A program made the translations under genes and the position numbers. The notes beneath the pieces were generated by a model. The model was not told where the DNA came from, did not search any database, and worked only from the letters and a program-made list of their open reading frames with translations. This document shows positions 1-46,154 of a stretch of DNA of 46,154 bases, one piece after another; within the stretch, counting starts at the first letter, position 1, and each line of letters opens with the position of its first letter. Source of the DNA: a virus; the IMG/VR virus record IMGVR_UViG_3300035703_004055, positions 1-46,154 of that record. One strand, given 5' to 3'.

Positions 1-543
1 TTAAAAATCACTGGCTTCCTTTTGAAGCATCTTTGTTTTAAAATCGGCAATGGCAGCAGTTATGGTAGCCGTCAAAGAATTTTTAGCATCTACGTAAGAT
101 GCGTTTACTTTTTTCTTTGAAACCATTGGGACAGATATATCTGTTTGATTTGCTGAAGTCATGATTCCGAACGTATAACCAAGCTGGCTGTTTACATTGT
201 CAAAATTTGTCAACATGTACTTAAATTTTCCATCTTTCACAAAAACGGAAATCATAAATGCAAAATCAAGTTTGTACACATTTGTTTTTCCTAAAAGCTT
301 ATAATCAACCGTGCTGGTAACAAAGCCTTTGCCTGTTAGCTCTCCGTTGTCCTTATCAACTATCTGGAAAACACTTTTACTGCTTTTAAACGATTCGTTA
401 AACCAGGTTCTAGCCCTTTCAAACAATTGTGCCTTAGTTGCGCCAGGTACAGAATCAATGCCAATGAAAGAAATGGCGGTGTCTTTTTGACCATACACCA
501 TATTGGCAAAGAGTATATACATTATGAATAATGCCTTTCTCAT
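1..543 (-). CDS. Secreted DUF4468-domain protein
   Basis: The 180-residue protein begins with a hydrophobic Sec-type signal peptide (about residues 1-18, ending near VYG-QKD). It resembles the Bacteroidota DUF4468 family (TBP-like fold): an early segment with GATKAQLFERARTWF, then alternating strands, and a helical end. The family's biochemical role is not known; it is exported to the periplasm or outer membrane. The gene lies downstream of the repressor in the same leftward direction, 92 bp away, so it may be a lysogenic-conversion (moron) gene expressed from the repressor side. It could equally be a flanking host gene, because the window edge coincides with its stop codon. The family assignment is by recognition of the pattern only. 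Confidence 0.75.
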   Translation of the reverse strand: MRKALFIMYILFANMVYGQKDTAISFIGIDSVPGATKAQLFERARTWFNESFKSSKSVFQIVDKDNGELTGKGFVTSTVDYKLLGKTNVYKLDFAFMISVFVKDGKFKYMLTNFDNVNSQLGYTFGIMTSANQTDISVPMVSKKKVNASYVDAKNSLTATITAAIADFKTKMLQKEASDF

Positions 544-635
544 TTTATCAATTTATTTAGATTTTATAATATAAGTTAGCTGCCCTTTAATCCTTCACCC
601 TAAAAGCTATACCATGAAAAAAGCCAAATCAAAAA

Positions 636-1046
636 CTATTTGCCTTCGCTCAGCAAGTCTTTTAAATTTATCTTGGTATCGCTCTCCAATTCGTCCAAAG
701 CTGCATCAATCGAAATGCCGTAAAGCTTTGCCTCATGCTTTGCCACCCGCTGAAACAAGGTCTTAACCAAGGCCTTTAATTGCAACCGATCCTTTTGTAC
801 CTGATCTTCTGTGTAAGTAATCTTTGAAACAATTGTTTCAGGATTTTTAAGTGTTTCTGTTTCTTCAACCTTAATATCGAATCCAAATGTATCCTGCCAT
901 TTTTCATAAAAAGAGTGCTTTGGATTCCTTTCTCCTGTTTCATACATCCCATACAACTGGCTTGTGATGCCGATTTTCTCAGCCATCTTTGATTTGGTCC
1001 ATCCCTTAGACTCTCTAAACAACTTCAATTTGTCTTTTATATCCAA
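636..1046 (-). CDS. XRE-family phage repressor (CI-like)
   Basis: Residues 1-60 form a classic XRE/Cro helix-turn-helix: the segment SKMAEKIGITSQLYGMYETGER contains the turn and recognition helices. The C-terminal part (about 75-136) is helical and charged and probably dimerises. No LexA-like Ser/Lys peptidase motif is visible, so induction would need an antirepressor or another route. The start codon is TTG (bases 1044-1046, complement strand): the first ATG lies at codon 20, inside the HTH, and an in-frame TAG sits a few codons upstream of the TTG. The gene diverges from the rightward early genes and faces an operator-like palindrome. It is the expected lysogeny repressor. Confidence 0.88.
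   Translation of the reverse strand: MDIKDKLKLFRESKGWTKSKMAEKIGITSQLYGMYETGERNPKHSFYEKWQDTFGFDIKVEETETLKNPETIVSKITYTEDQVQKDRLQLKALVKTLFQRVAKHEAKLYGISIDAALDELESDTKINLKDLLSEGK
825..840. promoter_or_regulatory. Operator-like perfect palindrome inside the repressor gene
   Basis: TGAAACAATTGTTTCA is a perfect 16-bp inverted repeat inside the repressor coding sequence. The same sequence recurs at 1088-1103 with 14 of 16 bases identical, within the early promoter. A second repressor site could allow looping or a roadblock on the repressor's own transcript. That function is inferred. Confidence 0.55.
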
Positions 1047-1078
1047 AAAAGAAATTTTAAAAAAATGTTTCTAAATGT

Positions 1079-1108
1079 TTTGTAAAATGAAACAATTGTT
1101 TATTTTTG
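1079..1108 (+). promoter_or_regulatory. Early rightward promoter with overlapping operator
   Basis: TTTG at 1079-1082, an 18-bp spacer and TATTTTTG at 1101-1108 match the Bacteroidota -33/-7 consensus (TTTG, TAnnTTTG). The first early gene starts 26 bases downstream. The spacer and the first bases of the -7 box hold TGAAACAATTGTTTAT (1088-1103), near-identical to the palindrome at 825-840. A longer inverted repeat, TGAAACA (1088-1094) with TGTTTCA (1107-1113), surrounds the -7 box. Repressor bound here would block RNA polymerase directly. Confidence 0.65.
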
Positions 1109-1133
1109 TTTCACGATAACAAAACAACGCTAA

Positions 1134-1463
1134 ATGGATGCTAAATTAGTAAAAAAGGTTGCCAAAAAGCAAATAACAATTATTGATTTCGACGGCAACC
1201 TCTATCAAGATAGCCATATTGTGGCTTATCCTTCTGATAATCAACACCCTGCAACCATCACCATTTCGGTAGCACAATTTCAATCTTTTGTAGAAAACAA
1301 AGGCCTCAACCAATGGTGCAACGATTTTAATGACCCTTCTCAACCCGATGGTCATGGTCAGCTAACAGGCATCACACCATGGCAAGATTACTGGTACCAA
1401 TACCATCACGCAGTTATCTGCCAACACCTTACCCAATTCGTACAAAAAAACACAATTCACTAA
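1134..1463 (+). CDS. Early phage protein of unknown function
   Basis: This 109-residue protein is the first rightward gene after the early promoter. It starts at an ATG 26 bases past the -7 box. The N-terminus is basic (KLVKKVAKKQ), followed by a beta-rich part (ITIIDFDGNLY) and an aromatic, Gln-rich C-terminal half (WQDYWYQYHH). I do not recognise a family. The position corresponds to where other temperate phages keep cro-like or antirepressor functions, but no helix-turn-helix is evident. It is followed after one base by the next gene and is clearly co-transcribed with it. Confidence 0.7.
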   Translation: MDAKLVKKVAKKQITIIDFDGNLYQDSHIVAYPSDNQHPATITISVAQFQSFVENKGLNQWCNDFNDPSQPDGHGQLTGITPWQDYWYQYHHAVICQHLTQFVQKNTIH

Positions 1464-1464
1464 T

Positions 1465-1767
1465 ATGAGCACAACACCTTGTTTCATCACAGCCGATTAC
1501 CTCAAGTCGCTTAAAGACAGTAGACTTTTAGAAAAAGAAGATGCCGCAAAAATTAGCCAGCTTACCAAAGAAAGACAAATGCGCAGCGGCAAAGGCTACA
1601 AAGCCGGACAGGTAAGAAACTTTCTCTTTCATGGCCATACCATGACCATTGAAATGATGACTTGCATCACCGATTATTTTGAAGCCAAACTTCAAATGCG
1701 TAAAGAACTCCTCACCAAACAACAAAAGTTTATTGCCACCCTACAGCAAGTACAAGAAGTGGCATAA
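1465..1767 (+). CDS. Early phage protein of unknown function
   Basis: The 100-residue protein is mostly helical and charged. It has a middle segment rich in Lys, Gly and Arg (QMRSGKGYKAGQVRNF) and a C-terminal helix with many Lys and Gln (about 70-100). The composition suggests nucleic-acid or protein binding, but no named domain is recognised. It begins one base after the stop of the preceding gene and lies in the same early operon. A leader with the ACTATAAACAC motif separates it from the next gene. Confidence 0.7.
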   Translation: MSTTPCFITADYLKSLKDSRLLEKEDAAKISQLTKERQMRSGKGYKAGQVRNFLFHGHTMTIEMMTCITDYFEAKLQMRKELLTKQQKFIATLQQVQEVA

Positions 1768-1780
1768 AACTATACCAATC

Positions 1781-1791
1781 ACTATAAACAC
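1781..1791 (+). promoter_or_regulatory. Leader motif ACTATAAACAC, copy 1
   Basis: This is one of four exact copies of the 11-mer in the early region. It ends 6 bases before the ATG of the gene at 1798. Three of the four copies end 0 to 6 bases from a start codon, so it looks like a translation-initiation or leader element rather than a promoter box. Confidence 0.5.
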
Positions 1792-1797
1792 AACATC

Positions 1798-2160
1798 ATG
1801 AAAGTAATTTTTGACTACAACGTACCTGCCGAATTTGTATTAGACAAAATGCCCGATGTAATGATTAGGGTAGAAGCAGAAATACTCAACCTGGGCACAG
1901 CTACCGAAACTGTTTTTCTCCGCAATATCAGCGGCACCGGTCTTAACATGTTATGGGCTTTGCAAACCAGCGATGCGTTGTTTTTACAAGTGCAACAACA
2001 TGCCGGCTTAGTTGCAAGAAACGAATTGCAACACCTTTCACTAGCTAATGCTATCCCGCTTAGCGATGATGATATGAAAGCAAAGTTTGGTTTTACAGCT
2101 AACCAAGCTGCCCAAATTTTTGAAGCAACCCGAGTACATGAACCCGAAAATCAAAACTAA
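1798..2160 (+). CDS. Early phage protein of unknown function
   Basis: The 120-residue protein has a beta-rich N-terminal half (MKVIFDYNVPAEF; EAEILNLGTATETVFLRNIS) and a more helical C-terminal half ending in acidic and Asn-rich residues. There is no signal peptide or membrane segment and I do not recognise the family. The start is preceded by the repeated ACTATAAACAC leader. The stop codon overlaps the next ATG (TAATG), which suggests coupled translation with the small membrane protein that follows. Confidence 0.7.
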   Translation: MKVIFDYNVPAEFVLDKMPDVMIRVEAEILNLGTATETVFLRNISGTGLNMLWALQTSDALFLQVQQHAGLVARNELQHLSLANAIPLSDDDMKAKFGFTANQAAQIFEATRVHEPENQN

Positions 2161-2372
2161 TGGTCTACCTCATTATTGCCCTCGTAATGCTGAGTTTGTA
2201 TTTGGGCTTTTGGTGGATGATTTTAAACATGGCTATACGCTTTACTAAACCAACAATATCAGAACAACATGAGCGAATTAGTACAACTGGTAAAACAACA
2301 GGGAGAGGAAATAAAGTACCTCACCAACCTAGTAAAACAATTGTATTCCCTCGTATCAAAAGACAAAATTGA
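2160..2372 (+). CDS. Small membrane protein (overlapping gene)
   Basis: The first 27 residues are one strong hydrophobic helix (VYLIIALVMLSLYLGFWWMI). A basic tail of about 40 residues follows. The ATG overlaps the stop codon of the preceding gene. The last 104 bases overlap the next gene in another frame. The membrane helix is convincing; the overlapped basic tail could simply be read-through of the other frame. Function unknown. A small single-pass inner-membrane protein in an early phage operon may act in superinfection exclusion or host takeover, but nothing in the sequence shows this. Confidence 0.45.
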   Translation: MVYLIIALVMLSLYLGFWWMILNMAIRFTKPTISEQHERISTTGKTTGRGNKVPHQPSKTIVFPRIKRQN

Positions 2373-2574
2373 TACCACTTGGGTAAGTGAAGCAGATGCT
2401 GCAGCCATGTTTGGTTACGAAAGTACAGACTGGTTTAGACGAAAAGTAAAAGCAGCCCAAGCAGACGTTACAGATCAGCTTCATGGTATTGAATACCGGA
2501 ATACCAATGGAAGAAATTACCAATACAACCGCCGGGATTTAATCAAATGTAAAAACAGACATACACATGGGTAG
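2269..2574 (+). CDS. Helix-turn-helix / excisionase-like DNA-binding protein
   Basis: The N-terminal 30 residues form a short amphipathic coiled coil (SELVQLVKQQGEEIKYLTNL). The segment WVSEADAAAMFGYESTDWFRRKV looks like a winged-helix/excisionase-type HTH, in which an alpha-helix containing the AAAMFG turn is followed by a recognition helix. A polar tail with YQYNRRDLIKCK follows. This architecture is common in Bacteroidota mobile-element proteins that bind DNA near att sites or promoters. It could be the excisionase partner of the right-end integrase, although it is far from that gene. The assignment is from pattern only. Confidence 0.6.
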   Translation: MSELVQLVKQQGEEIKYLTNLVKQLYSLVSKDKIDTTWVSEADAAAMFGYESTDWFRRKVKAAQADVTDQLHGIEYRNTNGRNYQYNRRDLIKCKNRHTHG

Positions 2575-2638
2575 CATTTTAATAGCCATTGCATTTGTTT
2601 GGGTGATGCATATTAAGGACGAAAAAAAACCGGCCTAG
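2567..2638 (+). CDS. Possible 23-residue membrane peptide
   Basis: An ATG overlapping the end of the preceding gene (ATGGGTAG) opens a 23-codon frame: a hydrophobic stretch SILIAIAFVWVM followed by a charged end (HIKDEKKPA). The stop-start overlap and the clean single helix make it a plausible tiny gene. It is too short to be sure from sequence alone. Confidence 0.3.
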   Translation: MGSILIAIAFVWVMHIKDEKKPA

Positions 2639-2648
2639 AGAAGCCGGT
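2622..2648 (-). terminator. Intrinsic terminator oriented leftward
   Basis: ACCGGC (2629-2634) pairs with GCCGGT (2643-2648) around an 8-base loop. The run of eight A at 2622-2629 becomes a U-tract only for leftward transcripts. On the rightward strand no T-tract follows the hairpin. No leftward gene is visible between here and 2160, so it may stop antisense transcription toward the early genes. Confidence 0.45.
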
Positions 2649-2673
2649 CCTATAATCAAACCCATAAGGCTTA

Positions 2674-2721
2674 ACTATAAACACAGTACAAAACTACATT
2701 CTTTTTTTTAACTATAAACAC
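2674..2721 (+). repeat. Duplicated leader motif ACTATAAACAC, copies 2 and 3
   Basis: Two exact copies lie at 2674-2684 and 2711-2721, 37 bases apart, in the untranslated leader before the gene at 2728. The leader otherwise holds only the reverse-oriented hairpin and a T-rich run at 2702-2709. Confidence 0.55.
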
Positions 2722-2727
2722 TTAGCT

Positions 2728-3822
2728 ATGCCGCTACTTAAAGCAAACGAGCCACTACCACAAAGACCCGTGGTAATCGCCATCTACGGAGAGCCGGGCT
2801 CTTGTAAAACAACACTGGGCAACACCTCTAATCAGGTTGTAGTATTAGACTTTGACCGGGGCGTTAGTCGCTCTCTATTCAGACAAGATACCGTTATCGT
2901 CAACAGTTGGGATGATGTAATTGCCGAAGAGCAAGCCGGTACATTCAAGAACTACAAAACAGTAGTGATTGACACTGCCAAAGCTGCACTAGATGACTTT
3001 TTAATGAGTTATGTAGTAAAGCGAGATTTCAAGCTAAAAACCAATAAGCTGAAAGCCTATGGTGAAATTGGTGACGAGTTTAAATTGTTCTTGAACAATC
3101 GCCGTACCGAAGGACTAGATGTGGTGATCATTGCCCACGCCAAAAAAGACGAGGATACCAAGAAAAGTATTCCCGATGTAACAGGCCAGTCCTATCAATT
3201 GATTTTGAGAGTAGCTGATCAGGTAGGCTATGTAAGCTTTCAAAACAATCACCGCAACATTCAATGGTCACCAACTGATTTAACCATTGGTAAAAATACT
3301 GCCAACCTTCCTATGATGCAAGTTCCGGACAAGACAGATCCGGCATTAAAACACTTTATGGCAAATGTGATTGAGCAGGTTAAAGGTTCTATTGTAGCCA
3401 TTAACGAAGCACAAGAAGAAGCCATGAAGAAATTTGAAAGCATTCAGCAAAGCATTAATGATGCTAGCTCTTTTGAAGATCTCGGTTTAATCATTACGGT
3501 ATTAAATGAGCAACCTACTTATTTGAAATTGCAGGGTATGCAGTTGATGCAAAATAAAGGAGTTGAATTCATTACTGCTGTTACCACTGCAGATGGTTTA
3601 AACGAAGCATTATCATTCTACCTCACTAACAATTGCCGCACCAATGAGGCACAATCAGCCATGAAGCAAGTGCAAGAAAAGTTGGGGTTGAAGTTTGATA
3701 AATCAACCGCCAAATTCTTTGCCCCTACGCCGGAGCCACCGGTTGCAGATGAGGCTACAGGTGCAGGGCAACCATTACCCAATAAAGAACTGGCAGCGCA
3801 ACCGGCCATGACTTTTGAATAA
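2728..3822 (+). CDS. RecA-fold ATPase, Sak4-like recombinase
   Basis: Residues 14-230 form an AAA_24/RecA-like core. The P-loop is GEPGSCKT (21-28), with Cys where the consensus Gly precedes Lys. The Walker B strand is YKTVVIDT (near 77-83), and a later strand LDVVIIAHAKKD fits the sensor position. Such ATPases (Sak4 group) act in phage single-strand annealing and strand exchange, normally beside an SSB and an exonuclease. Here a RecB-type nuclease and a DnaQ-type exonuclease follow. Residues 230-364 are an extra helical region with a Pro/Ala-rich end, longer than the compact family members, possibly for partner binding. Start: ATG 7 bases after the ACTATAAACAC motif. Confidence 0.8.
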   Translation: MPLLKANEPLPQRPVVIAIYGEPGSCKTTLGNTSNQVVVLDFDRGVSRSLFRQDTVIVNSWDDVIAEEQAGTFKNYKTVVIDTAKAALDDFLMSYVVKRDFKLKTNKLKAYGEIGDEFKLFLNNRRTEGLDVVIIAHAKKDEDTKKSIPDVTGQSYQLILRVADQVGYVSFQNNHRNIQWSPTDLTIGKNTANLPMMQVPDKTDPALKHFMANVIEQVKGSIVAINEAQEEAMKKFESIQQSINDASSFEDLGLIITVLNEQPTYLKLQGMQLMQNKGVEFITAVTTADGLNEALSFYLTNNCRTNEAQSAMKQVQEKLGLKFDKSTAKFFAPTPEPPVADEATGAGQPLPNKELAAQPAMTFE

Positions 3823-3841
3823 ACCCTTTTCCTCAATTTAA

Positions 3842-3852
3842 ACTATAAACAC
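3842..3852 (+). promoter_or_regulatory. Leader motif ACTATAAACAC, copy 4
   Basis: The copy ends directly against the ATG of the next gene (3853). The motif position relative to the start codon varies from 0 to 6 bases, so it is more likely an A-rich initiation context or a processing site than a Shine-Dalgarno element. Confidence 0.5.
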
Positions 3853-4716
3853 ATGGTTACAGTAATTCGTCCCGATGCGATTAAAGCAGGGGACATCCAA
3901 CAAGTAAAGGCAGATCTTACCAAGTTTGATATTGCCAAACAAGTAGTGGATGAGGCTATTGAAGCACTCAAACCACACCTGCAGATTAAAGATGAAACAC
4001 AAATGCAGGAAGCACTAGAATTGGCGAAGGATGCCAATAAAGTGTCGAAAGCAATTGAAGACAAGCGTAAAGAACTGGGTGGTCCCTTTGCAGATGCAAA
4101 GAAGGAAATTGACAACTATGCAAAGTCAATGACTACCGGTTTAGACAACCAAGTTACTGCTGTAAAGAATGCCATCCTTGTCTTTCAAAAGGCAGAGGAA
4201 AAACGTAAGCTTCAAGAGAAAGCAGCACTACGTCAAAAGTATTTGATCAATGAATTGGGTTTTCAATACAACGGCACTGTTGACCGCTACGAGTTAGCAG
4301 GTGTTGGCAGTATGAGCAGCAATGAAATTACCAATTACGATGACGCTTCTTTCAATCATGTATGCAACGGTTTTTTAGAAAGCATTCGCCGCAACAACGA
4401 ACAGAAAGCAGCAGAAGCATTAGCCAACAAAGATTTGGTAGATGCTTTTGGAGATGCTGAAGATGTAGCGGAAATAGCTACAGCTACTCAAGCTGTAAGC
4501 ATTGCACCTCCTCCACCTTCTCCGGTATTTAATACCACTACCGTTAAAGCAAAAGGAACAACGCTCCGTTGGACGTTTGAATTAACCGATACTACACAAA
4601 TACCAAGAGAATATTTAGTGGTAGATGAAGCTGCCATCAGAAAGGCAGTGAATGCCGGTGTTCGAACTATACCAGGTGTAAAGATTTTTCAGACCGAATC
4701 TTTAGCGCTTCGTTAA
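3853..4716 (+). CDS. Coiled-coil recombination-module protein, DUF1351-like
   Basis: Residues 40-140 are a long charged coiled coil (EALELAKDANKVSKAIEDKR and onward). A Pro-rich linker PPPPSP lies near 217. The last 55 residues carry the pattern RWTFELTDTTQIPREYLVVD ... AIRKAVNAGVRTIPGVKIF, which is typical of DUF1351-like phage proteins found beside recombinases and nucleases. No catalytic motif is visible. The likely role is structural or accessory in the recombination complex with the upstream ATPase and downstream nuclease; this is inferred from position. A strong terminator follows its stop codon. Confidence 0.7.
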   Translation: MVTVIRPDAIKAGDIQQVKADLTKFDIAKQVVDEAIEALKPHLQIKDETQMQEALELAKDANKVSKAIEDKRKELGGPFADAKKEIDNYAKSMTTGLDNQVTAVKNAILVFQKAEEKRKLQEKAALRQKYLINELGFQYNGTVDRYELAGVGSMSSNEITNYDDASFNHVCNGFLESIRRNNEQKAAEALANKDLVDAFGDAEDVAEIATATQAVSIAPPPPSPVFNTTTVKAKGTTLRWTFELTDTTQIPREYLVVDEAAIRKAVNAGVRTIPGVKIFQTESLALR

Positions 4717-4723
4717 TCATCTT

Positions 4724-4757
4724 CCCGACATCGGGAAATCGATGTCGGGTTTATTTT
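4724..4757 (+). terminator. Intrinsic terminator within the early operon
   Basis: CCCGACATCG (4724-4733) pairs perfectly with CGATGTCGGG (4740-4749) around GGAAAT, then a T-rich run TTTATTTTTT follows (4750-4759). The next gene starts 8 bases after the hairpin with no consensus promoter between. Either readthrough/antitermination feeds the nuclease genes, or expression is deliberately stepped down here. Confidence 0.8.
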
Positions 4758-4764
4758 TTATAAT

Positions 4765-5448
4765 ATGAAAAGAATATCTGTTACTACCCTAGAGAAGTTT
4801 CGCCGATACATGGCAGAGACTTCACCATTCGATACAGAAGCATCGTTGATTGAATCACTTAAAGGCATGTTTAAGGGTAACGATAAAACCTATTTGGGCT
4901 CTGCTTACCACAAAATTGTAGAGGGCAAATTTGAAATGAGCGGACCGTTTATTCTTGCGGACGACTTTGTCTTTACTGCGGAACAATATGCACCTGCTTT
5001 ATTGTATCGCAATCTGCATCCAACCATGCAACATGAAGTGCCGGTGAATAAAGTGTACGAAACAATGTATGGTCCTATACAAGTAACCGGACGTTTGGAT
5101 GGCATAGAAGGTGCACAAGGTAGAGATGTAAAATTAAAGTTTGCATCTCCGGATATGCAAGAGTATCATGACAGTTGCCAATGGAGATTTTATTTGGATA
5201 TGTTGATGGCAGATGTGTTTTGGTACGATGTGTTTGAAGTAAAGCAATTCAAACAACTACCTGTTCAAAAGCCATACATCATAAGAGAGGTGGCAATCGT
5301 GCCGCATGAGCCTTACCAGTGCTTAAGGTACCAGGGCATGGGAGATGATGTCCTGCAGGTGCTCAATCAATTTCTTTCCTATATCGAAGATCGTCAATTC
5401 CATCACTTACTAAAACCAGCAATGCAACATGAAAATATTATTTTTTGA
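4765..5448 (+). CDS. PD-(D/E)XK nuclease, RecB/Cas4-like phage exonuclease
   Basis: The 227-residue protein carries the RecB-family signature in order: GSAYHKIVE (G45, H49, E53), GRLDGIEG (D112), DVKLK (D121 and K123) and a QWRFY helix (about 138-142). These correspond to motifs I, II, III and the QxxxY motif. Family members degrade double-stranded DNA ends to give the single strands used by an annealing recombinase, which fits the upstream RecA-fold ATPase. Motif III uses DVK rather than the commoner ExK. The 3' end overlaps the next gene by 20 bases. Confidence 0.82.
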   Translation: MKRISVTTLEKFRRYMAETSPFDTEASLIESLKGMFKGNDKTYLGSAYHKIVEGKFEMSGPFILADDFVFTAEQYAPALLYRNLHPTMQHEVPVNKVYETMYGPIQVTGRLDGIEGAQGRDVKLKFASPDMQEYHDSCQWRFYLDMLMADVFWYDVFEVKQFKQLPVQKPYIIREVAIVPHEPYQCLRYQGMGDDVLQVLNQFLSYIEDRQFHHLLKPAMQHENIIF

Positions 5449-6028
5449 TACCGAAACAACCGGTAAACCGATAGACTACAAAGCATCTTACGAAGATGTA
5501 AACAACTGGCCAAGGGTTACACAAATCGCATGGCTATTATGTGATGAAACAGGAGAAACATTAACTGCTTTTCAATCATTGGTGAAGCCTAATGGTTGGG
5601 AAATACCAAAGGAAGAGTTTTTCATTAAGAACAATATGAGTACTGAAAGATGTGAAGAAGAAGGCAGATCAATAGAAAGTATTCTGGAGTTTTTGTATGA
5701 CTATAAACAACAGGCTGATTTCCTAGTAGCCCACAACTTAAGCTTTGATCATAGAGTATTATGGGCTGAATTTATTCGTGCCGGCATGGAGCCACGCAAG
5801 GGTATGAATAAGATTTGTACCATGATGAAATCAACCAATGTTTGCAAGCTACCTGCTCCCAATGGTCGTGGTTATAAATGGCCAAAGCTTGAAGAGCTGT
5901 ACCGCTTTTTATTCAACAAAGAAATGGAAGGTGCTCACGATGCCATGGCAGACATCACTGCTACCAAGGATTGCTTCTTTGAATTGGTAAAAAGAAATTT
6001 TATCACCCTTGAAATTCCTACTGTCTAA
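5429..6028 (+). CDS. DnaQ-like DEDDh 3'-5' exonuclease
   Basis: All three exonuclease motifs are present: ExoI FFDTETTG (D7, E9), ExoII HNLSFDHRVL (D107) and ExoIII HDAMADITAT (H170, D175). The H-x4-D spacing places it in the DEDDh class with the DNA polymerase III epsilon subunit. It has no polymerase-linked domain and is a stand-alone 199-residue enzyme, likely for proofreading, end trimming or degradation of host DNA. It overlaps the RecB-like nuclease gene by 20 bases and the next ATG by one base, so the nucleases are translationally linked. Confidence 0.9.
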   Translation: MKILFFDTETTGKPIDYKASYEDVNNWPRVTQIAWLLCDETGETLTAFQSLVKPNGWEIPKEEFFIKNNMSTERCEEEGRSIESILEFLYDYKQQADFLVAHNLSFDHRVLWAEFIRAGMEPRKGMNKICTMMKSTNVCKLPAPNGRGYKWPKLEELYRFLFNKEMEGAHDAMADITATKDCFFELVKRNFITLEIPTV

Positions 6029-6282
6029 TGCAAGAACAAATTAAAGATGCTTTTAAAGCAATAACCAAAGGCACAGGCGATCGCTTACGGATTCAGCCCG
6101 AATTAAAAGTAACGAGAAGTGGAGACACACTTTACATCAGTGAGCTAAGAAAAACAACGGTGAGCATGATGGCAGTAGTTGAAGTGGTAAGCTCCGGCAA
6201 AAGCGATAAGGCTCCTATGCCTTTGGGTGCATTGGATGCACACACCTTACAATGTATTCTTAACCGTTTAAAATCGATGTAA
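6028..6282 (+). CDS. Small phage protein of unknown function
   Basis: The 84-residue protein looks like a small alpha/beta fold: a helical N-terminus (EQIKDAFKAITKG), two strands (LRIQPELKVTRSGDTLYIS), then a polar loop and a C-terminal helix. I do not recognise it. The start overlaps the exonuclease stop (TAATG) and its own stop overlaps the next ATG. It therefore sits in a tightly packed nucleic-acid processing operon and is likely a partner protein. Confidence 0.7.
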   Translation: MQEQIKDAFKAITKGTGDRLRIQPELKVTRSGDTLYISELRKTTVSMMAVVEVVSSGKSDKAPMPLGALDAHTLQCILNRLKSM

Positions 6283-6614
6283 TGAGCGAAAAAACAACAT
6301 TCGAAGCTTGGTGTATTGTTGAATTATTTGGACACCAACGCATTGCCGGAAAATGTTCCGAACAAAACATTGCTGGTGTAAACATGCTAAGGGTTGATGT
6401 TCCTGAAACAGCTAAACAACCGGCATTTACAAAGCTATTTGGTGGAGCTGCCATTTATGCCATAAACCCGGTGGATGAAGTTACGGCAACACTCACTGCA
6501 AGTGAATTGAATGCCGGACCAATTACCAGTTGGCAAGGTGAAACATTCAGCAATAAATATTTAGCAGAAAAAGCAAAAGGTGAATTGCCTTATTCTGACG
6601 ATTTGCCGTACTAA
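6282..6614 (+). CDS. Conserved phage-type protein with an SSB-like acidic tip
   Basis: The 110-residue protein has the pattern EAWCIVELFGHQRIAGK ... NMLRVDVPET ... AIYAINPVDE, a recognisable but functionally unassigned family in phages and bacteria. It ends in PYSDDLPY. This tail resembles the C-terminal DDxPF peptide by which single-stranded DNA-binding proteins recruit partners. The N-terminal part does not show an obvious OB fold, so calling it an SSB would go too far. It overlaps the preceding gene by one base and ends 7 bases before the methylase start. Confidence 0.6.
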   Translation: MSEKTTFEAWCIVELFGHQRIAGKCSEQNIAGVNMLRVDVPETAKQPAFTKLFGGAAIYAINPVDEVTATLTASELNAGPITSWQGETFSNKYLAEKAKGELPYSDDLPY

Positions 6615-6621
6615 AAAAAAA

Positions 6622-7374
6622 GTGGAGCAACATATTAGAACCCAAGCACAAGCAAAAAAGGATTTTGAAAAAGCATTAAGCAGCTTATCCTACACCAATA
6701 ACAATTGGACAGTATTTGAAGACTTCTTGGACTATACGCTACTGATGCTGAAATGGCAGGATAGAAAAGAAGAATACTTCGATGATTTGAGAAAGCGATA
6801 TCCGAAGGAAGAACAACACAAGCTCTTTGCAGAAGCATTTTACGCACTGGCTGACATTGCAGATAATAATGGCACAGGTTTCTATGATCCGTTTGGTGAT
6901 TACTTCATGGAACACTTTGGTAACAAGTTTAAAGGTCAATTCTTTACTCCGGATTCTGTTACCGAATTCATGGCAGCTATTATAATCGCTGATGATACAC
7001 CGGAAAAGAAAACGGTTTGCGATCCAACCTGCGGAAGTGGACGAACGCTTTTATCGGCGGCTAAGCACAATCGAAATCTAATCTTCTATGGTGCAGATAT
7101 CGATATCAACTGTTGTAAGATGACAGTAATAAATATGATGCTGAATACAATGGTTGGAGAAGTAGCATGGATGGACACATTAAGTATGAAGCATTGGAAA
7201 AGCTGGCACATAAACAAAGTGTACAATGGTGCAGGTTACTTGCCATACTATCAAGTAACCGGACCGGGTGAAACACATTTTATTGAGCGTCTGCAGAGCA
7301 GCTTACAAAGACAAAGTGAAGACGAGAGTAGTAATATAAAAGTTGGCAAAAGACAACAGATTATGCTCTTTTAA
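6622..7374 (+). CDS. N-6 adenine DNA methylase-like protein, HsdM type, probably catalytically altered
   Basis: From the GTG start the protein has 250 residues. The N-terminal half is helical. GQFFTP (about 105-110) and DPTCGSGRTLL (motif I, about 134-144) match the SAM-binding region of HsdM-like N6-adenine methylases, and YGADID follows as motif II. The catalytic motif IV (NPPY/NPPF), expected after VAWMDTLSM, is not visible; the region reads KSWHINKVYNGAGYLPYY. It may bind SAM or DNA without methylating, or use a variant motif. GTG at 6622 is preferred over ATG at 6580 because it starts 7 bases after the upstream stop and removes an unrelated Cys-rich leader. Confidence 0.7.
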   Translation: MEQHIRTQAQAKKDFEKALSSLSYTNNNWTVFEDFLDYTLLMLKWQDRKEEYFDDLRKRYPKEEQHKLFAEAFYALADIADNNGTGFYDPFGDYFMEHFGNKFKGQFFTPDSVTEFMAAIIIADDTPEKKTVCDPTCGSGRTLLSAAKHNRNLIFYGADIDINCCKMTVINMMLNTMVGEVAWMDTLSMKHWKSWHINKVYNGAGYLPYYQVTGPGETHFIERLQSSLQRQSEDESSNIKVGKRQQIMLF

Positions 7375-7432
7375 ATTTTCGGGTTAGAAAAAAAGTCCTG
7401 TAATAGCTCATTATGAAATATTGCAGGCAAAT

Positions 7433-7531
7433 GGAGAGATGGTGAAACGGATAGACGCTCGGCGCTGCACTGCGTTCGATTGCCATCCAAACGGTGCTAA
7501 GGCAATACAGGTTCGAATCCTGTTCTCTCCA
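7433..7531 (+). tRNA. Class II tRNA-like RNA with abnormal anticodon arm
   Basis: Seen directly: acceptor GGAGAGA (7433-7439) pairs with TCTCTCC (7524-7530), with discriminator A7531. A Leu-type D-arm GTG AAACGGATAGA CGC spans 7442-7458. The T-arm is ACAGG TTCGAAT CCTGT (7507-7523). Between them the best anticodon stem is GGCGC/GCGTT (7461-7465 with 7472-7476) closing a 6-base loop TGCACT instead of seven. A 6-bp variable stem ATTGCC/GGCAAT (7479-7484 with 7501-7506) has a long loop. No canonical anticodon can be assigned (GCA if T7466 is taken as position 33). CCA is not encoded. It is either a diverged phage tRNA or a tRNA mimic. Confidence 0.6.
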
Positions 7532-7560
7532 CTGGCTACATAGCGAGTTTTATCGTAACC

Positions 7561-7591
7561 GGGGCTGATGCTCTCATCTGGCCCCCTTTTT
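7561..7591 (+). terminator. Intrinsic terminator after the tRNA-like RNA
   Basis: GGGGC (7561-7565) pairs with GCCCC (7581-7585), with an inner GATG/CATC stem around CTCT. CTTTTT follows at 7586-7591. It closes the transcript of the recombination module and the tRNA-like RNA; the next gene starts 27 bases later. Confidence 0.8.
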
Positions 7592-7617
7592 AAACAGTCA
7601 TTTTTAAACCTACATAT

Positions 7618-8124
7618 ATGAGTAAAATTAGCATCACAAAAGGCAAGCTCCTGAAAGGAGACAAAGTAGTTGTTGAGTTCGAAAAAAGAGACAGCAACAA
7701 TGCCAAACCAACCCATTGTTCCGAAGAGTCTTTTGGTAAACCCCACAAAGATTTAACTACAGCTTTCAATGCCCTGGCACTACATGCCGCTTTATTGGGT
7801 GAGTTTGTAGGCACTGCAATGGTGCCGGATATCGACAACCCCAATCCTGAACTATTCAGAGATTTCACCGTAACCGGCATCACTATTTCCGGTGGCGATG
7901 AAGATAAAGGAGTAGTGATATCTGCGTACAAAACATTGAAGAATGGTAAAACCATGCACTTCAATACACCTAACACAAGATTCTCTGATGAAAGCGAAAA
8001 AGCTTATCCGTTCTTAACGGAGTTAGACGATGCCATCACTTTATGTGAAGATGAATTGAGAGAATACTTGAATGGCAAGGTAGGACCAGACACACAAGGG
8101 TCTTTAGAATTTGAAGCCCAATAA
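7618..8124 (+). CDS. Phage protein of unknown function
   Basis: The 168-residue acidic protein has an N-terminal beta part (ISITKGKLLKGDKVVVEF) and a central segment with TAFNALALHAALLGEF that looks helical. A second beta part (FTVTGITISGGDEDKGVVISA) and a C-terminal helix (ELDDAITLCEDELREYLNG) follow. There is no signal peptide or membrane segment and I do not recognise a catalytic motif. It starts after the terminator at 7561-7591 and precedes the ParB-type gene by 23 bases, probably as the first gene of the replication module. Confidence 0.7.
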   Translation: MSKISITKGKLLKGDKVVVEFEKRDSNNAKPTHCSEESFGKPHKDLTTAFNALALHAALLGEFVGTAMVPDIDNPNPELFRDFTVTGITISGGDEDKGVVISAYKTLKNGKTMHFNTPNTRFSDESEKAYPFLTELDDAITLCEDELREYLNGKVGPDTQGSLEFEAQ

Positions 8125-8147
8125 TTATTTACCCATAAAAAAAAGCC

Positions 8148-9935
8148 ATGCAAAAACAAACTGACTTTCAAAATCTGCCACTAAAAGATATTGTGGCCAG
8201 TCCAACCAACCCACGCAAAACATTTGATACCAGCAAAACCATTGAGTTAGCAGAAAGCATCAAAGAAAAAGGTGTATTGCAACCCATTTTGGTTCGGGAA
8301 AAAGGCAAGAAGTATGAAATTGTTTGCGGAGAGCGACGATTCAGAGCCTCGCAAATGGTACAAACACAAGTTGCCGACAGAACAACCATTCCTGCCATCA
8401 TCAGAGCATTGACAGATCAGGAAGTAAGAGAGATGCAGCTGATTGAAAACTTTCAGCGTGAAGATGTTCACCCAATGGAAGAAGCTGTTGCCATTAAATA
8501 CGCCATCGAGACCGGGCAATACAGTGTTGAGGATCTTATGCATAAAGTAGGAAAGAGCTCCCAATACATTAAACAACGCATGAAATTAAATGCGCTGACA
8601 ACACAATGGCAACAACTGTTTTTCAATAATCGAATTACCATTTCATTGGCTATTCAAATTGCCTTGTTTGCTCCAGATGTGCAATTGCAAATACTGGCTG
8701 ATAGGGTAGATGAAGATGAATTGGAAAGCAAATCTGGCCGAATGATTGAGATTAATGAATATCAGCTTGTTGCTTACCGTGGTAAATTGAGTTTAGCCAA
8801 TTTCGATATCAATGATGCTACGCTTTTGCCTAAAGCCGGAGCTTGTAGTAATTGCTTGTACAATACAGCTTGTGCCGGTTTATTTCCGGATGATGAATTA
8901 AATGCAAGGTGTACGAACATTACCTGCTTTCAGGAAAAAACCAATTTGTTTTTTGAAAACGAACTGCAGGTGGCTAAAGAGATTCCGGGTATCATTTTCG
9001 TTTCTAATTACTTCGGCAGATTTGAAGATAAAAAGCTGGTGCAATCATTACAGGCTGATGGGTTTGATCTACTTGATAGAAATGCTTTCAACAAACTAGA
9101 AAAGCCGGAGCAACCCGATTGGGAAGAATGGAAGGAGGATAATGATTATAACGATATGACCGACGATGAAAAGGTTGAATGCAAAGAAGGTTTTGATGAA
9201 GCCGTTGCAGAATGGGAGAATGATTGTTATAGCTACCAGCGTTCAATTGAATCTGGCAAGTATAAAAAAGCTTTTATCATCGAAGGTACTGACAGAGGTA
9301 AGTATTGTTACATTCAATTGACCGGTAAAAAATCAGCCAACACCGAAACACCTAAAAAATTAGACACCACTGCTGATACGGTAACGGTTGAAGATATCGA
9401 TCAAGAAATTGAACGCATTCGCAGCAAGGAAAAAAGGTCAAAAGAAATTGACGAAAACAAGATTTGGGACCAGCTAAAAAATCACTACTCTCCGTTCAAT
9501 AATGTTCCGCTATTAAGTGGCGACTTAAAGCAGGTAGAAAGAAGAGCCATTTGCCAAGCGATGTACAATAAACTCACGTACACTGGTCAAAGAGATTTCG
9601 TAAAGCTGTTTAATATTAAACAGAGTAGAAAAAACTATGCAGAAGTTATAGTGATTCCGGAACTCGATGAAAAGACGTTTCTGTCTATGCTGCGGTTTTA
9701 TATGCTAGATGTTTTGCCGCCTACCATGTTATATACCGGTTACAATGCTGATGCTGCTGTCTGCATAGAAATAGCTCAACAATACTTCCCAACGGTATTG
9801 AGTGATATCGAAAATACCATTTCAGAGAAATCGGAGAAAAGGGAAAAGAAAGTAGCGCAGCGTATTGCCGAGTTACAAGCACAGAAAAAAGGATTGAAAA
9901 AATCAGAACCTAAAAAACCAGCCAAAGCCAAATAA
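8148..9935 (+). CDS. ParB/Spo0J-type nuclease-CTPase-fold protein
   Basis: Residues 8-110 form a ParB N-terminal domain with both nucleotide-binding boxes: GERRFRAS (61-68) and ENFQRED (100-106). A central HTH region follows (about 125-155, DLMHKVGKSSQYIKQRMKLN). Five Cys (C233, C236, C242, C255, C260) could bind a metal. The C-terminal 300 residues are charged and unassigned. At 595 residues it is about twice a chromosomal ParB, and no ParA is present, so plasmid-like partition is unlikely. In phages such proteins sit in replication modules and may act as DNA-loading clamps or regulators; this role is inferred. Confidence 0.8.
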   Translation: MQKQTDFQNLPLKDIVASPTNPRKTFDTSKTIELAESIKEKGVLQPILVREKGKKYEIVCGERRFRASQMVQTQVADRTTIPAIIRALTDQEVREMQLIENFQREDVHPMEEAVAIKYAIETGQYSVEDLMHKVGKSSQYIKQRMKLNALTTQWQQLFFNNRITISLAIQIALFAPDVQLQILADRVDEDELESKSGRMIEINEYQLVAYRGKLSLANFDINDATLLPKAGACSNCLYNTACAGLFPDDELNARCTNITCFQEKTNLFFENELQVAKEIPGIIFVSNYFGRFEDKKLVQSLQADGFDLLDRNAFNKLEKPEQPDWEEWKEDNDYNDMTDDEKVECKEGFDEAVAEWENDCYSYQRSIESGKYKKAFIIEGTDRGKYCYIQLTGKKSANTETPKKLDTTADTVTVEDIDQEIERIRSKEKRSKEIDENKIWDQLKNHYSPFNNVPLLSGDLKQVERRAICQAMYNKLTYTGQRDFVKLFNIKQSRKNYAEVIVIPELDEKTFLSMLRFYMLDVLPPTMLYTGYNADAAVCIEIAQQYFPTVLSDIENTISEKSEKREKKVAQRIAELQAQKKGLKKSEPKKPAKAK

Positions 9936-9937
9936 GC

Positions 9938-10156
9938 ATGAGCCCGGAGCAGTTGGCATATTACGAAAAACTTCACAGCCTAGTGAGCCGTATGAGAACG
10001 GCTCATTGGGAGGCGAAGAAGTATCGCAGTCGTTCTGCTGCAGATAAAGAATATCGTCTGGGTTTAGAGATTGACAAACTGGTGAGATCAGAAAACTTAA
10101 AGCGAAAAAAGCTATCCAATGAGCAAGACAAGCAGTTTAACCAAACGTCAAATTAA
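9938..10156 (+). CDS. Small basic phage protein
   Basis: The 72-residue protein is helical and strongly charged (YYEKLHSLVSRMRTAHWEAK; KLVRSENLKRKKLSNEQ), typical of small nucleic-acid-binding phage proteins. No family is recognised. It begins two bases after the ParB-type gene and overlaps the HNH gene by 38 bases in a different frame, so the C-terminus shares DNA with the start of the next protein. Confidence 0.55.
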   Translation: MSPEQLAYYEKLHSLVSRMRTAHWEAKKYRSRSAADKEYRLGLEIDKLVRSENLKRKKLSNEQDKQFNQTSN

Positions 10157-10985
10157 CTATATCACTAAGAATAGTAAGTTAATGAGCGGAAGTGATATCG
10201 CTGATCACTTAGGCATAGGAAGGTCTATAGTTAACAGATATATCCGTAAGCACAATATTGGTCCATCTAAAGATCAGATTTACAAATGGAGAGGTGAGAA
10301 ATTACACAAACCAATGACTAAGTCGGAAAAAAGATATATCAAAAACAACATTGCTCACCAAAGCATAAAAACAATTGCTAAGGCATTGCACAGGACAGCC
10401 AATTATGTTTCTGCAGTTGCCAAAGAAATGGGCTTTGAGGCATTGATTCAGGAAAAGCAATTGAATAGTTTTTTCCAAAAAGGAATGATTCCGGTTAATA
10501 AAGGAATGAAGCAGTCTGAATACATGTCTGCAGAAGCAATCAGTAAGAGTTTAAGGAGTCGTTTCCAAAAAGGAAACATCCCGCACAACACAAAACCAAG
10601 AGATGGTGTGATATCAATCAGAACAGACCATGTTAATAGAAAGGGGAAGCAATACAAATGGATAAGGCTTGCCCCCGGTAAATGGGAGCTATACCATAAG
10701 TATTTGTGGGAAGTTAAAAACGGGAAAGTTCCGAAAGGCCATTGCTTATGGTTTAAAGATGGCAACCCTTTGAATTGTAAGCTTAGTAACCTAGAACTGA
10801 TTACTAGAAAAGAAAACTACCTCAGAAACTCCGGAAGCTTAAACCTAACAGATGCCTATGTAGCGCATGCGATTGCCGGAAAAAACAAAAGCATCAAAGC
10901 AGAAATAGCTGCAGACAAAAATTTGATCGCCATTAAAAGAACCCAATTACAATTACGCCGTAAAATCAAGCAACATGAACAGTAA
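10119..10985 (+). CDS. HNH endonuclease with N-terminal HTH repeats
   Basis: Two HTH-like segments occupy the first 100 residues (SGSDIADHLGIGRSIVNRYI; QSIKTIAKALHRTANYVSAV). Two copies of a short FQKGxIP motif follow (FQKGMIPVNKG, FQKGNIPHNTK). The C-terminal part carries an HNH_3 pattern: YHKYLWEVKNGKVPKGHCLWF, then KDGNPLNC, then SNLELITRKEN. This layout resembles phage HNH proteins and free-standing homing endonucleases that cut DNA near their own locus. It lies between the ParB-type and initiator genes and overlaps both neighbours, so it looks fixed in the operon rather than a recent insertion. Confidence 0.78.
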   Translation: MSKTSSLTKRQINYITKNSKLMSGSDIADHLGIGRSIVNRYIRKHNIGPSKDQIYKWRGEKLHKPMTKSEKRYIKNNIAHQSIKTIAKALHRTANYVSAVAKEMGFEALIQEKQLNSFFQKGMIPVNKGMKQSEYMSAEAISKSLRSRFQKGNIPHNTKPRDGVISIRTDHVNRKGKQYKWIRLAPGKWELYHKYLWEVKNGKVPKGHCLWFKDGNPLNCKLSNLELITRKENYLRNSGSLNLTDAYVAHAIAGKNKSIKAEIAADKNLIAIKRTQLQLRRKIKQHEQ

Positions 10986-11421
10986 AACAATTGGTGCTAA
11001 GCTTAACAACATGAAAGGCAAGAGCTTTGAATATGCCAAACAAATCCATACCGTAACACAAGTTTCTATTGATACGGATAAAGAAGAATTCACCATTAAG
11101 ACTGATAAGAACAGCTTTACTCGAAAGTTTGAAAATGCAGAAGCTTTTCTCAAGTACTGGTACGAGCAACCTGAAAACCTTGCTATTGAAAAAGCAGCAG
11201 CACAGTTGCCTAAGCAGCAAGAGTTGCAACATCCTGAAGCTGTATTTGCTAGTAATGCACTATCAAATGAACTGATTAATATACTGAAGGATAATATTGA
11301 AAAAGTATCTAAGAATGCCACCTACATCAACCAAGCTAAAGCAGTTGATAAAAGCGTGGATACGATTTTAAAAGTAAAAAAGTTGCAGCTAGAAATGTAC
11401 AAGGCCATCAATTCAAAATAG
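10975..11421 (+). CDS. Phage protein of unknown function
   Basis: The 148-residue protein starts within the last 11 bases of the HNH gene. The N-terminal 60 residues look alpha/beta (QVSIDTDKEEFTIKTDKNSF). A Gln-rich middle segment (AAAQLPKQQELQHPE) and a long C-terminal helix with Lys and Asn follow. No domain is recognised. A gap of 54 bases without signals separates it from the initiator gene. Its place in the operon suggests a replication-related helper, which cannot be confirmed from sequence. Confidence 0.65.
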   Translation: MNSKTIGAKLNNMKGKSFEYAKQIHTVTQVSIDTDKEEFTIKTDKNSFTRKFENAEAFLKYWYEQPENLAIEKAAAQLPKQQELQHPEAVFASNALSNELINILKDNIEKVSKNATYINQAKAVDKSVDTILKVKKLQLEMYKAINSK

Positions 11422-11475
11422 TAATTGGCTATCACCAATTACCAGCAATGATTAACCGTATTACCTACAAACAAA

Positions 11476-12354
11476 ATGAGCAAAAAAGATGAAAAGCTCA
11501 GTAATTTCTTACCTATCAATCGAAAGTTATTCAGCCACTGGTTGTGGACAGAAAAACGTTCGTACTCCAATGCGGAAGCTTTCCTCTGGCTTATCAAAGA
11601 GGCAAGATTTGAAGCTGCGGTGGCCACTGAGCTGATAGGTGGCAAAATGGTGCATTGGAATAGAGGCGAATTACCGGCGAGTTTAAGATACCTGGCAGAT
11701 TCTTGGGGATGGGAGAAAAACAGAGTAGACAGGTTTTTAAAAATTCTTGAAAAAGAGAAAATGATAAGCCGCCGGTTAGATCAAGGCCAAACCATCATCA
11801 GATTGATTAATTACGATGCTCACAACGGGAAAAAGCAAGATTTGGGACAGCAAACGGGACAGGTTAAAGAGCCACAGGTAAGCGTTTCGGCAGAATCATG
11901 GGACAGCAAACGGGACAGTGACGGGACAGCGACGGGACAGCGACGAGACAAAACTAATATAGTTAATAAAGAAGAAGAAGGAAAAGAGTCTCGTGGCACA
12001 GCCACGCACCCAGCCCCTACGGAAGAAGAACAAAAGTTGTTTTCCGGCTTCCAGTTATGGATTACGCAAAACGCACCCAGGGTAGCACAAATGAAAGAAC
12101 CTTTCACCATTAGGGAGTTTATAAAACTCCGAGCAACAACAGACAAAGAAAAGGTTAAAGACCTGCTTATGCAGATGCATAATTGGGAACCATTATTGAG
12201 AAAGAACAGATCAGCTTATCTGACCATTAAAAAATGGGTAAAGCTTGATGACAACAGAAACAATAACAACCCCACTAACAACAGAACAGATGATGAGTAC
12301 AAACGAAACAGACAATTGGAAGAAGAAAAGGCAAAAGCCAAGTATTCCGCTTGA
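11476..12354 (+). CDS. Replication initiator / helicase loader, lambda O-like
   Basis: Residues 10-110 look like a winged-helix DNA-binding domain (SNAEAFLWLIKEARFE; SWGWEKNRVDRFLKILEKEK; ISRRLDQGQTIIRLINY). This is the layout of phage replisome organisers. A polar linker rich in Gln, Asp and Gly (about 115-180) is encoded by the iteron array. The C-terminal part (about 185-270) is helical with FTIREFIKLRATTDKEK and YLTIKKWV, a pattern of primosome/DnaT-like and DnaB-binding regions. The DnaB helicase gene overlaps its end, as in lambda O-P type modules. Origin DNA inside the initiator gene is the known arrangement for such proteins. Confidence 0.78.
   Translation: MSKKDEKLSNFLPINRKLFSHWLWTEKRSYSNAEAFLWLIKEARFEAAVATELIGGKMVHWNRGELPASLRYLADSWGWEKNRVDRFLKILEKEKMISRRLDQGQTIIRLINYDAHNGKKQDLGQQTGQVKEPQVSVSAESWDSKRDSDGTATGQRRDKTNIVNKEEEGKESRGTATHPAPTEEEQKLFSGFQLWITQNAPRVAQMKEPFTIREFIKLRATTDKEKVKDLLMQMHNWEPLLRKNRSAYLTIKKWVKLDDNRNNNNPTNNRTDDEYKRNRQLEEEKAKAKYSA
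11844..11951 (+). repeat. Iteron array inside the initiator gene, likely replication origin
   Basis: GGGACAG occurs at 11844, 11856, 11900, 11912, 11923 and 11934, with a degenerate copy at 11945. Spacings are 11-12 bp, or 44 bp between the two clusters. The 19-mer GGGACAGCAAACGGGACAG occurs twice (11844-11862, 11900-11918) but is translated in different frames, so it is conserved as DNA, not protein. An A+T-rich, purine-rich stretch (11950-11990) follows and could be the unwinding region. Iterons within an initiator gene are the lambda-type origin layout. Confidence 0.7.
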
Positions 12355-13786
12355 CACATTGGTCTATGGCAAAGTGCCACCACAGGCGAAAGAATTAGAA
12401 GATGCTGTACTAGGAACATCAATGGTAAACGTTGCAGCTGCTGAAATTATGATTGATTTACTAAAACCCCAATCGTTTTACGTAGATGCCAATCAGCTGA
12501 TTTTTAAAGCCATCAAATACCTGCATGATCAAAATGTTGTGCCGGATATATTGGTCGTAGTACAACGGTTAAAAGCTACTGAAGAATTAGAGCTGGTTGG
12601 TGGTCCCTATGCTATCACAAAATTAACCAATCAAACAACCGCCAATGTTGAAACCTATTGCCAAATCATTCAGCAAAAGTTTATACAGCGTGAAATGATT
12701 CGCTTTGGCGGAGAGATTATTAATGAGGCTTACGAAGAAAGTACAGATGCTTTTGTACTGCTCGATCACGCAGAAGCCAATTTTACGGCCATTACGCAGG
12801 GCAATATGCGTGGGGATGGGTATAAGACCTCCGCAGCTATTGCAATGGAAAGAGTAAGCCGTATTGAAACGCTACGGGCAAATAAAAACCATCTTACCGG
12901 AGTACCAACTGGTTTTAGGCCTTTAGATATCACTACAAATGGTTGGCAGCCTACAGATTTAATCATTATTGCTGCTCGTCCATCGGTGGGTAAAACTGCT
13001 TTTGCTTTAAACCTAGCCCGTAATGCAATGATTTCTTCCATCAAACCAACACCAGTCGGCTTCTTTTCCTTAGAAATGAGTAGTGGTCAATTGATTGACC
13101 GGGTAATCAGCTGTGAAGGCAAAGTAGAGCTGGAGCAAATCACCTCCGGCAAGTTTATTAACGATGAAGCTTATCATCAATTCAGGAAGAGTGCAGAAGT
13201 GGTTTCCAATTATCCATTCTATGTTGATGATACACCGGCTTTAAATATTTCTGAGTTTAAAAGCAGAGCTCGGCAAATGGTAAGAAAGCATAAGGTTGGG
13301 TTAATCATTGTCGATTACCTGCAGCTGATGAGTGGGAAAACCGATGATGTAAGAGTTAGGGAACAAGAAATTAGCAGCATTTCAAGAAATCTAAAGTCAT
13401 TGGCAAAGGAATTGAAGGTTCCCATCATTGCATTGAGCCAATTAAGTAGGGCACTCGAAAAAGAAAAACGAGATCCTCAATTGAGTGACTTACGGGAGTC
13501 AGGAAGCATTGAACAAGATGCAGATATTGTAATGTTTATCACCAGACCCGATTATCAAAAGACTAGCGGAGAAATAGACCCAATGTTAAAGCATTGTATT
13601 GATCTCCATATTAAGAAACATAGGTCCGGAAAGCTAGATAAAGTGCCATTGTATGCAGTGTTATCTATTCAAAAGTGTTTTGACCTAGAACAGTTTAAAG
13701 ATTACAAAGCCATGCAGTCTTTACCTCAAGGTAACTGGGCACCAATGCCAACAAGATTAGATGATGATGAAGATTTACCATTCTAA
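12290..13786 (+). CDS. dnaB: Replicative DNA helicase, DnaB family
   Basis: It has an N-terminal DnaB domain with the start of the conserved pattern VPPQAKELEDAVLGT, and a RecA-like C-terminal motor. Walker A is ARPSVGKT, Walker B is LIIVDYLQLM, followed by ALSQLSRALE and the SDLRESGSIEQDADIV signature. It unwinds DNA at the replication fork as a hexamer. The frame is open from an ATG at 12245, but the tandem ATGs at 12290/12293 are preferred because they shorten the overlap with the initiator and still retain all conserved domain. The protein ends in DDDEDLPF, which is like the SSB C-terminal tip and unusual for DnaB. Confidence 0.93.
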   Translation: MMSTNETDNWKKKRQKPSIPLDTLVYGKVPPQAKELEDAVLGTSMVNVAAAEIMIDLLKPQSFYVDANQLIFKAIKYLHDQNVVPDILVVVQRLKATEELELVGGPYAITKLTNQTTANVETYCQIIQQKFIQREMIRFGGEIINEAYEESTDAFVLLDHAEANFTAITQGNMRGDGYKTSAAIAMERVSRIETLRANKNHLTGVPTGFRPLDITTNGWQPTDLIIIAARPSVGKTAFALNLARNAMISSIKPTPVGFFSLEMSSGQLIDRVISCEGKVELEQITSGKFINDEAYHQFRKSAEVVSNYPFYVDDTPALNISEFKSRARQMVRKHKVGLIIVDYLQLMSGKTDDVRVREQEISSISRNLKSLAKELKVPIIALSQLSRALEKEKRDPQLSDLRESGSIEQDADIVMFITRPDYQKTSGEIDPMLKHCIDLHIKKHRSGKLDKVPLYAVLSIQKCFDLEQFKDYKAMQSLPQGNWAPMPTRLDDDEDLPF

Positions 13787-13795
13787 AAACAAGCT

Positions 13796-14047
13796 ATGAA
13801 TCAGAATAATGAAAGGCCTTCTTTTTCATTGCCCGTAAAGATGCAGGCAGATGTTAGTCCTATAGTGTTAAAAACAGCAGCCAAATTATATGCAGACATA
13901 AAGCGGCAAATGCAGTTGGTGGTTAATGATAGGCCCATAGATTTCGATAGAAAGTTTATTCAAAGTTTAGAAAACCTATATCAATCAGGTTTTAATAACG
14001 GACTCAAAACAATGGATAGGCTGCATAAAAAAGTAGATAATGGCTAA
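13796..14047 (+). CDS. Small phage protein of unknown function
   Basis: The 83-residue protein is mainly helical with amphipathic segments (LKTAAKLYADIKRQMQLVV; KFIQSLENLYQSGFNNGL). No known domain is seen. It starts 9 bases after the helicase stop and overlaps the next gene by 8 bases, so it is part of the same transcription unit. Its size and position fit a helicase or primosome accessory protein, but that is only contextual. Confidence 0.65.
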   Translation: MNQNNERPSFSLPVKMQADVSPIVLKTAAKLYADIKRQMQLVVNDRPIDFDRKFIQSLENLYQSGFNNGLKTMDRLHKKVDNG

Positions 14048-14447
14048 GCGATGGAGTATGGCTGATGTACAGCAATTGGCAAATAAAGGTGTAAAGGTGA
14101 TAGGTGTAACACCTGTTTTACCAAAGGTAAAGCGATTGAAACAGGAGCCTAAAGGATTGAAGGATATCAAACAGGTATTGACCATTTTGGGTATTCCTTT
14201 TGAAACGGAACATCGCTTTCATGAGTACAGGAAGTTTCGATTTGATGTTGCCTTGATAGAACATAAGATCGCTGTAGAATATGAGGGTATTTTTTCTGAC
14301 AAAAGCCGACACACATCGGTTAAAGGTTATAACCGGGATATGGAAAAATACAATTTGGCACAAGCTTTAGGCTGGAGGGTGTTGCGCTACTCTGCAGCTA
14401 CTTACAAAGACTTTATTATTGATTTAAAACAAATGATTGAATTATGA
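14040..14447 (+). CDS. PD-(D/E)XK endonuclease, DUF559/VSR-like
   Basis: The 135-residue protein shows the nuclease core in order: EHRFHEYRKFRFDVAL (catalytic Asp in FRFD), IAVEYEG (Glu of the ExE/ExK position), then a SRH/GYNRDMEKYNLAQ helix and GWRVLRYSA. This resembles the very-short-patch-repair and DUF559 endonucleases. In phages such small nucleases can serve as Holliday-junction or flap resolvases. The first 45 residues are basic and may bind DNA. It overlaps the small gene upstream by 8 bases and the membrane peptide gene downstream by 4 bases. Confidence 0.7.
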   Translation: MAKRWSMADVQQLANKGVKVIGVTPVLPKVKRLKQEPKGLKDIKQVLTILGIPFETEHRFHEYRKFRFDVALIEHKIAVEYEGIFSDKSRHTSVKGYNRDMEKYNLAQALGWRVLRYSAATYKDFIIDLKQMIEL

Positions 14448-14617
14448 AACCTGTATTACCTGTAGAAGTTATTGTCTTGCTTTTTGTCTTAGTTGTTGTC
14501 ATCGTTTTTGTCATTGTTTTTCTGGCCATGCTGTATTATAAAAGGCTTTGCAAAATAGATAAGGAGTTAAAGCAGAAGTATGACGATTTGCATTCCTGTG
14601 TAGAAGATCATTATTAA
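14444..14617 (+). CDS. Small single-pass membrane protein, 57 residues
   Basis: An ATG overlapping the endonuclease stop codon (ATGA) opens a frame with a very hydrophobic Val/Leu/Phe-rich helix (about residues 9-30), then YYKRLCKIDKELKQKYDD and a short acidic tail. The positive-inside pattern suggests a cytoplasmic C-terminus. The overlap with the upstream stop and the clear membrane helix support it as a real gene although it is short. Function unknown. It is one of several tiny membrane proteins in this phage. Confidence 0.6.
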   Translation: MKPVLPVEVIVLLFVLVVVIVFVIVFLAMLYYKRLCKIDKELKQKYDDLHSCVEDHY

Positions 14618-14633
14618 TACAAATACGAACATC

Positions 14634-15209
14634 ATGAAACAGATAACAGTTATTTCGATACTACAGCCTTGGGCATCGTTAATTGTAATGGGTGCAAAGA
14701 AAATTGAAACTCGGAGTTGGGACACTCAATTTAAGGGAGAGCTATACATACATGCCAGTTTGGGCAAAAGTTATGGACCGGAAAAGTTATCATGCCGGGA
14801 GCTATGCTATAAAGAACCATTCAAACAATTCATCAATGGTGGTTTGTCTTATGATAAACTTCCATTCGGGCAAATTATAGGTAAGGTCAGTTTAATTGAT
14901 ACAATAATGTTTGACCTATATAGAGGCATGATAAATAATGAAATGGAATGTTCCATTGGTGGCAATATCTTCAACTTTTCAGAACAAGAACTTGCATTTG
15001 GCGATTACTCACCAAACCGTTATGGATGGTTGTTATCTCATCCCGAACCAATCGAACCTATTCCTGCAAAAGGGAAACAAGGTTTTTGGAACTTTCAATT
15101 GATAGATAAGCCCGAACCTATCAGGCATATTAAAACACCTGACTGGTGGAATGATTTATATACTGATGGAACGGGAAACTCCTTTTCAGATGCAGATCCC
15201 GGACTTTAA
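14634..15209 (+). CDS. ASCH-domain protein (PUA-like fold)
   Basis: The 191-residue protein has the ASCH opening pattern: ISILQPWASLIVMGAKKIETRSW, with the invariant Gly-Lys-x-x-E-x-R segment. YIHAS, then FGQIIGKVSLID and YGWLLSHPEPI follow as later strands of the beta-barrel. ASCH proteins bind RNA or modified bases, and some hydrolyse N4-acetylcytidine nucleosides. In phages they often accompany nucleotide-modification or RNA-level regulation genes. The C-terminal 35 residues past GFWNFQ are probably a disordered tail. No neighbour clearly points to a substrate. Confidence 0.82.
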   Translation: MKQITVISILQPWASLIVMGAKKIETRSWDTQFKGELYIHASLGKSYGPEKLSCRELCYKEPFKQFINGGLSYDKLPFGQIIGKVSLIDTIMFDLYRGMINNEMECSIGGNIFNFSEQELAFGDYSPNRYGWLLSHPEPIEPIPAKGKQGFWNFQLIDKPEPIRHIKTPDWWNDLYTDGTGNSFSDADPGL

Positions 15210-15240
15210 AAACCTCTCATTTAATTTCAAAATAACTTTT

Positions 15241-15690
15241 ATGAATATTAAAAACTACACCTCTACCATTGAAGCAACCAGATCAATGGCAAGAATCGAA
15301 GAAATGCTTGTTGAAATTGGAGCTACCAACATCAATAAGAATTATGAAAACAAGGTTTGCAAGGGCATCACCTTTTTGTATTATGACATGCAGGTTAAAC
15401 AAACCTTAGCTTTTCAATTAAAAGCCCAGGTTGAGGAAGTTTTTCAAGTGCTTTGGAAAGAAGTGAAGCGTCCGCAGGCTAATACAAAAACAGTGTTATT
15501 AGCACAAGCCAATAGAACAGCTTGGAAGGTGTTATCTGACTGGACAGAAATACAATGCACCATGATTTTATTAGGACAAGCCAAGCCCCTGCAGATGTTT
15601 TTGCCTTTCATATTCGATATGAAAGAAAACGAAACACTCTTTGATAAGGTGGTTAATGGCAAGATGCAGTTTTTACTAGGGAATCCATAA
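15241..15690 (+). CDS. Phage protein of unknown function
   Basis: The frame is open from 15151, but the ATG at 15241 avoids a long overlap with the ASCH gene and follows an A/T-rich leader. The resulting 150-residue protein begins NIKNYTSTIEATRSMARIEE. It has a compact alpha/beta appearance with GITFLYYDMQ, a central helix QLKAQVEEVFQVLWKEV, and ATP- or metal-motif-free helices at the end. I do not recognise the family. Its small size and even composition fit an accessory replication protein. Confidence 0.65.
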   Translation: MNIKNYTSTIEATRSMARIEEMLVEIGATNINKNYENKVCKGITFLYYDMQVKQTLAFQLKAQVEEVFQVLWKEVKRPQANTKTVLLAQANRTAWKVLSDWTEIQCTMILLGQAKPLQMFLPFIFDMKENETLFDKVVNGKMQFLLGNP

Positions 15691-15739
15691 TGGCAACGGC
15701 TTAAAGGTCGGGCCATAATGACTGCCAAATTTATTAACC

Positions 15740-15782
15740 TGTCCGGACATGCGTCCAAACCAATGTAAGACGCAGGGCGGAC
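15740..15782 (+). other. Nested hairpin in intergenic leader
   Basis: In the 107-base gap before the next gene, GTCCG (15741-15745) pairs with CGGAC (15778-15782). Inside it GCGTC (15751-15755) pairs with GACGC (15769-15773). The left arm includes the palindrome TGTCCGGACA (15740-15749). No T-tract follows, so it is not a standard terminator; a leader structure or operator is more likely. Confidence 0.45.
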
Positions 15783-15797
15783 ATAAAAAAGAACTAT

Positions 15798-16001
15798 ATG
15801 CAATTAACGCAAATTAAAAACAAGATGTACGAATGGACGGATTTTTATGGCGGTGATATTCCAGACCAAGAAGCAATACGTCAAGCAAAAACTAAAGATG
15901 AATTAGCCCAGGTTCTAAGCAAGCATAAGAGACATTTAGAGGATATGCTTTCTGATGCTATTAGTCACTTAGATAGTTTTAAAAACGAACTTGGTCTTTA
16001 G
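15798..16001 (+). CDS. Small phage protein of unknown function
   Basis: The 67-residue protein is helical and charged (QLTQIKNKMYEWTDFYGG; DELAQVLSKHKRHLEDMLSD). A long C-terminal helix could support dimerisation. It is preceded by a structured leader and followed by a 70-base gap that contains no recognisable signal. No family is recognised. Confidence 0.6.
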   Translation: MQLTQIKNKMYEWTDFYGGDIPDQEAIRQAKTKDELAQVLSKHKRHLEDMLSDAISHLDSFKNELGL

Positions 16002-16071
16002 TGTCCGGTTGATTGGGATATGTAATTGCGATTTTAATAAATCAAACAATAAAATTTAAATACCAAACATC

Positions 16072-16443
16072 ATGAGTAGAGTATTTTACGTTGACGAGGT
16101 TCGAGATTTGATACGTCAATATGATAAAGAGGAGATTAGCCTGAGCAGATTTGTAGAGATTCTAAATGAAAAAGCTACCGGCTTATCTGCTATAGAGTTA
16201 TACAAAATAGAAGCAAAAAAAAACAGTAATTCGTCAGCCGCCCTACTTTCTAAGTCAGAAGCTATTCAAGCATTGTCGGAAGGGAAAAAAGTAACCCATA
16301 GGTGTTTTACTGATGACGAATTTGTTTATCAGGAAGGTGATTGGTATTATGATGAAAATGGGTACAGAAGCAAGCCTGAACTTTTTTGGTGGGATAGAAA
16401 ATCACCTGTTTTTGAAACCGGGTGGTCGCTGTATGGCGGCTAA
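16072..16443 (+). CDS. Phage protein of unknown function
   Basis: The 123-residue protein has a helical N-terminal half (EVRDLIRQYDKEEISLSRFVEIL). The C-terminal half carries the pattern SKSEAIQALSEGKKVTHRCF, then DEFVYQEGDWYY and FWWDRK, which recurs in many small phage proteins that probably share one fold. Its role is unknown. It is separated from both neighbours by short gaps and is in the rightward replication operon. Confidence 0.65.
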   Translation: MSRVFYVDEVRDLIRQYDKEEISLSRFVEILNEKATGLSAIELYKIEAKKNSNSSAALLSKSEAIQALSEGKKVTHRCFTDDEFVYQEGDWYYDENGYRSKPELFWWDRKSPVFETGWSLYGG

Positions 16444-16489
16444 CATATATAAAACACCTCCACCAATCGAACTATTAAATATCTAAACC

Positions 16490-17071
16490 ATGCAATTCAA
16501 TTACGCAAAACGACTAGCTGACAGAACCATTGAAATTCTTACACCAACCTGTGAGATCATTCATTGTGCCGGTAGTGTAAGAAGATTGCAGCCGGAAGTA
16601 AAAGACATTGAAATTGTATGCCTGCCCAAAAAAGAATTCGTTCAAACCGGACTATTTGGAGAAGGAGAATGGGTAAGAACCAAAGCTTTCAAAACTGCTA
16701 TTGATACAATCACAGACTTTGTTGTAAAAGGAGAGTACACCGGTAGGTATATGCAAATTGCTTTGAAAGGATGTGATGGTTTTAAAATGGACTTATTCAT
16801 GCCCCAAGAACATGACTACTACCGACAGCTGGCCATCAGAACCGGATCGGCTGAATTCTCCAAACAATTTATTGCCGATATTTGGGTTAAGAATGGTTGG
16901 GTGGGCACAAAAGACGGACTTCGAAAAGTGTATGAATGCGAAAAAAGCGGCGATAAATCATGGATTTGTGTGGTAAAGAATCCACAGCTGCCACCCAAAT
17001 GGGAAAGCGAAGAAGCATTCTTTAATTGGCTAGGCGTTGCCTATGTTGCACCGGAATTAAGAAATATGTAA
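16490..17071 (+). CDS. PolX-type nucleotidyltransferase, stand-alone
   Basis: The 193-residue protein has the DNA polymerase beta palm signature: CAGSVRRLQPEVKDIEIV (the Gly-Ser nucleotide-binding turn, then Asp and Glu for metal binding) and later FKMDLFM (third carboxylate). The N-terminal helical DNA-binding domain and fingers of full-length PolX are missing. The C-terminal residues 120-190 resemble the thumb (TGSAEFSKQF; GLRKVY). The usual DxD is D-x-E (DIE). It may perform gap filling or nucleotidylation, perhaps in repair or recombination. The activity is not certain because the second metal ligand is Glu. Confidence 0.75.
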   Translation: MQFNYAKRLADRTIEILTPTCEIIHCAGSVRRLQPEVKDIEIVCLPKKEFVQTGLFGEGEWVRTKAFKTAIDTITDFVVKGEYTGRYMQIALKGCDGFKMDLFMPQEHDYYRQLAIRTGSAEFSKQFIADIWVKNGWVGTKDGLRKVYECEKSGDKSWICVVKNPQLPPKWESEEAFFNWLGVAYVAPELRNM

Positions 17072-17080
17072 TTTTATACT

Positions 17081-17194
17081 ATGCAATTACTTTATGCAGA
17101 TTCAGGTTTTTTATACTACGCCATCGGCGCCTGCATCTTATTTGGTATCATGGCCTATAATGCAAGAAATAACGGCAAGCAGATTAAGCCATGA
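17081..17194 (+). CDS. Small membrane peptide, 37 residues
   Basis: The frame begins 9 bases after the PolX stop and encodes a short soluble start (QLLYADSG), one hydrophobic helix (FLYYAIGACILFGIMAY) and a basic end (NARNNGKQIKP). A longer frame in another phase (17094-17360) overlaps the next promoter and gene and has a composition like a shadow. This 37-codon frame is preferred but not proven. Confidence 0.45.
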   Translation: MQLLYADSGFLYYAIGACILFGIMAYNARNNGKQIKP

Positions 17195-17247
17195 TACAAT
17201 AGATTTCTTCTATTTGTTAAAATTCTATATCCTTCCTCATTTTAACG

Positions 17248-17276
17248 TTTACACGTTTGCCCCACTTTTATTTTTG
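17248..17276 (+). promoter_or_regulatory. Promoter for the ParB/cupin/PAPS-reductase cassette
   Basis: TATTTTTG at 17269-17276 is an exact -7 box of Bacteroidota type. TTTA at 17248-17251 lies 17 bp upstream and matches three of four -33 bases. The preceding sequence CGTTTACACGTTTG has a direct repeat of CGTTT. The next gene starts 21 bases after the -7 box. The gap 17195-17296 contains nothing else. Confidence 0.5.
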
Positions 17277-17296
17277 ATGGTACTAGACTTTCTTTT

Positions 17297-17911
17297 ATGC
17301 CTGTACCAAAATCAATCCCTCTTTCATCGATTTCACCCAATGATAAAAACCCGAGGTTGATTGGTGATAAAGAATTTGAAAGTCTTAAAGCTTCCATCAA
17401 AAGAGATCCTGAAATACTATTTGTCAATCCTATTGTGCTGCACTCTAAAAACAATTACACCATCCTTGCCGGTGAAAAACGTTTTTATGCCCTCAAAGCT
17501 TTGGATTACAAAGAAATTCCACTGAATTGGTTGTTGTTCGGCGATGCACTCACTGAAACCCAGCGTCAAAAATTCATTTTGTTAGACAACCTTCATTCCG
17601 GCATTTGGGATATAACTAAACTCAAAGATGATTGGGCTGTACAAATTAAAGAATGGGATATAGAAATACCGGAATTTGAATTGACCGAACAACCTAACGA
17701 ATTACTAGATGCTACTGGCGACATTCCTGAAGAGCCAAAATCAATTCCATCAGCTACTCATAACGATTATAGTGTTTTTGAATTAGTGATGCTGCATGAG
17801 AACAAACTTAAACTATTACAGCTGCTAAATACCATCAAGACAAAACACCAATTTGAAAAACTAGAAGCTGCATTGATGTATTTGGTTGAGCTAAACCCTA
17901 TAAACGCTTAA
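17297..17911 (+). CDS. ParB N-terminal-domain protein (first cassette gene)
   Basis: Residues 5-95 are a ParB/Srx-type domain with IPLSSISPNDKNPRLI at the start and AGEKRFYALKAL as the equivalent of the GERRxxA box. The usual ENxQRxx box is replaced by LLDNLHSGIWD. The C-terminal half is charged with PEEPKSIPSA as a linker and a helical end. There is no ParA and no obvious HTH. It begins a four-gene cassette with its own promoter; the next gene starts 3 bases on. ParB-fold proteins next to PAPS-reductase-like proteins are a known pairing with unknown chemistry. Confidence 0.75.
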   Translation: MPVPKSIPLSSISPNDKNPRLIGDKEFESLKASIKRDPEILFVNPIVLHSKNNYTILAGEKRFYALKALDYKEIPLNWLLFGDALTETQRQKFILLDNLHSGIWDITKLKDDWAVQIKEWDIEIPEFELTEQPNELLDATGDIPEEPKSIPSATHNDYSVFELVMLHENKLKLLQLLNTIKTKHQFEKLEAALMYLVELNPINA

Positions 17912-17914
17912 TAT

Positions 17915-18661
17915 ATGAAACACACTTTTTCAGCTTTTGAATGGCAAAACGGTCTATTGTATGATTACAGTAATTATCAATTCCCTACTAAGCTTCATGC
18001 TTTGGTTGGATCCAATATTTTCTTATTTGAAGAAGGAAGCTCTTACTTCATTTTTCAATATGAAAGCTTTTCATTTATCAATGGCCACTTTCCTTTACCT
18101 AAAGATTATTTTGCTGTTACTACTGCTGCAGACAGGTTTATTCAAGGTGAAAAAAACACCAAAACTTTAATTATCGAACGTATAGGATATGAAGCCATGT
18201 TTAATATTGGCGGACCAATTGAAGCCCAAGGAAGATTAAAATACATTGATGGCTGTACAGATTCTTTATTGATTCCTCCCGTTAAGTTTGGCGACCCTTG
18301 CTTGAATCATTTGCATTTCCCTACCCACATTGACCAGACCATGCATACTCATCCATCTATCAGAGTTGGTTTAGTAGTAAAAGGTAATGGCGACTGTGTA
18401 ACGCCTTTCGGCAATATTCCGCTATTCCCTGGGCAGATATTTATCATTCATCCTGAAACCGGGCAAAAGTCATTTGGAAAGGATGGCGAACTCTACCTAC
18501 ATGGTTCACATTGCTTTAGAACTTTGGAACAAACGATGGATGTAATCGCTTACCACCCCGATAGTGACTTTGGTCCAAAAGATGAAGAGCATCCCATGAT
18601 TAACCGAACGATTGTTGATGGCGTTTCGGCTAAGCATATAAAAGAAATTCAAACGGCATAG
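17915..18661 (+). CDS. Cupin-like protein (second cassette gene)
   Basis: The 248-residue protein has a C-terminal beta-barrel pattern: HFPTHIDQTMHTHPSIRVGL gives a His-rich metal-site motif, then VVKGNGDCVTP and LFPGQIFIIHPETGQKSF. A later His pair (HGSHC) may complete the metal site. The N-terminal 120 residues are beta-rich and unassigned. Cupins include dioxygenases, isomerases and metabolite-binding regulators; the substrate cannot be told. It is packed between the ParB-fold and PAPS-reductase-like genes with gaps of 3 and 1 bases, which argues for one pathway or complex. Confidence 0.65.
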   Translation: MKHTFSAFEWQNGLLYDYSNYQFPTKLHALVGSNIFLFEEGSSYFIFQYESFSFINGHFPLPKDYFAVTTAADRFIQGEKNTKTLIIERIGYEAMFNIGGPIEAQGRLKYIDGCTDSLLIPPVKFGDPCLNHLHFPTHIDQTMHTHPSIRVGLVVKGNGDCVTPFGNIPLFPGQIFIIHPETGQKSFGKDGELYLHGSHCFRTLEQTMDVIAYHPDSDFGPKDEEHPMINRTIVDGVSAKHIKEIQTA

Positions 18662-18662
18662 T

Positions 18663-19835
18663 ATGGCTATGAAAATCAGAAAAAAGGGCTATCTCAATAA
18701 CAATGTTTACGAGGAAGCCCTTTCTCGTATAAAGTACTGTTTCCTTAATTATGATAAAATTGTAGTCTCTTTCTCCGGTGGCAAAGACAGTACAGCTGTA
18801 CTGAATTTGACCATTGAAGTGGCAAGAGAACTTGGTCGCTTACCAGTACATGCCATTTTTGTAGATGAAGAAGCTATTCATCCTACCACTATCGAATATG
18901 TAGAAAGAGTAAAGCAAAGCCCGGATGTTATTTTGGATTGGTATTGCTTACCCGTCAAACACCGCAATGCTTGTAGTAATGAACAACCTTATTGGTATTG
19001 TTGGCACCCGGAAGAATCTGATCTATGGGTGAGAGAACTTCCCCCAGCTGCAATAACCTATCACTCATCTTTTGTTTTTGGTCAATCTTTTCAGGACTGG
19101 ATGCCAACCATGTACGGTCCGGAATATGGAAAAGTGTGTTACCTCACCGGTATTCGTACTCAGGAAAGCCTTCGCCGATTCAGGATTATTGCCACCAAAA
19201 AAAACGATGCTTTCCTAACCACATCTGCAGAACACAAAAACGCTTACCGGGCTTTCCCTATTTATGACTGGAGCTCGGAAGATGTTTGGAAACTCGTCCA
19301 AATCAAAAATTACGATTACAACAAAACTTACGACATCTTCAACCAAACCCAATTGCACGGAAAACTTTTACACCAAAGAGTATGTCCGCCATTTGGTGAG
19401 GAACCATTACGGGGTCTTTGGGTTTATGCAGAATGCTTTCCTGAATTATGGCATAAAATGTTACATCGTGTAAAAGGAGTTGCAACTGCATGGCGCTATG
19501 CAAACACCGAGCTTTTTAGTAACTGGCACAAACCTGATCATAAAACATGGAAAGAATATTTTCATATTCTACTTAGTAATTACGACCCGGAATATCAAAA
19601 CCTTATTAAAGAAAACATTAACCGACTTATTCGTCAACATCAATCAAAAACAAATTCCCCAATTCCTGATGAAGATCCCAACCCTATTAGCGGAGCTTCA
19701 TGGAAATTCTTTGCCAAAATTGCTCAAAAAGGAGACTTTAAAGGAAGACAATCTCAAAACATGGTTGGTGAAGGTGTTAAACAATTGGCAAAACTTAAAA
19801 TAACACTAGAAGAAGCTAAAGCTATTTACGGCTAA
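18663..19835 (+). CDS. PAPS-reductase-family protein, IbrA-like (PP-loop)
   Basis: The PP-loop SFSGGKDSTAV (near 35-45) is the ATP-pyrophosphatase signature shared by PAPS reductases, DndC and IbrA. VHAIFVDEEA and YLTGIRTQESLRRF match the IbrA/DUF3440-type pattern, and YDWSSEDVWK is the family's second conserved segment. Two CxxC-like groups are not seen; Cys positions such as YWYCWHP and HQRVCPPFGEEP could still bind metal. IbrA works with the ParB-fold IbrB in E. coli to activate prophage-borne genes. Here the partner is the gene at 19864. The chemistry is not established. Confidence 0.85.
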   Translation: MAMKIRKKGYLNNNVYEEALSRIKYCFLNYDKIVVSFSGGKDSTAVLNLTIEVARELGRLPVHAIFVDEEAIHPTTIEYVERVKQSPDVILDWYCLPVKHRNACSNEQPYWYCWHPEESDLWVRELPPAAITYHSSFVFGQSFQDWMPTMYGPEYGKVCYLTGIRTQESLRRFRIIATKKNDAFLTTSAEHKNAYRAFPIYDWSSEDVWKLVQIKNYDYNKTYDIFNQTQLHGKLLHQRVCPPFGEEPLRGLWVYAECFPELWHKMLHRVKGVATAWRYANTELFSNWHKPDHKTWKEYFHILLSNYDPEYQNLIKENINRLIRQHQSKTNSPIPDEDPNPISGASWKFFAKIAQKGDFKGRQSQNMVGEGVKQLAKLKITLEEAKAIYG

Positions 19836-19863
19836 GTTCAAATAACATATCAAACTTTCTATT

Positions 19864-20454
19864 ATGAAAACGCAATCAAAACTTTCACAGGCCATTCCTA
19901 AAAATATCGAACAATTAATACTGGCACAGCCAATCAATAACATTCATTGGGTACACAGAGACGAACTCAACCCAAACTTGTATAACCCTAACCAAATGGC
20001 ACCGCCTGAAATGAAACTATTGATTGAATCCATTATCAATGATGGATGGCTATTCCCAATTTGTGTTTTACCAAAAGACGTACATATAGAGAACTTGACG
20101 GAAAACGAAAACCTCGATAAATACACCATCATTGATGGTTTCCATCGATATAAAACCTCCGGCAACCCACAGGTTTACAAAATCACCGAAGGATATGTCC
20201 CAATTGTTTTCCCTAAAGGAACTGATCACATTGCTACAACAGTACGAATGAACCGAGTAAAAGGAACCCATACCGTTCTAGGCATGGCTGATATCGTAGA
20301 AATGTTAATCAAAGACGGCAAGAGCATCGACTATATTATGCAACAATTTGGCATGGAATCAGAAGAAATTTACAGACTTGCCAGCCGAAAAGGTATTCCA
20401 AAAACAGAACTTATAACCGATGCCATGTGGTCAACTGCGTGGACTCCTGCCTAA
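19864..20454 (+). CDS. IbrB-like ParB-fold protein (fourth cassette gene)
   Basis: The 196-residue protein has the IbrB/ParB pattern: VHRDELNPNLYNPNQMAPPE, ESIINDGWLFPICV, IDGFHRYKTS (in place of GERRxxA), VRMNRVKGTHTVLGMADIVEML and MQQFGMESEEIYRLASRKGI, the last an HTH-like helix pair. The IbrA-like gene lies 28 bases upstream, so the canonical pair is preserved. The first ParB-fold gene of the cassette belongs to a different subgroup. The likely role is regulation or substrate recognition for the PP-loop enzyme. No terminator follows before the next promoter. Confidence 0.8.
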   Translation: MKTQSKLSQAIPKNIEQLILAQPINNIHWVHRDELNPNLYNPNQMAPPEMKLLIESIINDGWLFPICVLPKDVHIENLTENENLDKYTIIDGFHRYKTSGNPQVYKITEGYVPIVFPKGTDHIATTVRMNRVKGTHTVLGMADIVEMLIKDGKSIDYIMQQFGMESEEIYRLASRKGIPKTELITDAMWSTAWTPA

Positions 20455-20461
20455 TTATTAA

Positions 20462-20507
20462 TCATAATTTGATAAAACAATCTATTTTTGTCATAATTCG
20501 ACAAAAA
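20462..20507 (+). promoter_or_regulatory. Late promoter with flanking direct repeats, before the small terminase
   Basis: TATTTTTG at 20483-20490 is an exact -7 box, 29 bases before the start of the terminase small subunit gene. The block TTTGATAAAACAATCTATTTTTG (20468-20490) recurs upstream of the capsid gene with 21 of 23 bases identical. Two 16-base direct repeats flank the -7 box: TCATAATTTGATAAAA (20462-20477) and TCATAATTCGACAAAA (20491-20506). No -33 TTTG at standard spacing is seen, as expected for an activator-dependent promoter. Confidence 0.6.
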
Positions 20508-20518
20508 AACGACAACTT

Positions 20519-20872
20519 ATGCCGGGAGGTTTTAAGAAATTGACAGGAGAAGATGGAAAAAAATTCTCTGCCGAGTACCAGCCAAAAAACAGAAGGAAAA
20601 GTTCAAAGTTCCTGACTGACCTACTCATTAAAAGTCTTGATGGTAAAAAGGAAATCATCATGACCGGGACTGATGTAGAAACAGGACAAAAGCGAAAGTT
20701 CAAAGTATTTAATCCCACCAAGGACATCATTGTGATGGCATTACTACAAAAAGCTGCAAAAGGAGACATCAGCGCCATTCGAGAAATATTAGACAGGGTA
20801 GAAGGTAAGCCTGTTTTTACAGCTGAAGTAAACCTTCCGGGAGTGCAACATATTGGCTTCTCTGGGGAATAG
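20519..20872 (+). CDS. Terminase small subunit-like protein, DUF5681-type
   Basis: The 117-residue basic protein begins PGGFKKLTGEDGKKFSAEY and carries AKGDISAIREILDRVEGKP near the end, the typical ending helix of DUF5681-like small-terminase proteins. These bind the packaging start site and hand DNA to the large subunit. It lies directly before the large terminase gene, 69 bases away, and directly after the late promoter. No clear HTH can be picked out by eye. Confidence 0.72.
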   Translation: MPGGFKKLTGEDGKKFSAEYQPKNRRKSSKFLTDLLIKSLDGKKEIIMTGTDVETGQKRKFKVFNPTKDIIVMALLQKAAKGDISAIREILDRVEGKPVFTAEVNLPGVQHIGFSGE

Positions 20873-20941
20873 TTTTTATGTAGTGGTAAATAATCATTTA
20901 TTTTACAGTAGCATTAATAATAATTCGCTGAAAATGGCACT

Positions 20942-22414
20942 ATGGCGGACAGCATTGTTTACAATACCAAACTGTTTAATCCGCTCTTTTGGCATCTTCT
21001 GCCATTATTATCAGATTCCAAAATAAGGTATATCTATATCGAAGGAGGTAGTTCAGCTTCAAAGACGTATAGCATAGCTCAAGCAATTTTGGATTATACC
21101 ATGGTTAATCATATTAATACGATGGTATTTAGATCTGTGGGGGCTCACATAAAAGACTCGATTTATGAATCTTTTAAAAATGCAGCTACCGGAATGCAAT
21201 TGGAAAGATATCTGCAGTTCCTTGACTTTAGAATTAAGTACCAGTACGGCGATTGCAGATTGAGATTCCGAGGCTTAGACGATGAGGAAGGCATTAAAGG
21301 TATCGAAGGCTTTGACATAGTGTACAACAATGAGTGGAATCAGTTTTTCAAACGTCAATGGGACCAGCAACGGAAACGATTGAGAGGAAAACCCAATCAA
21401 AAGTTTATTTGTGACTGGAATCCGGTGAACTCACAGCTTTGGTTATACAAAGAATGGATTGACCTAGACACTTGGATTGATTTACCACTAGATGTGAAAG
21501 ATGCACCAACAAAATATAGCTCTTTGAACGCTGATTATGCCTTTAAAAGAATTAATAAAGCCGGCGATAGCGTTTGGATTAAGGTAACGCACCGAGATAA
21601 CTTTTGGGTAGTTGGCCATCCATCGGGTAAAGGAGGCTTTTATGATGAACACGTGTTAGCAGAGTTTGAAAGAGACAGAATCCTCAACCCCAACGATTAT
21701 AGGGTTTATGCCAATGGTGAGCGGGGTATCATGAAAAATGGTTCAGAGGTCTTCAAGCAATTTAAGGACTTGATACATGTTAGACCAGTAAAACCCATTT
21801 CAGGCGCCATTCATCTTTCCTTAGATGAAAACGTAAATCCTTATGTAACGGTTGGTGTTTGGCAAATACAGAATGCGAAGCAGTTGACCCAAGTACATGA
21901 ATTGCCATGTAAGACACCGGAAAACAATGCACCTAAAGCTGCTAAGAAAACAGCACAATGGCTCCGGTCCATCAATCATGAAGATTTGATTTTTGTTTAT
22001 GGCGACCCTTCCGCTTCCAGAAGAAGTACAGTTGACCCTAATTCGGCTTCTTTCTATGACAAGTTTATTGAAGTATTAACGATGGAAGGCTTTAAGGTGA
22101 TTAACAGAGTGGCGAAAAGTGCACCTGAAACCGGACTGGCTTATGCTTTCATCAATGATATCTATGAGCATCAATTGTATGGTTGGAGTATTGTTATTGG
22201 TGATAACTGTGTAGAATCAATTAACGACTATTCCATTGTTCAAGAAGACAAAGAAGGAAAGATGTTGAAGCCAAAAATAAAAGACAAGCTAACCGGTATC
22301 ACCTACGAACCACACGGTCATTTCAGCGATCAGAAAAAATATTTTATATGCCGCATATTGAATGCAGAGTTCACTCAATACAAGGCTAAACGAAAAAAAA
22401 TCTTTGGATATTAA
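20942..22414 (+). CDS. terL: Terminase large subunit
   Basis: The 490-residue packaging motor has an N-terminal ATPase. Walker A is EGGSSASKTYS (GGSSASKT at 35-42, with Ser40 where Gly is normal). The Walker B region is FDIVYNNEWN (124-133), with E131 the likely catalytic Glu. The C-terminal RNase H-like nuclease carries LSLDENVNPYVTVGVW (Asp for metal) and FVYGDPSASR. It cuts concatemers and drives DNA into the prohead. The small subunit and portal flank it. The gap upstream (20873-20941) is A/T-rich and contains an imperfect GTAAATAA/TTTATTTTAC hairpin. Confidence 0.93.
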   Translation: MADSIVYNTKLFNPLFWHLLPLLSDSKIRYIYIEGGSSASKTYSIAQAILDYTMVNHINTMVFRSVGAHIKDSIYESFKNAATGMQLERYLQFLDFRIKYQYGDCRLRFRGLDDEEGIKGIEGFDIVYNNEWNQFFKRQWDQQRKRLRGKPNQKFICDWNPVNSQLWLYKEWIDLDTWIDLPLDVKDAPTKYSSLNADYAFKRINKAGDSVWIKVTHRDNFWVVGHPSGKGGFYDEHVLAEFERDRILNPNDYRVYANGERGIMKNGSEVFKQFKDLIHVRPVKPISGAIHLSLDENVNPYVTVGVWQIQNAKQLTQVHELPCKTPENNAPKAAKKTAQWLRSINHEDLIFVYGDPSASRRSTVDPNSASFYDKFIEVLTMEGFKVINRVAKSAPETGLAYAFINDIYEHQLYGWSIVIGDNCVESINDYSIVQEDKEGKMLKPKIKDKLTGITYEPHGHFSDQKKYFICRILNAEFTQYKAKRKKIFGY

Positions 22415-22429
22415 AAACCCACAATAATC

Positions 22430-24178
22430 ATGGCAACCTATCAAATCTCCGAAATCAAAGACATCGTCTTAAAAAACCCAAACAAAAAAATTATTGAAGA
22501 AGGTAAAAAAGCTGCTGATAAGCTTCGCCTTCATGTACATGGAGTTGGTATGAAAAATGCCATCGAACGATGTGAGCATTTTGAAGATGCCGATGTGTTC
22601 AATATCAGACAAAAATATGCAGTCAGCAATAAAGACTTGTTTGCCAGACTCCTGCAAAAAGAAGAAATGGTATTCACTGCAAGGGGTGGATCCATGAACT
22701 TTAATCTACCTGAAGAAAAAGAAAAAACGATGTATTCACTACTGAATAACATTCGTTACAATATGGCATTGAGAAAGTGGGTTAAAACATTTGCATTGCA
22801 AGCATACAGATGCGATCCTGCCAGTATCATTCTTATTGAGGTTGAGCCATTGAAAGTTGATACTATGGGTCAAATGAATAACCCAAGGCCTTATCCAACC
22901 TACAAGAGCATCTACGCCATTTACGACTACTTACCAAACGGAAGAAAAATTGAGCATGTTTGCTTCAATCTAACCATTGGAGAAGCAAAAAACTTTGGGG
23001 TAACTGATACCGACTTCAATGATAAAAAGCCGGATGAAATATCTAACTATTACCGTTTTATTGACGACAGCAAAGACATCATAGTTAAAAAAACAGAAAA
23101 CAATATCATCATTGCTACTATTGGTGGTGCTAAAAACCCAATCAAAAACAAATGGGGTATCACTCCGGGTTTTGTGGTTTCAGATATTGTAAAGTATGAT
23201 CAGCCTGAAATATTTCAATCTCCATTGCAGGGTGTTGTTGAATTGGCAGATTCATTTTTGTATGATCGGTCAGTTAGAGATCTTCAAAAGAAATACCATG
23301 GGTTTGCCAAAGCGGTAGAGCCTTTATTAACCTGTAGCACTTGTGTAGGCACTGGTTATTTAGCCAGCAATGCTTGTCCGGATTGTACCCCACATGGTGC
23401 AGAAAAAGGGACCGGCTTCAAAATGAAAACTAAGGTTTCTGATGTAGCTCGATTCCCGTTAGAAATCTTTCAAGAAGGCTCGGGATTTGACTTTAAAAAA
23501 GTGTTTGGTTACGTTAGCCCAGATGTACAAGGATGGGAAAAGCAAGATAACAGCTTAGCCGATATTGAAATGCTAATCACCTCTACGTATTGGCACACTG
23601 CTACAGATATTAAAACGACTGGTCCGTCAGCAAGTTCCGGTGATGTAACTGCAACCAAAACCTATTTCGACCAAAAGCCGATTATAGCCAGGTTAAATGC
23701 AACAGCTGATTGGGCAGAGAGTACCGAAAATATGATTGCATATTTCATTGGTAAATTTTGGTTTGAATCTGCTTTCAAACAATCCTCGATTACTTATGGC
23801 CGGGATTATAACTTGAAGACAGCGGCTGAATTATTAGACGAGTATATGTCGATGCGTTCAAAGGGTGTTCCTGACTTTGTATTAGACAAAGCAATGGAAC
23901 GTTATGTTAGATCGCTATATGAAAACAGTCCATTGCAAATGGCTAAAGCTTTGAAAATGCTTGACGTTGAGCCATTCCCACATTTAAGCCTTTCACAATC
24001 AAAAGCAATCATTCCGGATGAATTAGATTATCAATGTAAGGTCTATTTCGGTGAATGGGTAAACACTATTGAGGATGCCAAATGGATCAATCCTCAATAC
24101 ACTGCACAGGTTTTAAAAGAGGAATTGAAAGCTTATGTACAAGCAAAAAACATTACACAACCAGAACCGGTAAGCTAA
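22430..24178 (+). CDS. Portal protein with a zinc-finger-like insertion
   Basis: The 582-residue protein follows the large terminase by 15 bases and has the length and position of a portal vertex protein. It shows the N-terminal wing, a long central stem region (FQSPLQGVVELADSFLYDRS) and a C-terminal helical crown. Residues 302-319 contain CSTC ... CPDC with GTG between (C302, C305, C316, C319), a DnaJ-like Cys4 site that most portals lack. Twelve copies form the DNA entry channel, so a zinc-binding insertion here may modify terminase docking. That role is inference. Confidence 0.82.
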   Translation: MATYQISEIKDIVLKNPNKKIIEEGKKAADKLRLHVHGVGMKNAIERCEHFEDADVFNIRQKYAVSNKDLFARLLQKEEMVFTARGGSMNFNLPEEKEKTMYSLLNNIRYNMALRKWVKTFALQAYRCDPASIILIEVEPLKVDTMGQMNNPRPYPTYKSIYAIYDYLPNGRKIEHVCFNLTIGEAKNFGVTDTDFNDKKPDEISNYYRFIDDSKDIIVKKTENNIIIATIGGAKNPIKNKWGITPGFVVSDIVKYDQPEIFQSPLQGVVELADSFLYDRSVRDLQKKYHGFAKAVEPLLTCSTCVGTGYLASNACPDCTPHGAEKGTGFKMKTKVSDVARFPLEIFQEGSGFDFKKVFGYVSPDVQGWEKQDNSLADIEMLITSTYWHTATDIKTTGPSASSGDVTATKTYFDQKPIIARLNATADWAESTENMIAYFIGKFWFESAFKQSSITYGRDYNLKTAAELLDEYMSMRSKGVPDFVLDKAMERYVRSLYENSPLQMAKALKMLDVEPFPHLSLSQSKAIIPDELDYQCKVYFGEWVNTIEDAKWINPQYTAQVLKEELKAYVQAKNITQPEPVS

Positions 24179-24191
24179 ACCCAACTACAAT

Positions 24192-24491
24192 ATGAAAAAG
24201 AAAATCGCAAAACAACTAGGGCAGATTGCTGAAACCTTACCTACGGTAACGATGCTCACACATGAAAAACATTTAATGAAAGGTGAGGACATGATTATTA
24301 ATGGTCAGACTGAATTAAAAGACGGCAAGCCCATTATTGCAGGCAAAGCATATATAAATCCAATGCCTGTTATTATGGAAGTAAACCATAAGCGGAGGAT
24401 GAAAAAGCTGTATAAAAAGTTTGGACCGGGAGTAATTCCAAACTACATAAAAGCAGTAGAGAATCATGTAAACGCAAAACAAGCCCAATGA
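24192..24491 (+). CDS. Virion-region protein of unknown function
   Basis: The 99-residue basic protein has KKKIAKQLGQIAETLPTVTM at the start, then a small beta part (AGKAYINPMPVIMEV) and a basic helix (HKRRMKKLYKKFGPGVIPNY). It sits between portal and scaffold, where small head-associated proteins are encoded. It starts 13 bases after the portal stop and overlaps the next gene by 4 bases. No known family is recognised. Confidence 0.65.
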   Translation: MKKKIAKQLGQIAETLPTVTMLTHEKHLMKGEDMIINGQTELKDGKPIIAGKAYINPMPVIMEVNHKRRMKKLYKKFGPGVIPNYIKAVENHVNAKQAQ

Positions 24492-24691
24492 TTTTAACCA
24501 TTGATGTTCCTTTTGATTTTGGTCAAATTGTGTATTTGTTGACTGACAAAGAGCAGCAACCAAGAATTGTAACCGGTGTAAAAGCATGTCCTTATGGTGA
24601 CTTTTTAATTGAGCTTTCTTGTGTTAATACTACCTCTTGGCATTACACCTGTGAAATTTCAGAAGAAAAGATTTTATCAATGATTACTTAG
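24488..24691 (+). CDS. Small virion-region protein of unknown function
   Basis: The 67-residue protein is beta-rich (TIDVPFDFGQIVYLLTDKE; RIVTGVKACPYGDFLIELSC), with a helical end. It starts within the stop codon of the preceding gene (ATGA-type overlap). The family is not recognised. A minor head component or head-assembly factor is plausible by position only. Confidence 0.6.
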   Translation: MILTIDVPFDFGQIVYLLTDKEQQPRIVTGVKACPYGDFLIELSCVNTTSWHYTCEISEEKILSMIT

Positions 24692-24718
24692 TTTTTTTTA
24701 ACCATTAAACCATAAACG

Positions 24719-25369
24719 ATGAATGTACTAAGAAAAGCGTCCGCAGTGAAAACATACAAGCCAATGTATGAAAGCGGCTTAACTCAAGAAGAGTTAAAAA
24801 CAGAATTGGCAAAAGATGAAAAGCTTTATACCGAACAAGAGCAAGAAGAAATCTTCTTAGCCATTACAAAGCCGGAAGGTGAATATGGCAATGGTACTAA
24901 TGCCGGTGGAGAAGGTGACCAATCATCTCCAAATACAGGCATTGATCAGAACAATGCTAATGCAGCTGGTACACAAGCTACTGCAAATCCATCTGTCGTT
25001 CAACCTACAATTGCACCTGCGATTGCTCCGGAAGTTCCTAATGCCATCGTCGTAGATCAGTCTAATCCTAATGCAGTATTAGACTTGAACCAATTTGATT
25101 ACGACAATTTGGTAGATAAAAACTTTGCAAAGTATGAAAGCTTTGTAAGCCAATTGGCACATGAAAAGCAATTCGATTTTGTTGAGATGAGGGTTAATCC
25201 TGTAATCAAAGCGAAGTGGGAAGGTTTGCCAGGTTCCCCAATGGATTTCAAAGGAATAGAGATTACAAGCAATGTTCCTGTAAAAACAACTAGGGTACCA
25301 GTGAAGCATATTTTGGACTTGAATGCTCAGGTTCGCAACACTAAAAAGTATTTCCTACTCAAAAAGTAA
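24719..25369 (+). CDS. Virion-region protein with low-complexity linker
   Basis: The 216-residue protein has a helical N-terminus (about 1-55: LTQEELKTELAKDEKLYTEQ). A low-complexity linker rich in Asn, Gly, Ala and Pro runs from about 60 to 115. The folded C-terminal part contains FDYDNLVDKNFAKYESFV and VEMRVNPVIKAKWEGLPG. This is the build of assembly or linker proteins rather than enzymes. It lies between portal and scaffold. I do not recognise a family. Confidence 0.65.
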   Translation: MNVLRKASAVKTYKPMYESGLTQEELKTELAKDEKLYTEQEQEEIFLAITKPEGEYGNGTNAGGEGDQSSPNTGIDQNNANAAGTQATANPSVVQPTIAPAIAPEVPNAIVVDQSNPNAVLDLNQFDYDNLVDKNFAKYESFVSQLAHEKQFDFVEMRVNPVIKAKWEGLPGSPMDFKGIEITSNVPVKTTRVPVKHILDLNAQVRNTKKYFLLKK

Positions 25370-25372
25370 TCC

Positions 25373-25636
25373 ATGTTTTTACCATTGCTAACTATCCCAA
25401 TCGCATTGCCGGGTGATGAATCTAAAGGCAATCCCGATAAAGCCGTTGATTGCAAAATCAATCCAGCTAATATCGACTGTTATCATACCGGCTACGATTG
25501 GGGTACTATCATCTACATGAAAAGCGGACAACCGTTTATGAGTACTTTATCAATGGAAGATCTCGAGTCTGCATTGAAAAAGTATTGGGAACAAATCGGT
25601 AAAGACATGAGAAATAAACCCAAACTATTTCAATAG
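25373..25636 (+). CDS. Small virion-region protein of unknown function
   Basis: The 87-residue protein begins with a hydrophobic stretch (FLPLLTIPIALPG) that is not a clear signal peptide, followed by CKINPANIDCYHTGYDWG with two Cys, and a helical end (EDLESALKKYWEQIGKDM). It starts 3 bases after the preceding stop. A minor capsid or head completion role is possible. It is not recognised by family. Confidence 0.6.
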   Translation: MFLPLLTIPIALPGDESKGNPDKAVDCKINPANIDCYHTGYDWGTIIYMKSGQPFMSTLSMEDLESALKKYWEQIGKDMRNKPKLFQ

Positions 25637-25688
25637 TTCGTCCCTTTTCAATTGAACTAAACAATAGTATTTCACTTAAACTACAATT

Positions 25689-26522
25689 ATGGCACTCAAA
25701 AAAGAAGCATTGCAAAAAATTGCTCAATTGCTAAAAATTAAGGAGGCTGACCTTGAAACAGCTATCAAAGACACCAATGAAGTAGACATTGCATTGGAAG
25801 AAGGATTGGTTACATTAACACCTACCGAGCTTGAGACGAGAGACAACAACATGAAAACGGCCGGCAAGAAAGAGGGAGAGAAAGAAGGTGAAGGTAAAGG
25901 CAAAGAATTAGCAGCCAAAGCGCTGAAAAAGAAGTTTGGTATCGATGGAGAGGAAAAAGACCTTGACAAAGTGGTAGAAGCAGTAACTGCTAAAGTGGCT
26001 ACCGGTGATGATGGTTTAAGGCAACAAGTTCAAGCTTTATTGAAAGACAAGGAAAGTTTACAAAATGAAGTGCTAACGGCTAAGCAAAAAGCGGATCAGG
26101 TTGTTTTTGAAAGCCAGTTGATTGGACATTTCCCTGCCGGTCGTACTGCTGATTTGAAAGATACCGAACGGTTAATCATCATGAAGAATGATTTGCAGTT
26201 TGAGACTGAAAACGGCAAAACAATTGTAAAGCGTAACGGCGAAATTGTAAAAGACCCAACTACACATGCACCATTGCCACCTGACAAGGTAGTAGCACAG
26301 TATTTTGAAGAAAGAAAATGGGTTGCTGCAGGTGGAGAAGGTGGAAGAGGTGGTGGAGATAATAATCCTCCCGGCGGTGGCGGAGGTGGCATTAAAACAA
26401 TGACACAAGCCCAACAGCAATATTTACAAGAGAATCCCGGAGGCAACTTAATGAGCCCTGAATTCACCAACTATGTAGACAAGTTGGCAAAAGACGATCC
26501 GAGCTTCGATATTTACAAGTAA
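25689..26522 (+). CDS. Capsid scaffolding protein
   Basis: The 277-residue protein is dominated by helical coiled coil: a Lys/Glu/Gly-rich segment KKEGEKEGEGKGKELAAKAL near 58-77 and a longer coil at about 95-145 (QVQALLKDKESLQNEVLTAK). A Gly-rich hinge (about 215-235) and a short C-terminal region follow. This matches Gp20-type scaffold proteins, which guide capsid assembly and are removed before packaging. It is directly upstream of the major capsid gene, the usual place. No maturation protease is recognised nearby. A terminator follows immediately. Confidence 0.78.
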   Translation: MALKKEALQKIAQLLKIKEADLETAIKDTNEVDIALEEGLVTLTPTELETRDNNMKTAGKKEGEKEGEGKGKELAAKALKKKFGIDGEEKDLDKVVEAVTAKVATGDDGLRQQVQALLKDKESLQNEVLTAKQKADQVVFESQLIGHFPAGRTADLKDTERLIIMKNDLQFETENGKTIVKRNGEIVKDPTTHAPLPPDKVVAQYFEERKWVAAGGEGGRGGGDNNPPGGGGGGIKTMTQAQQQYLQENPGGNLMSPEFTNYVDKLAKDDPSFDIYK

Positions 26523-26546
26523 AAAGGATATTTCTATTGAATAAAA

Positions 26547-26570
26547 ACCCCGAAAACATCGGGGTTTTTT
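26547..26570 (+). terminator. Intrinsic terminator after the scaffold gene
   Basis: CCCCGA (26547-26552) pairs with TCGGGG (26558-26563) around AAACA-like loop bases, then seven T (26564-26570). It ends the packaging/scaffold transcript 25 bases after the scaffold stop and precedes a fresh promoter for the capsid gene. Confidence 0.88.
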
Positions 26571-26578
26571 TATTATGA

Positions 26579-26608
26579 TTTGTTTTTTGGTAAAATAATC
26601 TATTTTTG
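26579..26608 (+). promoter_or_regulatory. Capsid-gene promoter
   Basis: TTTG (26579-26582), an 18-bp spacer and TATTTTTG (26601-26608) match the Bacteroidota consensus with the same spacing as the early promoter. The block TTTGGTAAAATAATCTATTTTTG (26586-26608) matches the small-terminase promoter at 20468-20490 in 21 of 23 bases, so both are probably controlled together. Transcription would start near 26614, giving a leader of about 160 bases. Confidence 0.72.
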
Positions 26609-26620
26609 GTCTGTCATTTC

Positions 26621-26712
26621 GCCGAGTGGTACTCGCAATGATAACTGAAGCCGGAATATTTTCAATGATCTGTGGTACAGGGAGAATCTATTCACAGTGG
26701 TACTGGGCCTTC
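26621..26712 (+). promoter_or_regulatory. Structured leader of the major capsid gene, three GGT-loop hairpins
   Basis: Three stem-loops share the core GTGGTAC: CGAGT-GGT-ACTCG (26623-26635), CTGT-GGT-ACAG (26670-26680) and CAGT-GGT-ACTG (26695-26705). The outer stem bases differ but remain complementary (GA/TC, CT/AG, CA/TG). GAAGCC (26647-26652) can pair with GGCCTTC (26706-26712, one bulge) and enclose hairpins 2 and 3 as a three-way junction. The leader lies between the promoter and the ATG at 26775. Identical loops on varied stems fit a protein-binding RNA or DNA site; the binder is unknown. Confidence 0.55.
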
Positions 26713-26774
26713 TAAGCAAACGGCATTACATGCCAATCATCACAATATTTTTTCATACACAAAATTCTACAACA

Positions 26775-27827
26775 ATGGCAAACTATGCATTGTCGGTTCT
26801 TGCTAAAGGACAGTCAGTTGTTTCAGCAAAGAATCAAGCCCCAGAGCAAAGACGTAAAGTTCCTACAGTGATGGAATTGGCTTTAAAAAACCAAGAGTTT
26901 TCCATCCCGAACGCAAACGAACTAAGGAAATCGGACCTAAGAACGGTTGAAATCAACTATCTCAAAAATGTAACAAAAGGTAGTTCTACAAACAAAGCAG
27001 CTGTTCACACCGGCACTTATGGCGATTCAGGAAAGGTTGAGCTTACCTACATTACCCATGTAGAAACAATGAGCTTACCTCGAAAGATTGCTCAGAACAA
27101 CATCTTTGATTACCAAACCCTATTCAATAACCTGTATGAGATGAAGTGGAAAAACCTTCGTCAAAGACATGATGACTCTGCTTTGGCATTTCTAATTGCC
27201 AATCGTTGTCAACTGGCAGCATCGGTTATTGAACCACAAATTGCAAGTGCTAGACCTGGCACATGGAATGAAACATTATTTGCTTTGGAAATCGAAGCCG
27301 GTAAATCTTCCCGCTTTGCACAAAAAATCAAATCATTTATGGCAGCTAGGTTGTTTAATAGCGCTGAATATGATGTGATTGCTGATTTGCAAATGGCAGA
27401 TGAATTTGAATTTCAGCGTAACCAAGGCGCAGCCAACCAAACGAATTTGTCAAACCTTTTCTCCGGTTTAAATATCGCCACTACCAGTGACGTAGTTTCT
27501 TCCGACTATGAAAATGGTGCCGTATTGATCATGCCAAAAGGTATGTTAGCCGCATTGCAATGGAATGACGAATTGAATAAAAAGGGTGTTAACTCAGGTG
27601 AAAACGAAGTAGGTATGTTAGGTATTGCTGCCGATCCATTTGGTAGTGGTGCAACTGCAGATATCTCAATGTACACCAAGAGAGCTGATACCTCTGCCAA
27701 TATTTATGGTGGTAGTCCACAGGACATCAACGATGAGTGGGAGATCTCACTTACGATGGCTTATGCGTTGCCTCCATTAGCAACTAGCGGCGAAAGTGTG
27801 GTGCATTTGGTTGGCCAGTCAAGCTAA
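26775..27827 (+). CDS. Major capsid protein
   Basis: The 350-residue protein starts at ATG 26775; an upstream in-frame ATG (26697) would lie within the structured leader and add a non-conserved hydrophobic start. Residues 20-90 contain the N-arm-like region and TAVHTGTYGDSGKVELTYITH-type strands. The central helix-rich region follows (KWKNLRQRHDDSALAFLIAN), then SGLNIATTSDVVSSDYENGA and the A-domain-like end. This is HK97-type shell organisation by size and position after a scaffold gene. Its own terminator-promoter pair and structured leader indicate high, regulated expression. Confidence 0.85.
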   Translation: MANYALSVLAKGQSVVSAKNQAPEQRRKVPTVMELALKNQEFSIPNANELRKSDLRTVEINYLKNVTKGSSTNKAAVHTGTYGDSGKVELTYITHVETMSLPRKIAQNNIFDYQTLFNNLYEMKWKNLRQRHDDSALAFLIANRCQLAASVIEPQIASARPGTWNETLFALEIEAGKSSRFAQKIKSFMAARLFNSAEYDVIADLQMADEFEFQRNQGAANQTNLSNLFSGLNIATTSDVVSSDYENGAVLIMPKGMLAALQWNDELNKKGVNSGENEVGMLGIAADPFGSGATADISMYTKRADTSANIYGGSPQDINDEWEISLTMAYALPPLATSGESVVHLVGQSS

Positions 27828-27896
27828 CTGTTGCACTTATCGTTTTTAAAACCAATATCCATTGATTTTACAACATTAACATCAATCACATTTATC

Positions 27897-28337
27897 ATGA
27901 AAAAGTATTTAGGAATCATTTGTTCAGCAATTTTTTTGCTGGCTATCCATTCAGCGCAAGCCCAAAGCGCCACTCTTATGCCACTGAAAGCAGGTGATAC
28001 ACTTGTTACGAGTTCTAGTAAAGACACCGTAAGCAAAGTGATCACTGTAACCGGTGGATATAGCGTAATGGGCATTCAGGTAAAAGCCACTAAGGTTTCT
28101 GGCACTGTTGCAGGTAAAGTGTACTTGTACAGAAGTATGGATGGTGTAAACTATACCGTTACTGACAGCTCTGCAGCGTTTGTAAATCAAACTACCAATA
28201 CTGCGGAGTTTGAAAAGACATGGCCGGGTTTTACCTATTACAAAATAGAAGCCCGAACAGCTGACGGTACAACATCCACGCAATCGGTTATTTATCGAGT
28301 CTATTACACGTTACGAAAGACTGCAATAACCCAGTAA
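27897..28337 (+). CDS. Secreted beta-rich protein encoded beside the capsid gene
   Basis: From ATG 27897 the 146-residue protein has a textbook Sec signal peptide: MKKYLGIICSAIFLLAIHSA, cleavage near AQA-QSA. The mature part is a small beta-sandwich-like domain (LMPLKAGDTLVTSSSKDT; VYLYRSMDGVNYTVTDSSA; YYKIEARTADGT) resembling discoidin or Ig-like modules. A periplasmic or surface protein between capsid and connector genes is unusual. It may decorate the host surface, exclude other phages, or be a former host gene. The longer frame from 27831 would bury the signal peptide and is rejected. Confidence 0.72.
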   Translation: MKKYLGIICSAIFLLAIHSAQAQSATLMPLKAGDTLVTSSSKDTVSKVITVTGGYSVMGIQVKATKVSGTVAGKVYLYRSMDGVNYTVTDSSAAFVNQTTNTAEFEKTWPGFTYYKIEARTADGTTSTQSVIYRVYYTLRKTAITQ

Positions 28338-28357
28338 ATAACCAACAATTCATTCCA

Positions 28358-29446
28358 ATGGCTTTAGAAACAAAATACACCAACGGGTTTGATTATACCA
28401 GAGTGTGGAACACTTTAAAAGGTCGTTTGGGTTGGCGTCAACCAACAGTTACGTCTCCAACCCTAGATAACGACAATAAAGCTTCTGCATCAGGTAGATA
28501 TTTTGATGGGTTTCATGCACTATGCAACATCGTCAATATCAAGAATACGCAAGCCGACTCAGCTATATCTGACAATAATTTCAATACGTTATTGCAACTG
28601 ATGTATCAGGATGTTGCCTTGCGTTGTCTCAATGGTGTATTTAATGTTCCTGAACTCGTGGAAGAAAAGTTATTGTTTTCTCGTTACGGGCAATCAACAG
28701 AAACCGTTACTAACACTGGCTTATTTGTTGGTTATGTTATTGAAATAGCACAAGACCAAAGCATATCATCACAGATAAACAGTGTTAGTTTATATTTTAC
28801 CGAAGCAAAGACCTTCAACCTGTATTTGTTTAAAGAAGGTGTGAAAACTCCAATCTTAACAAAGGAGGTTACTACTGTTGCCTATTCCGAAACTGTCGTT
28901 GATCTTGATGGGTGCATTCTCCAGTACATAAGTAGTCTAGGCCATGGACATAGATTTTATCTCGGTTATTTTCAAGATGATTTAGGCACCAGCAAAGCCA
29001 TATCTGTACATGCCGACTGGCATAAGACAAGATGTTTCAATGCTGTTGTTTTTGCGTCACTGAAAACAGCCGGAGAGCTAGATTTTAACCATGAGCATTA
29101 CACTTTGCAAACAAGGCCTTTGGGCATTAATATGGTAATGAGTTCTTTCCGGGATCATACACAAGCCATCATCAAAAAGCCATACTTATTTGACGAACTA
29201 ATCGGTTTACAAATGGCTGCTAATGTGATAGAAGGCATCATGCATTCTACCCGCAGCAATGGTACCGAACGTCAATTAAAAGAGGGTATTGATAAATTGA
29301 TGGTGTACATGGATCTTAAAGGAACTATCCCCATTAGCGATGCACCTAATACCACAGGTTTGGCACAACAAATACAGCAAGAATTGGAAAGACTGAAAAA
29401 CACTTTTTATCCAAAACCAAAAGCAGTTAGCCAAAGTTTATGCTAA
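28358..29446 (+). CDS. Head-tail region structural protein of unknown function
   Basis: The 362-residue protein lies two genes after the capsid protein. It starts MALETKYTNGFDYTRVWNT, a pattern I associate with Bacteroidota phage virion proteins, and continues with a beta-rich central part (VSLYFTEAKTFNLYLFKEG) and a helical C-terminus (IQQELERLKNTFYPKP). It probably belongs to the neck or head decoration. Length and position fit a connector or decoration protein. The exact role is not known. It overlaps the next gene by 7 bases. Confidence 0.65.
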   Translation: MALETKYTNGFDYTRVWNTLKGRLGWRQPTVTSPTLDNDNKASASGRYFDGFHALCNIVNIKNTQADSAISDNNFNTLLQLMYQDVALRCLNGVFNVPELVEEKLLFSRYGQSTETVTNTGLFVGYVIEIAQDQSISSQINSVSLYFTEAKTFNLYLFKEGVKTPILTKEVTTVAYSETVVDLDGCILQYISSLGHGHRFYLGYFQDDLGTSKAISVHADWHKTRCFNAVVFASLKTAGELDFNHEHYTLQTRPLGINMVMSSFRDHTQAIIKKPYLFDELIGLQMAANVIEGIMHSTRSNGTERQLKEGIDKLMVYMDLKGTIPISDAPNTTGLAQQIQQELERLKNTFYPKPKAVSQSLC

Positions 29447-30015
29447 ACACCATTAACAATCCAACAGGTATAGATAATTACATCTATAAATTACAAGAGC
29501 TTTTGTACAATAGGCTTTGTACTGCATGGAGTGTAAATGCTAATTCCTACCAGTCTTATGGTCGTTGCTATCGCAATAAAACTGCTGATGGATTCATTGC
29601 TGAAGTGTTTACCAATGGCGCAGAGTATAAAGAAGTGTATTGGGATGATACCTTAAAAGCCATTTCTTTTTTTGGCATTTCTGATCAAATTAAGTTAGGT
29701 GGAGGAACGGTATTGAATGCAGTAAATATTCATTTGGTATTCTTCGTAAATCTCACTGCAATCAAAGCTGCAATAGCCCACAGAGCAGACGAGGAAGCAA
29801 GGCTAGATGTTTTAAAAATTATAGGCAATCACAGTTTTGGTTTCATGCCAGAGAGCATAGACTTAAACATTGCCAACGTACTGAAAGAGTACCCCGGCAG
29901 CCGTAGGGATAACAGGCTTACAGTTGTAGATATGCACCCATTTCATTGCTTCCGCATCAATTTGTTGCTAAACTACAACCCAAACAAAAATTGTTCATCA
30001 TTAAAACTTAAATAA
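29440..30015 (+). CDS. Tail-completion or connector-like protein
   Basis: The 191-residue alpha/beta protein (NYIYKLQELLYNRLCTAWSV; VNIHLVFFVNLTAIKAAIAH; VDMHPFHCFRINLLLNY) sits immediately before the tail-tube-like gene. That is where head-tail joining or tail-terminator proteins are normally encoded. No family motif is recognised. It overlaps the upstream gene by 7 bases and is 2 bases before the next. Confidence 0.6.
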   Translation: MLNTINNPTGIDNYIYKLQELLYNRLCTAWSVNANSYQSYGRCYRNKTADGFIAEVFTNGAEYKEVYWDDTLKAISFFGISDQIKLGGGTVLNAVNIHLVFFVNLTAIKAAIAHRADEEARLDVLKIIGNHSFGFMPESIDLNIANVLKEYPGSRRDNRLTVVDMHPFHCFRINLLLNYNPNKNCSSLKLK

Positions 30016-30017
30016 CC

Positions 30018-30968
30018 ATGGCACTTTCATTGTGTTCCGCATCAGTAGCTAATACCGGTGAGTTGGCTTGTGATAAAAGCCGGGGCGTACTCCGTAAAAT
30101 CGCCATTTTCAACGGCGAAATTGCAGCTGCTGATTATGCAGACGAAACAACCTTTTTCAATAAACTTATTGCTAACAGTAAATTGTCGAAAGACGATAGC
30201 AATAAGTTATTTATCATCAACGAAGCACAGGATATTGCTGATGCTTCAGAAGCCAATAAAGAAGGCACCTTAAACCTTGGCTTTAAAACTACTTTGTTAG
30301 AAGGTAAGCCAGCTTACAACTTCAAAGTATTCGCCGGATCTGATTTATTAAAGCGTTTAAGAACCTTCAACAATCAAACGGTTAGAATTATTGAATTTGA
30401 TGCCAACGGCGTTATTTGGGGCCTTAAATCTGGCACTAAATTCAAAGGCTTCCAAGCTAAATTATTCTTCAGTGGTAACAAAATTGCTACCGGTCAAAAC
30501 GTAGAAGAAGGTGTGGTACAAGTTTCGGCTTCTATCTTATCTGCTTCCGAATACTTCGACAATCCTGTTTGGGCTGAAACACCGGCTGATGCTAGTTTGG
30601 AAGACATTCAAGCATTGATTGATGTAACCATGTCAGAAGACTCTCACAGCTCAAACGTTTGGCAAATTGCTATGAAGATTCCGGGTTCTAATCTGATTGA
30701 GGATTATAACATCTATGACGATTACATGGATGCAATTGATGCCTTAACCTTCACAGCTGGTACAGGTACCAATTACGGCACTTCTTTAGCTATTACCTCA
30801 GTAGCTAAAAACGCAAGTCTTAAAACCTTGGCTGTAACATTTGATTCTACTGCCTACACTGCTTTACCAGGTGGTACAAAAATCAAATTAACAGGCCCAA
30901 CACCAGCTACACTAGATGCGGCTGATGTTACAGGTATTGAGCTCTTACCTGTGATTTTGACCAAGTAA
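30018..30968 (+). CDS. Major tail tube protein, candidate
   Basis: The 316-residue protein is beta-rich, with a tube-like body (residues about 1-230: TLNLGFKTTLLEGKPAYNFK, then VVQVSASILSASEYF). A separate Thr/Ala-rich C-terminal domain (about 245-316) resembles the Ig-like add-on of many siphovirus tube proteins. It lies upstream of small connector genes and the tape measure, as expected for the most abundant tail protein. A hairpin around the start codon of the next gene (30975-31008) could lower expression after this gene. The product name rests on position and composition. Confidence 0.65.
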   Translation: MALSLCSASVANTGELACDKSRGVLRKIAIFNGEIAAADYADETTFFNKLIANSKLSKDDSNKLFIINEAQDIADASEANKEGTLNLGFKTTLLEGKPAYNFKVFAGSDLLKRLRTFNNQTVRIIEFDANGVIWGLKSGTKFKGFQAKLFFSGNKIATGQNVEEGVVQVSASILSASEYFDNPVWAETPADASLEDIQALIDVTMSEDSHSSNVWQIAMKIPGSNLIEDYNIYDDYMDAIDALTFTAGTGTNYGTSLAITSVAKNASLKTLAVTFDSTAYTALPGGTKIKLTGPTPATLDAADVTGIELLPVILTK

Positions 30969-30974
30969 TTGTAA

Positions 30975-31008
30975 ACCCGAACCCCGTAAGGTTCTCAAAT
31001 AATCGGGT
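30975..31008 (+). other. Hairpin abutting the next start codon
   Basis: ACCC (30975-30978) pairs with GGGT (31005-31008) and GAACC (30979-30983) with GGTTC (30990-30994). The last base of the outer stem directly precedes the ATG at 31009. It could limit translation or transcription past the tail tube gene. Confidence 0.45.
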
Positions 31009-31200
31009 ATGTTAAAATTTGAAGGAGTTGTCTTTAATGCAGAATGGGCTGCTACACAAACCCAAGATGCATTTGTAAAACATGAAAGCCACCACGGTCT
31101 TTCAAAAGACCAACTCAGAGAAGTACATCGGCTTTGCATTCAACAAGTAAAGCCACAACAAAAAGAAAAGCCAGTTCCAAAAACAGAAATTGGCGATTAA
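31009..31200 (+). CDS. Small tail-region protein of unknown function
   Basis: The 63-residue protein is short and polar (FEGVVFNAEWAATQTQDAFV; LSKDQLREVHRLCIQQV), with a Lys-rich end. It lies between the tail-tube-like gene and a hairpin. No homologous family is recognised. It may be a tail assembly accessory. Confidence 0.55.
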   Translation: MLKFEGVVFNAEWAATQTQDAFVKHESHHGLSKDQLREVHRLCIQQVKPQQKEKPVPKTEIGD

Positions 31201-31205
31201 ATAAC

Positions 31206-31237
31206 GGGAGACGACAGGTAAAACTGTCTCTCCCTTT
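31206..31237 (+). terminator. Hairpin with short T-tract, possible attenuator
   Basis: GGGAGA (31206-31211) pairs with TCTCCC (31229-31234), continued by GACAG (31213-31217) with CTGTC (31224-31228) and one bulged C. Only TTT follows, so it may be a weak terminator that reduces readthrough into later tail genes. Confidence 0.45.
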
Positions 31238-31248
31238 ATCATTTTAAC

Positions 31249-31695
31249 ATGACTATCCCATCGTTATACAATAAGGTAAAAGCATTAGATACAGACGCCA
31301 TCATTGAGCAATCGATTGTGGAAACCAAAGAAACCATTGCTGATCTAAATGCGGAACAGTTGTTTACCGGTAAGCGTAGTGATGGCTCTGAAATACTGCC
31401 ATCTTATAGCGATAGAACGATAGCCATTAAAGAACAGAAAGGCCAGCCAACAGACAGGGTAACATTGAGAGACACTGGTTCATTTTACCAAGGCATAAGA
31501 GTAGAGGTGGAAGGCGCTAGAATTGTTATCAATAGCACAGATGAAAAGAATGAATCCTTGAATAAAAAATACTCCACTGCAAAAGGTAACATATTTGGTT
31601 TATCTATTCCATTTAAAAGAGAGTACCTGAATGAAAAGCTTCGCCCCACTTTCAAAAACAAAATAAGCCAGGCAACCGGTTTAATCATGAAATGA
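31249..31695 (+). CDS. Tail or neck protein of unknown function
   Basis: The 148-residue protein has helical and beta parts: IEQSIVETKETIADLNAEQL, FTGKRSDGSEILPSYSDRTI and RVTLRDTGSFYQGIRVEVEG. The last is a pattern seen in phage morphogenesis proteins. It starts 11 bases after the hairpin. A minor tail role is suggested by position between tube and tape measure. Not otherwise recognised. Confidence 0.55.
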   Translation: MTIPSLYNKVKALDTDAIIEQSIVETKETIADLNAEQLFTGKRSDGSEILPSYSDRTIAIKEQKGQPTDRVTLRDTGSFYQGIRVEVEGARIVINSTDEKNESLNKKYSTAKGNIFGLSIPFKREYLNEKLRPTFKNKISQATGLIMK

Positions 31696-31696
31696 T

Positions 31697-31900
31697 ATGA
31701 GTTGTGAAGGATGTTTAACCAGCGGCAAAGGTCAAAACCAAGCCTTAGAAGCCGCAGTAAAATCAGCGAAAGATTATGCGATTCAGCATCAGCAAACAAT
31801 GGCCATTTATAAAGAAGGGCTCGGCTACAGCTTCATCGAAGCAGCTACCGCCATCACCAATGGATACCCCATCATTCAGTTTGTATCGCAACATTCATGA
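31697..31900 (+). CDS. Small tail-region protein
   Basis: The 67-residue protein has a CxxC-type start (SCEGCLTSG), a helix QNQALEAAVKSAKDYAIQHQ and a final hydrophobic stretch. It begins one base after the preceding stop. The end overlaps the next gene by 41 bases in another frame, an arrangement that could be an ordinary overlap or a frameshift pair before the tape measure. Confidence 0.55.
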   Translation: MSCEGCLTSGKGQNQALEAAVKSAKDYAIQHQQTMAIYKEGLGYSFIEAATAITNGYPIIQFVSQHS

Positions 31901-32501
31901 GTTGCCATTGCATGCATTTATCAGCTGTATGGTTGATGGTAATTTCAGGGCATTGATTAAAGAAGGAAATCCACCTGCATCTGCATTAATTACAACCTGG
32001 GCTAATATTCAGCAAGAATATGTTGATGCCATTGGCGATAATGAGCATCGCTTGTATGTAAAGCTGTATAGTCAAGTTGCCATACTAGGTGCCAATATTG
32101 AATGTATTGCCCTTATCATTAAAGCGCTACGCAGAGGGTATTATGAAGGTTTAGTCATTGAGTTGAATAAAATGCTTAAAACAAATTTCAAATTCGATTG
32201 GAATAATCAAGTCGAGTATCAAAAAAACCTTAATCGCTGCGAAAACAGGGCAAAGAGTTTAAAAATTGAATTGACACTCAAAGTAGCAAGCCTTGAAAAA
32301 TTGCAGGAAAAGCAGACCAAGAAAAGCTACAAACCTACACACGAATATTTTCAAAGCATTCTCATCACATTAAGTGATCATGCTAAGTTTCAAATACAGG
32401 ATAACATCAGTGTGTTTGCATTCTGCGAAAGAATGAAGCGGTATAACAAATCAACCGATAACCTTCAAAAAAACAAACCAAATGGCAGAGGAATTAATTG
32501 A
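31860..32501 (+). CDS. Tail-region protein, possible tail assembly chaperone
   Basis: The frame is open from 31776, but the ATG at 31860 gives a sensible 213-residue protein, mainly helical (PLHAFISCMVDGNFRALIKE; RLYVKLYSQVAILGANIECI; then charged helices to the end). Tail assembly chaperones are encoded just before the tape measure gene, and this is the only gene of the right size there. It overlaps the upstream gene by 41 bases and the tape measure by 20 bases. Function is assigned by position only. Confidence 0.55.
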   Translation: MDTPSFSLYRNIHELPLHAFISCMVDGNFRALIKEGNPPASALITTWANIQQEYVDAIGDNEHRLYVKLYSQVAILGANIECIALIIKALRRGYYEGLVIELNKMLKTNFKFDWNNQVEYQKNLNRCENRAKSLKIELTLKVASLEKLQEKQTKKSYKPTHEYFQSILITLSDHAKFQIQDNISVFAFCERMKRYNKSTDNLQKNKPNGRGIN

Positions 32502-35500
32502 CCAGTACATTGACCGGGGTTCCATAAAAGAAGATACAGATTTTCTCCTCAGTCAATTAAAAGCGGTCTACGATCAGTTTCAAAAAGTGAAAGCCATCAG
32601 GATAAATCTTGAGGGCTCTTCTTCGTTTAAGGAAGTTGCTGCAGGTGTAAAGAAATTGCGTGAAGAAGAAGCTGAATTATCAAAGATTCAGAAGCAAGTT
32701 GAACAGACTTATCAAAAAAGAATTGCATTAGAAACCGAACAGGCTAGAATACTGGCTGAAGAAAAAGAATTGCTACGTCAACGCAATGCAGAGATTAAAA
32801 ACAGCATCCGTGAGCAGAACGCTGCGGAAGGTTCTATCGAAAAGCTTCGTGCTACTGTTATTCGTTTGAATAAAGAGTACGACAATTTAAGCAAAGCGCA
32901 ACGAGAAGCCGGAGAGGGTAAGGCATTGCAACAAAGCATATTGGAAACTACTAATGAGTTGAAAAAACTGGAAGGTGAAACAGGCAGGTTTCAACGTAAC
33001 GTGGGCAACTATGCAGGTTCTTTTGGTACAGCATTCGATGTACTTAAAAACGAATTGCAAGCGGTACAACGTCAAATTACCGGCATGGCCGATACCGGTG
33101 GTACTGCCTTTCAAGAATTGGCAGATAGGGAAAAATTATTGGTTACCCTTACCGAGGGATTGAGCAAGGACTTTAAGAACAGTAGTCAGGAGTTAAAGAC
33201 ATTGACCAAAGCCGCAGAAGATTTGGCGGTGGCATTTGGGCAAGATGCAGAATTTGTACAGCAGTTTATTGCTGAAGTGGGTGAAGCCAAAGACACCATT
33301 GCCGATACTAGAGACAGTATTAAATTGGCAGCTAGTGATACCAGTGGATTTGATAAAGCCATTGGAGCAGCCACTGCATTGACCGGGGCTTTCTCTGTTG
33401 CAGAAGGAGCAGCTGCATTGTTTGGTAGTGAAAACGAAGCCTTGCAAGAAACCTTTGTAAAACTGCAAGCTGCATTAACTATCCTCAATGGGTTGCAGGC
33501 TATTCAAAATGAGTTGAAGAATAAGGATAGTATTTTGAGGAAGGCACTGAATTTCTTAATAGCCAAAGAAACGCAGTTAACCCAAGCCCAAACCGTTGCT
33601 TCCCGAGCACAGGCAGGTGCTACAGAAGGTGCAACCAAAGCCACTAGGGGTTTATCAACTGCTTTGAAAGGAATTGGTATTGGTATTTTATTGTCCTTGA
33701 TTCCAATACTTGTACAGGCGGCCGAGTTGTTTAGTAGTATTGGGGATGAACAGAAAAATAATTTGGACACTGCAACGAAACAAGCAGACGAAAAAGAGAG
33801 AGAACTTAATAATTTAAAAAACAGTGAGAATATTTTAAAGCTGCAAGGAAAAACAGAAGAGCAAATATTGAAATTAAAAATTGCAGGTGTTGAAACGCTA
33901 AAGCAATCTAAAAAATTGGTATTAGAAACTCTTCAAAAAAATTTAGAGGGTCAAATATTAGCAGAAAAAAAGAATAAAGAATTGGTTGCTGGCTTTATTA
34001 AGTTTCTTACGCTACCAACACAGTTTTTGGAAAAAACCATCAATGCCATAGCTGATGTGTTGGGTATTGGTAAAAGACTCGTTTTAGCTCAAAACCTGTC
34101 AGACGATCTTGCAAAGTTATTTTTCGATGAGAAAAAAACCGAAGAAGAAGCAAAGAAGAATATTGATGCAGTAAAAGATGAAATTTTGGCTTTGGAAAAT
34201 GAGGCTTCCGGTTATCAATTAAGCATAGAAAATATTTATAAGCAGGGTGCAGAAAAAAGAGCAGCTGCTGCCAGCAAAGACAACAAAGCCCAGTTTGAAA
34301 TCTTCAAAGCCCAACAAGAAGACCGCTTAAAAGTATTGAAGGAAATCATTGACAATGAAAATGCCGATTACGATACCAGGTTAAAAGCATTGGCAATATT
34401 CACCAACACTTCTGAACAGTTAATTGCTGCAGAGCAAAAGTTCTTATTGACCAATACAGAACTTACACAAAAAGAAAGGGAGAAAATTGAAGTTGATGCC
34501 AACATAAAACGCAACAACTTAGCCAGAGATTTTGCCAAAACCAAAGAACAAATTTTACAGGATGAGTTTGACCGGGAACTGGCGATTAGAGAAAAACAAA
34601 CTGCTGCATTAGATGCGGCTAGGGATAGCTTTCAGCAAAAATTAGTAAGAGAAGCCCAGAATGCAGCAGGAGAAGAATTCAAAGCCAATCAAGATAGCTA
34701 CGATAAACAGCTTAGTGCACTCGAAAATTCACTCGTTAATAAAACAATTACCCTAGAGGATTACTACAAGCAAAAGGAAGCACTTGATGAAGAGTTCGCA
34801 GAAAAGGAATTGCAACTGCAAATTGATAATGCTAGAAGAATAATCGAAATATTAAAGACAGCCGGTTTTGAAACCGCTGAATTTGAAAAACAATTGTCGG
34901 CACTTATCATCAAAGAAGGTGAGATAAGAAGGGCAAAAAATGAGGAAAACGCAGCCTTAGACTTGGAGCAACAAAAGAAGCTTAAGGATGCTAAGATGCA
35001 ATTGAGTCAGGAGGTTTTTAACTTGACACAATCACTTGTTGATTCCGCTTTTGTTAATCAAAAAAACAGAATACAAGAGGAGATTGACCTGATTGAAAAA
35101 AGAAAAGCTACTGAAATCGAGGCCATCAATGCATCAGCTTTATCTGCAGAGGAAAAAGCAGCACGTATAACCATTGCTGAAAAGAAAGCCCAAACTCAGA
35201 AAGAGGAATTGGACAGAAGAAATAGGGAAATTTCATTGCGTCAAGCAAGGTTTGCAAGGGCTTTTCAAATTGCACAGATCTTAGGTAATACTGCTTTGGC
35301 CGTTGTGGGTGCATTAGCTCCACCTCCAGTTGGCTTAGGACCAGTTTTGGGTATTGGACTATCAAAAATTATTGGTGCTATAGGATTGACCCAAATAGCT
35401 GCCATTCTAGCGAATCCTATCCCCAAATTTCGCCACGGTACAAAAGATGCACCGGGTGGTTATGCTATTGTGGGTGATGGTGGCCAACAAGAGGTAGTTA

Positions 35501-35826
35501 AAACACCGGATGGCAACACTTTTCTAACCCCTGCTACCGATACCCTAGTAAATCTACCGCAACACTCCATCGTTTATCCATCACTCGATGAATACCGTGA
35601 AGCAGCTTTTGCAAATGCCTTTAAGCCTGTACCTCCTTTAGATAAATCATTACTCGATCATCAAGCCTACATGATTAACGGCTTAATGAAAGAAACCAAA
35701 GCAACCAGACAGGCAATAGAAAACATGCCGGGTATCACCATCAATAATACTTGGAGTGGCATGAAAGCCATGAAGAAACGCATGGATGGTTGGGATGAAT
35801 ACATTAACAATTACGTCAACACCTAA
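32482..35826 (+). CDS. Tape measure protein
   Basis: The 1114-residue protein has a long N-terminal coiled coil (about 1-170), a hydrophobic segment LKGIGIGILLSLIPILVQAA near 395-415 and more helical charge-rich repeats. A second hydrophobic region lies near 935-985 (FARAFQIAQILGNTALAVVG), followed by the typical ending FRHGTKDAPGGYAIVGDGG ... TPATDTLVNLPQHSIVYP. Siphoviral tail length scales at about 0.15 nm per residue, so the tail would be about 160 nm long. No peptidase or lysozyme domain is recognised in it. Confidence 0.92.
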   Translation: MAEELIDQYIDRGSIKEDTDFLLSQLKAVYDQFQKVKAIRINLEGSSSFKEVAAGVKKLREEEAELSKIQKQVEQTYQKRIALETEQARILAEEKELLRQRNAEIKNSIREQNAAEGSIEKLRATVIRLNKEYDNLSKAQREAGEGKALQQSILETTNELKKLEGETGRFQRNVGNYAGSFGTAFDVLKNELQAVQRQITGMADTGGTAFQELADREKLLVTLTEGLSKDFKNSSQELKTLTKAAEDLAVAFGQDAEFVQQFIAEVGEAKDTIADTRDSIKLAASDTSGFDKAIGAATALTGAFSVAEGAAALFGSENEALQETFVKLQAALTILNGLQAIQNELKNKDSILRKALNFLIAKETQLTQAQTVASRAQAGATEGATKATRGLSTALKGIGIGILLSLIPILVQAAELFSSIGDEQKNNLDTATKQADEKERELNNLKNSENILKLQGKTEEQILKLKIAGVETLKQSKKLVLETLQKNLEGQILAEKKNKELVAGFIKFLTLPTQFLEKTINAIADVLGIGKRLVLAQNLSDDLAKLFFDEKKTEEEAKKNIDAVKDEILALENEASGYQLSIENIYKQGAEKRAAAASKDNKAQFEIFKAQQEDRLKVLKEIIDNENADYDTRLKALAIFTNTSEQLIAAEQKFLLTNTELTQKEREKIEVDANIKRNNLARDFAKTKEQILQDEFDRELAIREKQTAALDAARDSFQQKLVREAQNAAGEEFKANQDSYDKQLSALENSLVNKTITLEDYYKQKEALDEEFAEKELQLQIDNARRIIEILKTAGFETAEFEKQLSALIIKEGEIRRAKNEENAALDLEQQKKLKDAKMQLSQEVFNLTQSLVDSAFVNQKNRIQEEIDLIEKRKATEIEAINASALSAEEKAARITIAEKKAQTQKEELDRRNREISLRQARFARAFQIAQILGNTALAVVGALAPPPVGLGPVLGIGLSKIIGAIGLTQIAAILANPIPKFRHGTKDAPGGYAIVGDGGQQEVVKTPDGNTFLTPATDTLVNLPQHSIVYPSLDEYREAAFANAFKPVPPLDKSLLDHQAYMINGLMKETKATRQAIENMPGITINNTWSGMKAMKKRMDGWDEYINNYVNT

Positions 35827-35828
35827 GC

Positions 35829-37868
35829 ATGAATAAGCGAAAATTTTTATACTTTCTAACAGATGCCGCAGGTCTTTCTTACTACGTTGATAACGGAGTG
35901 GTTAAGACAAGCGGCTCTCCTGTTCCATTAGCAAACAACCCCGATGGATGGAATGAGAAAGCCATCAACTTCAATCGAAACACCACTTACTATGGTGTTT
36001 TTCGCAGTTTTACCATACCACTAAGATTTGTAAAAGATGCGGCTTTAATTCTACGTACCCGTTTGTACAATAACGGTGGAGAAGATATTGTAAACCTAAT
36101 CATACTTCGTTTAAATCCACTTACCGGCAAGCATGATGCCTTTTATAAAGGAGAGATTGATTTCAATAAATACAACGACGGCCGAGATTTTTTTGAAGTG
36201 AATGTGTTGGAAGGTGGGTTCCCGAAATATCTAAAGGCTTACGAAAGCACAACCTTTGAAAAAGACCTGTCTGACAGTACCATCAACATCAGAATGGATG
36301 GTATTGACTTATACAAGAAAGTGTTGTATGGTATTTATGCCGGCACTGTCATTGCATCGCAAGAATACAATACTGTAGGCTGTGTTTTTGCACGGTCCGA
36401 GGGTACCAGCTTTGGTATTATAGAGGGCAGCAGCCCGTTAAGCAATGCCGATACCCCATTCGACAGTGCAACAGACGAAGACAGGTTTTTATTAAAATCT
36501 ATCACAGAAACAATTACCATCACTGCAACTGGTAGTGTAAAATTTGATGTTACCGGCGCTGCTCAAAATGTGAGAATATATTTTGTTAAAAGCGATGGCA
36601 ACGAAATAGATATTGTACCATGGGCATCAAAAGCAGTTGGTACTTATACCGTAACCATCAATTTAACTTTTGCTTTAAATGCAGATGAAAGACTTTTTTT
36701 AATTGTAAGAAAAACACCTGACTTTATCGGCAACAGAACAGTAGTGTTTTACGATACTGATCTAACCATCAGCTTCAAAACCCATTACAAAACCACTACC
36801 ATCAAAGCTATCAAGCCAATAGATTGGGGTACGCATTTACTGCAACAAATGGCAGGGGCAAGCACTACACTTACAAGTGCACCATTGAGCACTACAACCA
36901 TCTTATTAACCAGTGGCGATGCCATCAGAGGTATTGCCGATGCCAAAATAAAAGGCAACTTTAAAGACTTCTTTACCAGCTTTAACCGCAATCTCAACAT
37001 TGGCTTAGATTATAGCAGCGATACTGCAGTTAATATTAAAGCCAAGGCAGATTACTACAACAACACCGTAGTCTACAACCTGGGCGAAGTAAACGATGCC
37101 AAATTCAAGTTTGCAGAAGATTTGCTTTTTAGCAAATTCAAAATAGGCTACCCCAATCAAGACTACGACGATGTAAACGGTAGAGAGGAGTTCAATACTA
37201 CCCATGAGTATAAATCTCCCATTAGCCGCAACACTAAAGATTTTGATTTATCGGCGCCATACCGTGCCGATATGTATGGCATAGAGTTTACCAGAATCAA
37301 TCTCGAAGGCAAAACAACTACAGACAGCAGTAGTGATAACGACATCTTCATGATTGATGCGGAGTATGTAGAAACCATCGATGGACAAGACTACTACCGT
37401 TTACGCAGACCTACCTACAGCAGTATTACCGGCTTGCTAGATACGGCAACGGCTTTCAATATAGAACTATCACCCAAGCGTTGCTTACTAAATCATGGAG
37501 CTTGGTTAAGAGGTTGCATGTGGCCTTACGATGGTAGAAAGCTAACCTTTCAAACCAGTGATAAAAACCCGAACTTAAAAACAGTACAATCGGGAGTAAC
37601 TATTCAGGAAAATGCAGATATAACTATTGGCGATTTGGCTACGCCTTTATTCGTTCCCATTGTGGCAAGTTTTGAAGCAATCGTTCCTGAAGCTTTATTG
37701 AGTTTGATGGCTACCAATGCTCACGGTTTGTTCACCTTCAGCTACTTAGGTAAAACCTATAAAGGTTGGGTGTTGAAAGCAAGCCAAAAACCGAGCGACG
37801 ACGAAGCACAAGAATGGGATATTCTATTATCATACGATAACAATATAAACGATTTAATCCATGGCTAA
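35829..37868 (+). CDS. Distal tail / baseplate protein
   Basis: The 679-residue protein follows the tape measure, the normal place of the distal-tail and tail-associated proteins. It is almost entirely beta-rich with sandwich-like modules (FRSFTIPLRFVKDAALILRT; YKGEIDFNKYNDGRDFFEVN; GSVKFDVTGAAQNVRIYFV). Its final part contains AKFKFAEDLLFSKFKIGYPN and a last domain near SFEAIVPEALLSLMATN. No peptidase motif is seen. It overlaps the next gene by 8 bases. Specific subunit identity (Dit or Tal) is not certain. Confidence 0.65.
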   Translation: MNKRKFLYFLTDAAGLSYYVDNGVVKTSGSPVPLANNPDGWNEKAINFNRNTTYYGVFRSFTIPLRFVKDAALILRTRLYNNGGEDIVNLIILRLNPLTGKHDAFYKGEIDFNKYNDGRDFFEVNVLEGGFPKYLKAYESTTFEKDLSDSTINIRMDGIDLYKKVLYGIYAGTVIASQEYNTVGCVFARSEGTSFGIIEGSSPLSNADTPFDSATDEDRFLLKSITETITITATGSVKFDVTGAAQNVRIYFVKSDGNEIDIVPWASKAVGTYTVTINLTFALNADERLFLIVRKTPDFIGNRTVVFYDTDLTISFKTHYKTTTIKAIKPIDWGTHLLQQMAGASTTLTSAPLSTTTILLTSGDAIRGIADAKIKGNFKDFFTSFNRNLNIGLDYSSDTAVNIKAKADYYNNTVVYNLGEVNDAKFKFAEDLLFSKFKIGYPNQDYDDVNGREEFNTTHEYKSPISRNTKDFDLSAPYRADMYGIEFTRINLEGKTTTDSSSDNDIFMIDAEYVETIDGQDYYRLRRPTYSSITGLLDTATAFNIELSPKRCLLNHGAWLRGCMWPYDGRKLTFQTSDKNPNLKTVQSGVTIQENADITIGDLATPLFVPIVASFEAIVPEALLSLMATNAHGLFTFSYLGKTYKGWVLKASQKPSDDEAQEWDILLSYDNNINDLIHG

Positions 37869-38799
37869 TACAATCTATTTACTAGACATTTCACCGGTAA
37901 AGCTGTTCAAAGAAAACTATAGCATCGATGCTAAATATCATACCAAGCATTTTAACAATGCTGCTTATTATGATCAGATAAAGCCTTACGAAATTGCCAA
38001 GTACTACAAGCAAAAGTTTCAAACCAACGACAGCTTGTATTTTCAATTGGTAGCCAATTTTGGTCCGGTAGAAGTATTGTTGGTAGACTGCGATGGTGCA
38101 ACCATTGTTTCAGGAACCGACACCGCAATTAGTACAGGCTTTTATACTGCACCTTTCTATGCTTATGGCTGCAATATTGATTTATCTGCAGTTGCTGCAG
38201 GTACGTATTTCGTAAAAGTAAAAATAGGCAGTGGTGGTTCTTTAACCACACTTATTAGTGAGCCATTGCAAGTTGCCGAAGATCATCCCGGCACCATTTT
38301 ATATGAGTACACCAATAGCAAAAATGAGTTCGGAGCCATCTTTCAAAATGGCGAAACATTTTCTTTCCGTTGCGAAGGATACATTCAAGATTTCACACCC
38401 GGATCGAATGATGTAGTCTATGAAGATGAGCCTGCTAATTTAACCCGTTTATCAGCCGTCCCTTACAGAGCATTCAAGCTTGCTATTGGTAATGAAGAAG
38501 GTGTGCCGGATTGGGTAGCAGATCGAGTAAACAGAATCTTCGCTTGTGATGATGTGTTGATAGATGGCAAAGCTTTCACTAGGCCTCAAGGCAGTAAGAT
38601 GGAAAAAAAGTCAGAGGAAGGATATCCAATGTCAGGATGGTTGGTAGAGCTGCGTGAAAGCAAAGCAAGAAATGGAGCCACCATTGAAAACGACATCGCT
38701 TTAGAAGATGATGTTGTAGTAGTATATATAGCAGATACCAGCTTGTTTGGTTTAACAGGTGGTACAGGTACAGATGCAATCATTTTAAAAGTAGAATAA
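37861..38799 (+). CDS. Baseplate or tail-tip protein
   Basis: The 312-residue beta-rich protein (NTIYLLDISPVKLFKENYSI; YFVKVKIGSGGSLTTLISEP) is encoded between the distal tail protein and the collar fibre. It has no signal peptide or enzyme motif. It overlaps the upstream gene by 8 bases and ends one base before the next start. It is most likely part of the baseplate that carries the fibre and spike. Confidence 0.6.
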   Translation: MANTIYLLDISPVKLFKENYSIDAKYHTKHFNNAAYYDQIKPYEIAKYYKQKFQTNDSLYFQLVANFGPVEVLLVDCDGATIVSGTDTAISTGFYTAPFYAYGCNIDLSAVAAGTYFVKVKIGSGGSLTTLISEPLQVAEDHPGTILYEYTNSKNEFGAIFQNGETFSFRCEGYIQDFTPGSNDVVYEDEPANLTRLSAVPYRAFKLAIGNEEGVPDWVADRVNRIFACDDVLIDGKAFTRPQGSKMEKKSEEGYPMSGWLVELRESKARNGATIENDIALEDDVVVVYIADTSLFGLTGGTGTDAIILKVE

Positions 38800-38800
38800 T

Positions 38801-40177
38801 ATGGACTTAACATTTTCAATTGCTGCCAACAGCAATCCAAACGACTTTCGGGCAATAGTTTATGAAGCCAATGCCCCAAGCACACCAGTACAAACTATTG
38901 ATGTGTTGTTGCCTCATAGTAGTAGCCAACAAATTGTATTTACCGGCTTAAACCAGGTAGCACATTATTTCAGGCTATATGAGTTAGTGAGCGGTGTATT
39001 AGGAACTCAATTAAGTGAATACTTTGTTGAGCCTACCACTTCAACTGTATCAACACTAGCCGACTTAGAATTGACTGTTGGTCTCAATGTTGGTGATGAC
39101 ATTACACCAGACCAAGATCAGTTTGACGGAACAGCAGCCTTTCCGGATTATTCCGGTATGGTTGCCAAGGTCAATTACAGAGTAGTACAACGTGGTGTTG
39201 GTCCGCTAAAAGATGATGAATACGAAGATACTACCGGCGGTGGTGTAACATTTGGTTTTCAGTTAACCAATGGCCAACAGTTTCAAGATGGCGATACCTT
39301 CTTTATTCAAATGATTCCTTCCATCACCGTTAACCCTGCCGACTATCAGAATAGTGCAACCGGTACCATTCAAGATATTGTTGAAATTACCAGCAACACA
39401 ACTTTGAGTTCAACACATTTGAGCAAGCTGATAGACATCAATGGCAGTACCAATAAAATCACCATCACTTTAGATTTAATTGCCAACTGGCCAAACATGC
39501 GACCCATTGCATTCAAGACAGACAGAGGCAGTCAGATCAATGCAGTAATCAAAGCCCAAACAAGTGAGTTGATTTATTTTGATGGTGCCGAAGTGAATGA
39601 AATTGTGATGGGTAAAAGTGAGCATTTGAGATTGGTTAAAAAAGGTACTCGAATACATGTAGAGTCTTACGATACCGGCCATGATGTAGTGGGTTGTGTG
39701 GAGTATGCTTATAAGTTGAAAAAGAACACTGTAGTGGCTGATGGTACTGTGTTGAATAGAGATGAATATCCAAGGTTGTGGGCATTTGTAAACACACTTA
39801 CATTAGGCAATGGCGTTGTGAGCGATACAGATTGGAGTACCGATAGCACTACCAATAGAAGCAAGTTTTCTTTAGGCGATGGTAGCACTACTTTTCGTTT
39901 GCCCGATTTAAGAGGCTTGTTTGTTAGAGGCCTTGATGGTGGTAGAGGATTAGATGCGGACCGGGTAAGTGGCAGCTTGCAGAATGTGGCAGGTAGTTAT
40001 CAGGCAGATGAATACAAATCGCATGATCATGATTACCCCATTGCATCCGGTACAGGTACTGCGGGATCGAATGTTTATGGCAGAGGTGGATCTTCCGGAA
40101 CCGGTAACACCAATAATGCAGGTGGTACAGAAACGAGGGGAAAGAATGCAGGTCTTTTGCCGTTGATCAGAATATAA
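38801..40177 (+). CDS. Tail fibre with collar-type tip
   Basis: The 458-residue protein is beta-rich in its N-terminal part. Residues 300-458 carry the phage tail collar pattern: SLGDGSTTFRLPDLRGLFVR, GGRGLDADRVSG, HDHD, and GGTETRGKNAGLLPLIRI at the very end, which is the usual finish of collar-domain fibres. This protein is likely receptor-binding or the fibre adaptor. It has a Gly/Thr/Ser-rich loop (about 420-440) before the end. The gene has no signal peptide, unlike the next one. It is followed by 53 A/T-rich bases. Confidence 0.8.
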   Translation: MDLTFSIAANSNPNDFRAIVYEANAPSTPVQTIDVLLPHSSSQQIVFTGLNQVAHYFRLYELVSGVLGTQLSEYFVEPTTSTVSTLADLELTVGLNVGDDITPDQDQFDGTAAFPDYSGMVAKVNYRVVQRGVGPLKDDEYEDTTGGGVTFGFQLTNGQQFQDGDTFFIQMIPSITVNPADYQNSATGTIQDIVEITSNTTLSSTHLSKLIDINGSTNKITITLDLIANWPNMRPIAFKTDRGSQINAVIKAQTSELIYFDGAEVNEIVMGKSEHLRLVKKGTRIHVESYDTGHDVVGCVEYAYKLKKNTVVADGTVLNRDEYPRLWAFVNTLTLGNGVVSDTDWSTDSTTNRSKFSLGDGSTTFRLPDLRGLFVRGLDGGRGLDADRVSGSLQNVAGSYQADEYKSHDHDYPIASGTGTAGSNVYGRGGSSGTGNTNNAGGTETRGKNAGLLPLIRI

Positions 40178-40230
40178 CGATTTGTAATTTTTGTTTACGA
40201 AATATTATTTTTAACCTATAATTTTAATCT

Positions 40231-43011
40231 ATGAAAAGAATGTTTTTTTTGTTGTTGCTCTTGCCGGTATTTGGTCAGAGCCAAACGATAACCAATATCA
40301 ATGGTTATGGCCAGCGACACCAGCGTTTAGAAGCAGTAATGAATTTGAAAGTGCCATTTACGGCCACCTTTAATCGTTATACGAACAGTACAGCGGCCGG
40401 AGATTTGCAATTGTTTTTAAATGGCGATACGTCATATTTGATGGTATACGATGGTGTAAAATTCAGGACATATACAGACAGTGTTTATATCAGTAATGAT
40501 ACGTTGTATGTAAAGAAGTATGGTAGTTGGAATAGTTATGTTATTCCATTTAAAGAGGCAAAAACATACAATGTAAAAAATTATGGCGCAAAAGGCGATG
40601 GTACTACTGATGACACACAAGCATTTCAAGCTACTATCAACGCATGGTTTGCTGGCGGTGGTTATGGTAAAGTAGTAGTGCCACATGGTCATTATATTAT
40701 TTCTGGCGGATTGAAAACAAGTGATAACAACGGCTTCAATCCAAACAGCCAAATCTATATTCCATCTTATATACCTGCTTTTGCAGGTGGCGACACATTA
40801 GCGAAATATATGAGCTTAACCATTGAAGCTATTGCTCCACCTTCGCAGTTTGAATTTGCATTAGCAGATCACTACACACAGAACTACGAGTATGCCACTA
40901 TTATCGAAAGTAGATTACCCATCGATAGTATAAGTGGTTACGAACCTGCTGTGTTTGGCACTAGAGGTAATTTCGGCATCTATGGTTCTCACAATGCTGT
41001 TGATATTTATATCAGAAATATTCATTTAAGAACACCACATCATGCTACGCAGGGTAGTTATTTAAGTGGGTTTAATTTTCAATGGGCTGTTAATACAATA
41101 TTTGAAAATTGTCGAGTTGACGTTCCTGTTACATCAATTAATACTGTTGAGCCGGTGAATGAAAGCGTCGCTTTCCACAGCACTCGTTCTACTGGTTTGT
41201 ACAAATCCATATTTAAGAATACTCAATCAATTGGGTACAAATATGGGTATGTAATTGGCGAACATGCAACTATGTATGATGTGATGGCTATTGCATGTAA
41301 GTACGGTATTGAAATTACTAAAGGTGGTCATTTGATTACTATTAATAATGCTGATTTGGAATGGTGTAATAGTAGCATTGGTGCAGGGCATTTTCAACTT
41401 CAAAATGATACCATAGCGGGTACAGGTGTTAGCGTTGTTTTCAATAGCTTAAACCTTGAAAGAAGCGAAGATCCATCAAAATGGTTCTACACTTATCGAG
41501 ACATCACAGACACTTTAAACTATTTGAATGGCTCAGCAAATGTAAAAGTTACGCATGGCAATGATGTAGTTACATACAGTGGTGCTGAGAACCTAGTAGT
41601 CACTATGACTAGAACAGGGTTGACTAGAAAGCTATCGACTTCAAACAGTAATTATATTAGACGATATATTAATGGTAGCTATTATGATGTTTTTAATTTG
41701 AAATCTGATGGAAGAGTGGCATTTGGCACTGTAAATGGAACGGATATGTTTGAAGTGGCCAATAGCGATTTGTATAGCAGTACTAGAGGTGCTGCATTCA
41801 CACAGTTTGGCAATGATGTTTCTACATACTTATTTCGATTTAGAAAAAATAGAGGATTTTATTCAGACCAAAACTCTAATGCTCTTGCCAATGATAGAAT
41901 TGTTGATATTGCCGGGCAAGCTTGGGCAACAGGTGCATATAGAGATGCTGTAAGAATTAGGTATTCTATTGATGCAGGAACGGTTTCAGCTACAAGTATG
42001 CCGGGTAGAATTACCATTGCTACAACACCTGATGGGTCAGTAACTCCGGTAGACAGAATGGCGATTGATAATGCAGGAAAAGTATATTTCTACAATGTTG
42101 CATCAGGTGCAACAACCGATAGTGTGCTTGTCATTAAAGATGGCGAATTAAAGCGAATTGCCATCTCTAACTTAGTGCTATCATCCATCACTTTAACTGG
42201 TGGTTATGGCATTAACACAATTGGTAATTTAACAACTAACAGAACTATTTCTGCCGATACAAATGCCATTGCTAGTTGGTTAAGAGCTTATAAAATAAGA
42301 GATAGTTTAATCAATAACGCTGTAGCTTTTAATGGTGTTAAGAGCTTTTCATCGAATGTGTTTTTTGGCATTACAAGTGGTAGAAGTGTTGGCGGTGCTC
42401 AAAGATTATTACAAATGGAAGGCACTGTTTCAGCGTTACCAGGTTTTAGTATTATTAGGAATAGCGCAGATGCCGGTGGTCCTACAATGTATTTAGGTAA
42501 GACTAGAGGAACTTCGACAGGAAGTAGCACAATTGTACAAAACGGAGATGCTTTAGGTCTTGTTGGTTTTGTTGGCGGCGATGGAAGCAATACAGACGGA
42601 ATAGGTGCTTCGGTAGCCGCAGTTGTTGACGGCACTCCTTCAAGTGGAAATATGCCAGCAAAATTATCATTAAGAACTTCTCCTTCAGGTACAGCTCCAA
42701 TAGCTCGTATGGAAATCAGAGCCAACGGCAGCTTCGATATTTGGGGAACTACAACAACCGCTGGTACAACGGGTGCCGTAACTATTAACCGCCCAACGGG
42801 TACAGTAAACTTTGCCGCTGGTGCTACTGCATTAACCGTTACCAATAGCCTAGTGGCTACTACTTCTTATGTGTTCGCCACCATCCGAACCAACGATGCA
42901 ACAGCTATCATTAAAAACGTTATTCCGGGTGCAGGTAGTTTCACTATAAATCTTAATGCAGCAGCCACCGCCGAAACATCGGTTGCATTTTGGGTAATCA
43001 ATCCTTTTTAA
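40231..43011 (+). CDS. Pectate-lyase-fold tail spike with Sec signal peptide
   Basis: The 926-residue protein starts with a hydrophobic signal (MKRMFFLLLLLPVFGQSQ). A predicted parallel beta-helix domain follows, starting with the pectate lyase-3 pattern NYGAKGDGTTDDTQAF (117-132), then VVVPHGHYIISGG. Such spikes degrade surface polysaccharide. Later parts have repeats with G-rich strands (near 540-900), like phage tail fibre repeats, and the end AAATAETSVAFWVINPF. A Sec signal is unexpected for a virion protein assembled in the cytoplasm. It may be a host-derived secreted enzyme. Confidence 0.82.
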   Translation: MKRMFFLLLLLPVFGQSQTITNINGYGQRHQRLEAVMNLKVPFTATFNRYTNSTAAGDLQLFLNGDTSYLMVYDGVKFRTYTDSVYISNDTLYVKKYGSWNSYVIPFKEAKTYNVKNYGAKGDGTTDDTQAFQATINAWFAGGGYGKVVVPHGHYIISGGLKTSDNNGFNPNSQIYIPSYIPAFAGGDTLAKYMSLTIEAIAPPSQFEFALADHYTQNYEYATIIESRLPIDSISGYEPAVFGTRGNFGIYGSHNAVDIYIRNIHLRTPHHATQGSYLSGFNFQWAVNTIFENCRVDVPVTSINTVEPVNESVAFHSTRSTGLYKSIFKNTQSIGYKYGYVIGEHATMYDVMAIACKYGIEITKGGHLITINNADLEWCNSSIGAGHFQLQNDTIAGTGVSVVFNSLNLERSEDPSKWFYTYRDITDTLNYLNGSANVKVTHGNDVVTYSGAENLVVTMTRTGLTRKLSTSNSNYIRRYINGSYYDVFNLKSDGRVAFGTVNGTDMFEVANSDLYSSTRGAAFTQFGNDVSTYLFRFRKNRGFYSDQNSNALANDRIVDIAGQAWATGAYRDAVRIRYSIDAGTVSATSMPGRITIATTPDGSVTPVDRMAIDNAGKVYFYNVASGATTDSVLVIKDGELKRIAISNLVLSSITLTGGYGINTIGNLTTNRTISADTNAIASWLRAYKIRDSLINNAVAFNGVKSFSSNVFFGITSGRSVGGAQRLLQMEGTVSALPGFSIIRNSADAGGPTMYLGKTRGTSTGSSTIVQNGDALGLVGFVGGDGSNTDGIGASVAAVVDGTPSSGNMPAKLSLRTSPSGTAPIARMEIRANGSFDIWGTTTTAGTTGAVTINRPTGTVNFAAGATALTVTNSLVATTSYVFATIRTNDATAIIKNVIPGAGSFTINLNAAATAETSVAFWVINPF

Positions 43012-43040
43012 TATTCTTCCTCACCTCAAAATAGTGAGTT

Positions 43041-43544
43041 ATGACAAACTACTTAAACAATAAATCAATGAAAACACTATCAATCTTCGCCTTCGCCTTT
43101 ACCTTCTTAAATGTGCAATACAATTTCCTGCCTAAAGCAAGTTTACTCATTGTAATGGGTTTGCTAATTGCTTTAGATTTTGGTACAGGTGTACTCAAAG
43201 CTGTTTTGTTAAAAAAAGCAAGAACCAGTGAAGGTTATCGAAAAACAGTAGTAAAATTTATGCAATACGGCGGAGCTGTGGTAGTAGGCATTTTGCTGAA
43301 GTACTTAAGTCTGCAACAACCGAACATGGTTGACATGGCTACCTATATAGATTATCTAACTAACGGCTTAGTTGCATTTATCATTTTCATCGAAGCTACT
43401 AGCGTGTTAGAAAATATCTATGCAGTTGATTCAGAAAGCCCATTCAGCCGGTTTTTAGTTGGTCCGTTACTTAAGCTGATGACTTTCCAAATTAAAAATA
43501 ATCCCATCAGCAAATTGGCTGATCAGCAAAAAACCACATCATGA
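43041..43544 (+). CDS. Phage holin, Phage_holin_4 type
   Basis: The 167-residue protein has three to four hydrophobic segments: about 12-30, SLLIVMGLLIALDFGTGVLK, VVVGILLK and LVAFIIFIEATSVLE. It carries the charged loop KKARTSEGYRKTVVKFMQYG typical of the Phage_holin_4 (toxin secretion/phage lysis) family. It forms membrane lesions that release or activate the endolysin. An alternative ATG at 43068 is possible. The stop overlaps the next gene by 4 bases. Position before the spanin-like and endolysin genes agrees. Confidence 0.82.
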   Translation: MTNYLNNKSMKTLSIFAFAFTFLNVQYNFLPKASLLIVMGLLIALDFGTGVLKAVLLKKARTSEGYRKTVVKFMQYGGAVVVGILLKYLSLQQPNMVDMATYIDYLTNGLVAFIIFIEATSVLENIYAVDSESPFSRFLVGPLLKLMTFQIKNNPISKLADQQKTTS

Positions 43545-44056
43545 AAAAGAAATTGATTCTTTCCATCGTAATAGGTGCCATCTGCTATATAGCAATGGCA
43601 CTTGCTATTTTACTTTTCTTTCAAAGCTGTAGTGCTACCAAAAGCAAATCGAGTAGCACTGATAAAACCGCATCCACTCAAAAAGTTGATTCCGGCACAG
43701 TAAAGAAGGAAACCAACACATCTACCAATCAAAATGAATGGTGGAGAGAGGTATTAAAATTTCAGCAACCGGCTAAGGATAGCAATGTGATTAATGTTTA
43801 CAACAGCAATCCACAACCTTATGTGATCATTCGTGAAGGTGGTAAACAAAGCAGTCAGAATGAAAGCAGCAAGTTTGATAGCAGCTGGGGAGAAAGGATT
43901 GCCGAGTTGACACGAATAGTTGAAGCATCGACCAAAAAGAAAGAAGAAACAGTGTTGGATGCGTGGCAAATCATCGGTATTTGTATTGGTGGTTCATTAG
44001 TGCTTGGTGTGCTACTTATTATTGGAATCAAATTATTAAAACCTAAATTTTTGTAA
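43541..44056 (+). CDS. Candidate unimolecular spanin (u-spanin)
   Basis: The 171-residue protein has a hydrophobic N-terminus (about 4-27) ending in a lipobox-like FFQSC with Cys30 as the acylation site. A polar Ser/Lys/Thr-rich linker and central part with DSNVINVYN and SSWGERIAELTRIVEAS follow. A C-terminal membrane helix is IIGICIGGSLVLGVLLIIGI. Outer-membrane lipoprotein plus inner-membrane helix in one chain is the u-spanin build; it disrupts the outer membrane after endolysin action. The gene lies between holin and endolysin. The lipobox lacks the usual Leu/Ala at -3, so processing is uncertain. Confidence 0.6.
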   Translation: MKKKLILSIVIGAICYIAMALAILLFFQSCSATKSKSSSTDKTASTQKVDSGTVKKETNTSTNQNEWWREVLKFQQPAKDSNVINVYNSNPQPYVIIREGGKQSSQNESSKFDSSWGERIAELTRIVEASTKKKEETVLDAWQIIGICIGGSLVLGVLLIIGIKLLKPKFL

Positions 44057-44059
44057 ATC

Positions 44060-44572
44060 ATGCTTAGTACAAAGCAACTGACAGCTAGATATGGTAAGCC
44101 GGGCACAGAAACTAATTTGGTAATGATCAATCTACCTTACCCGATGCGTATAGCTTGGGACCTTAAAAAAAGCGTCAACACTATACGTTGCCATGAACTC
44201 ATTGCCGATAAACTATTGGCTGTCTTTTCCGAATTACTCCAACATTATGGCTATGCTGAAATTCAACGATTAGGGATTGATTTGTTTGGTGGCTGCTACA
44301 ATTTTAGACCAAAGAGAGGGACCGAAAAAAGGTACAATGCTTTGATGAAAAGTGGAAATATAGAAGAAGCCTATGAATTGCTTTCTAACCACAGTTGGGG
44401 TACAGCCATAGATGTAGATCCGGCTAGGAATCAACTACATGAAACGGCTAAGACAGCCAGATTTGCACGGCCGGAGTATAAACCTATGATTGATATATTC
44501 TACAAACATGGATTTATTTCACTCGGTAAGGAAAAGAATTTCGATTGGATGCACTTTGAAATTGGTAGTTAA
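44060..44572 (+). CDS. M15-family endolysin (peptidoglycan peptidase)
   Basis: The 170-residue protein contains HSWGTAIDVD (His111, Asp118) and DWMHFE (His165), the zinc-ligand pattern of VanY/M15 peptidases, and an Arg-rich segment NFRPKRGTEKRY that fits the substrate pocket. Such enzymes cleave the peptide stems of peptidoglycan. There is no signal peptide, so release needs the holin upstream. It begins 3 bases after the spanin-like gene. A terminator follows. Confidence 0.85.
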   Translation: MLSTKQLTARYGKPGTETNLVMINLPYPMRIAWDLKKSVNTIRCHELIADKLLAVFSELLQHYGYAEIQRLGIDLFGGCYNFRPKRGTEKRYNALMKSGNIEEAYELLSNHSWGTAIDVDPARNQLHETAKTARFARPEYKPMIDIFYKHGFISLGKEKNFDWMHFEIGS

Positions 44573-44603
44573 CGCTTTTTTCATATACAGTGAGTTTTGG
44601 TTC

Positions 44604-44631
44604 AACCTCCGTTTCTACGGAGGTTTTTTTT
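44604..44631 (+). terminator. Intrinsic terminator of the lysis operon
   Basis: AACCTCCG (44604-44611) pairs with CGGAGGTT (44618-44625) around TTTCTA. The T-run extends to 44631. It ends late transcription after the endolysin. Confidence 0.9.
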
Positions 44632-44680
44632 GGTTGTATATTGCATTCTTATTGGATGCCGTTTGTTAAAAACCAAACAC

Positions 44681-44938
44681 ATGAATGATTTACAGCACCT
44701 TCACCAAGATAAATTTGAGATAGAAGCTTTGGGCAAAACCTATATCGTTTATGCTAAAGATCACTTTTCCGGCATAAAAGAACACAGCCCAATGTATGAA
44801 TGCCACGGCCCTACTTTCGAGCAAGTTATCATCATGCCAGTAGATGGCGACAACCCACCACATTGGCTGATTGATGGCAAAACAGACAACGAGTTAAGCC
44901 GTGCCATCGGTGCAGCTATTGAAGCTCACTACCTGTAA
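44681..44938 (+). CDS. Small protein of unknown function after the terminator
   Basis: The ATG at 44681 is preferred to 44597, because the earlier start would sit in the terminator. The 85-residue protein (NDLQHLHQDKFEIEALGKTY; CHGPTFEQVIIMPVDGDNPP) has no known domain. It lies between the lysis terminator and the convergent integrase, ending 4 bases before the integrase stop. Accessory gene of uncertain origin. Confidence 0.5.
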   Translation: MNDLQHLHQDKFEIEALGKTYIVYAKDHFSGIKEHSPMYECHGPTFEQVIIMPVDGDNPPHWLIDGKTDNELSRAIGAAIEAHYL

Positions 44939-44942
44939 TTGT

Positions 44943-46154
44943 CTAAAAAATTTTATTCAATTTTTCTGCTTCCGAATGAAGCTTGCTTTCTTTTAGATGA
45001 AGGTATGTCTCAATCACCTTTTCATTTTTAACGCCTAGTATGGCCATAGCTGCCCTTTTTTCGACACCGGCATCTACCAAAAAAGAACCCATCGTATGCC
45101 TGCCAACATGACTGGTAACTTGTATTTCTATACCTGCAGCTGCTGCTAGTACCTTTAAGTGATTGTTGAATGTAGTTCGAAAGTTTTTGTAGGTTGTTTC
45201 CGGAAGTGGTAGAGTCAATGTTTTTTGTAGGTACTTTTTTTGCCGATCGCTTATGATAGGAATAATGGCTTTGTTGCCATGTCTTTTAGTCTTGTATGGT
45301 ATTATCTCCAAGTCACCTGCATCATTGAAGCTTGCATCGTTAAGGCTCATAGCATCACTGATTCTTAATCCTGAAACACACATCGATAAGAATCGCCAGC
45401 CTATTCTAATAGTCATGTCTGGTAACTTATTACTCTTTAAGCAATGCTCAATTTGTTCTAGTTGGGACAGTTCTAAGTACTTTATCTTGGTCAGATTCTT
45501 TTCACTTTTGCCACAGTCGAATTTTTTAAATGGGTTGTTAGACTCCGGGATTACTTCTTCTTTGATGGCCACGTAGTAAACCATCCTTATAAAGGATAAA
45601 GCTTTCCAAATGCTATTCCGTTGCAGTTTGGTATTGTCTTTTTTCTTGTAGTCATGCTGAAGCCACACCTTGTATTCTTCCAAAAACTTTACTGTTATAT
45701 CGTTGAACAATAAAACAGGTCTGTATTGTCGCATTCTCTTTATTTCGTCCCGATACCTTCTTTTAGTTTCTTCTGAAAATGGCCGACCATCAGAGAGTAG
45801 TTTATTAGTAATTACCCATTCGGCATACTGGTGAAAGTCTTCCAAGCTGCCATTATTGATATATTGTTTAATGATGTCTCGATTAACAATCAATTGTGCT
45901 GCCCATCTTTTGTAGAAGTAGGTTTTATGTTTATGCAATTTTTGTTCAATAATCGCATTGACATATTGAGCAATAGACGATGACTTTTTTACCAGCTTTA
46001 ACTTGGGATCCCAGTCAGAAACAGGTATGGTAATATTTAGTTGTTCGTTCGCAACTCTATTGCCTCCATAATCAAATCTGATGGACAATCTTGCAAAGCC
46101 TTTTAGGTCAACTTTCCATGATGCGATCTCCGGATAAATTTTCAGTGCTTCCAT
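44943..46154 (-). CDS. int: Tyrosine recombinase integrase
   Basis: The 403-residue protein has an N-terminal arm-binding region, a SAM-like core-binding domain (about 105-205) and a catalytic domain. The catalytic residues are SGLRISDA (Arg264), a Lys in YKTKRHGNKA, TSHVGRHT (His349, Arg352) and ETYLHL (Tyr384). The usual His/Trp after LG (as in LGHSS) is Val here (AILGVKNEK), so one site is non-standard. It integrates and excises the phage by strand exchange. The gene is complete to the window edge and converges with the gene at 44681. Confidence 0.9.
   Translation of the reverse strand: MEALKIYPEIASWKVDLKGFARLSIRFDYGGNRVANEQLNITIPVSDWDPKLKLVKKSSSIAQYVNAIIEQKLHKHKTYFYKRWAAQLIVNRDIIKQYINNGSLEDFHQYAEWVITNKLLSDGRPFSEETKRRYRDEIKRMRQYRPVLLFNDITVKFLEEYKVWLQHDYKKKDNTKLQRNSIWKALSFIRMVYYVAIKEEVIPESNNPFKKFDCGKSEKNLTKIKYLELSQLEQIEHCLKSNKLPDMTIRIGWRFLSMCVSGLRISDAMSLNDASFNDAGDLEIIPYKTKRHGNKAIIPIISDRQKKYLQKTLTLPLPETTYKNFRTTFNNHLKVLAAAAGIEIQVTSHVGRHTMGSFLVDAGVEKRAAMAILGVKNEKVIETYLHLKESKLHSEAEKLNKIF

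Follow-up and report, generated by a model that had tools for sequence, protein, structure and literature searches.

Four genes of a temperate phage, which encode a ParB-type protein (ParB1), a cupin, an IbrA-like PP-loop protein and an IbrB-like protein, make up a real inherited unit that recurs in many unrelated phages. The reading that we prefer, tentatively, corresponds to the first of those offered in the preliminary description: the cassette would use ATP to modify phage DNA or its nucleobases, guided in this by its pair of ParB-type proteins. The window (the whole stretch of 46,154 nucleotides that was analysed) holds one such block, at 17297-20454, with all four reading frames intact and on the + strand (Table 1). 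As the preliminary description stated, the block lies between replication and packaging modules, with DnaB before it and the large terminase subunit (TerL) after it, and its gene gaps are short: 3 bases for ParB1/cupin, 1 for cupin/IbrA and 28 for IbrA/IbrB.

Table 1. The cassette, its promoter-like elements and its flanking genes, in positions of the window
Feature	Position	Strand	Description
DnaB	12245..13786		flanks the cassette
TATTTTTG, copy 1	17269..17276	+	Bacteroidota -7-like element, 28 bp before ParB1
ParB1	17297..17911	+	204 aa, ParB-N-domain protein with conserved C-terminal tail
Cupin	17915..18661	+	248 aa, YIDGC-type bicupin (modelled)
IbrA-like	18663..19835	+	390 aa, PP-loop ATP pyrophosphatase, PAPS_reduct + DUF3440
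IbrB-like	19864..20454	+	196 aa, ParB/Srx fold, DGFHR motif, probable C-terminal HTH
TATTTTTG, copy 2	20483..20490	+	just past IbrB, 36 bp before next gene
Probable small terminase subunit (predicted)	20519..20872	+	outside cassette, precedes TerL; weak phrog_24579 match, E 0.013
TerL	20942..22414	+	outside cassette; phrog_2, E 6e-26

The same four genes, in the same order and on the same strand, are found in about 100 non-redundant loci, and an arrangement repeated so often is not due to chance. When loci were collected by IbrA alone, together with their flanks, both the cupin and ParB1 were there in 27 of 27. All 313 adjacent pairs of cassette genes lie on one strand, and the median spacing of the main pairs is -4 to -1 bases. 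The gene-neighbourhood search thus bears out the earlier proposal of an enlarged IbrA/IbrB system, with the cupin and a second ParB-fold protein locked to the pair. That the cupin might be an unrelated neighbour, an alternative raised at that time, is rejected by the IbrA-selected loci together with the strict operon spacing. The usual site of the cassette is directly upstream of the terminase: a gene cluster containing TerL follows it in 75 of the 100 loci, about 3.3 kb away. At 40% identity these TerLs form 20 clusters, which indicates that the cassette moves as a block between unrelated phages. Mirror-tree correlations are uninformative, since those among cassette genes (0.32-0.67) differ little from those with TerL (0.35-0.53).

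Around the constant core there are optional parts. A second PP-loop enzyme (PP2) is encoded in about 29 loci and a class II glutamine amidotransferase (GAT) in about a dozen; no homologue of either was found elsewhere in the window. The same cassette has also recruited cupins that lie outside the main phage clade, and in one lineage a phage-type DNA methyltransferase is inserted between the cupin and IbrA. In viral contigs, 273 relatives of the cupin were retrieved with an alignment as the query, and no close relatives with a single sequence. Among 50,697 deposited phage records there was no cupin match and hence no cupin-bearing version, and the cassette-terminase region had no nucleotide-level relatives in deposited phages. 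A literature search that combined cupin, PAPS reductase, ParB and phage found no paper describing the combination.

All four fold assignments made at the outset hold, including that of two ParB-fold proteins of different subgroups (phrog_620 for ParB1, phrog_2159 for IbrB). ParB1 matches PF02195 above its cut-off (E 4e-8) and phrog_620 with E 4e-20. Its residues 5-142 also match phrog_498, a DNA methyltransferase family (E 2e-18), and the protein resembles the ParB domain that some phage DNA methyltransferases carry as a fusion; we count this for DNA modification. G59 and R62 of a GxxR-type motif are conserved, and the HTH_ParB model gave no match. IbrB matches phrog_2159 with E 8e-55. In its DGFHR motif D91, G92, H94 and R95 are invariant and F varies, and its C-terminal region is probably an HTH.

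The cupin has no Pfam match above cut-off, the best being AraC_binding (E 0.003). Its AlphaFold (AF2) model (pLDDT 96.9) resembles bicupin structures with Z 18 (range 16-19) among the PDB families present in the fold tables, and as modelled the product is a bicupin of double-stranded beta-helix barrels. H144, H146 and H199 are invariant or nearly so and are kept in both cupin subfamilies; they form a putative metal site, whose ligands are read from motifs. Arg150, also invariant, sits where cupin motif 1 (HxH...E) has its usual Glu. (S)-ureidoglycine aminohydrolase (YlbA), BacB and quercetinase share the two-barrel fold with the cassette cupin, but identity to them is only about 10-12% and the Arg replaces their usual metal-binding Glu, so that their function is not transferable.

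Bacterial chromosomes also encode homologues of this cupin. They stand without IbrA, and their genomes give only weak PP-loop matches to it. Of about 74 loci, 29 have enzymes of the Asn_synthase family nearby and 9 have another PP-loop-like protein (SGGIDS) beside the cupin, so cupin and PP-loop enzyme look like a recurring pair, which we count for modification. However, since these cupins work without IbrA and some are found amid sugar-biosynthesis genes (in Maricaulis, beside a NeuB-like gene and others), the substrate of the cupin may be a small molecule. This leads to another potential role, which we regard as rather unlikely: the PP-loop enzyme and the cupin could make or alter a metabolite, cofactor, sugar or tRNA during infection, and the ParB-type proteins could be NTP-dependent kinases or partners instead of DNA binders. 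The chromosomal neighbourhoods suit such a role, as does the fold of the cupin, which comes closest to bicupins of metabolism (ureidoglycine aminohydrolase, for example); moreover, free serine kinase (SerK), with whose DGHHR-like motif the DGFHR of IbrB can be compared, belongs to the ParB/Srx superfamily. IbrB, however, is matched far better by ParB and Noc structures (E 1e-6 to 1e-3) than by SerK structures (E 0.4), and the presence of two ParB-fold proteins, one of them like a methyltransferase ParB domain, together with the site beside the terminase, favours DNA.

IbrA scores 66.9 bits with PF01507 (cut-off 22.5) and 43.9 bits with PF11922/DUF3440 (cut-off 25), and matches phrog_2302 with E 5e-90. 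Across 68 IbrA sequences the PP-loop (SGGKDS) and GxRxxES motifs are conserved. In the AF2 model (pLDDT 90.6) the core is like that of FAD synthase, APS reductase and CysD, and residues of about 270-390 are a C-terminal helical part. A core of the APS/PAPS reductase and CysD type invites the thought of sulfur chemistry, with a phosphorothioate or a thiolated base as the product; the PP-loop enzymes of Dnd, Ssp and BREX type 4 (DndC, SspD and BrxP) are of the PAPS-reductase type. IbrA does match the DndC and BrxP models (E 2e-13 and E 1e-9), four cysteines (95, 104, 241 and 258) are retained by most of its close homologues, and DndB has been classed in the ParB superfamily. Nevertheless, we consider a system of this kind improbable. 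No cysteine is invariant among 92 IbrA homologues, neither a catalytic one as expected of CysH nor the Fe-S and dyad cysteines expected of DndC, and most IbrAs from amidotransferase-bearing cassettes lack several of the four, a pattern that argues against chemistry of the PAPS-reductase or DndC type. Scores are far below the curated cut-offs, with 34.9 bits against 290.4 for the DndC equivalog (TIGR03183) and 22.6 against 165 for APS/PAPS reductase (TIGR00434, CysH), and among the genes that recur around the cassette no cysteine desulfurase was noticed.

If the cassette does modify DNA or nucleobases, we infer a sequence of steps with DNA as the substrate. ParB1 and IbrB, as NTP-binding proteins of the ParB/Srx fold, would bind and present the phage DNA. 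The PP-loop ATPase IbrA would adenylate a carbonyl, carboxylate or similar oxygen and so open it to attack by a nucleophile, and the bicupin, presumably dependent on metal, would make or tailor the group to be attached. In the larger versions PP2 and the class II amidotransferase might add amidation, in the manner of a split asparagine synthetase. All this would happen shortly before packaging, and its purpose might be to shield phage DNA from host restriction. Besides the points already mentioned, we count for the modification reading the obligate linkage and block mobility of the cassette, the optional PP2 and amidotransferase, which fit tailoring chemistry, the recruitment of outside-clade cupins, the methyltransferase insertion and the site next to the terminase. 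There is also a precedent. CmoY is a phage homologue of asparagine synthetase whose target for modification is 5-carboxymethylcytosine in phage DNA, and its system frequently has ParBc genes as companions (PMC12783734). The CmoA/CmoX/CmoY system resembles the cassette in its phage PP-loop, its asparagine-synthetase-like chemistry and its ParBc neighbours. In contrast, the studied window has no asparagine-synthetase ligase, with a cupin and an IbrA-type PP-loop protein in its stead, and neither CmoA nor CmoX was seen among recurrent neighbours in a survey that used no dedicated models. In the Dpd 7-deazaguanine system, too, a ParB-like ATPase, DpdB, works with a DNA-modifying enzyme (PMC12839542). 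No TGT or DUF328 enzyme was seen in the studied cassette, and ParB1 reaches 12 bits with the DpdB model against a cut-off of 300.

Several observations do not sit easily with DNA modification. None of the cassette genes is a proven DNA-modifying enzyme, and the terminase side may be a place where accessory genes tend to collect. Among cultured phages of Streptococcus, Flavobacterium and Mycobacterium the IbrA/IbrB pair often occurs by itself, and bulk base modification is not known from these phages. What has been published on the pair in E. coli, moreover, concerns gene activation.

We know the simple pair from about 215 phage records and also from E. coli (ibrAB, and ybdN-ybdM of K-12); everywhere a PAPS_reduct/DUF3440 protein adjoins an IbrB-type ParB/Srx protein. 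The studied cassette differs by its bicupin and second ParB-type protein, and related cassettes further by PP2 and the amidotransferase. Sandt et al. (2002; cited in PMC6008420) reported that IbrA and IbrB activate eib genes in E. coli, and the putative role of the two as regulators derives from that work and from annotation. The cassette might itself be a regulatory module, in which IbrA/IbrB-type proteins control phage or host transcription and the cupin is a ligand sensor. The AraC_binding match of the cupin and the probable HTH of IbrB would suit this, and in E. coli K-12 the chromosomal pair ybdNM is under regulation (PMC9068703). We think it unlikely, as the PP-loop, acidic and GxRxxES motifs are strictly conserved and, like the conserved HxH...H site of the cupin, suggest catalysis, and additions such as an amidotransferase and PP2 are ill-suited to a plain regulator. 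A phage-carried function in defence, superinfection exclusion or toxin-antitoxin action seems quite improbable. A Listeria DUF3440/ParB pair was predicted to be a toxin-antitoxin by guilt by association (PMC7020466) and ParB/Srx proteins are found in defence systems (PMC10853773), but PADLOC gave only partial matches (DndC, BrxP, QueC, SspD and MTase models), and a terminase-side position conserved across many lineages is unlike that of most morons.

For two decades IbrA and IbrB have been listed as prophage coactivators, virulence factors or toxin-antitoxin pairs, with no chemistry assigned. In the light of the branch locked into the bicupin cassette they look instead like probable components of biosynthetic machinery, and PP-loop enzymes are now connected with a cupin family, in phages as in bacterial chromosomes. 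It is conceivable, and we put it with some reserve, that the whole is a modular system for the modification of phage DNA, widespread but so far undescribed. Its core would be IbrA/IbrB, joined by a cupin that depends on metal, another presenter of the ParB type and, in some versions, enzymes for amidation, and together they would produce a new decoration of base or backbone. If correct, this would explain the chemistry of IbrA/IbrB, and it raises a testable question: is there a new modification in phage DNA?

As to transcription, the preliminary description gave the cassette its own promoter, and for this we have a weak case: the -7-like element ahead of ParB1 stands, a sigma-70 signal and a full -33/-7 pattern do not. 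A sigma-70 scan upstream of the cassette was at chance level, and an ordinary promoter of that type is rejected. The complete Bacteroidota -33/-7 pattern is absent before the cassette and at chance level across the window, and no exact -33 element lies at the usual spacing from the copy of TATTTTTG at 17269. Still, all four + strand copies of TATTTTTG (TAnnTTTG, -7 type) are intergenic in a window with an intergenic share of 6.6% (p about 2e-5, for a motif picked post hoc). Judged by position and sequence, the copy at 17269 is probably the start of the cassette transcription unit, and that at 20483 probably marks the cassette boundary.

The four-gene cassette is a real, recurrent enlargement of the IbrA/IbrB pair, and apparently one that is new to the literature. 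With the IbrA-like protein as query, a first scan returned six viral relatives, five of which have the order ParB1-cupin-IbrA-IbrB (two of the five are identical in cassette sequence and one is cut at an edge). Profile searches located the cupin at 273 viral and 111 bacterial-genome places and IbrA at 177 viral places; 80 loci of each of these three kinds were retrieved. With duplicates removed, ParB1-cupin-IbrA-IbrB is the arrangement in 44 of 100 loci, a second PP-loop enzyme (PP2) follows the cupin in 19, and seven have ParB1-IbrA-IbrB-cupin; the rest include contig-end fragments and larger versions. Since many loci had been picked via the cupin, the fair test of linkage is the set selected by IbrA with at least 2.5 kb of flank on both sides. 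Cupin and ParB1 are both present in 27/27 of these loci, a subset that describes one IbrA branch, found with a profile built mostly from cupin-bearing members. This bears out the preliminary description, which had proposed an enlarged IbrA/IbrB version with the cupin as a member and had named recurrence of the four genes as a check: order and strand are shared in many loci. All 313 adjacent cassette gene pairs lie on the same strand, with median spacings of -4 to -1 bases at the main junctions. A terminase-containing gene cluster lies about 3.3 kb downstream in 75/100 loci, and comparison of the large terminase subunits (TerL) gave 20 clusters at 40% identity; hence the cassette moves as a block between phages that are not related. 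The closest complete relative belongs to a Chitinophagaceae genome, where it is a prophage (L088; IbrA 84%, TerL 69% identical).

Coordinates of cassette and phage genes in the window
Feature	Position	Strand	Family or domain
DnaB	12245-13786		
ParB1	17297-17911	+	phrog_620
Cupin	17915-18661	+	
IbrA-like	18663-19835	+	PAPS_reduct + DUF3440 domains above curated cut-offs
IbrB-like	19864-20454	+	phrog_2159
TerL	20942-22414		
Peptidase M15	44060-44572		
Integrase	44943-46154	-	

The window, an IMG/VR virus record 46,154 bases long, reads by gene content as a temperate phage, with nearly all genes from 1134 to 44938 on the + strand. Its cassette is the minimal four-gene form; neither PP2 nor the class II glutamine amidotransferase (GAT) of related cassettes occurs elsewhere in the window. 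The gene gaps, described as 1-28 bases, measure 3, 1 and 28 bases, and the two ParB-fold proteins do belong to different subgroups (Table). A third ParB-family protein (595 aa, ParB_N + HTH_ParB) is encoded apart from the cassette, in the replication region at 8148-9935. The 264-aa product of 6580-7374 has an N6_Mtase core and apparently lacks a target-recognition part; it may be an adenine methylase of truncated or unusual form.

The + strand has four copies of TATTTTTG (1101, 17269, 20483, 26601), which matches the Bacteroidota -7 type TAnnTTTG exactly, and every copy lies between genes; TAnnTTTG itself is rarer in the window than expected (26 observed against 60.6, both strands). These sites look like promoters of four transcription units. 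One copy stands 28 bp upstream of ParB1 and another 36 bp upstream of the gene following IbrB, a placement that fits a unit of exactly the four cassette genes, for a motif picked post hoc. The suggestion of an own promoter is weakly supported: the -7-type element is there, with no exact -33 match at the cassette's site, and a sigma-70 scan of the region stayed at chance level. A 37-codon ORF (17081-17194), possibly for a small membrane protein, lies immediately 5' of the cassette, which reduces the real gap on that side to about 100 bp.

The cupin has no above-cut-off match in Pfam, NCBIfam, PHROGs or PADLOC. Its AlphaFold model (pLDDT 96.9, 115-sequence alignment) is a bicupin; the solved structures closest to it are DR1152, (S)-ureidoglycine aminohydrolase and YlbA (Z 17-19), and matches at 10-12% identity assign the fold, not the function. 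Both the main family and a second subfamily (nine sequences, one cut by a contig end), located behind IbrB in other phages, retain Q141, H144, H146, R150, H199, H214 and H226. The sequence motif suggests a putative three-His metal site with Arg replacing the usual Glu. A quick tree places 61 phage cupins, the window's among them, in a single supported group (SH-aLRT 97). A few more cupins from cassettes lie elsewhere in the tree, and its supported branches force at least two label changes, which suggests more than one recruitment to the cassette.

On sequence features the pair is of the IbrA/IbrB kind. Across 68 IbrA sequences the PP-loop (SGGKDS), D68/E70, GxRxxES and many other positions are conserved, with no invariant cysteine, and the core of the model (residues 10-260) aligns with those of FAD synthase, APS reductase and CysD (Z 15-16). 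Motifs and fold together make an adenylating role likely and sulfur transfer through cysteine unlikely. Sulfur chemistry as the cassette's function is improbable. On testing, IbrA did not qualify as a PAPS reductase or as DndC. For IbrB the structural hits are to ParB/Noc (E 1e-6 to 1e-3) and, only marginally, to the free serine kinase; its DGxHR motif is invariant.

About 215 deposited phage records have the pair by itself, IbrB having the same host spread; no deposited phage record gave a cupin match, and none of the papers searched unites cupin, phosphoadenosine phosphosulfate reductase, ParB and phage. E. coli K-12 ybdNM, a pair of this kind by its DUF3440 and ParB annotation, is repressed by CitR (PMC9068703). 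A Listeria pair of this type has been entered among putative toxin-antitoxin systems (PMC7020466). The nearest functional precedent is CmoA/CmoX/CmoY, a system in which phage DNA is modified by a homologue of asparagine synthetase and ParBc genes often adjoin (PMC12783734). Modification of DNA or nucleobases is the reading we tentatively favour; modification of small molecules or RNA has some smaller chance, regulation is slightly less likely again, and defence, like sulfur chemistry, is improbable.

PP2 is a PAPS_reduct-type PP-loop protein of several subfamilies, and GAT (GATase_6, 180-190 aa, N-terminal Cys-Gly) is also found in about a dozen loci; together they resemble asparagine synthetase split in two. 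The locus L231 and two near-copies of it read ParB1-IbrA-IbrB-PP2-GAT-cupin. Other insertions are a PD-(D/E)XK exonuclease-like protein and a 165-aa protein, conserved and outside any known family, between IbrA and IbrB (L203:5358-5855 and about 30 other loci, on viral contigs). One lineage has a phage-type DNA methyltransferase (phrog_757) inserted after the cupin and before IbrA (L008:7793-8506). A human-gut phage fragment (L242:5989-8675) has a further arrangement, PP2-ParB1-IbrA-IbrB-like genes with no cupin seen. Alcaligenes phage vB_Af_QDWS535 (L243, 2618-6966) clusters COOH-NH2 ligase, amidoligase, class II amidotransferase-domain and ATP-grasp genes, possibly another phage modification cluster.

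Solitary cupins occur on bacterial chromosomes. True IbrA was absent from 22/22 of their genomes searched, which gave weak PP-loop matches only. At 29 of the roughly 74 loci of this kind an Asn_synthase-family enzyme is encoded within about 4.5 kb, in most cases together with a zinc-ribbon membrane protein, and nine have another SGGIDS protein; the cupin is therefore found alongside PP-loop enzymes in two settings that are unrelated. In one chromosomal cluster (L138:2301-7804) the YIDGC cupin has one or two Asn_synthase-family enzymes nearby, along with a zinc-ribbon/Toprim-like membrane protein; similar clusters (L135, L129, L131, L134, L119, L121 and others) occur, the hosts being Planctomycetota, Verrucomicrobiota, Acidobacteriota, Bacteroidota and Competibacter relatives.

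Follow-up and report, generated by a model that had tools for sequence, protein, structure and literature searches.

A conserved array of same-loop RNA hairpins in the capsid leader of tailed phages and a candidate phage-encoded partner

The window, that is, the whole stretch of DNA analysed here, is a 46-kb virus record (IMGVR_UViG_3300035703_004055, 46,154 nucleotides) of a tailed phage with an integrase. On its plus strand, the upstream terminase-portal-scaffold unit ends at an intrinsic terminator (26543-26569) composed of an 11-bp hairpin and a T run, the strongest plus-strand terminator from 20.5 to 40.3 kb of the window. A Bacteroidota-type promoter, TTTG-N18-TATTTTTG, is readable in the sequence immediately downstream (26579-26608, + strand), and the major capsid protein gene follows with its ATG at 26775 (26775-27827, + strand; phrog_7231, head and packaging, E 8e-21), its product being homologous to the major capsid protein of phage Pan5. 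The leader between promoter and ATG heads a capsid-tail gene series of roughly 12 kb and carries an array of plus-strand stem-loops, one set per genome. The three with a GTGGTAC core announced in the original prediction are present as described, namely hairpin 1 (CGAGU-GGU-ACUCG, 26623-26635), hairpin 2 (UCUGU-GGU-ACAGG, 26669-26681) and hairpin 3 (CAGU-GGU-ACUG, 26695-26705), all of them defined by sequence, hairpin scan and covariation. A fourth one, GGCAU-UAC-AUGCC with loop UAC (26722-26734, + strand), had been overlooked; it lies at -48, the site occupied by the last xGU hairpin in relatives. Between it and the start codon runs an A/U/C-rich segment without array hairpins (26735-26774, + strand), taken from its sequence and from the spacing of the last loop in relatives as the putative ribosome landing region. 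Hairpin 1 may in addition be enclosed by an outer helix, TGTCATT/AATGATA (26612-26643, + strand; 26612-26618 with 26637-26643), whose TGTCA arm and partner recur in closer relatives of the window (L002, L004, L005, L126, L127 and L135), although each single instance is weak.

Chance is a poor explanation for this arrangement. Among 200 dinucleotide-shuffled versions of the window, none had three hairpins with an identical 7-nt core inside 110 nt and one had a trio with any common triloop; GTGGTAC itself occurs eight times in the window against 2.9 expected. The whole leader of the window folds no better than shuffled sequences (z 0.44) and hairpins 2 and 3 are absent from its minimum-energy fold, so the case rests on comparison between phages and not on folding energy; in many relatives the array hairpins do appear in the minimum-energy fold. 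The three-way junction that had been proposed, in which GAAGCC (26647-26652) pairs with GGCCTTC (26706-26712), can be drawn, but it did not hold up, as these flanks pair no better than shuffled ones (p 0.15) and no equivalent occurs in relatives.

Capsid homologues were gathered from viral contigs, one Chitinophagaceae genome and public phages, and 21 of their leaders bear an array, usually of 2-4 hairpins. The expected conservation in relatives with the same capsid gene was thus observed, down to 24% capsid identity, together with some relatives in which the array is missing. Close and middle relatives (58-77% capsid identity) have GGU arrays on different stems. At a larger distance, Pan5 (ON968456.1), a public phage with Pseudanabaena as its assigned host and a capsid of 24% identity, displays four GGU hairpins on entirely different stems, and L150, also with a distant capsid, displays three GGU hairpins, again on different stems. 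Lineage-specific changes were found in the loop itself: it is closed by U-G in L144-L146, and reads AGU in L147, UGU, UGU and AGU in both L158 and L163, GGU and GGC in L003, and GGGAU in L149. The surroundings are also shared, with TAnnTTTR-like boxes 5' of the arrays in most relatives and similar terminators ahead of the promoter in many. The array is missing in those capsid relatives that lack an intergenic promoter after the scaffold gene (Polaribacter phage P12002L and its kin, L138 and L152). Two observations on individual genomes emerged from this comparison. In L005 (3001-4048) the capsid frame is split into two ORFs by a frameshift, an insertion or an assembly error. As for Pan5 and L175, the record of Pan5 names Pseudanabaena as the host, yet the virion module of Pan5 resembles that of these Bacteroidota-type phages and its post-capsid gene encodes a Bacteroidota-like signal peptide; its host assignment may perhaps deserve a check.

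The original prediction also stated that the stems change but stay paired, and this was borne out by the fair covariation test, in which hairpins were chosen by the core GTGGTAC alone with no stem filter. Taken over the three pairs next to each core, 45 of 57 were Watson-Crick, whereas 20,000 shuffles gave 18.2 on average and 34 at most. A broader set of 32 distinct hairpins from all lineages, picked by eye and for that reason leaning toward the structure, had 95.6% of its cells paired and 67 two-sided changes distributed over every pair, values not reached in any of 500 shuffles; when the register of this same set was slid, pairing dropped to 30-53%. The loop behaves in the opposite manner to the stems, since it stays xGU and mostly GGU. 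Among 40 triloop hairpins of at least 5 pairs collected from 21 leaders with no loop filter, 31 have GGU and 3 have UGU.

This combination is tied to one genomic place. A blind scan for clusters of three same-loop hairpins over 20 phage genomes or contigs (about 690 kb) returned capsid leaders and a single AT-rich chance cluster, with no array at other operons. In agreement with this specificity, when viral contigs were searched with the motif CGGAGTGGTACTCCA alone, L219 emerged as a further capsid leader, new to the set. A simpler scan of viral contigs for three copies of GTGGTAC matched mostly Gly-Thr coding repeats; a coding reason for the repeats in the leaders was rejected, as most of these leaders do not space them by multiples of three. 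Paired GTGGTAC sites are not enriched in 60 host-family genomes (77 pairs versus 71 in a reversed control), which leads to rejection of a host regulon bearing the same arrays and favours a phage partner.

The site had been put forward as a conserved binding site in RNA or DNA, and it is the RNA side of that statement that stands. The sites are near-palindromic and lie 3' of a promoter, as would befit a duplex-DNA operator for a transcription regulator. Such an operator would keep its arms, whereas here the arms vary freely with compensation, every leader copy lies on the capsid sense strand with its loop always in the same orientation, and the spacing between hairpins ranges from 17 to 46 nt. 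RNA is consequently favoured over duplex DNA as the functional form, and an operator of the DNA kind is hardly credible. Comparative sequence analysis identifies the array as a genuine cis-acting RNA element that has been conserved, and gives good support to a conserved binding site in the RNA of the capsid leader.

The position of the array is constrained at both ends. It fills the 5' UTR, beginning shortly 3' of the transcription start and stopping about 45 nt short of the ATG. Relative to this ATG, the last loop lies at -50 +/- 5 in 20 leaders and the -7 box, which was assigned in 11 leaders, at -132 +/- 31, both positions being partly curated by eye. The first loop follows the -7 box by 18-27 nt; in a subgroup whose leaders carry one more hairpin on the 5' side, the distance is 40-45 nt. 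This additional element, with a 5-nt loop (UCUCC, GUCAU or UCCCC), is located between promoter and GGU array at about 3885-3906 of L129 and at the same place in L130, L131 and L142. Constancy at the 3' end speaks for an effect on translation or on the fate of the mRNA, and constancy at the 5' end, where the first hairpin is near the promoter, makes a role in transcription possible.

Such a transcriptional role could consist of processive antitermination, by which the hairpins of the nascent RNA, alone as in put or with a phage protein as in nut/boxB, would modify RNA polymerase for the capsid-tail operon. The first hairpin indeed appears soon after the promoter in the nascent RNA, 18-45 nt past the -7 box, like the hairpins of lambda nut/boxB and HK022 put just past a phage promoter; the array heads a long gene series with one set per genome, and free stems with common loops recall boxB, where the loop is kept and the stems vary. 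Against this stand the last hairpin, fixed relative to the start codon when antitermination has no need of it, the lack of a strong plus-strand terminator shortly downstream of the array in the window to be overcome, and the absence of arrays from other operons. On balance, antitermination is considered unlikely. The array also departs from nut/boxB and put in being a single set per genome of repeated same-loop hairpins with a fixed relation to a start codon. A LoaP-type system resembles it in that a leader hairpin is read by a specialised factor (presumed here), but uses a single hairpin instead of a tandem set, and no NusG-like gene was found among the Pfam matches of the window.

A beginning near the 5' end and the frequency of an outer helix or an extra 5' hairpin would also suit passive protection, in which stable 5' hairpins shield an abundant capsid mRNA from ribonucleases with no specific ligand. 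Protection needs no conserved loop, yet xGU loops dominate, and many stems have just 4-5 pairs, so this explanation appears quite improbable.

The closest precedents for the control of capsid supply by short hairpins in phage mRNA are the coat operators of MS2, Qbeta and PP7, to which the array bears a likeness in that its reader, too, is presumed to be a protein of the phage. Those operators sit on the start codon, whereas the array belongs to tailed dsDNA phages, is usually made of 2-4 tandem copies within the capsid 5' UTR and ends about 48 nt before the ATG; no array hairpin overlaps or touches the start region, the last loop staying at its fixed distance. By analogy with RNA-phage coat proteins, the capsid or scaffold protein might bind the array and repress its own mRNA, and both proteins are found in every array-bearing phage, with the array directly preceding the capsid gene. 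They are equally present in array-less relatives, however, and GGU is common to the window and to Pan5 in spite of 24% identity, while closer relatives (about 60%) show AGU or GGGAU. Together with the position of the array outside the start-codon region, these facts render capsid or scaffold autorepression rather improbable.

Hairpin series showing the same loop are also known from CsrB/RsmZ and from CsrA-regulated leaders, and this architecture raises the possibility of a sponge or decoy, namely an array that, carried by a late mRNA present in abundance, would titrate an RNA-binding protein of the host. The loops AGGGAU of L149 fit the CsrA core consensus, ARGGA. In all the other lineages the loop is xGU and not GGA, no CsrA gene was detected in any of 13 phage genomes, matching arrays are not enriched in host-family genomes, and the array lies in an mRNA leader at a fixed distance from the ATG, all of which makes titration very unlikely. 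Another host protein, RbpB, was set aside as the array partner because it is reported to prefer single-stranded RNA (PMC11697453).

In line with the original prediction, which knew of no described equivalent, no precedent for the array was found in the open-access literature searched. In Rfam, no family exceeded the gathering threshold at the leader of the window or at 12 related loci. A permissive scan of the leader gave sub-threshold matches only, centred on the terminator, and the single match above threshold elsewhere in the window is tRNA-like (7433-7531). The capsid-leader hairpin array therefore appears to be undescribed.

As for the protein that would read it, the strongest correlation is shown not by the capsid but by a 216-aa protein encoded between the portal and scaffold genes (24719-25369, + strand), a candidate trans-acting factor whose binding is inferred. 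An ORF comparison of 20 genomes showed that the virion module is almost alone in being common to all. A profile detected the 216-aa gene in every array-bearing phage tested, including Pan5 (E 2e-9) and L150 (E 1e-5), and in none of the 9 array-less relatives whose sequence covers the place, L172 and L174 not reaching there. The presence of the array needs two changes on the best capsid tree, and one is also possible, so common ancestry may explain this match and the 216-aa gene may be a head gene merely inherited with the capsid type. The C-terminal domain of the protein is confidently predicted (pLDDT 94). Neither the protein nor this domain alone has a reliable match in the PDB (Foldseek, VIA-align), the whole protein has none among viral structure models, and no recognised RNA-binding domain was found in it. 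A search for the protein in phages with another capsid yielded known relatives and one short fragment only.

Other genes of the window were also considered. The gene 3' of the capsid (27897-28337; 5945-6346 in Pan5, where it is called cement protein) has an apparent N-terminal Sec signal peptide in the window, in Pan5 and in most relatives, an odd feature for a virion decoration protein; it was discarded as the partner because several genomes with an array yielded no copy of it, while one without an array has it. An early protein (14634-15209, ORF assigned by inspection) has an ASCH-domain Pfam match, a putative RNA-binding fold, and the ORF comparison of 20 genomes listed no relatives of it in the other genomes.

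Taken together, the array is best read as a tandem site in the capsid mRNA through which an RNA-binding protein encoded by the phage acts on this messenger, with the 216-aa protein as its likeliest partner, an interpretation drawn from sequence to which a probability of about 0.5 is assigned. Each hairpin would be one binding unit, in which the protein reads the loop on a stem of free sequence, and several copies of the protein would bind side by side along the array. The 216-aa protein would be produced from the upstream unit, and the bound array would govern how well the capsid mRNA is translated or how long it lasts, uncoupled from the terminase-portal-scaffold unit, whose terminator lies just 5' of the capsid promoter. 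The effect on capsid synthesis could be repression or a boost. A more specific version, offered only tentatively and rather doubtful at present, is that this is a new protein-RNA pair of tailed phages, in which a 216-aa protein with a fold unmatched in the PDB reads a tandem xGU array that uncouples capsid production from that of portal and scaffold, loop and protein having changed in step from one lineage to another.

Tailed phages need hundreds of capsid subunits per portal, and to our knowledge little is known about how the capsid:portal ratio is set in Bacteroidota phages. A conserved and easily recognised RNA array provides a concrete control point for capsid synthesis and a testable partner gene, and array and partner could possibly be used together as a small orthogonal RNA-protein system for controlling expression in Bacteroidota. 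If the more specific version is true, capsid synthesis would be set apart from portal and scaffold synthesis by a new protein-RNA regulatory pair.
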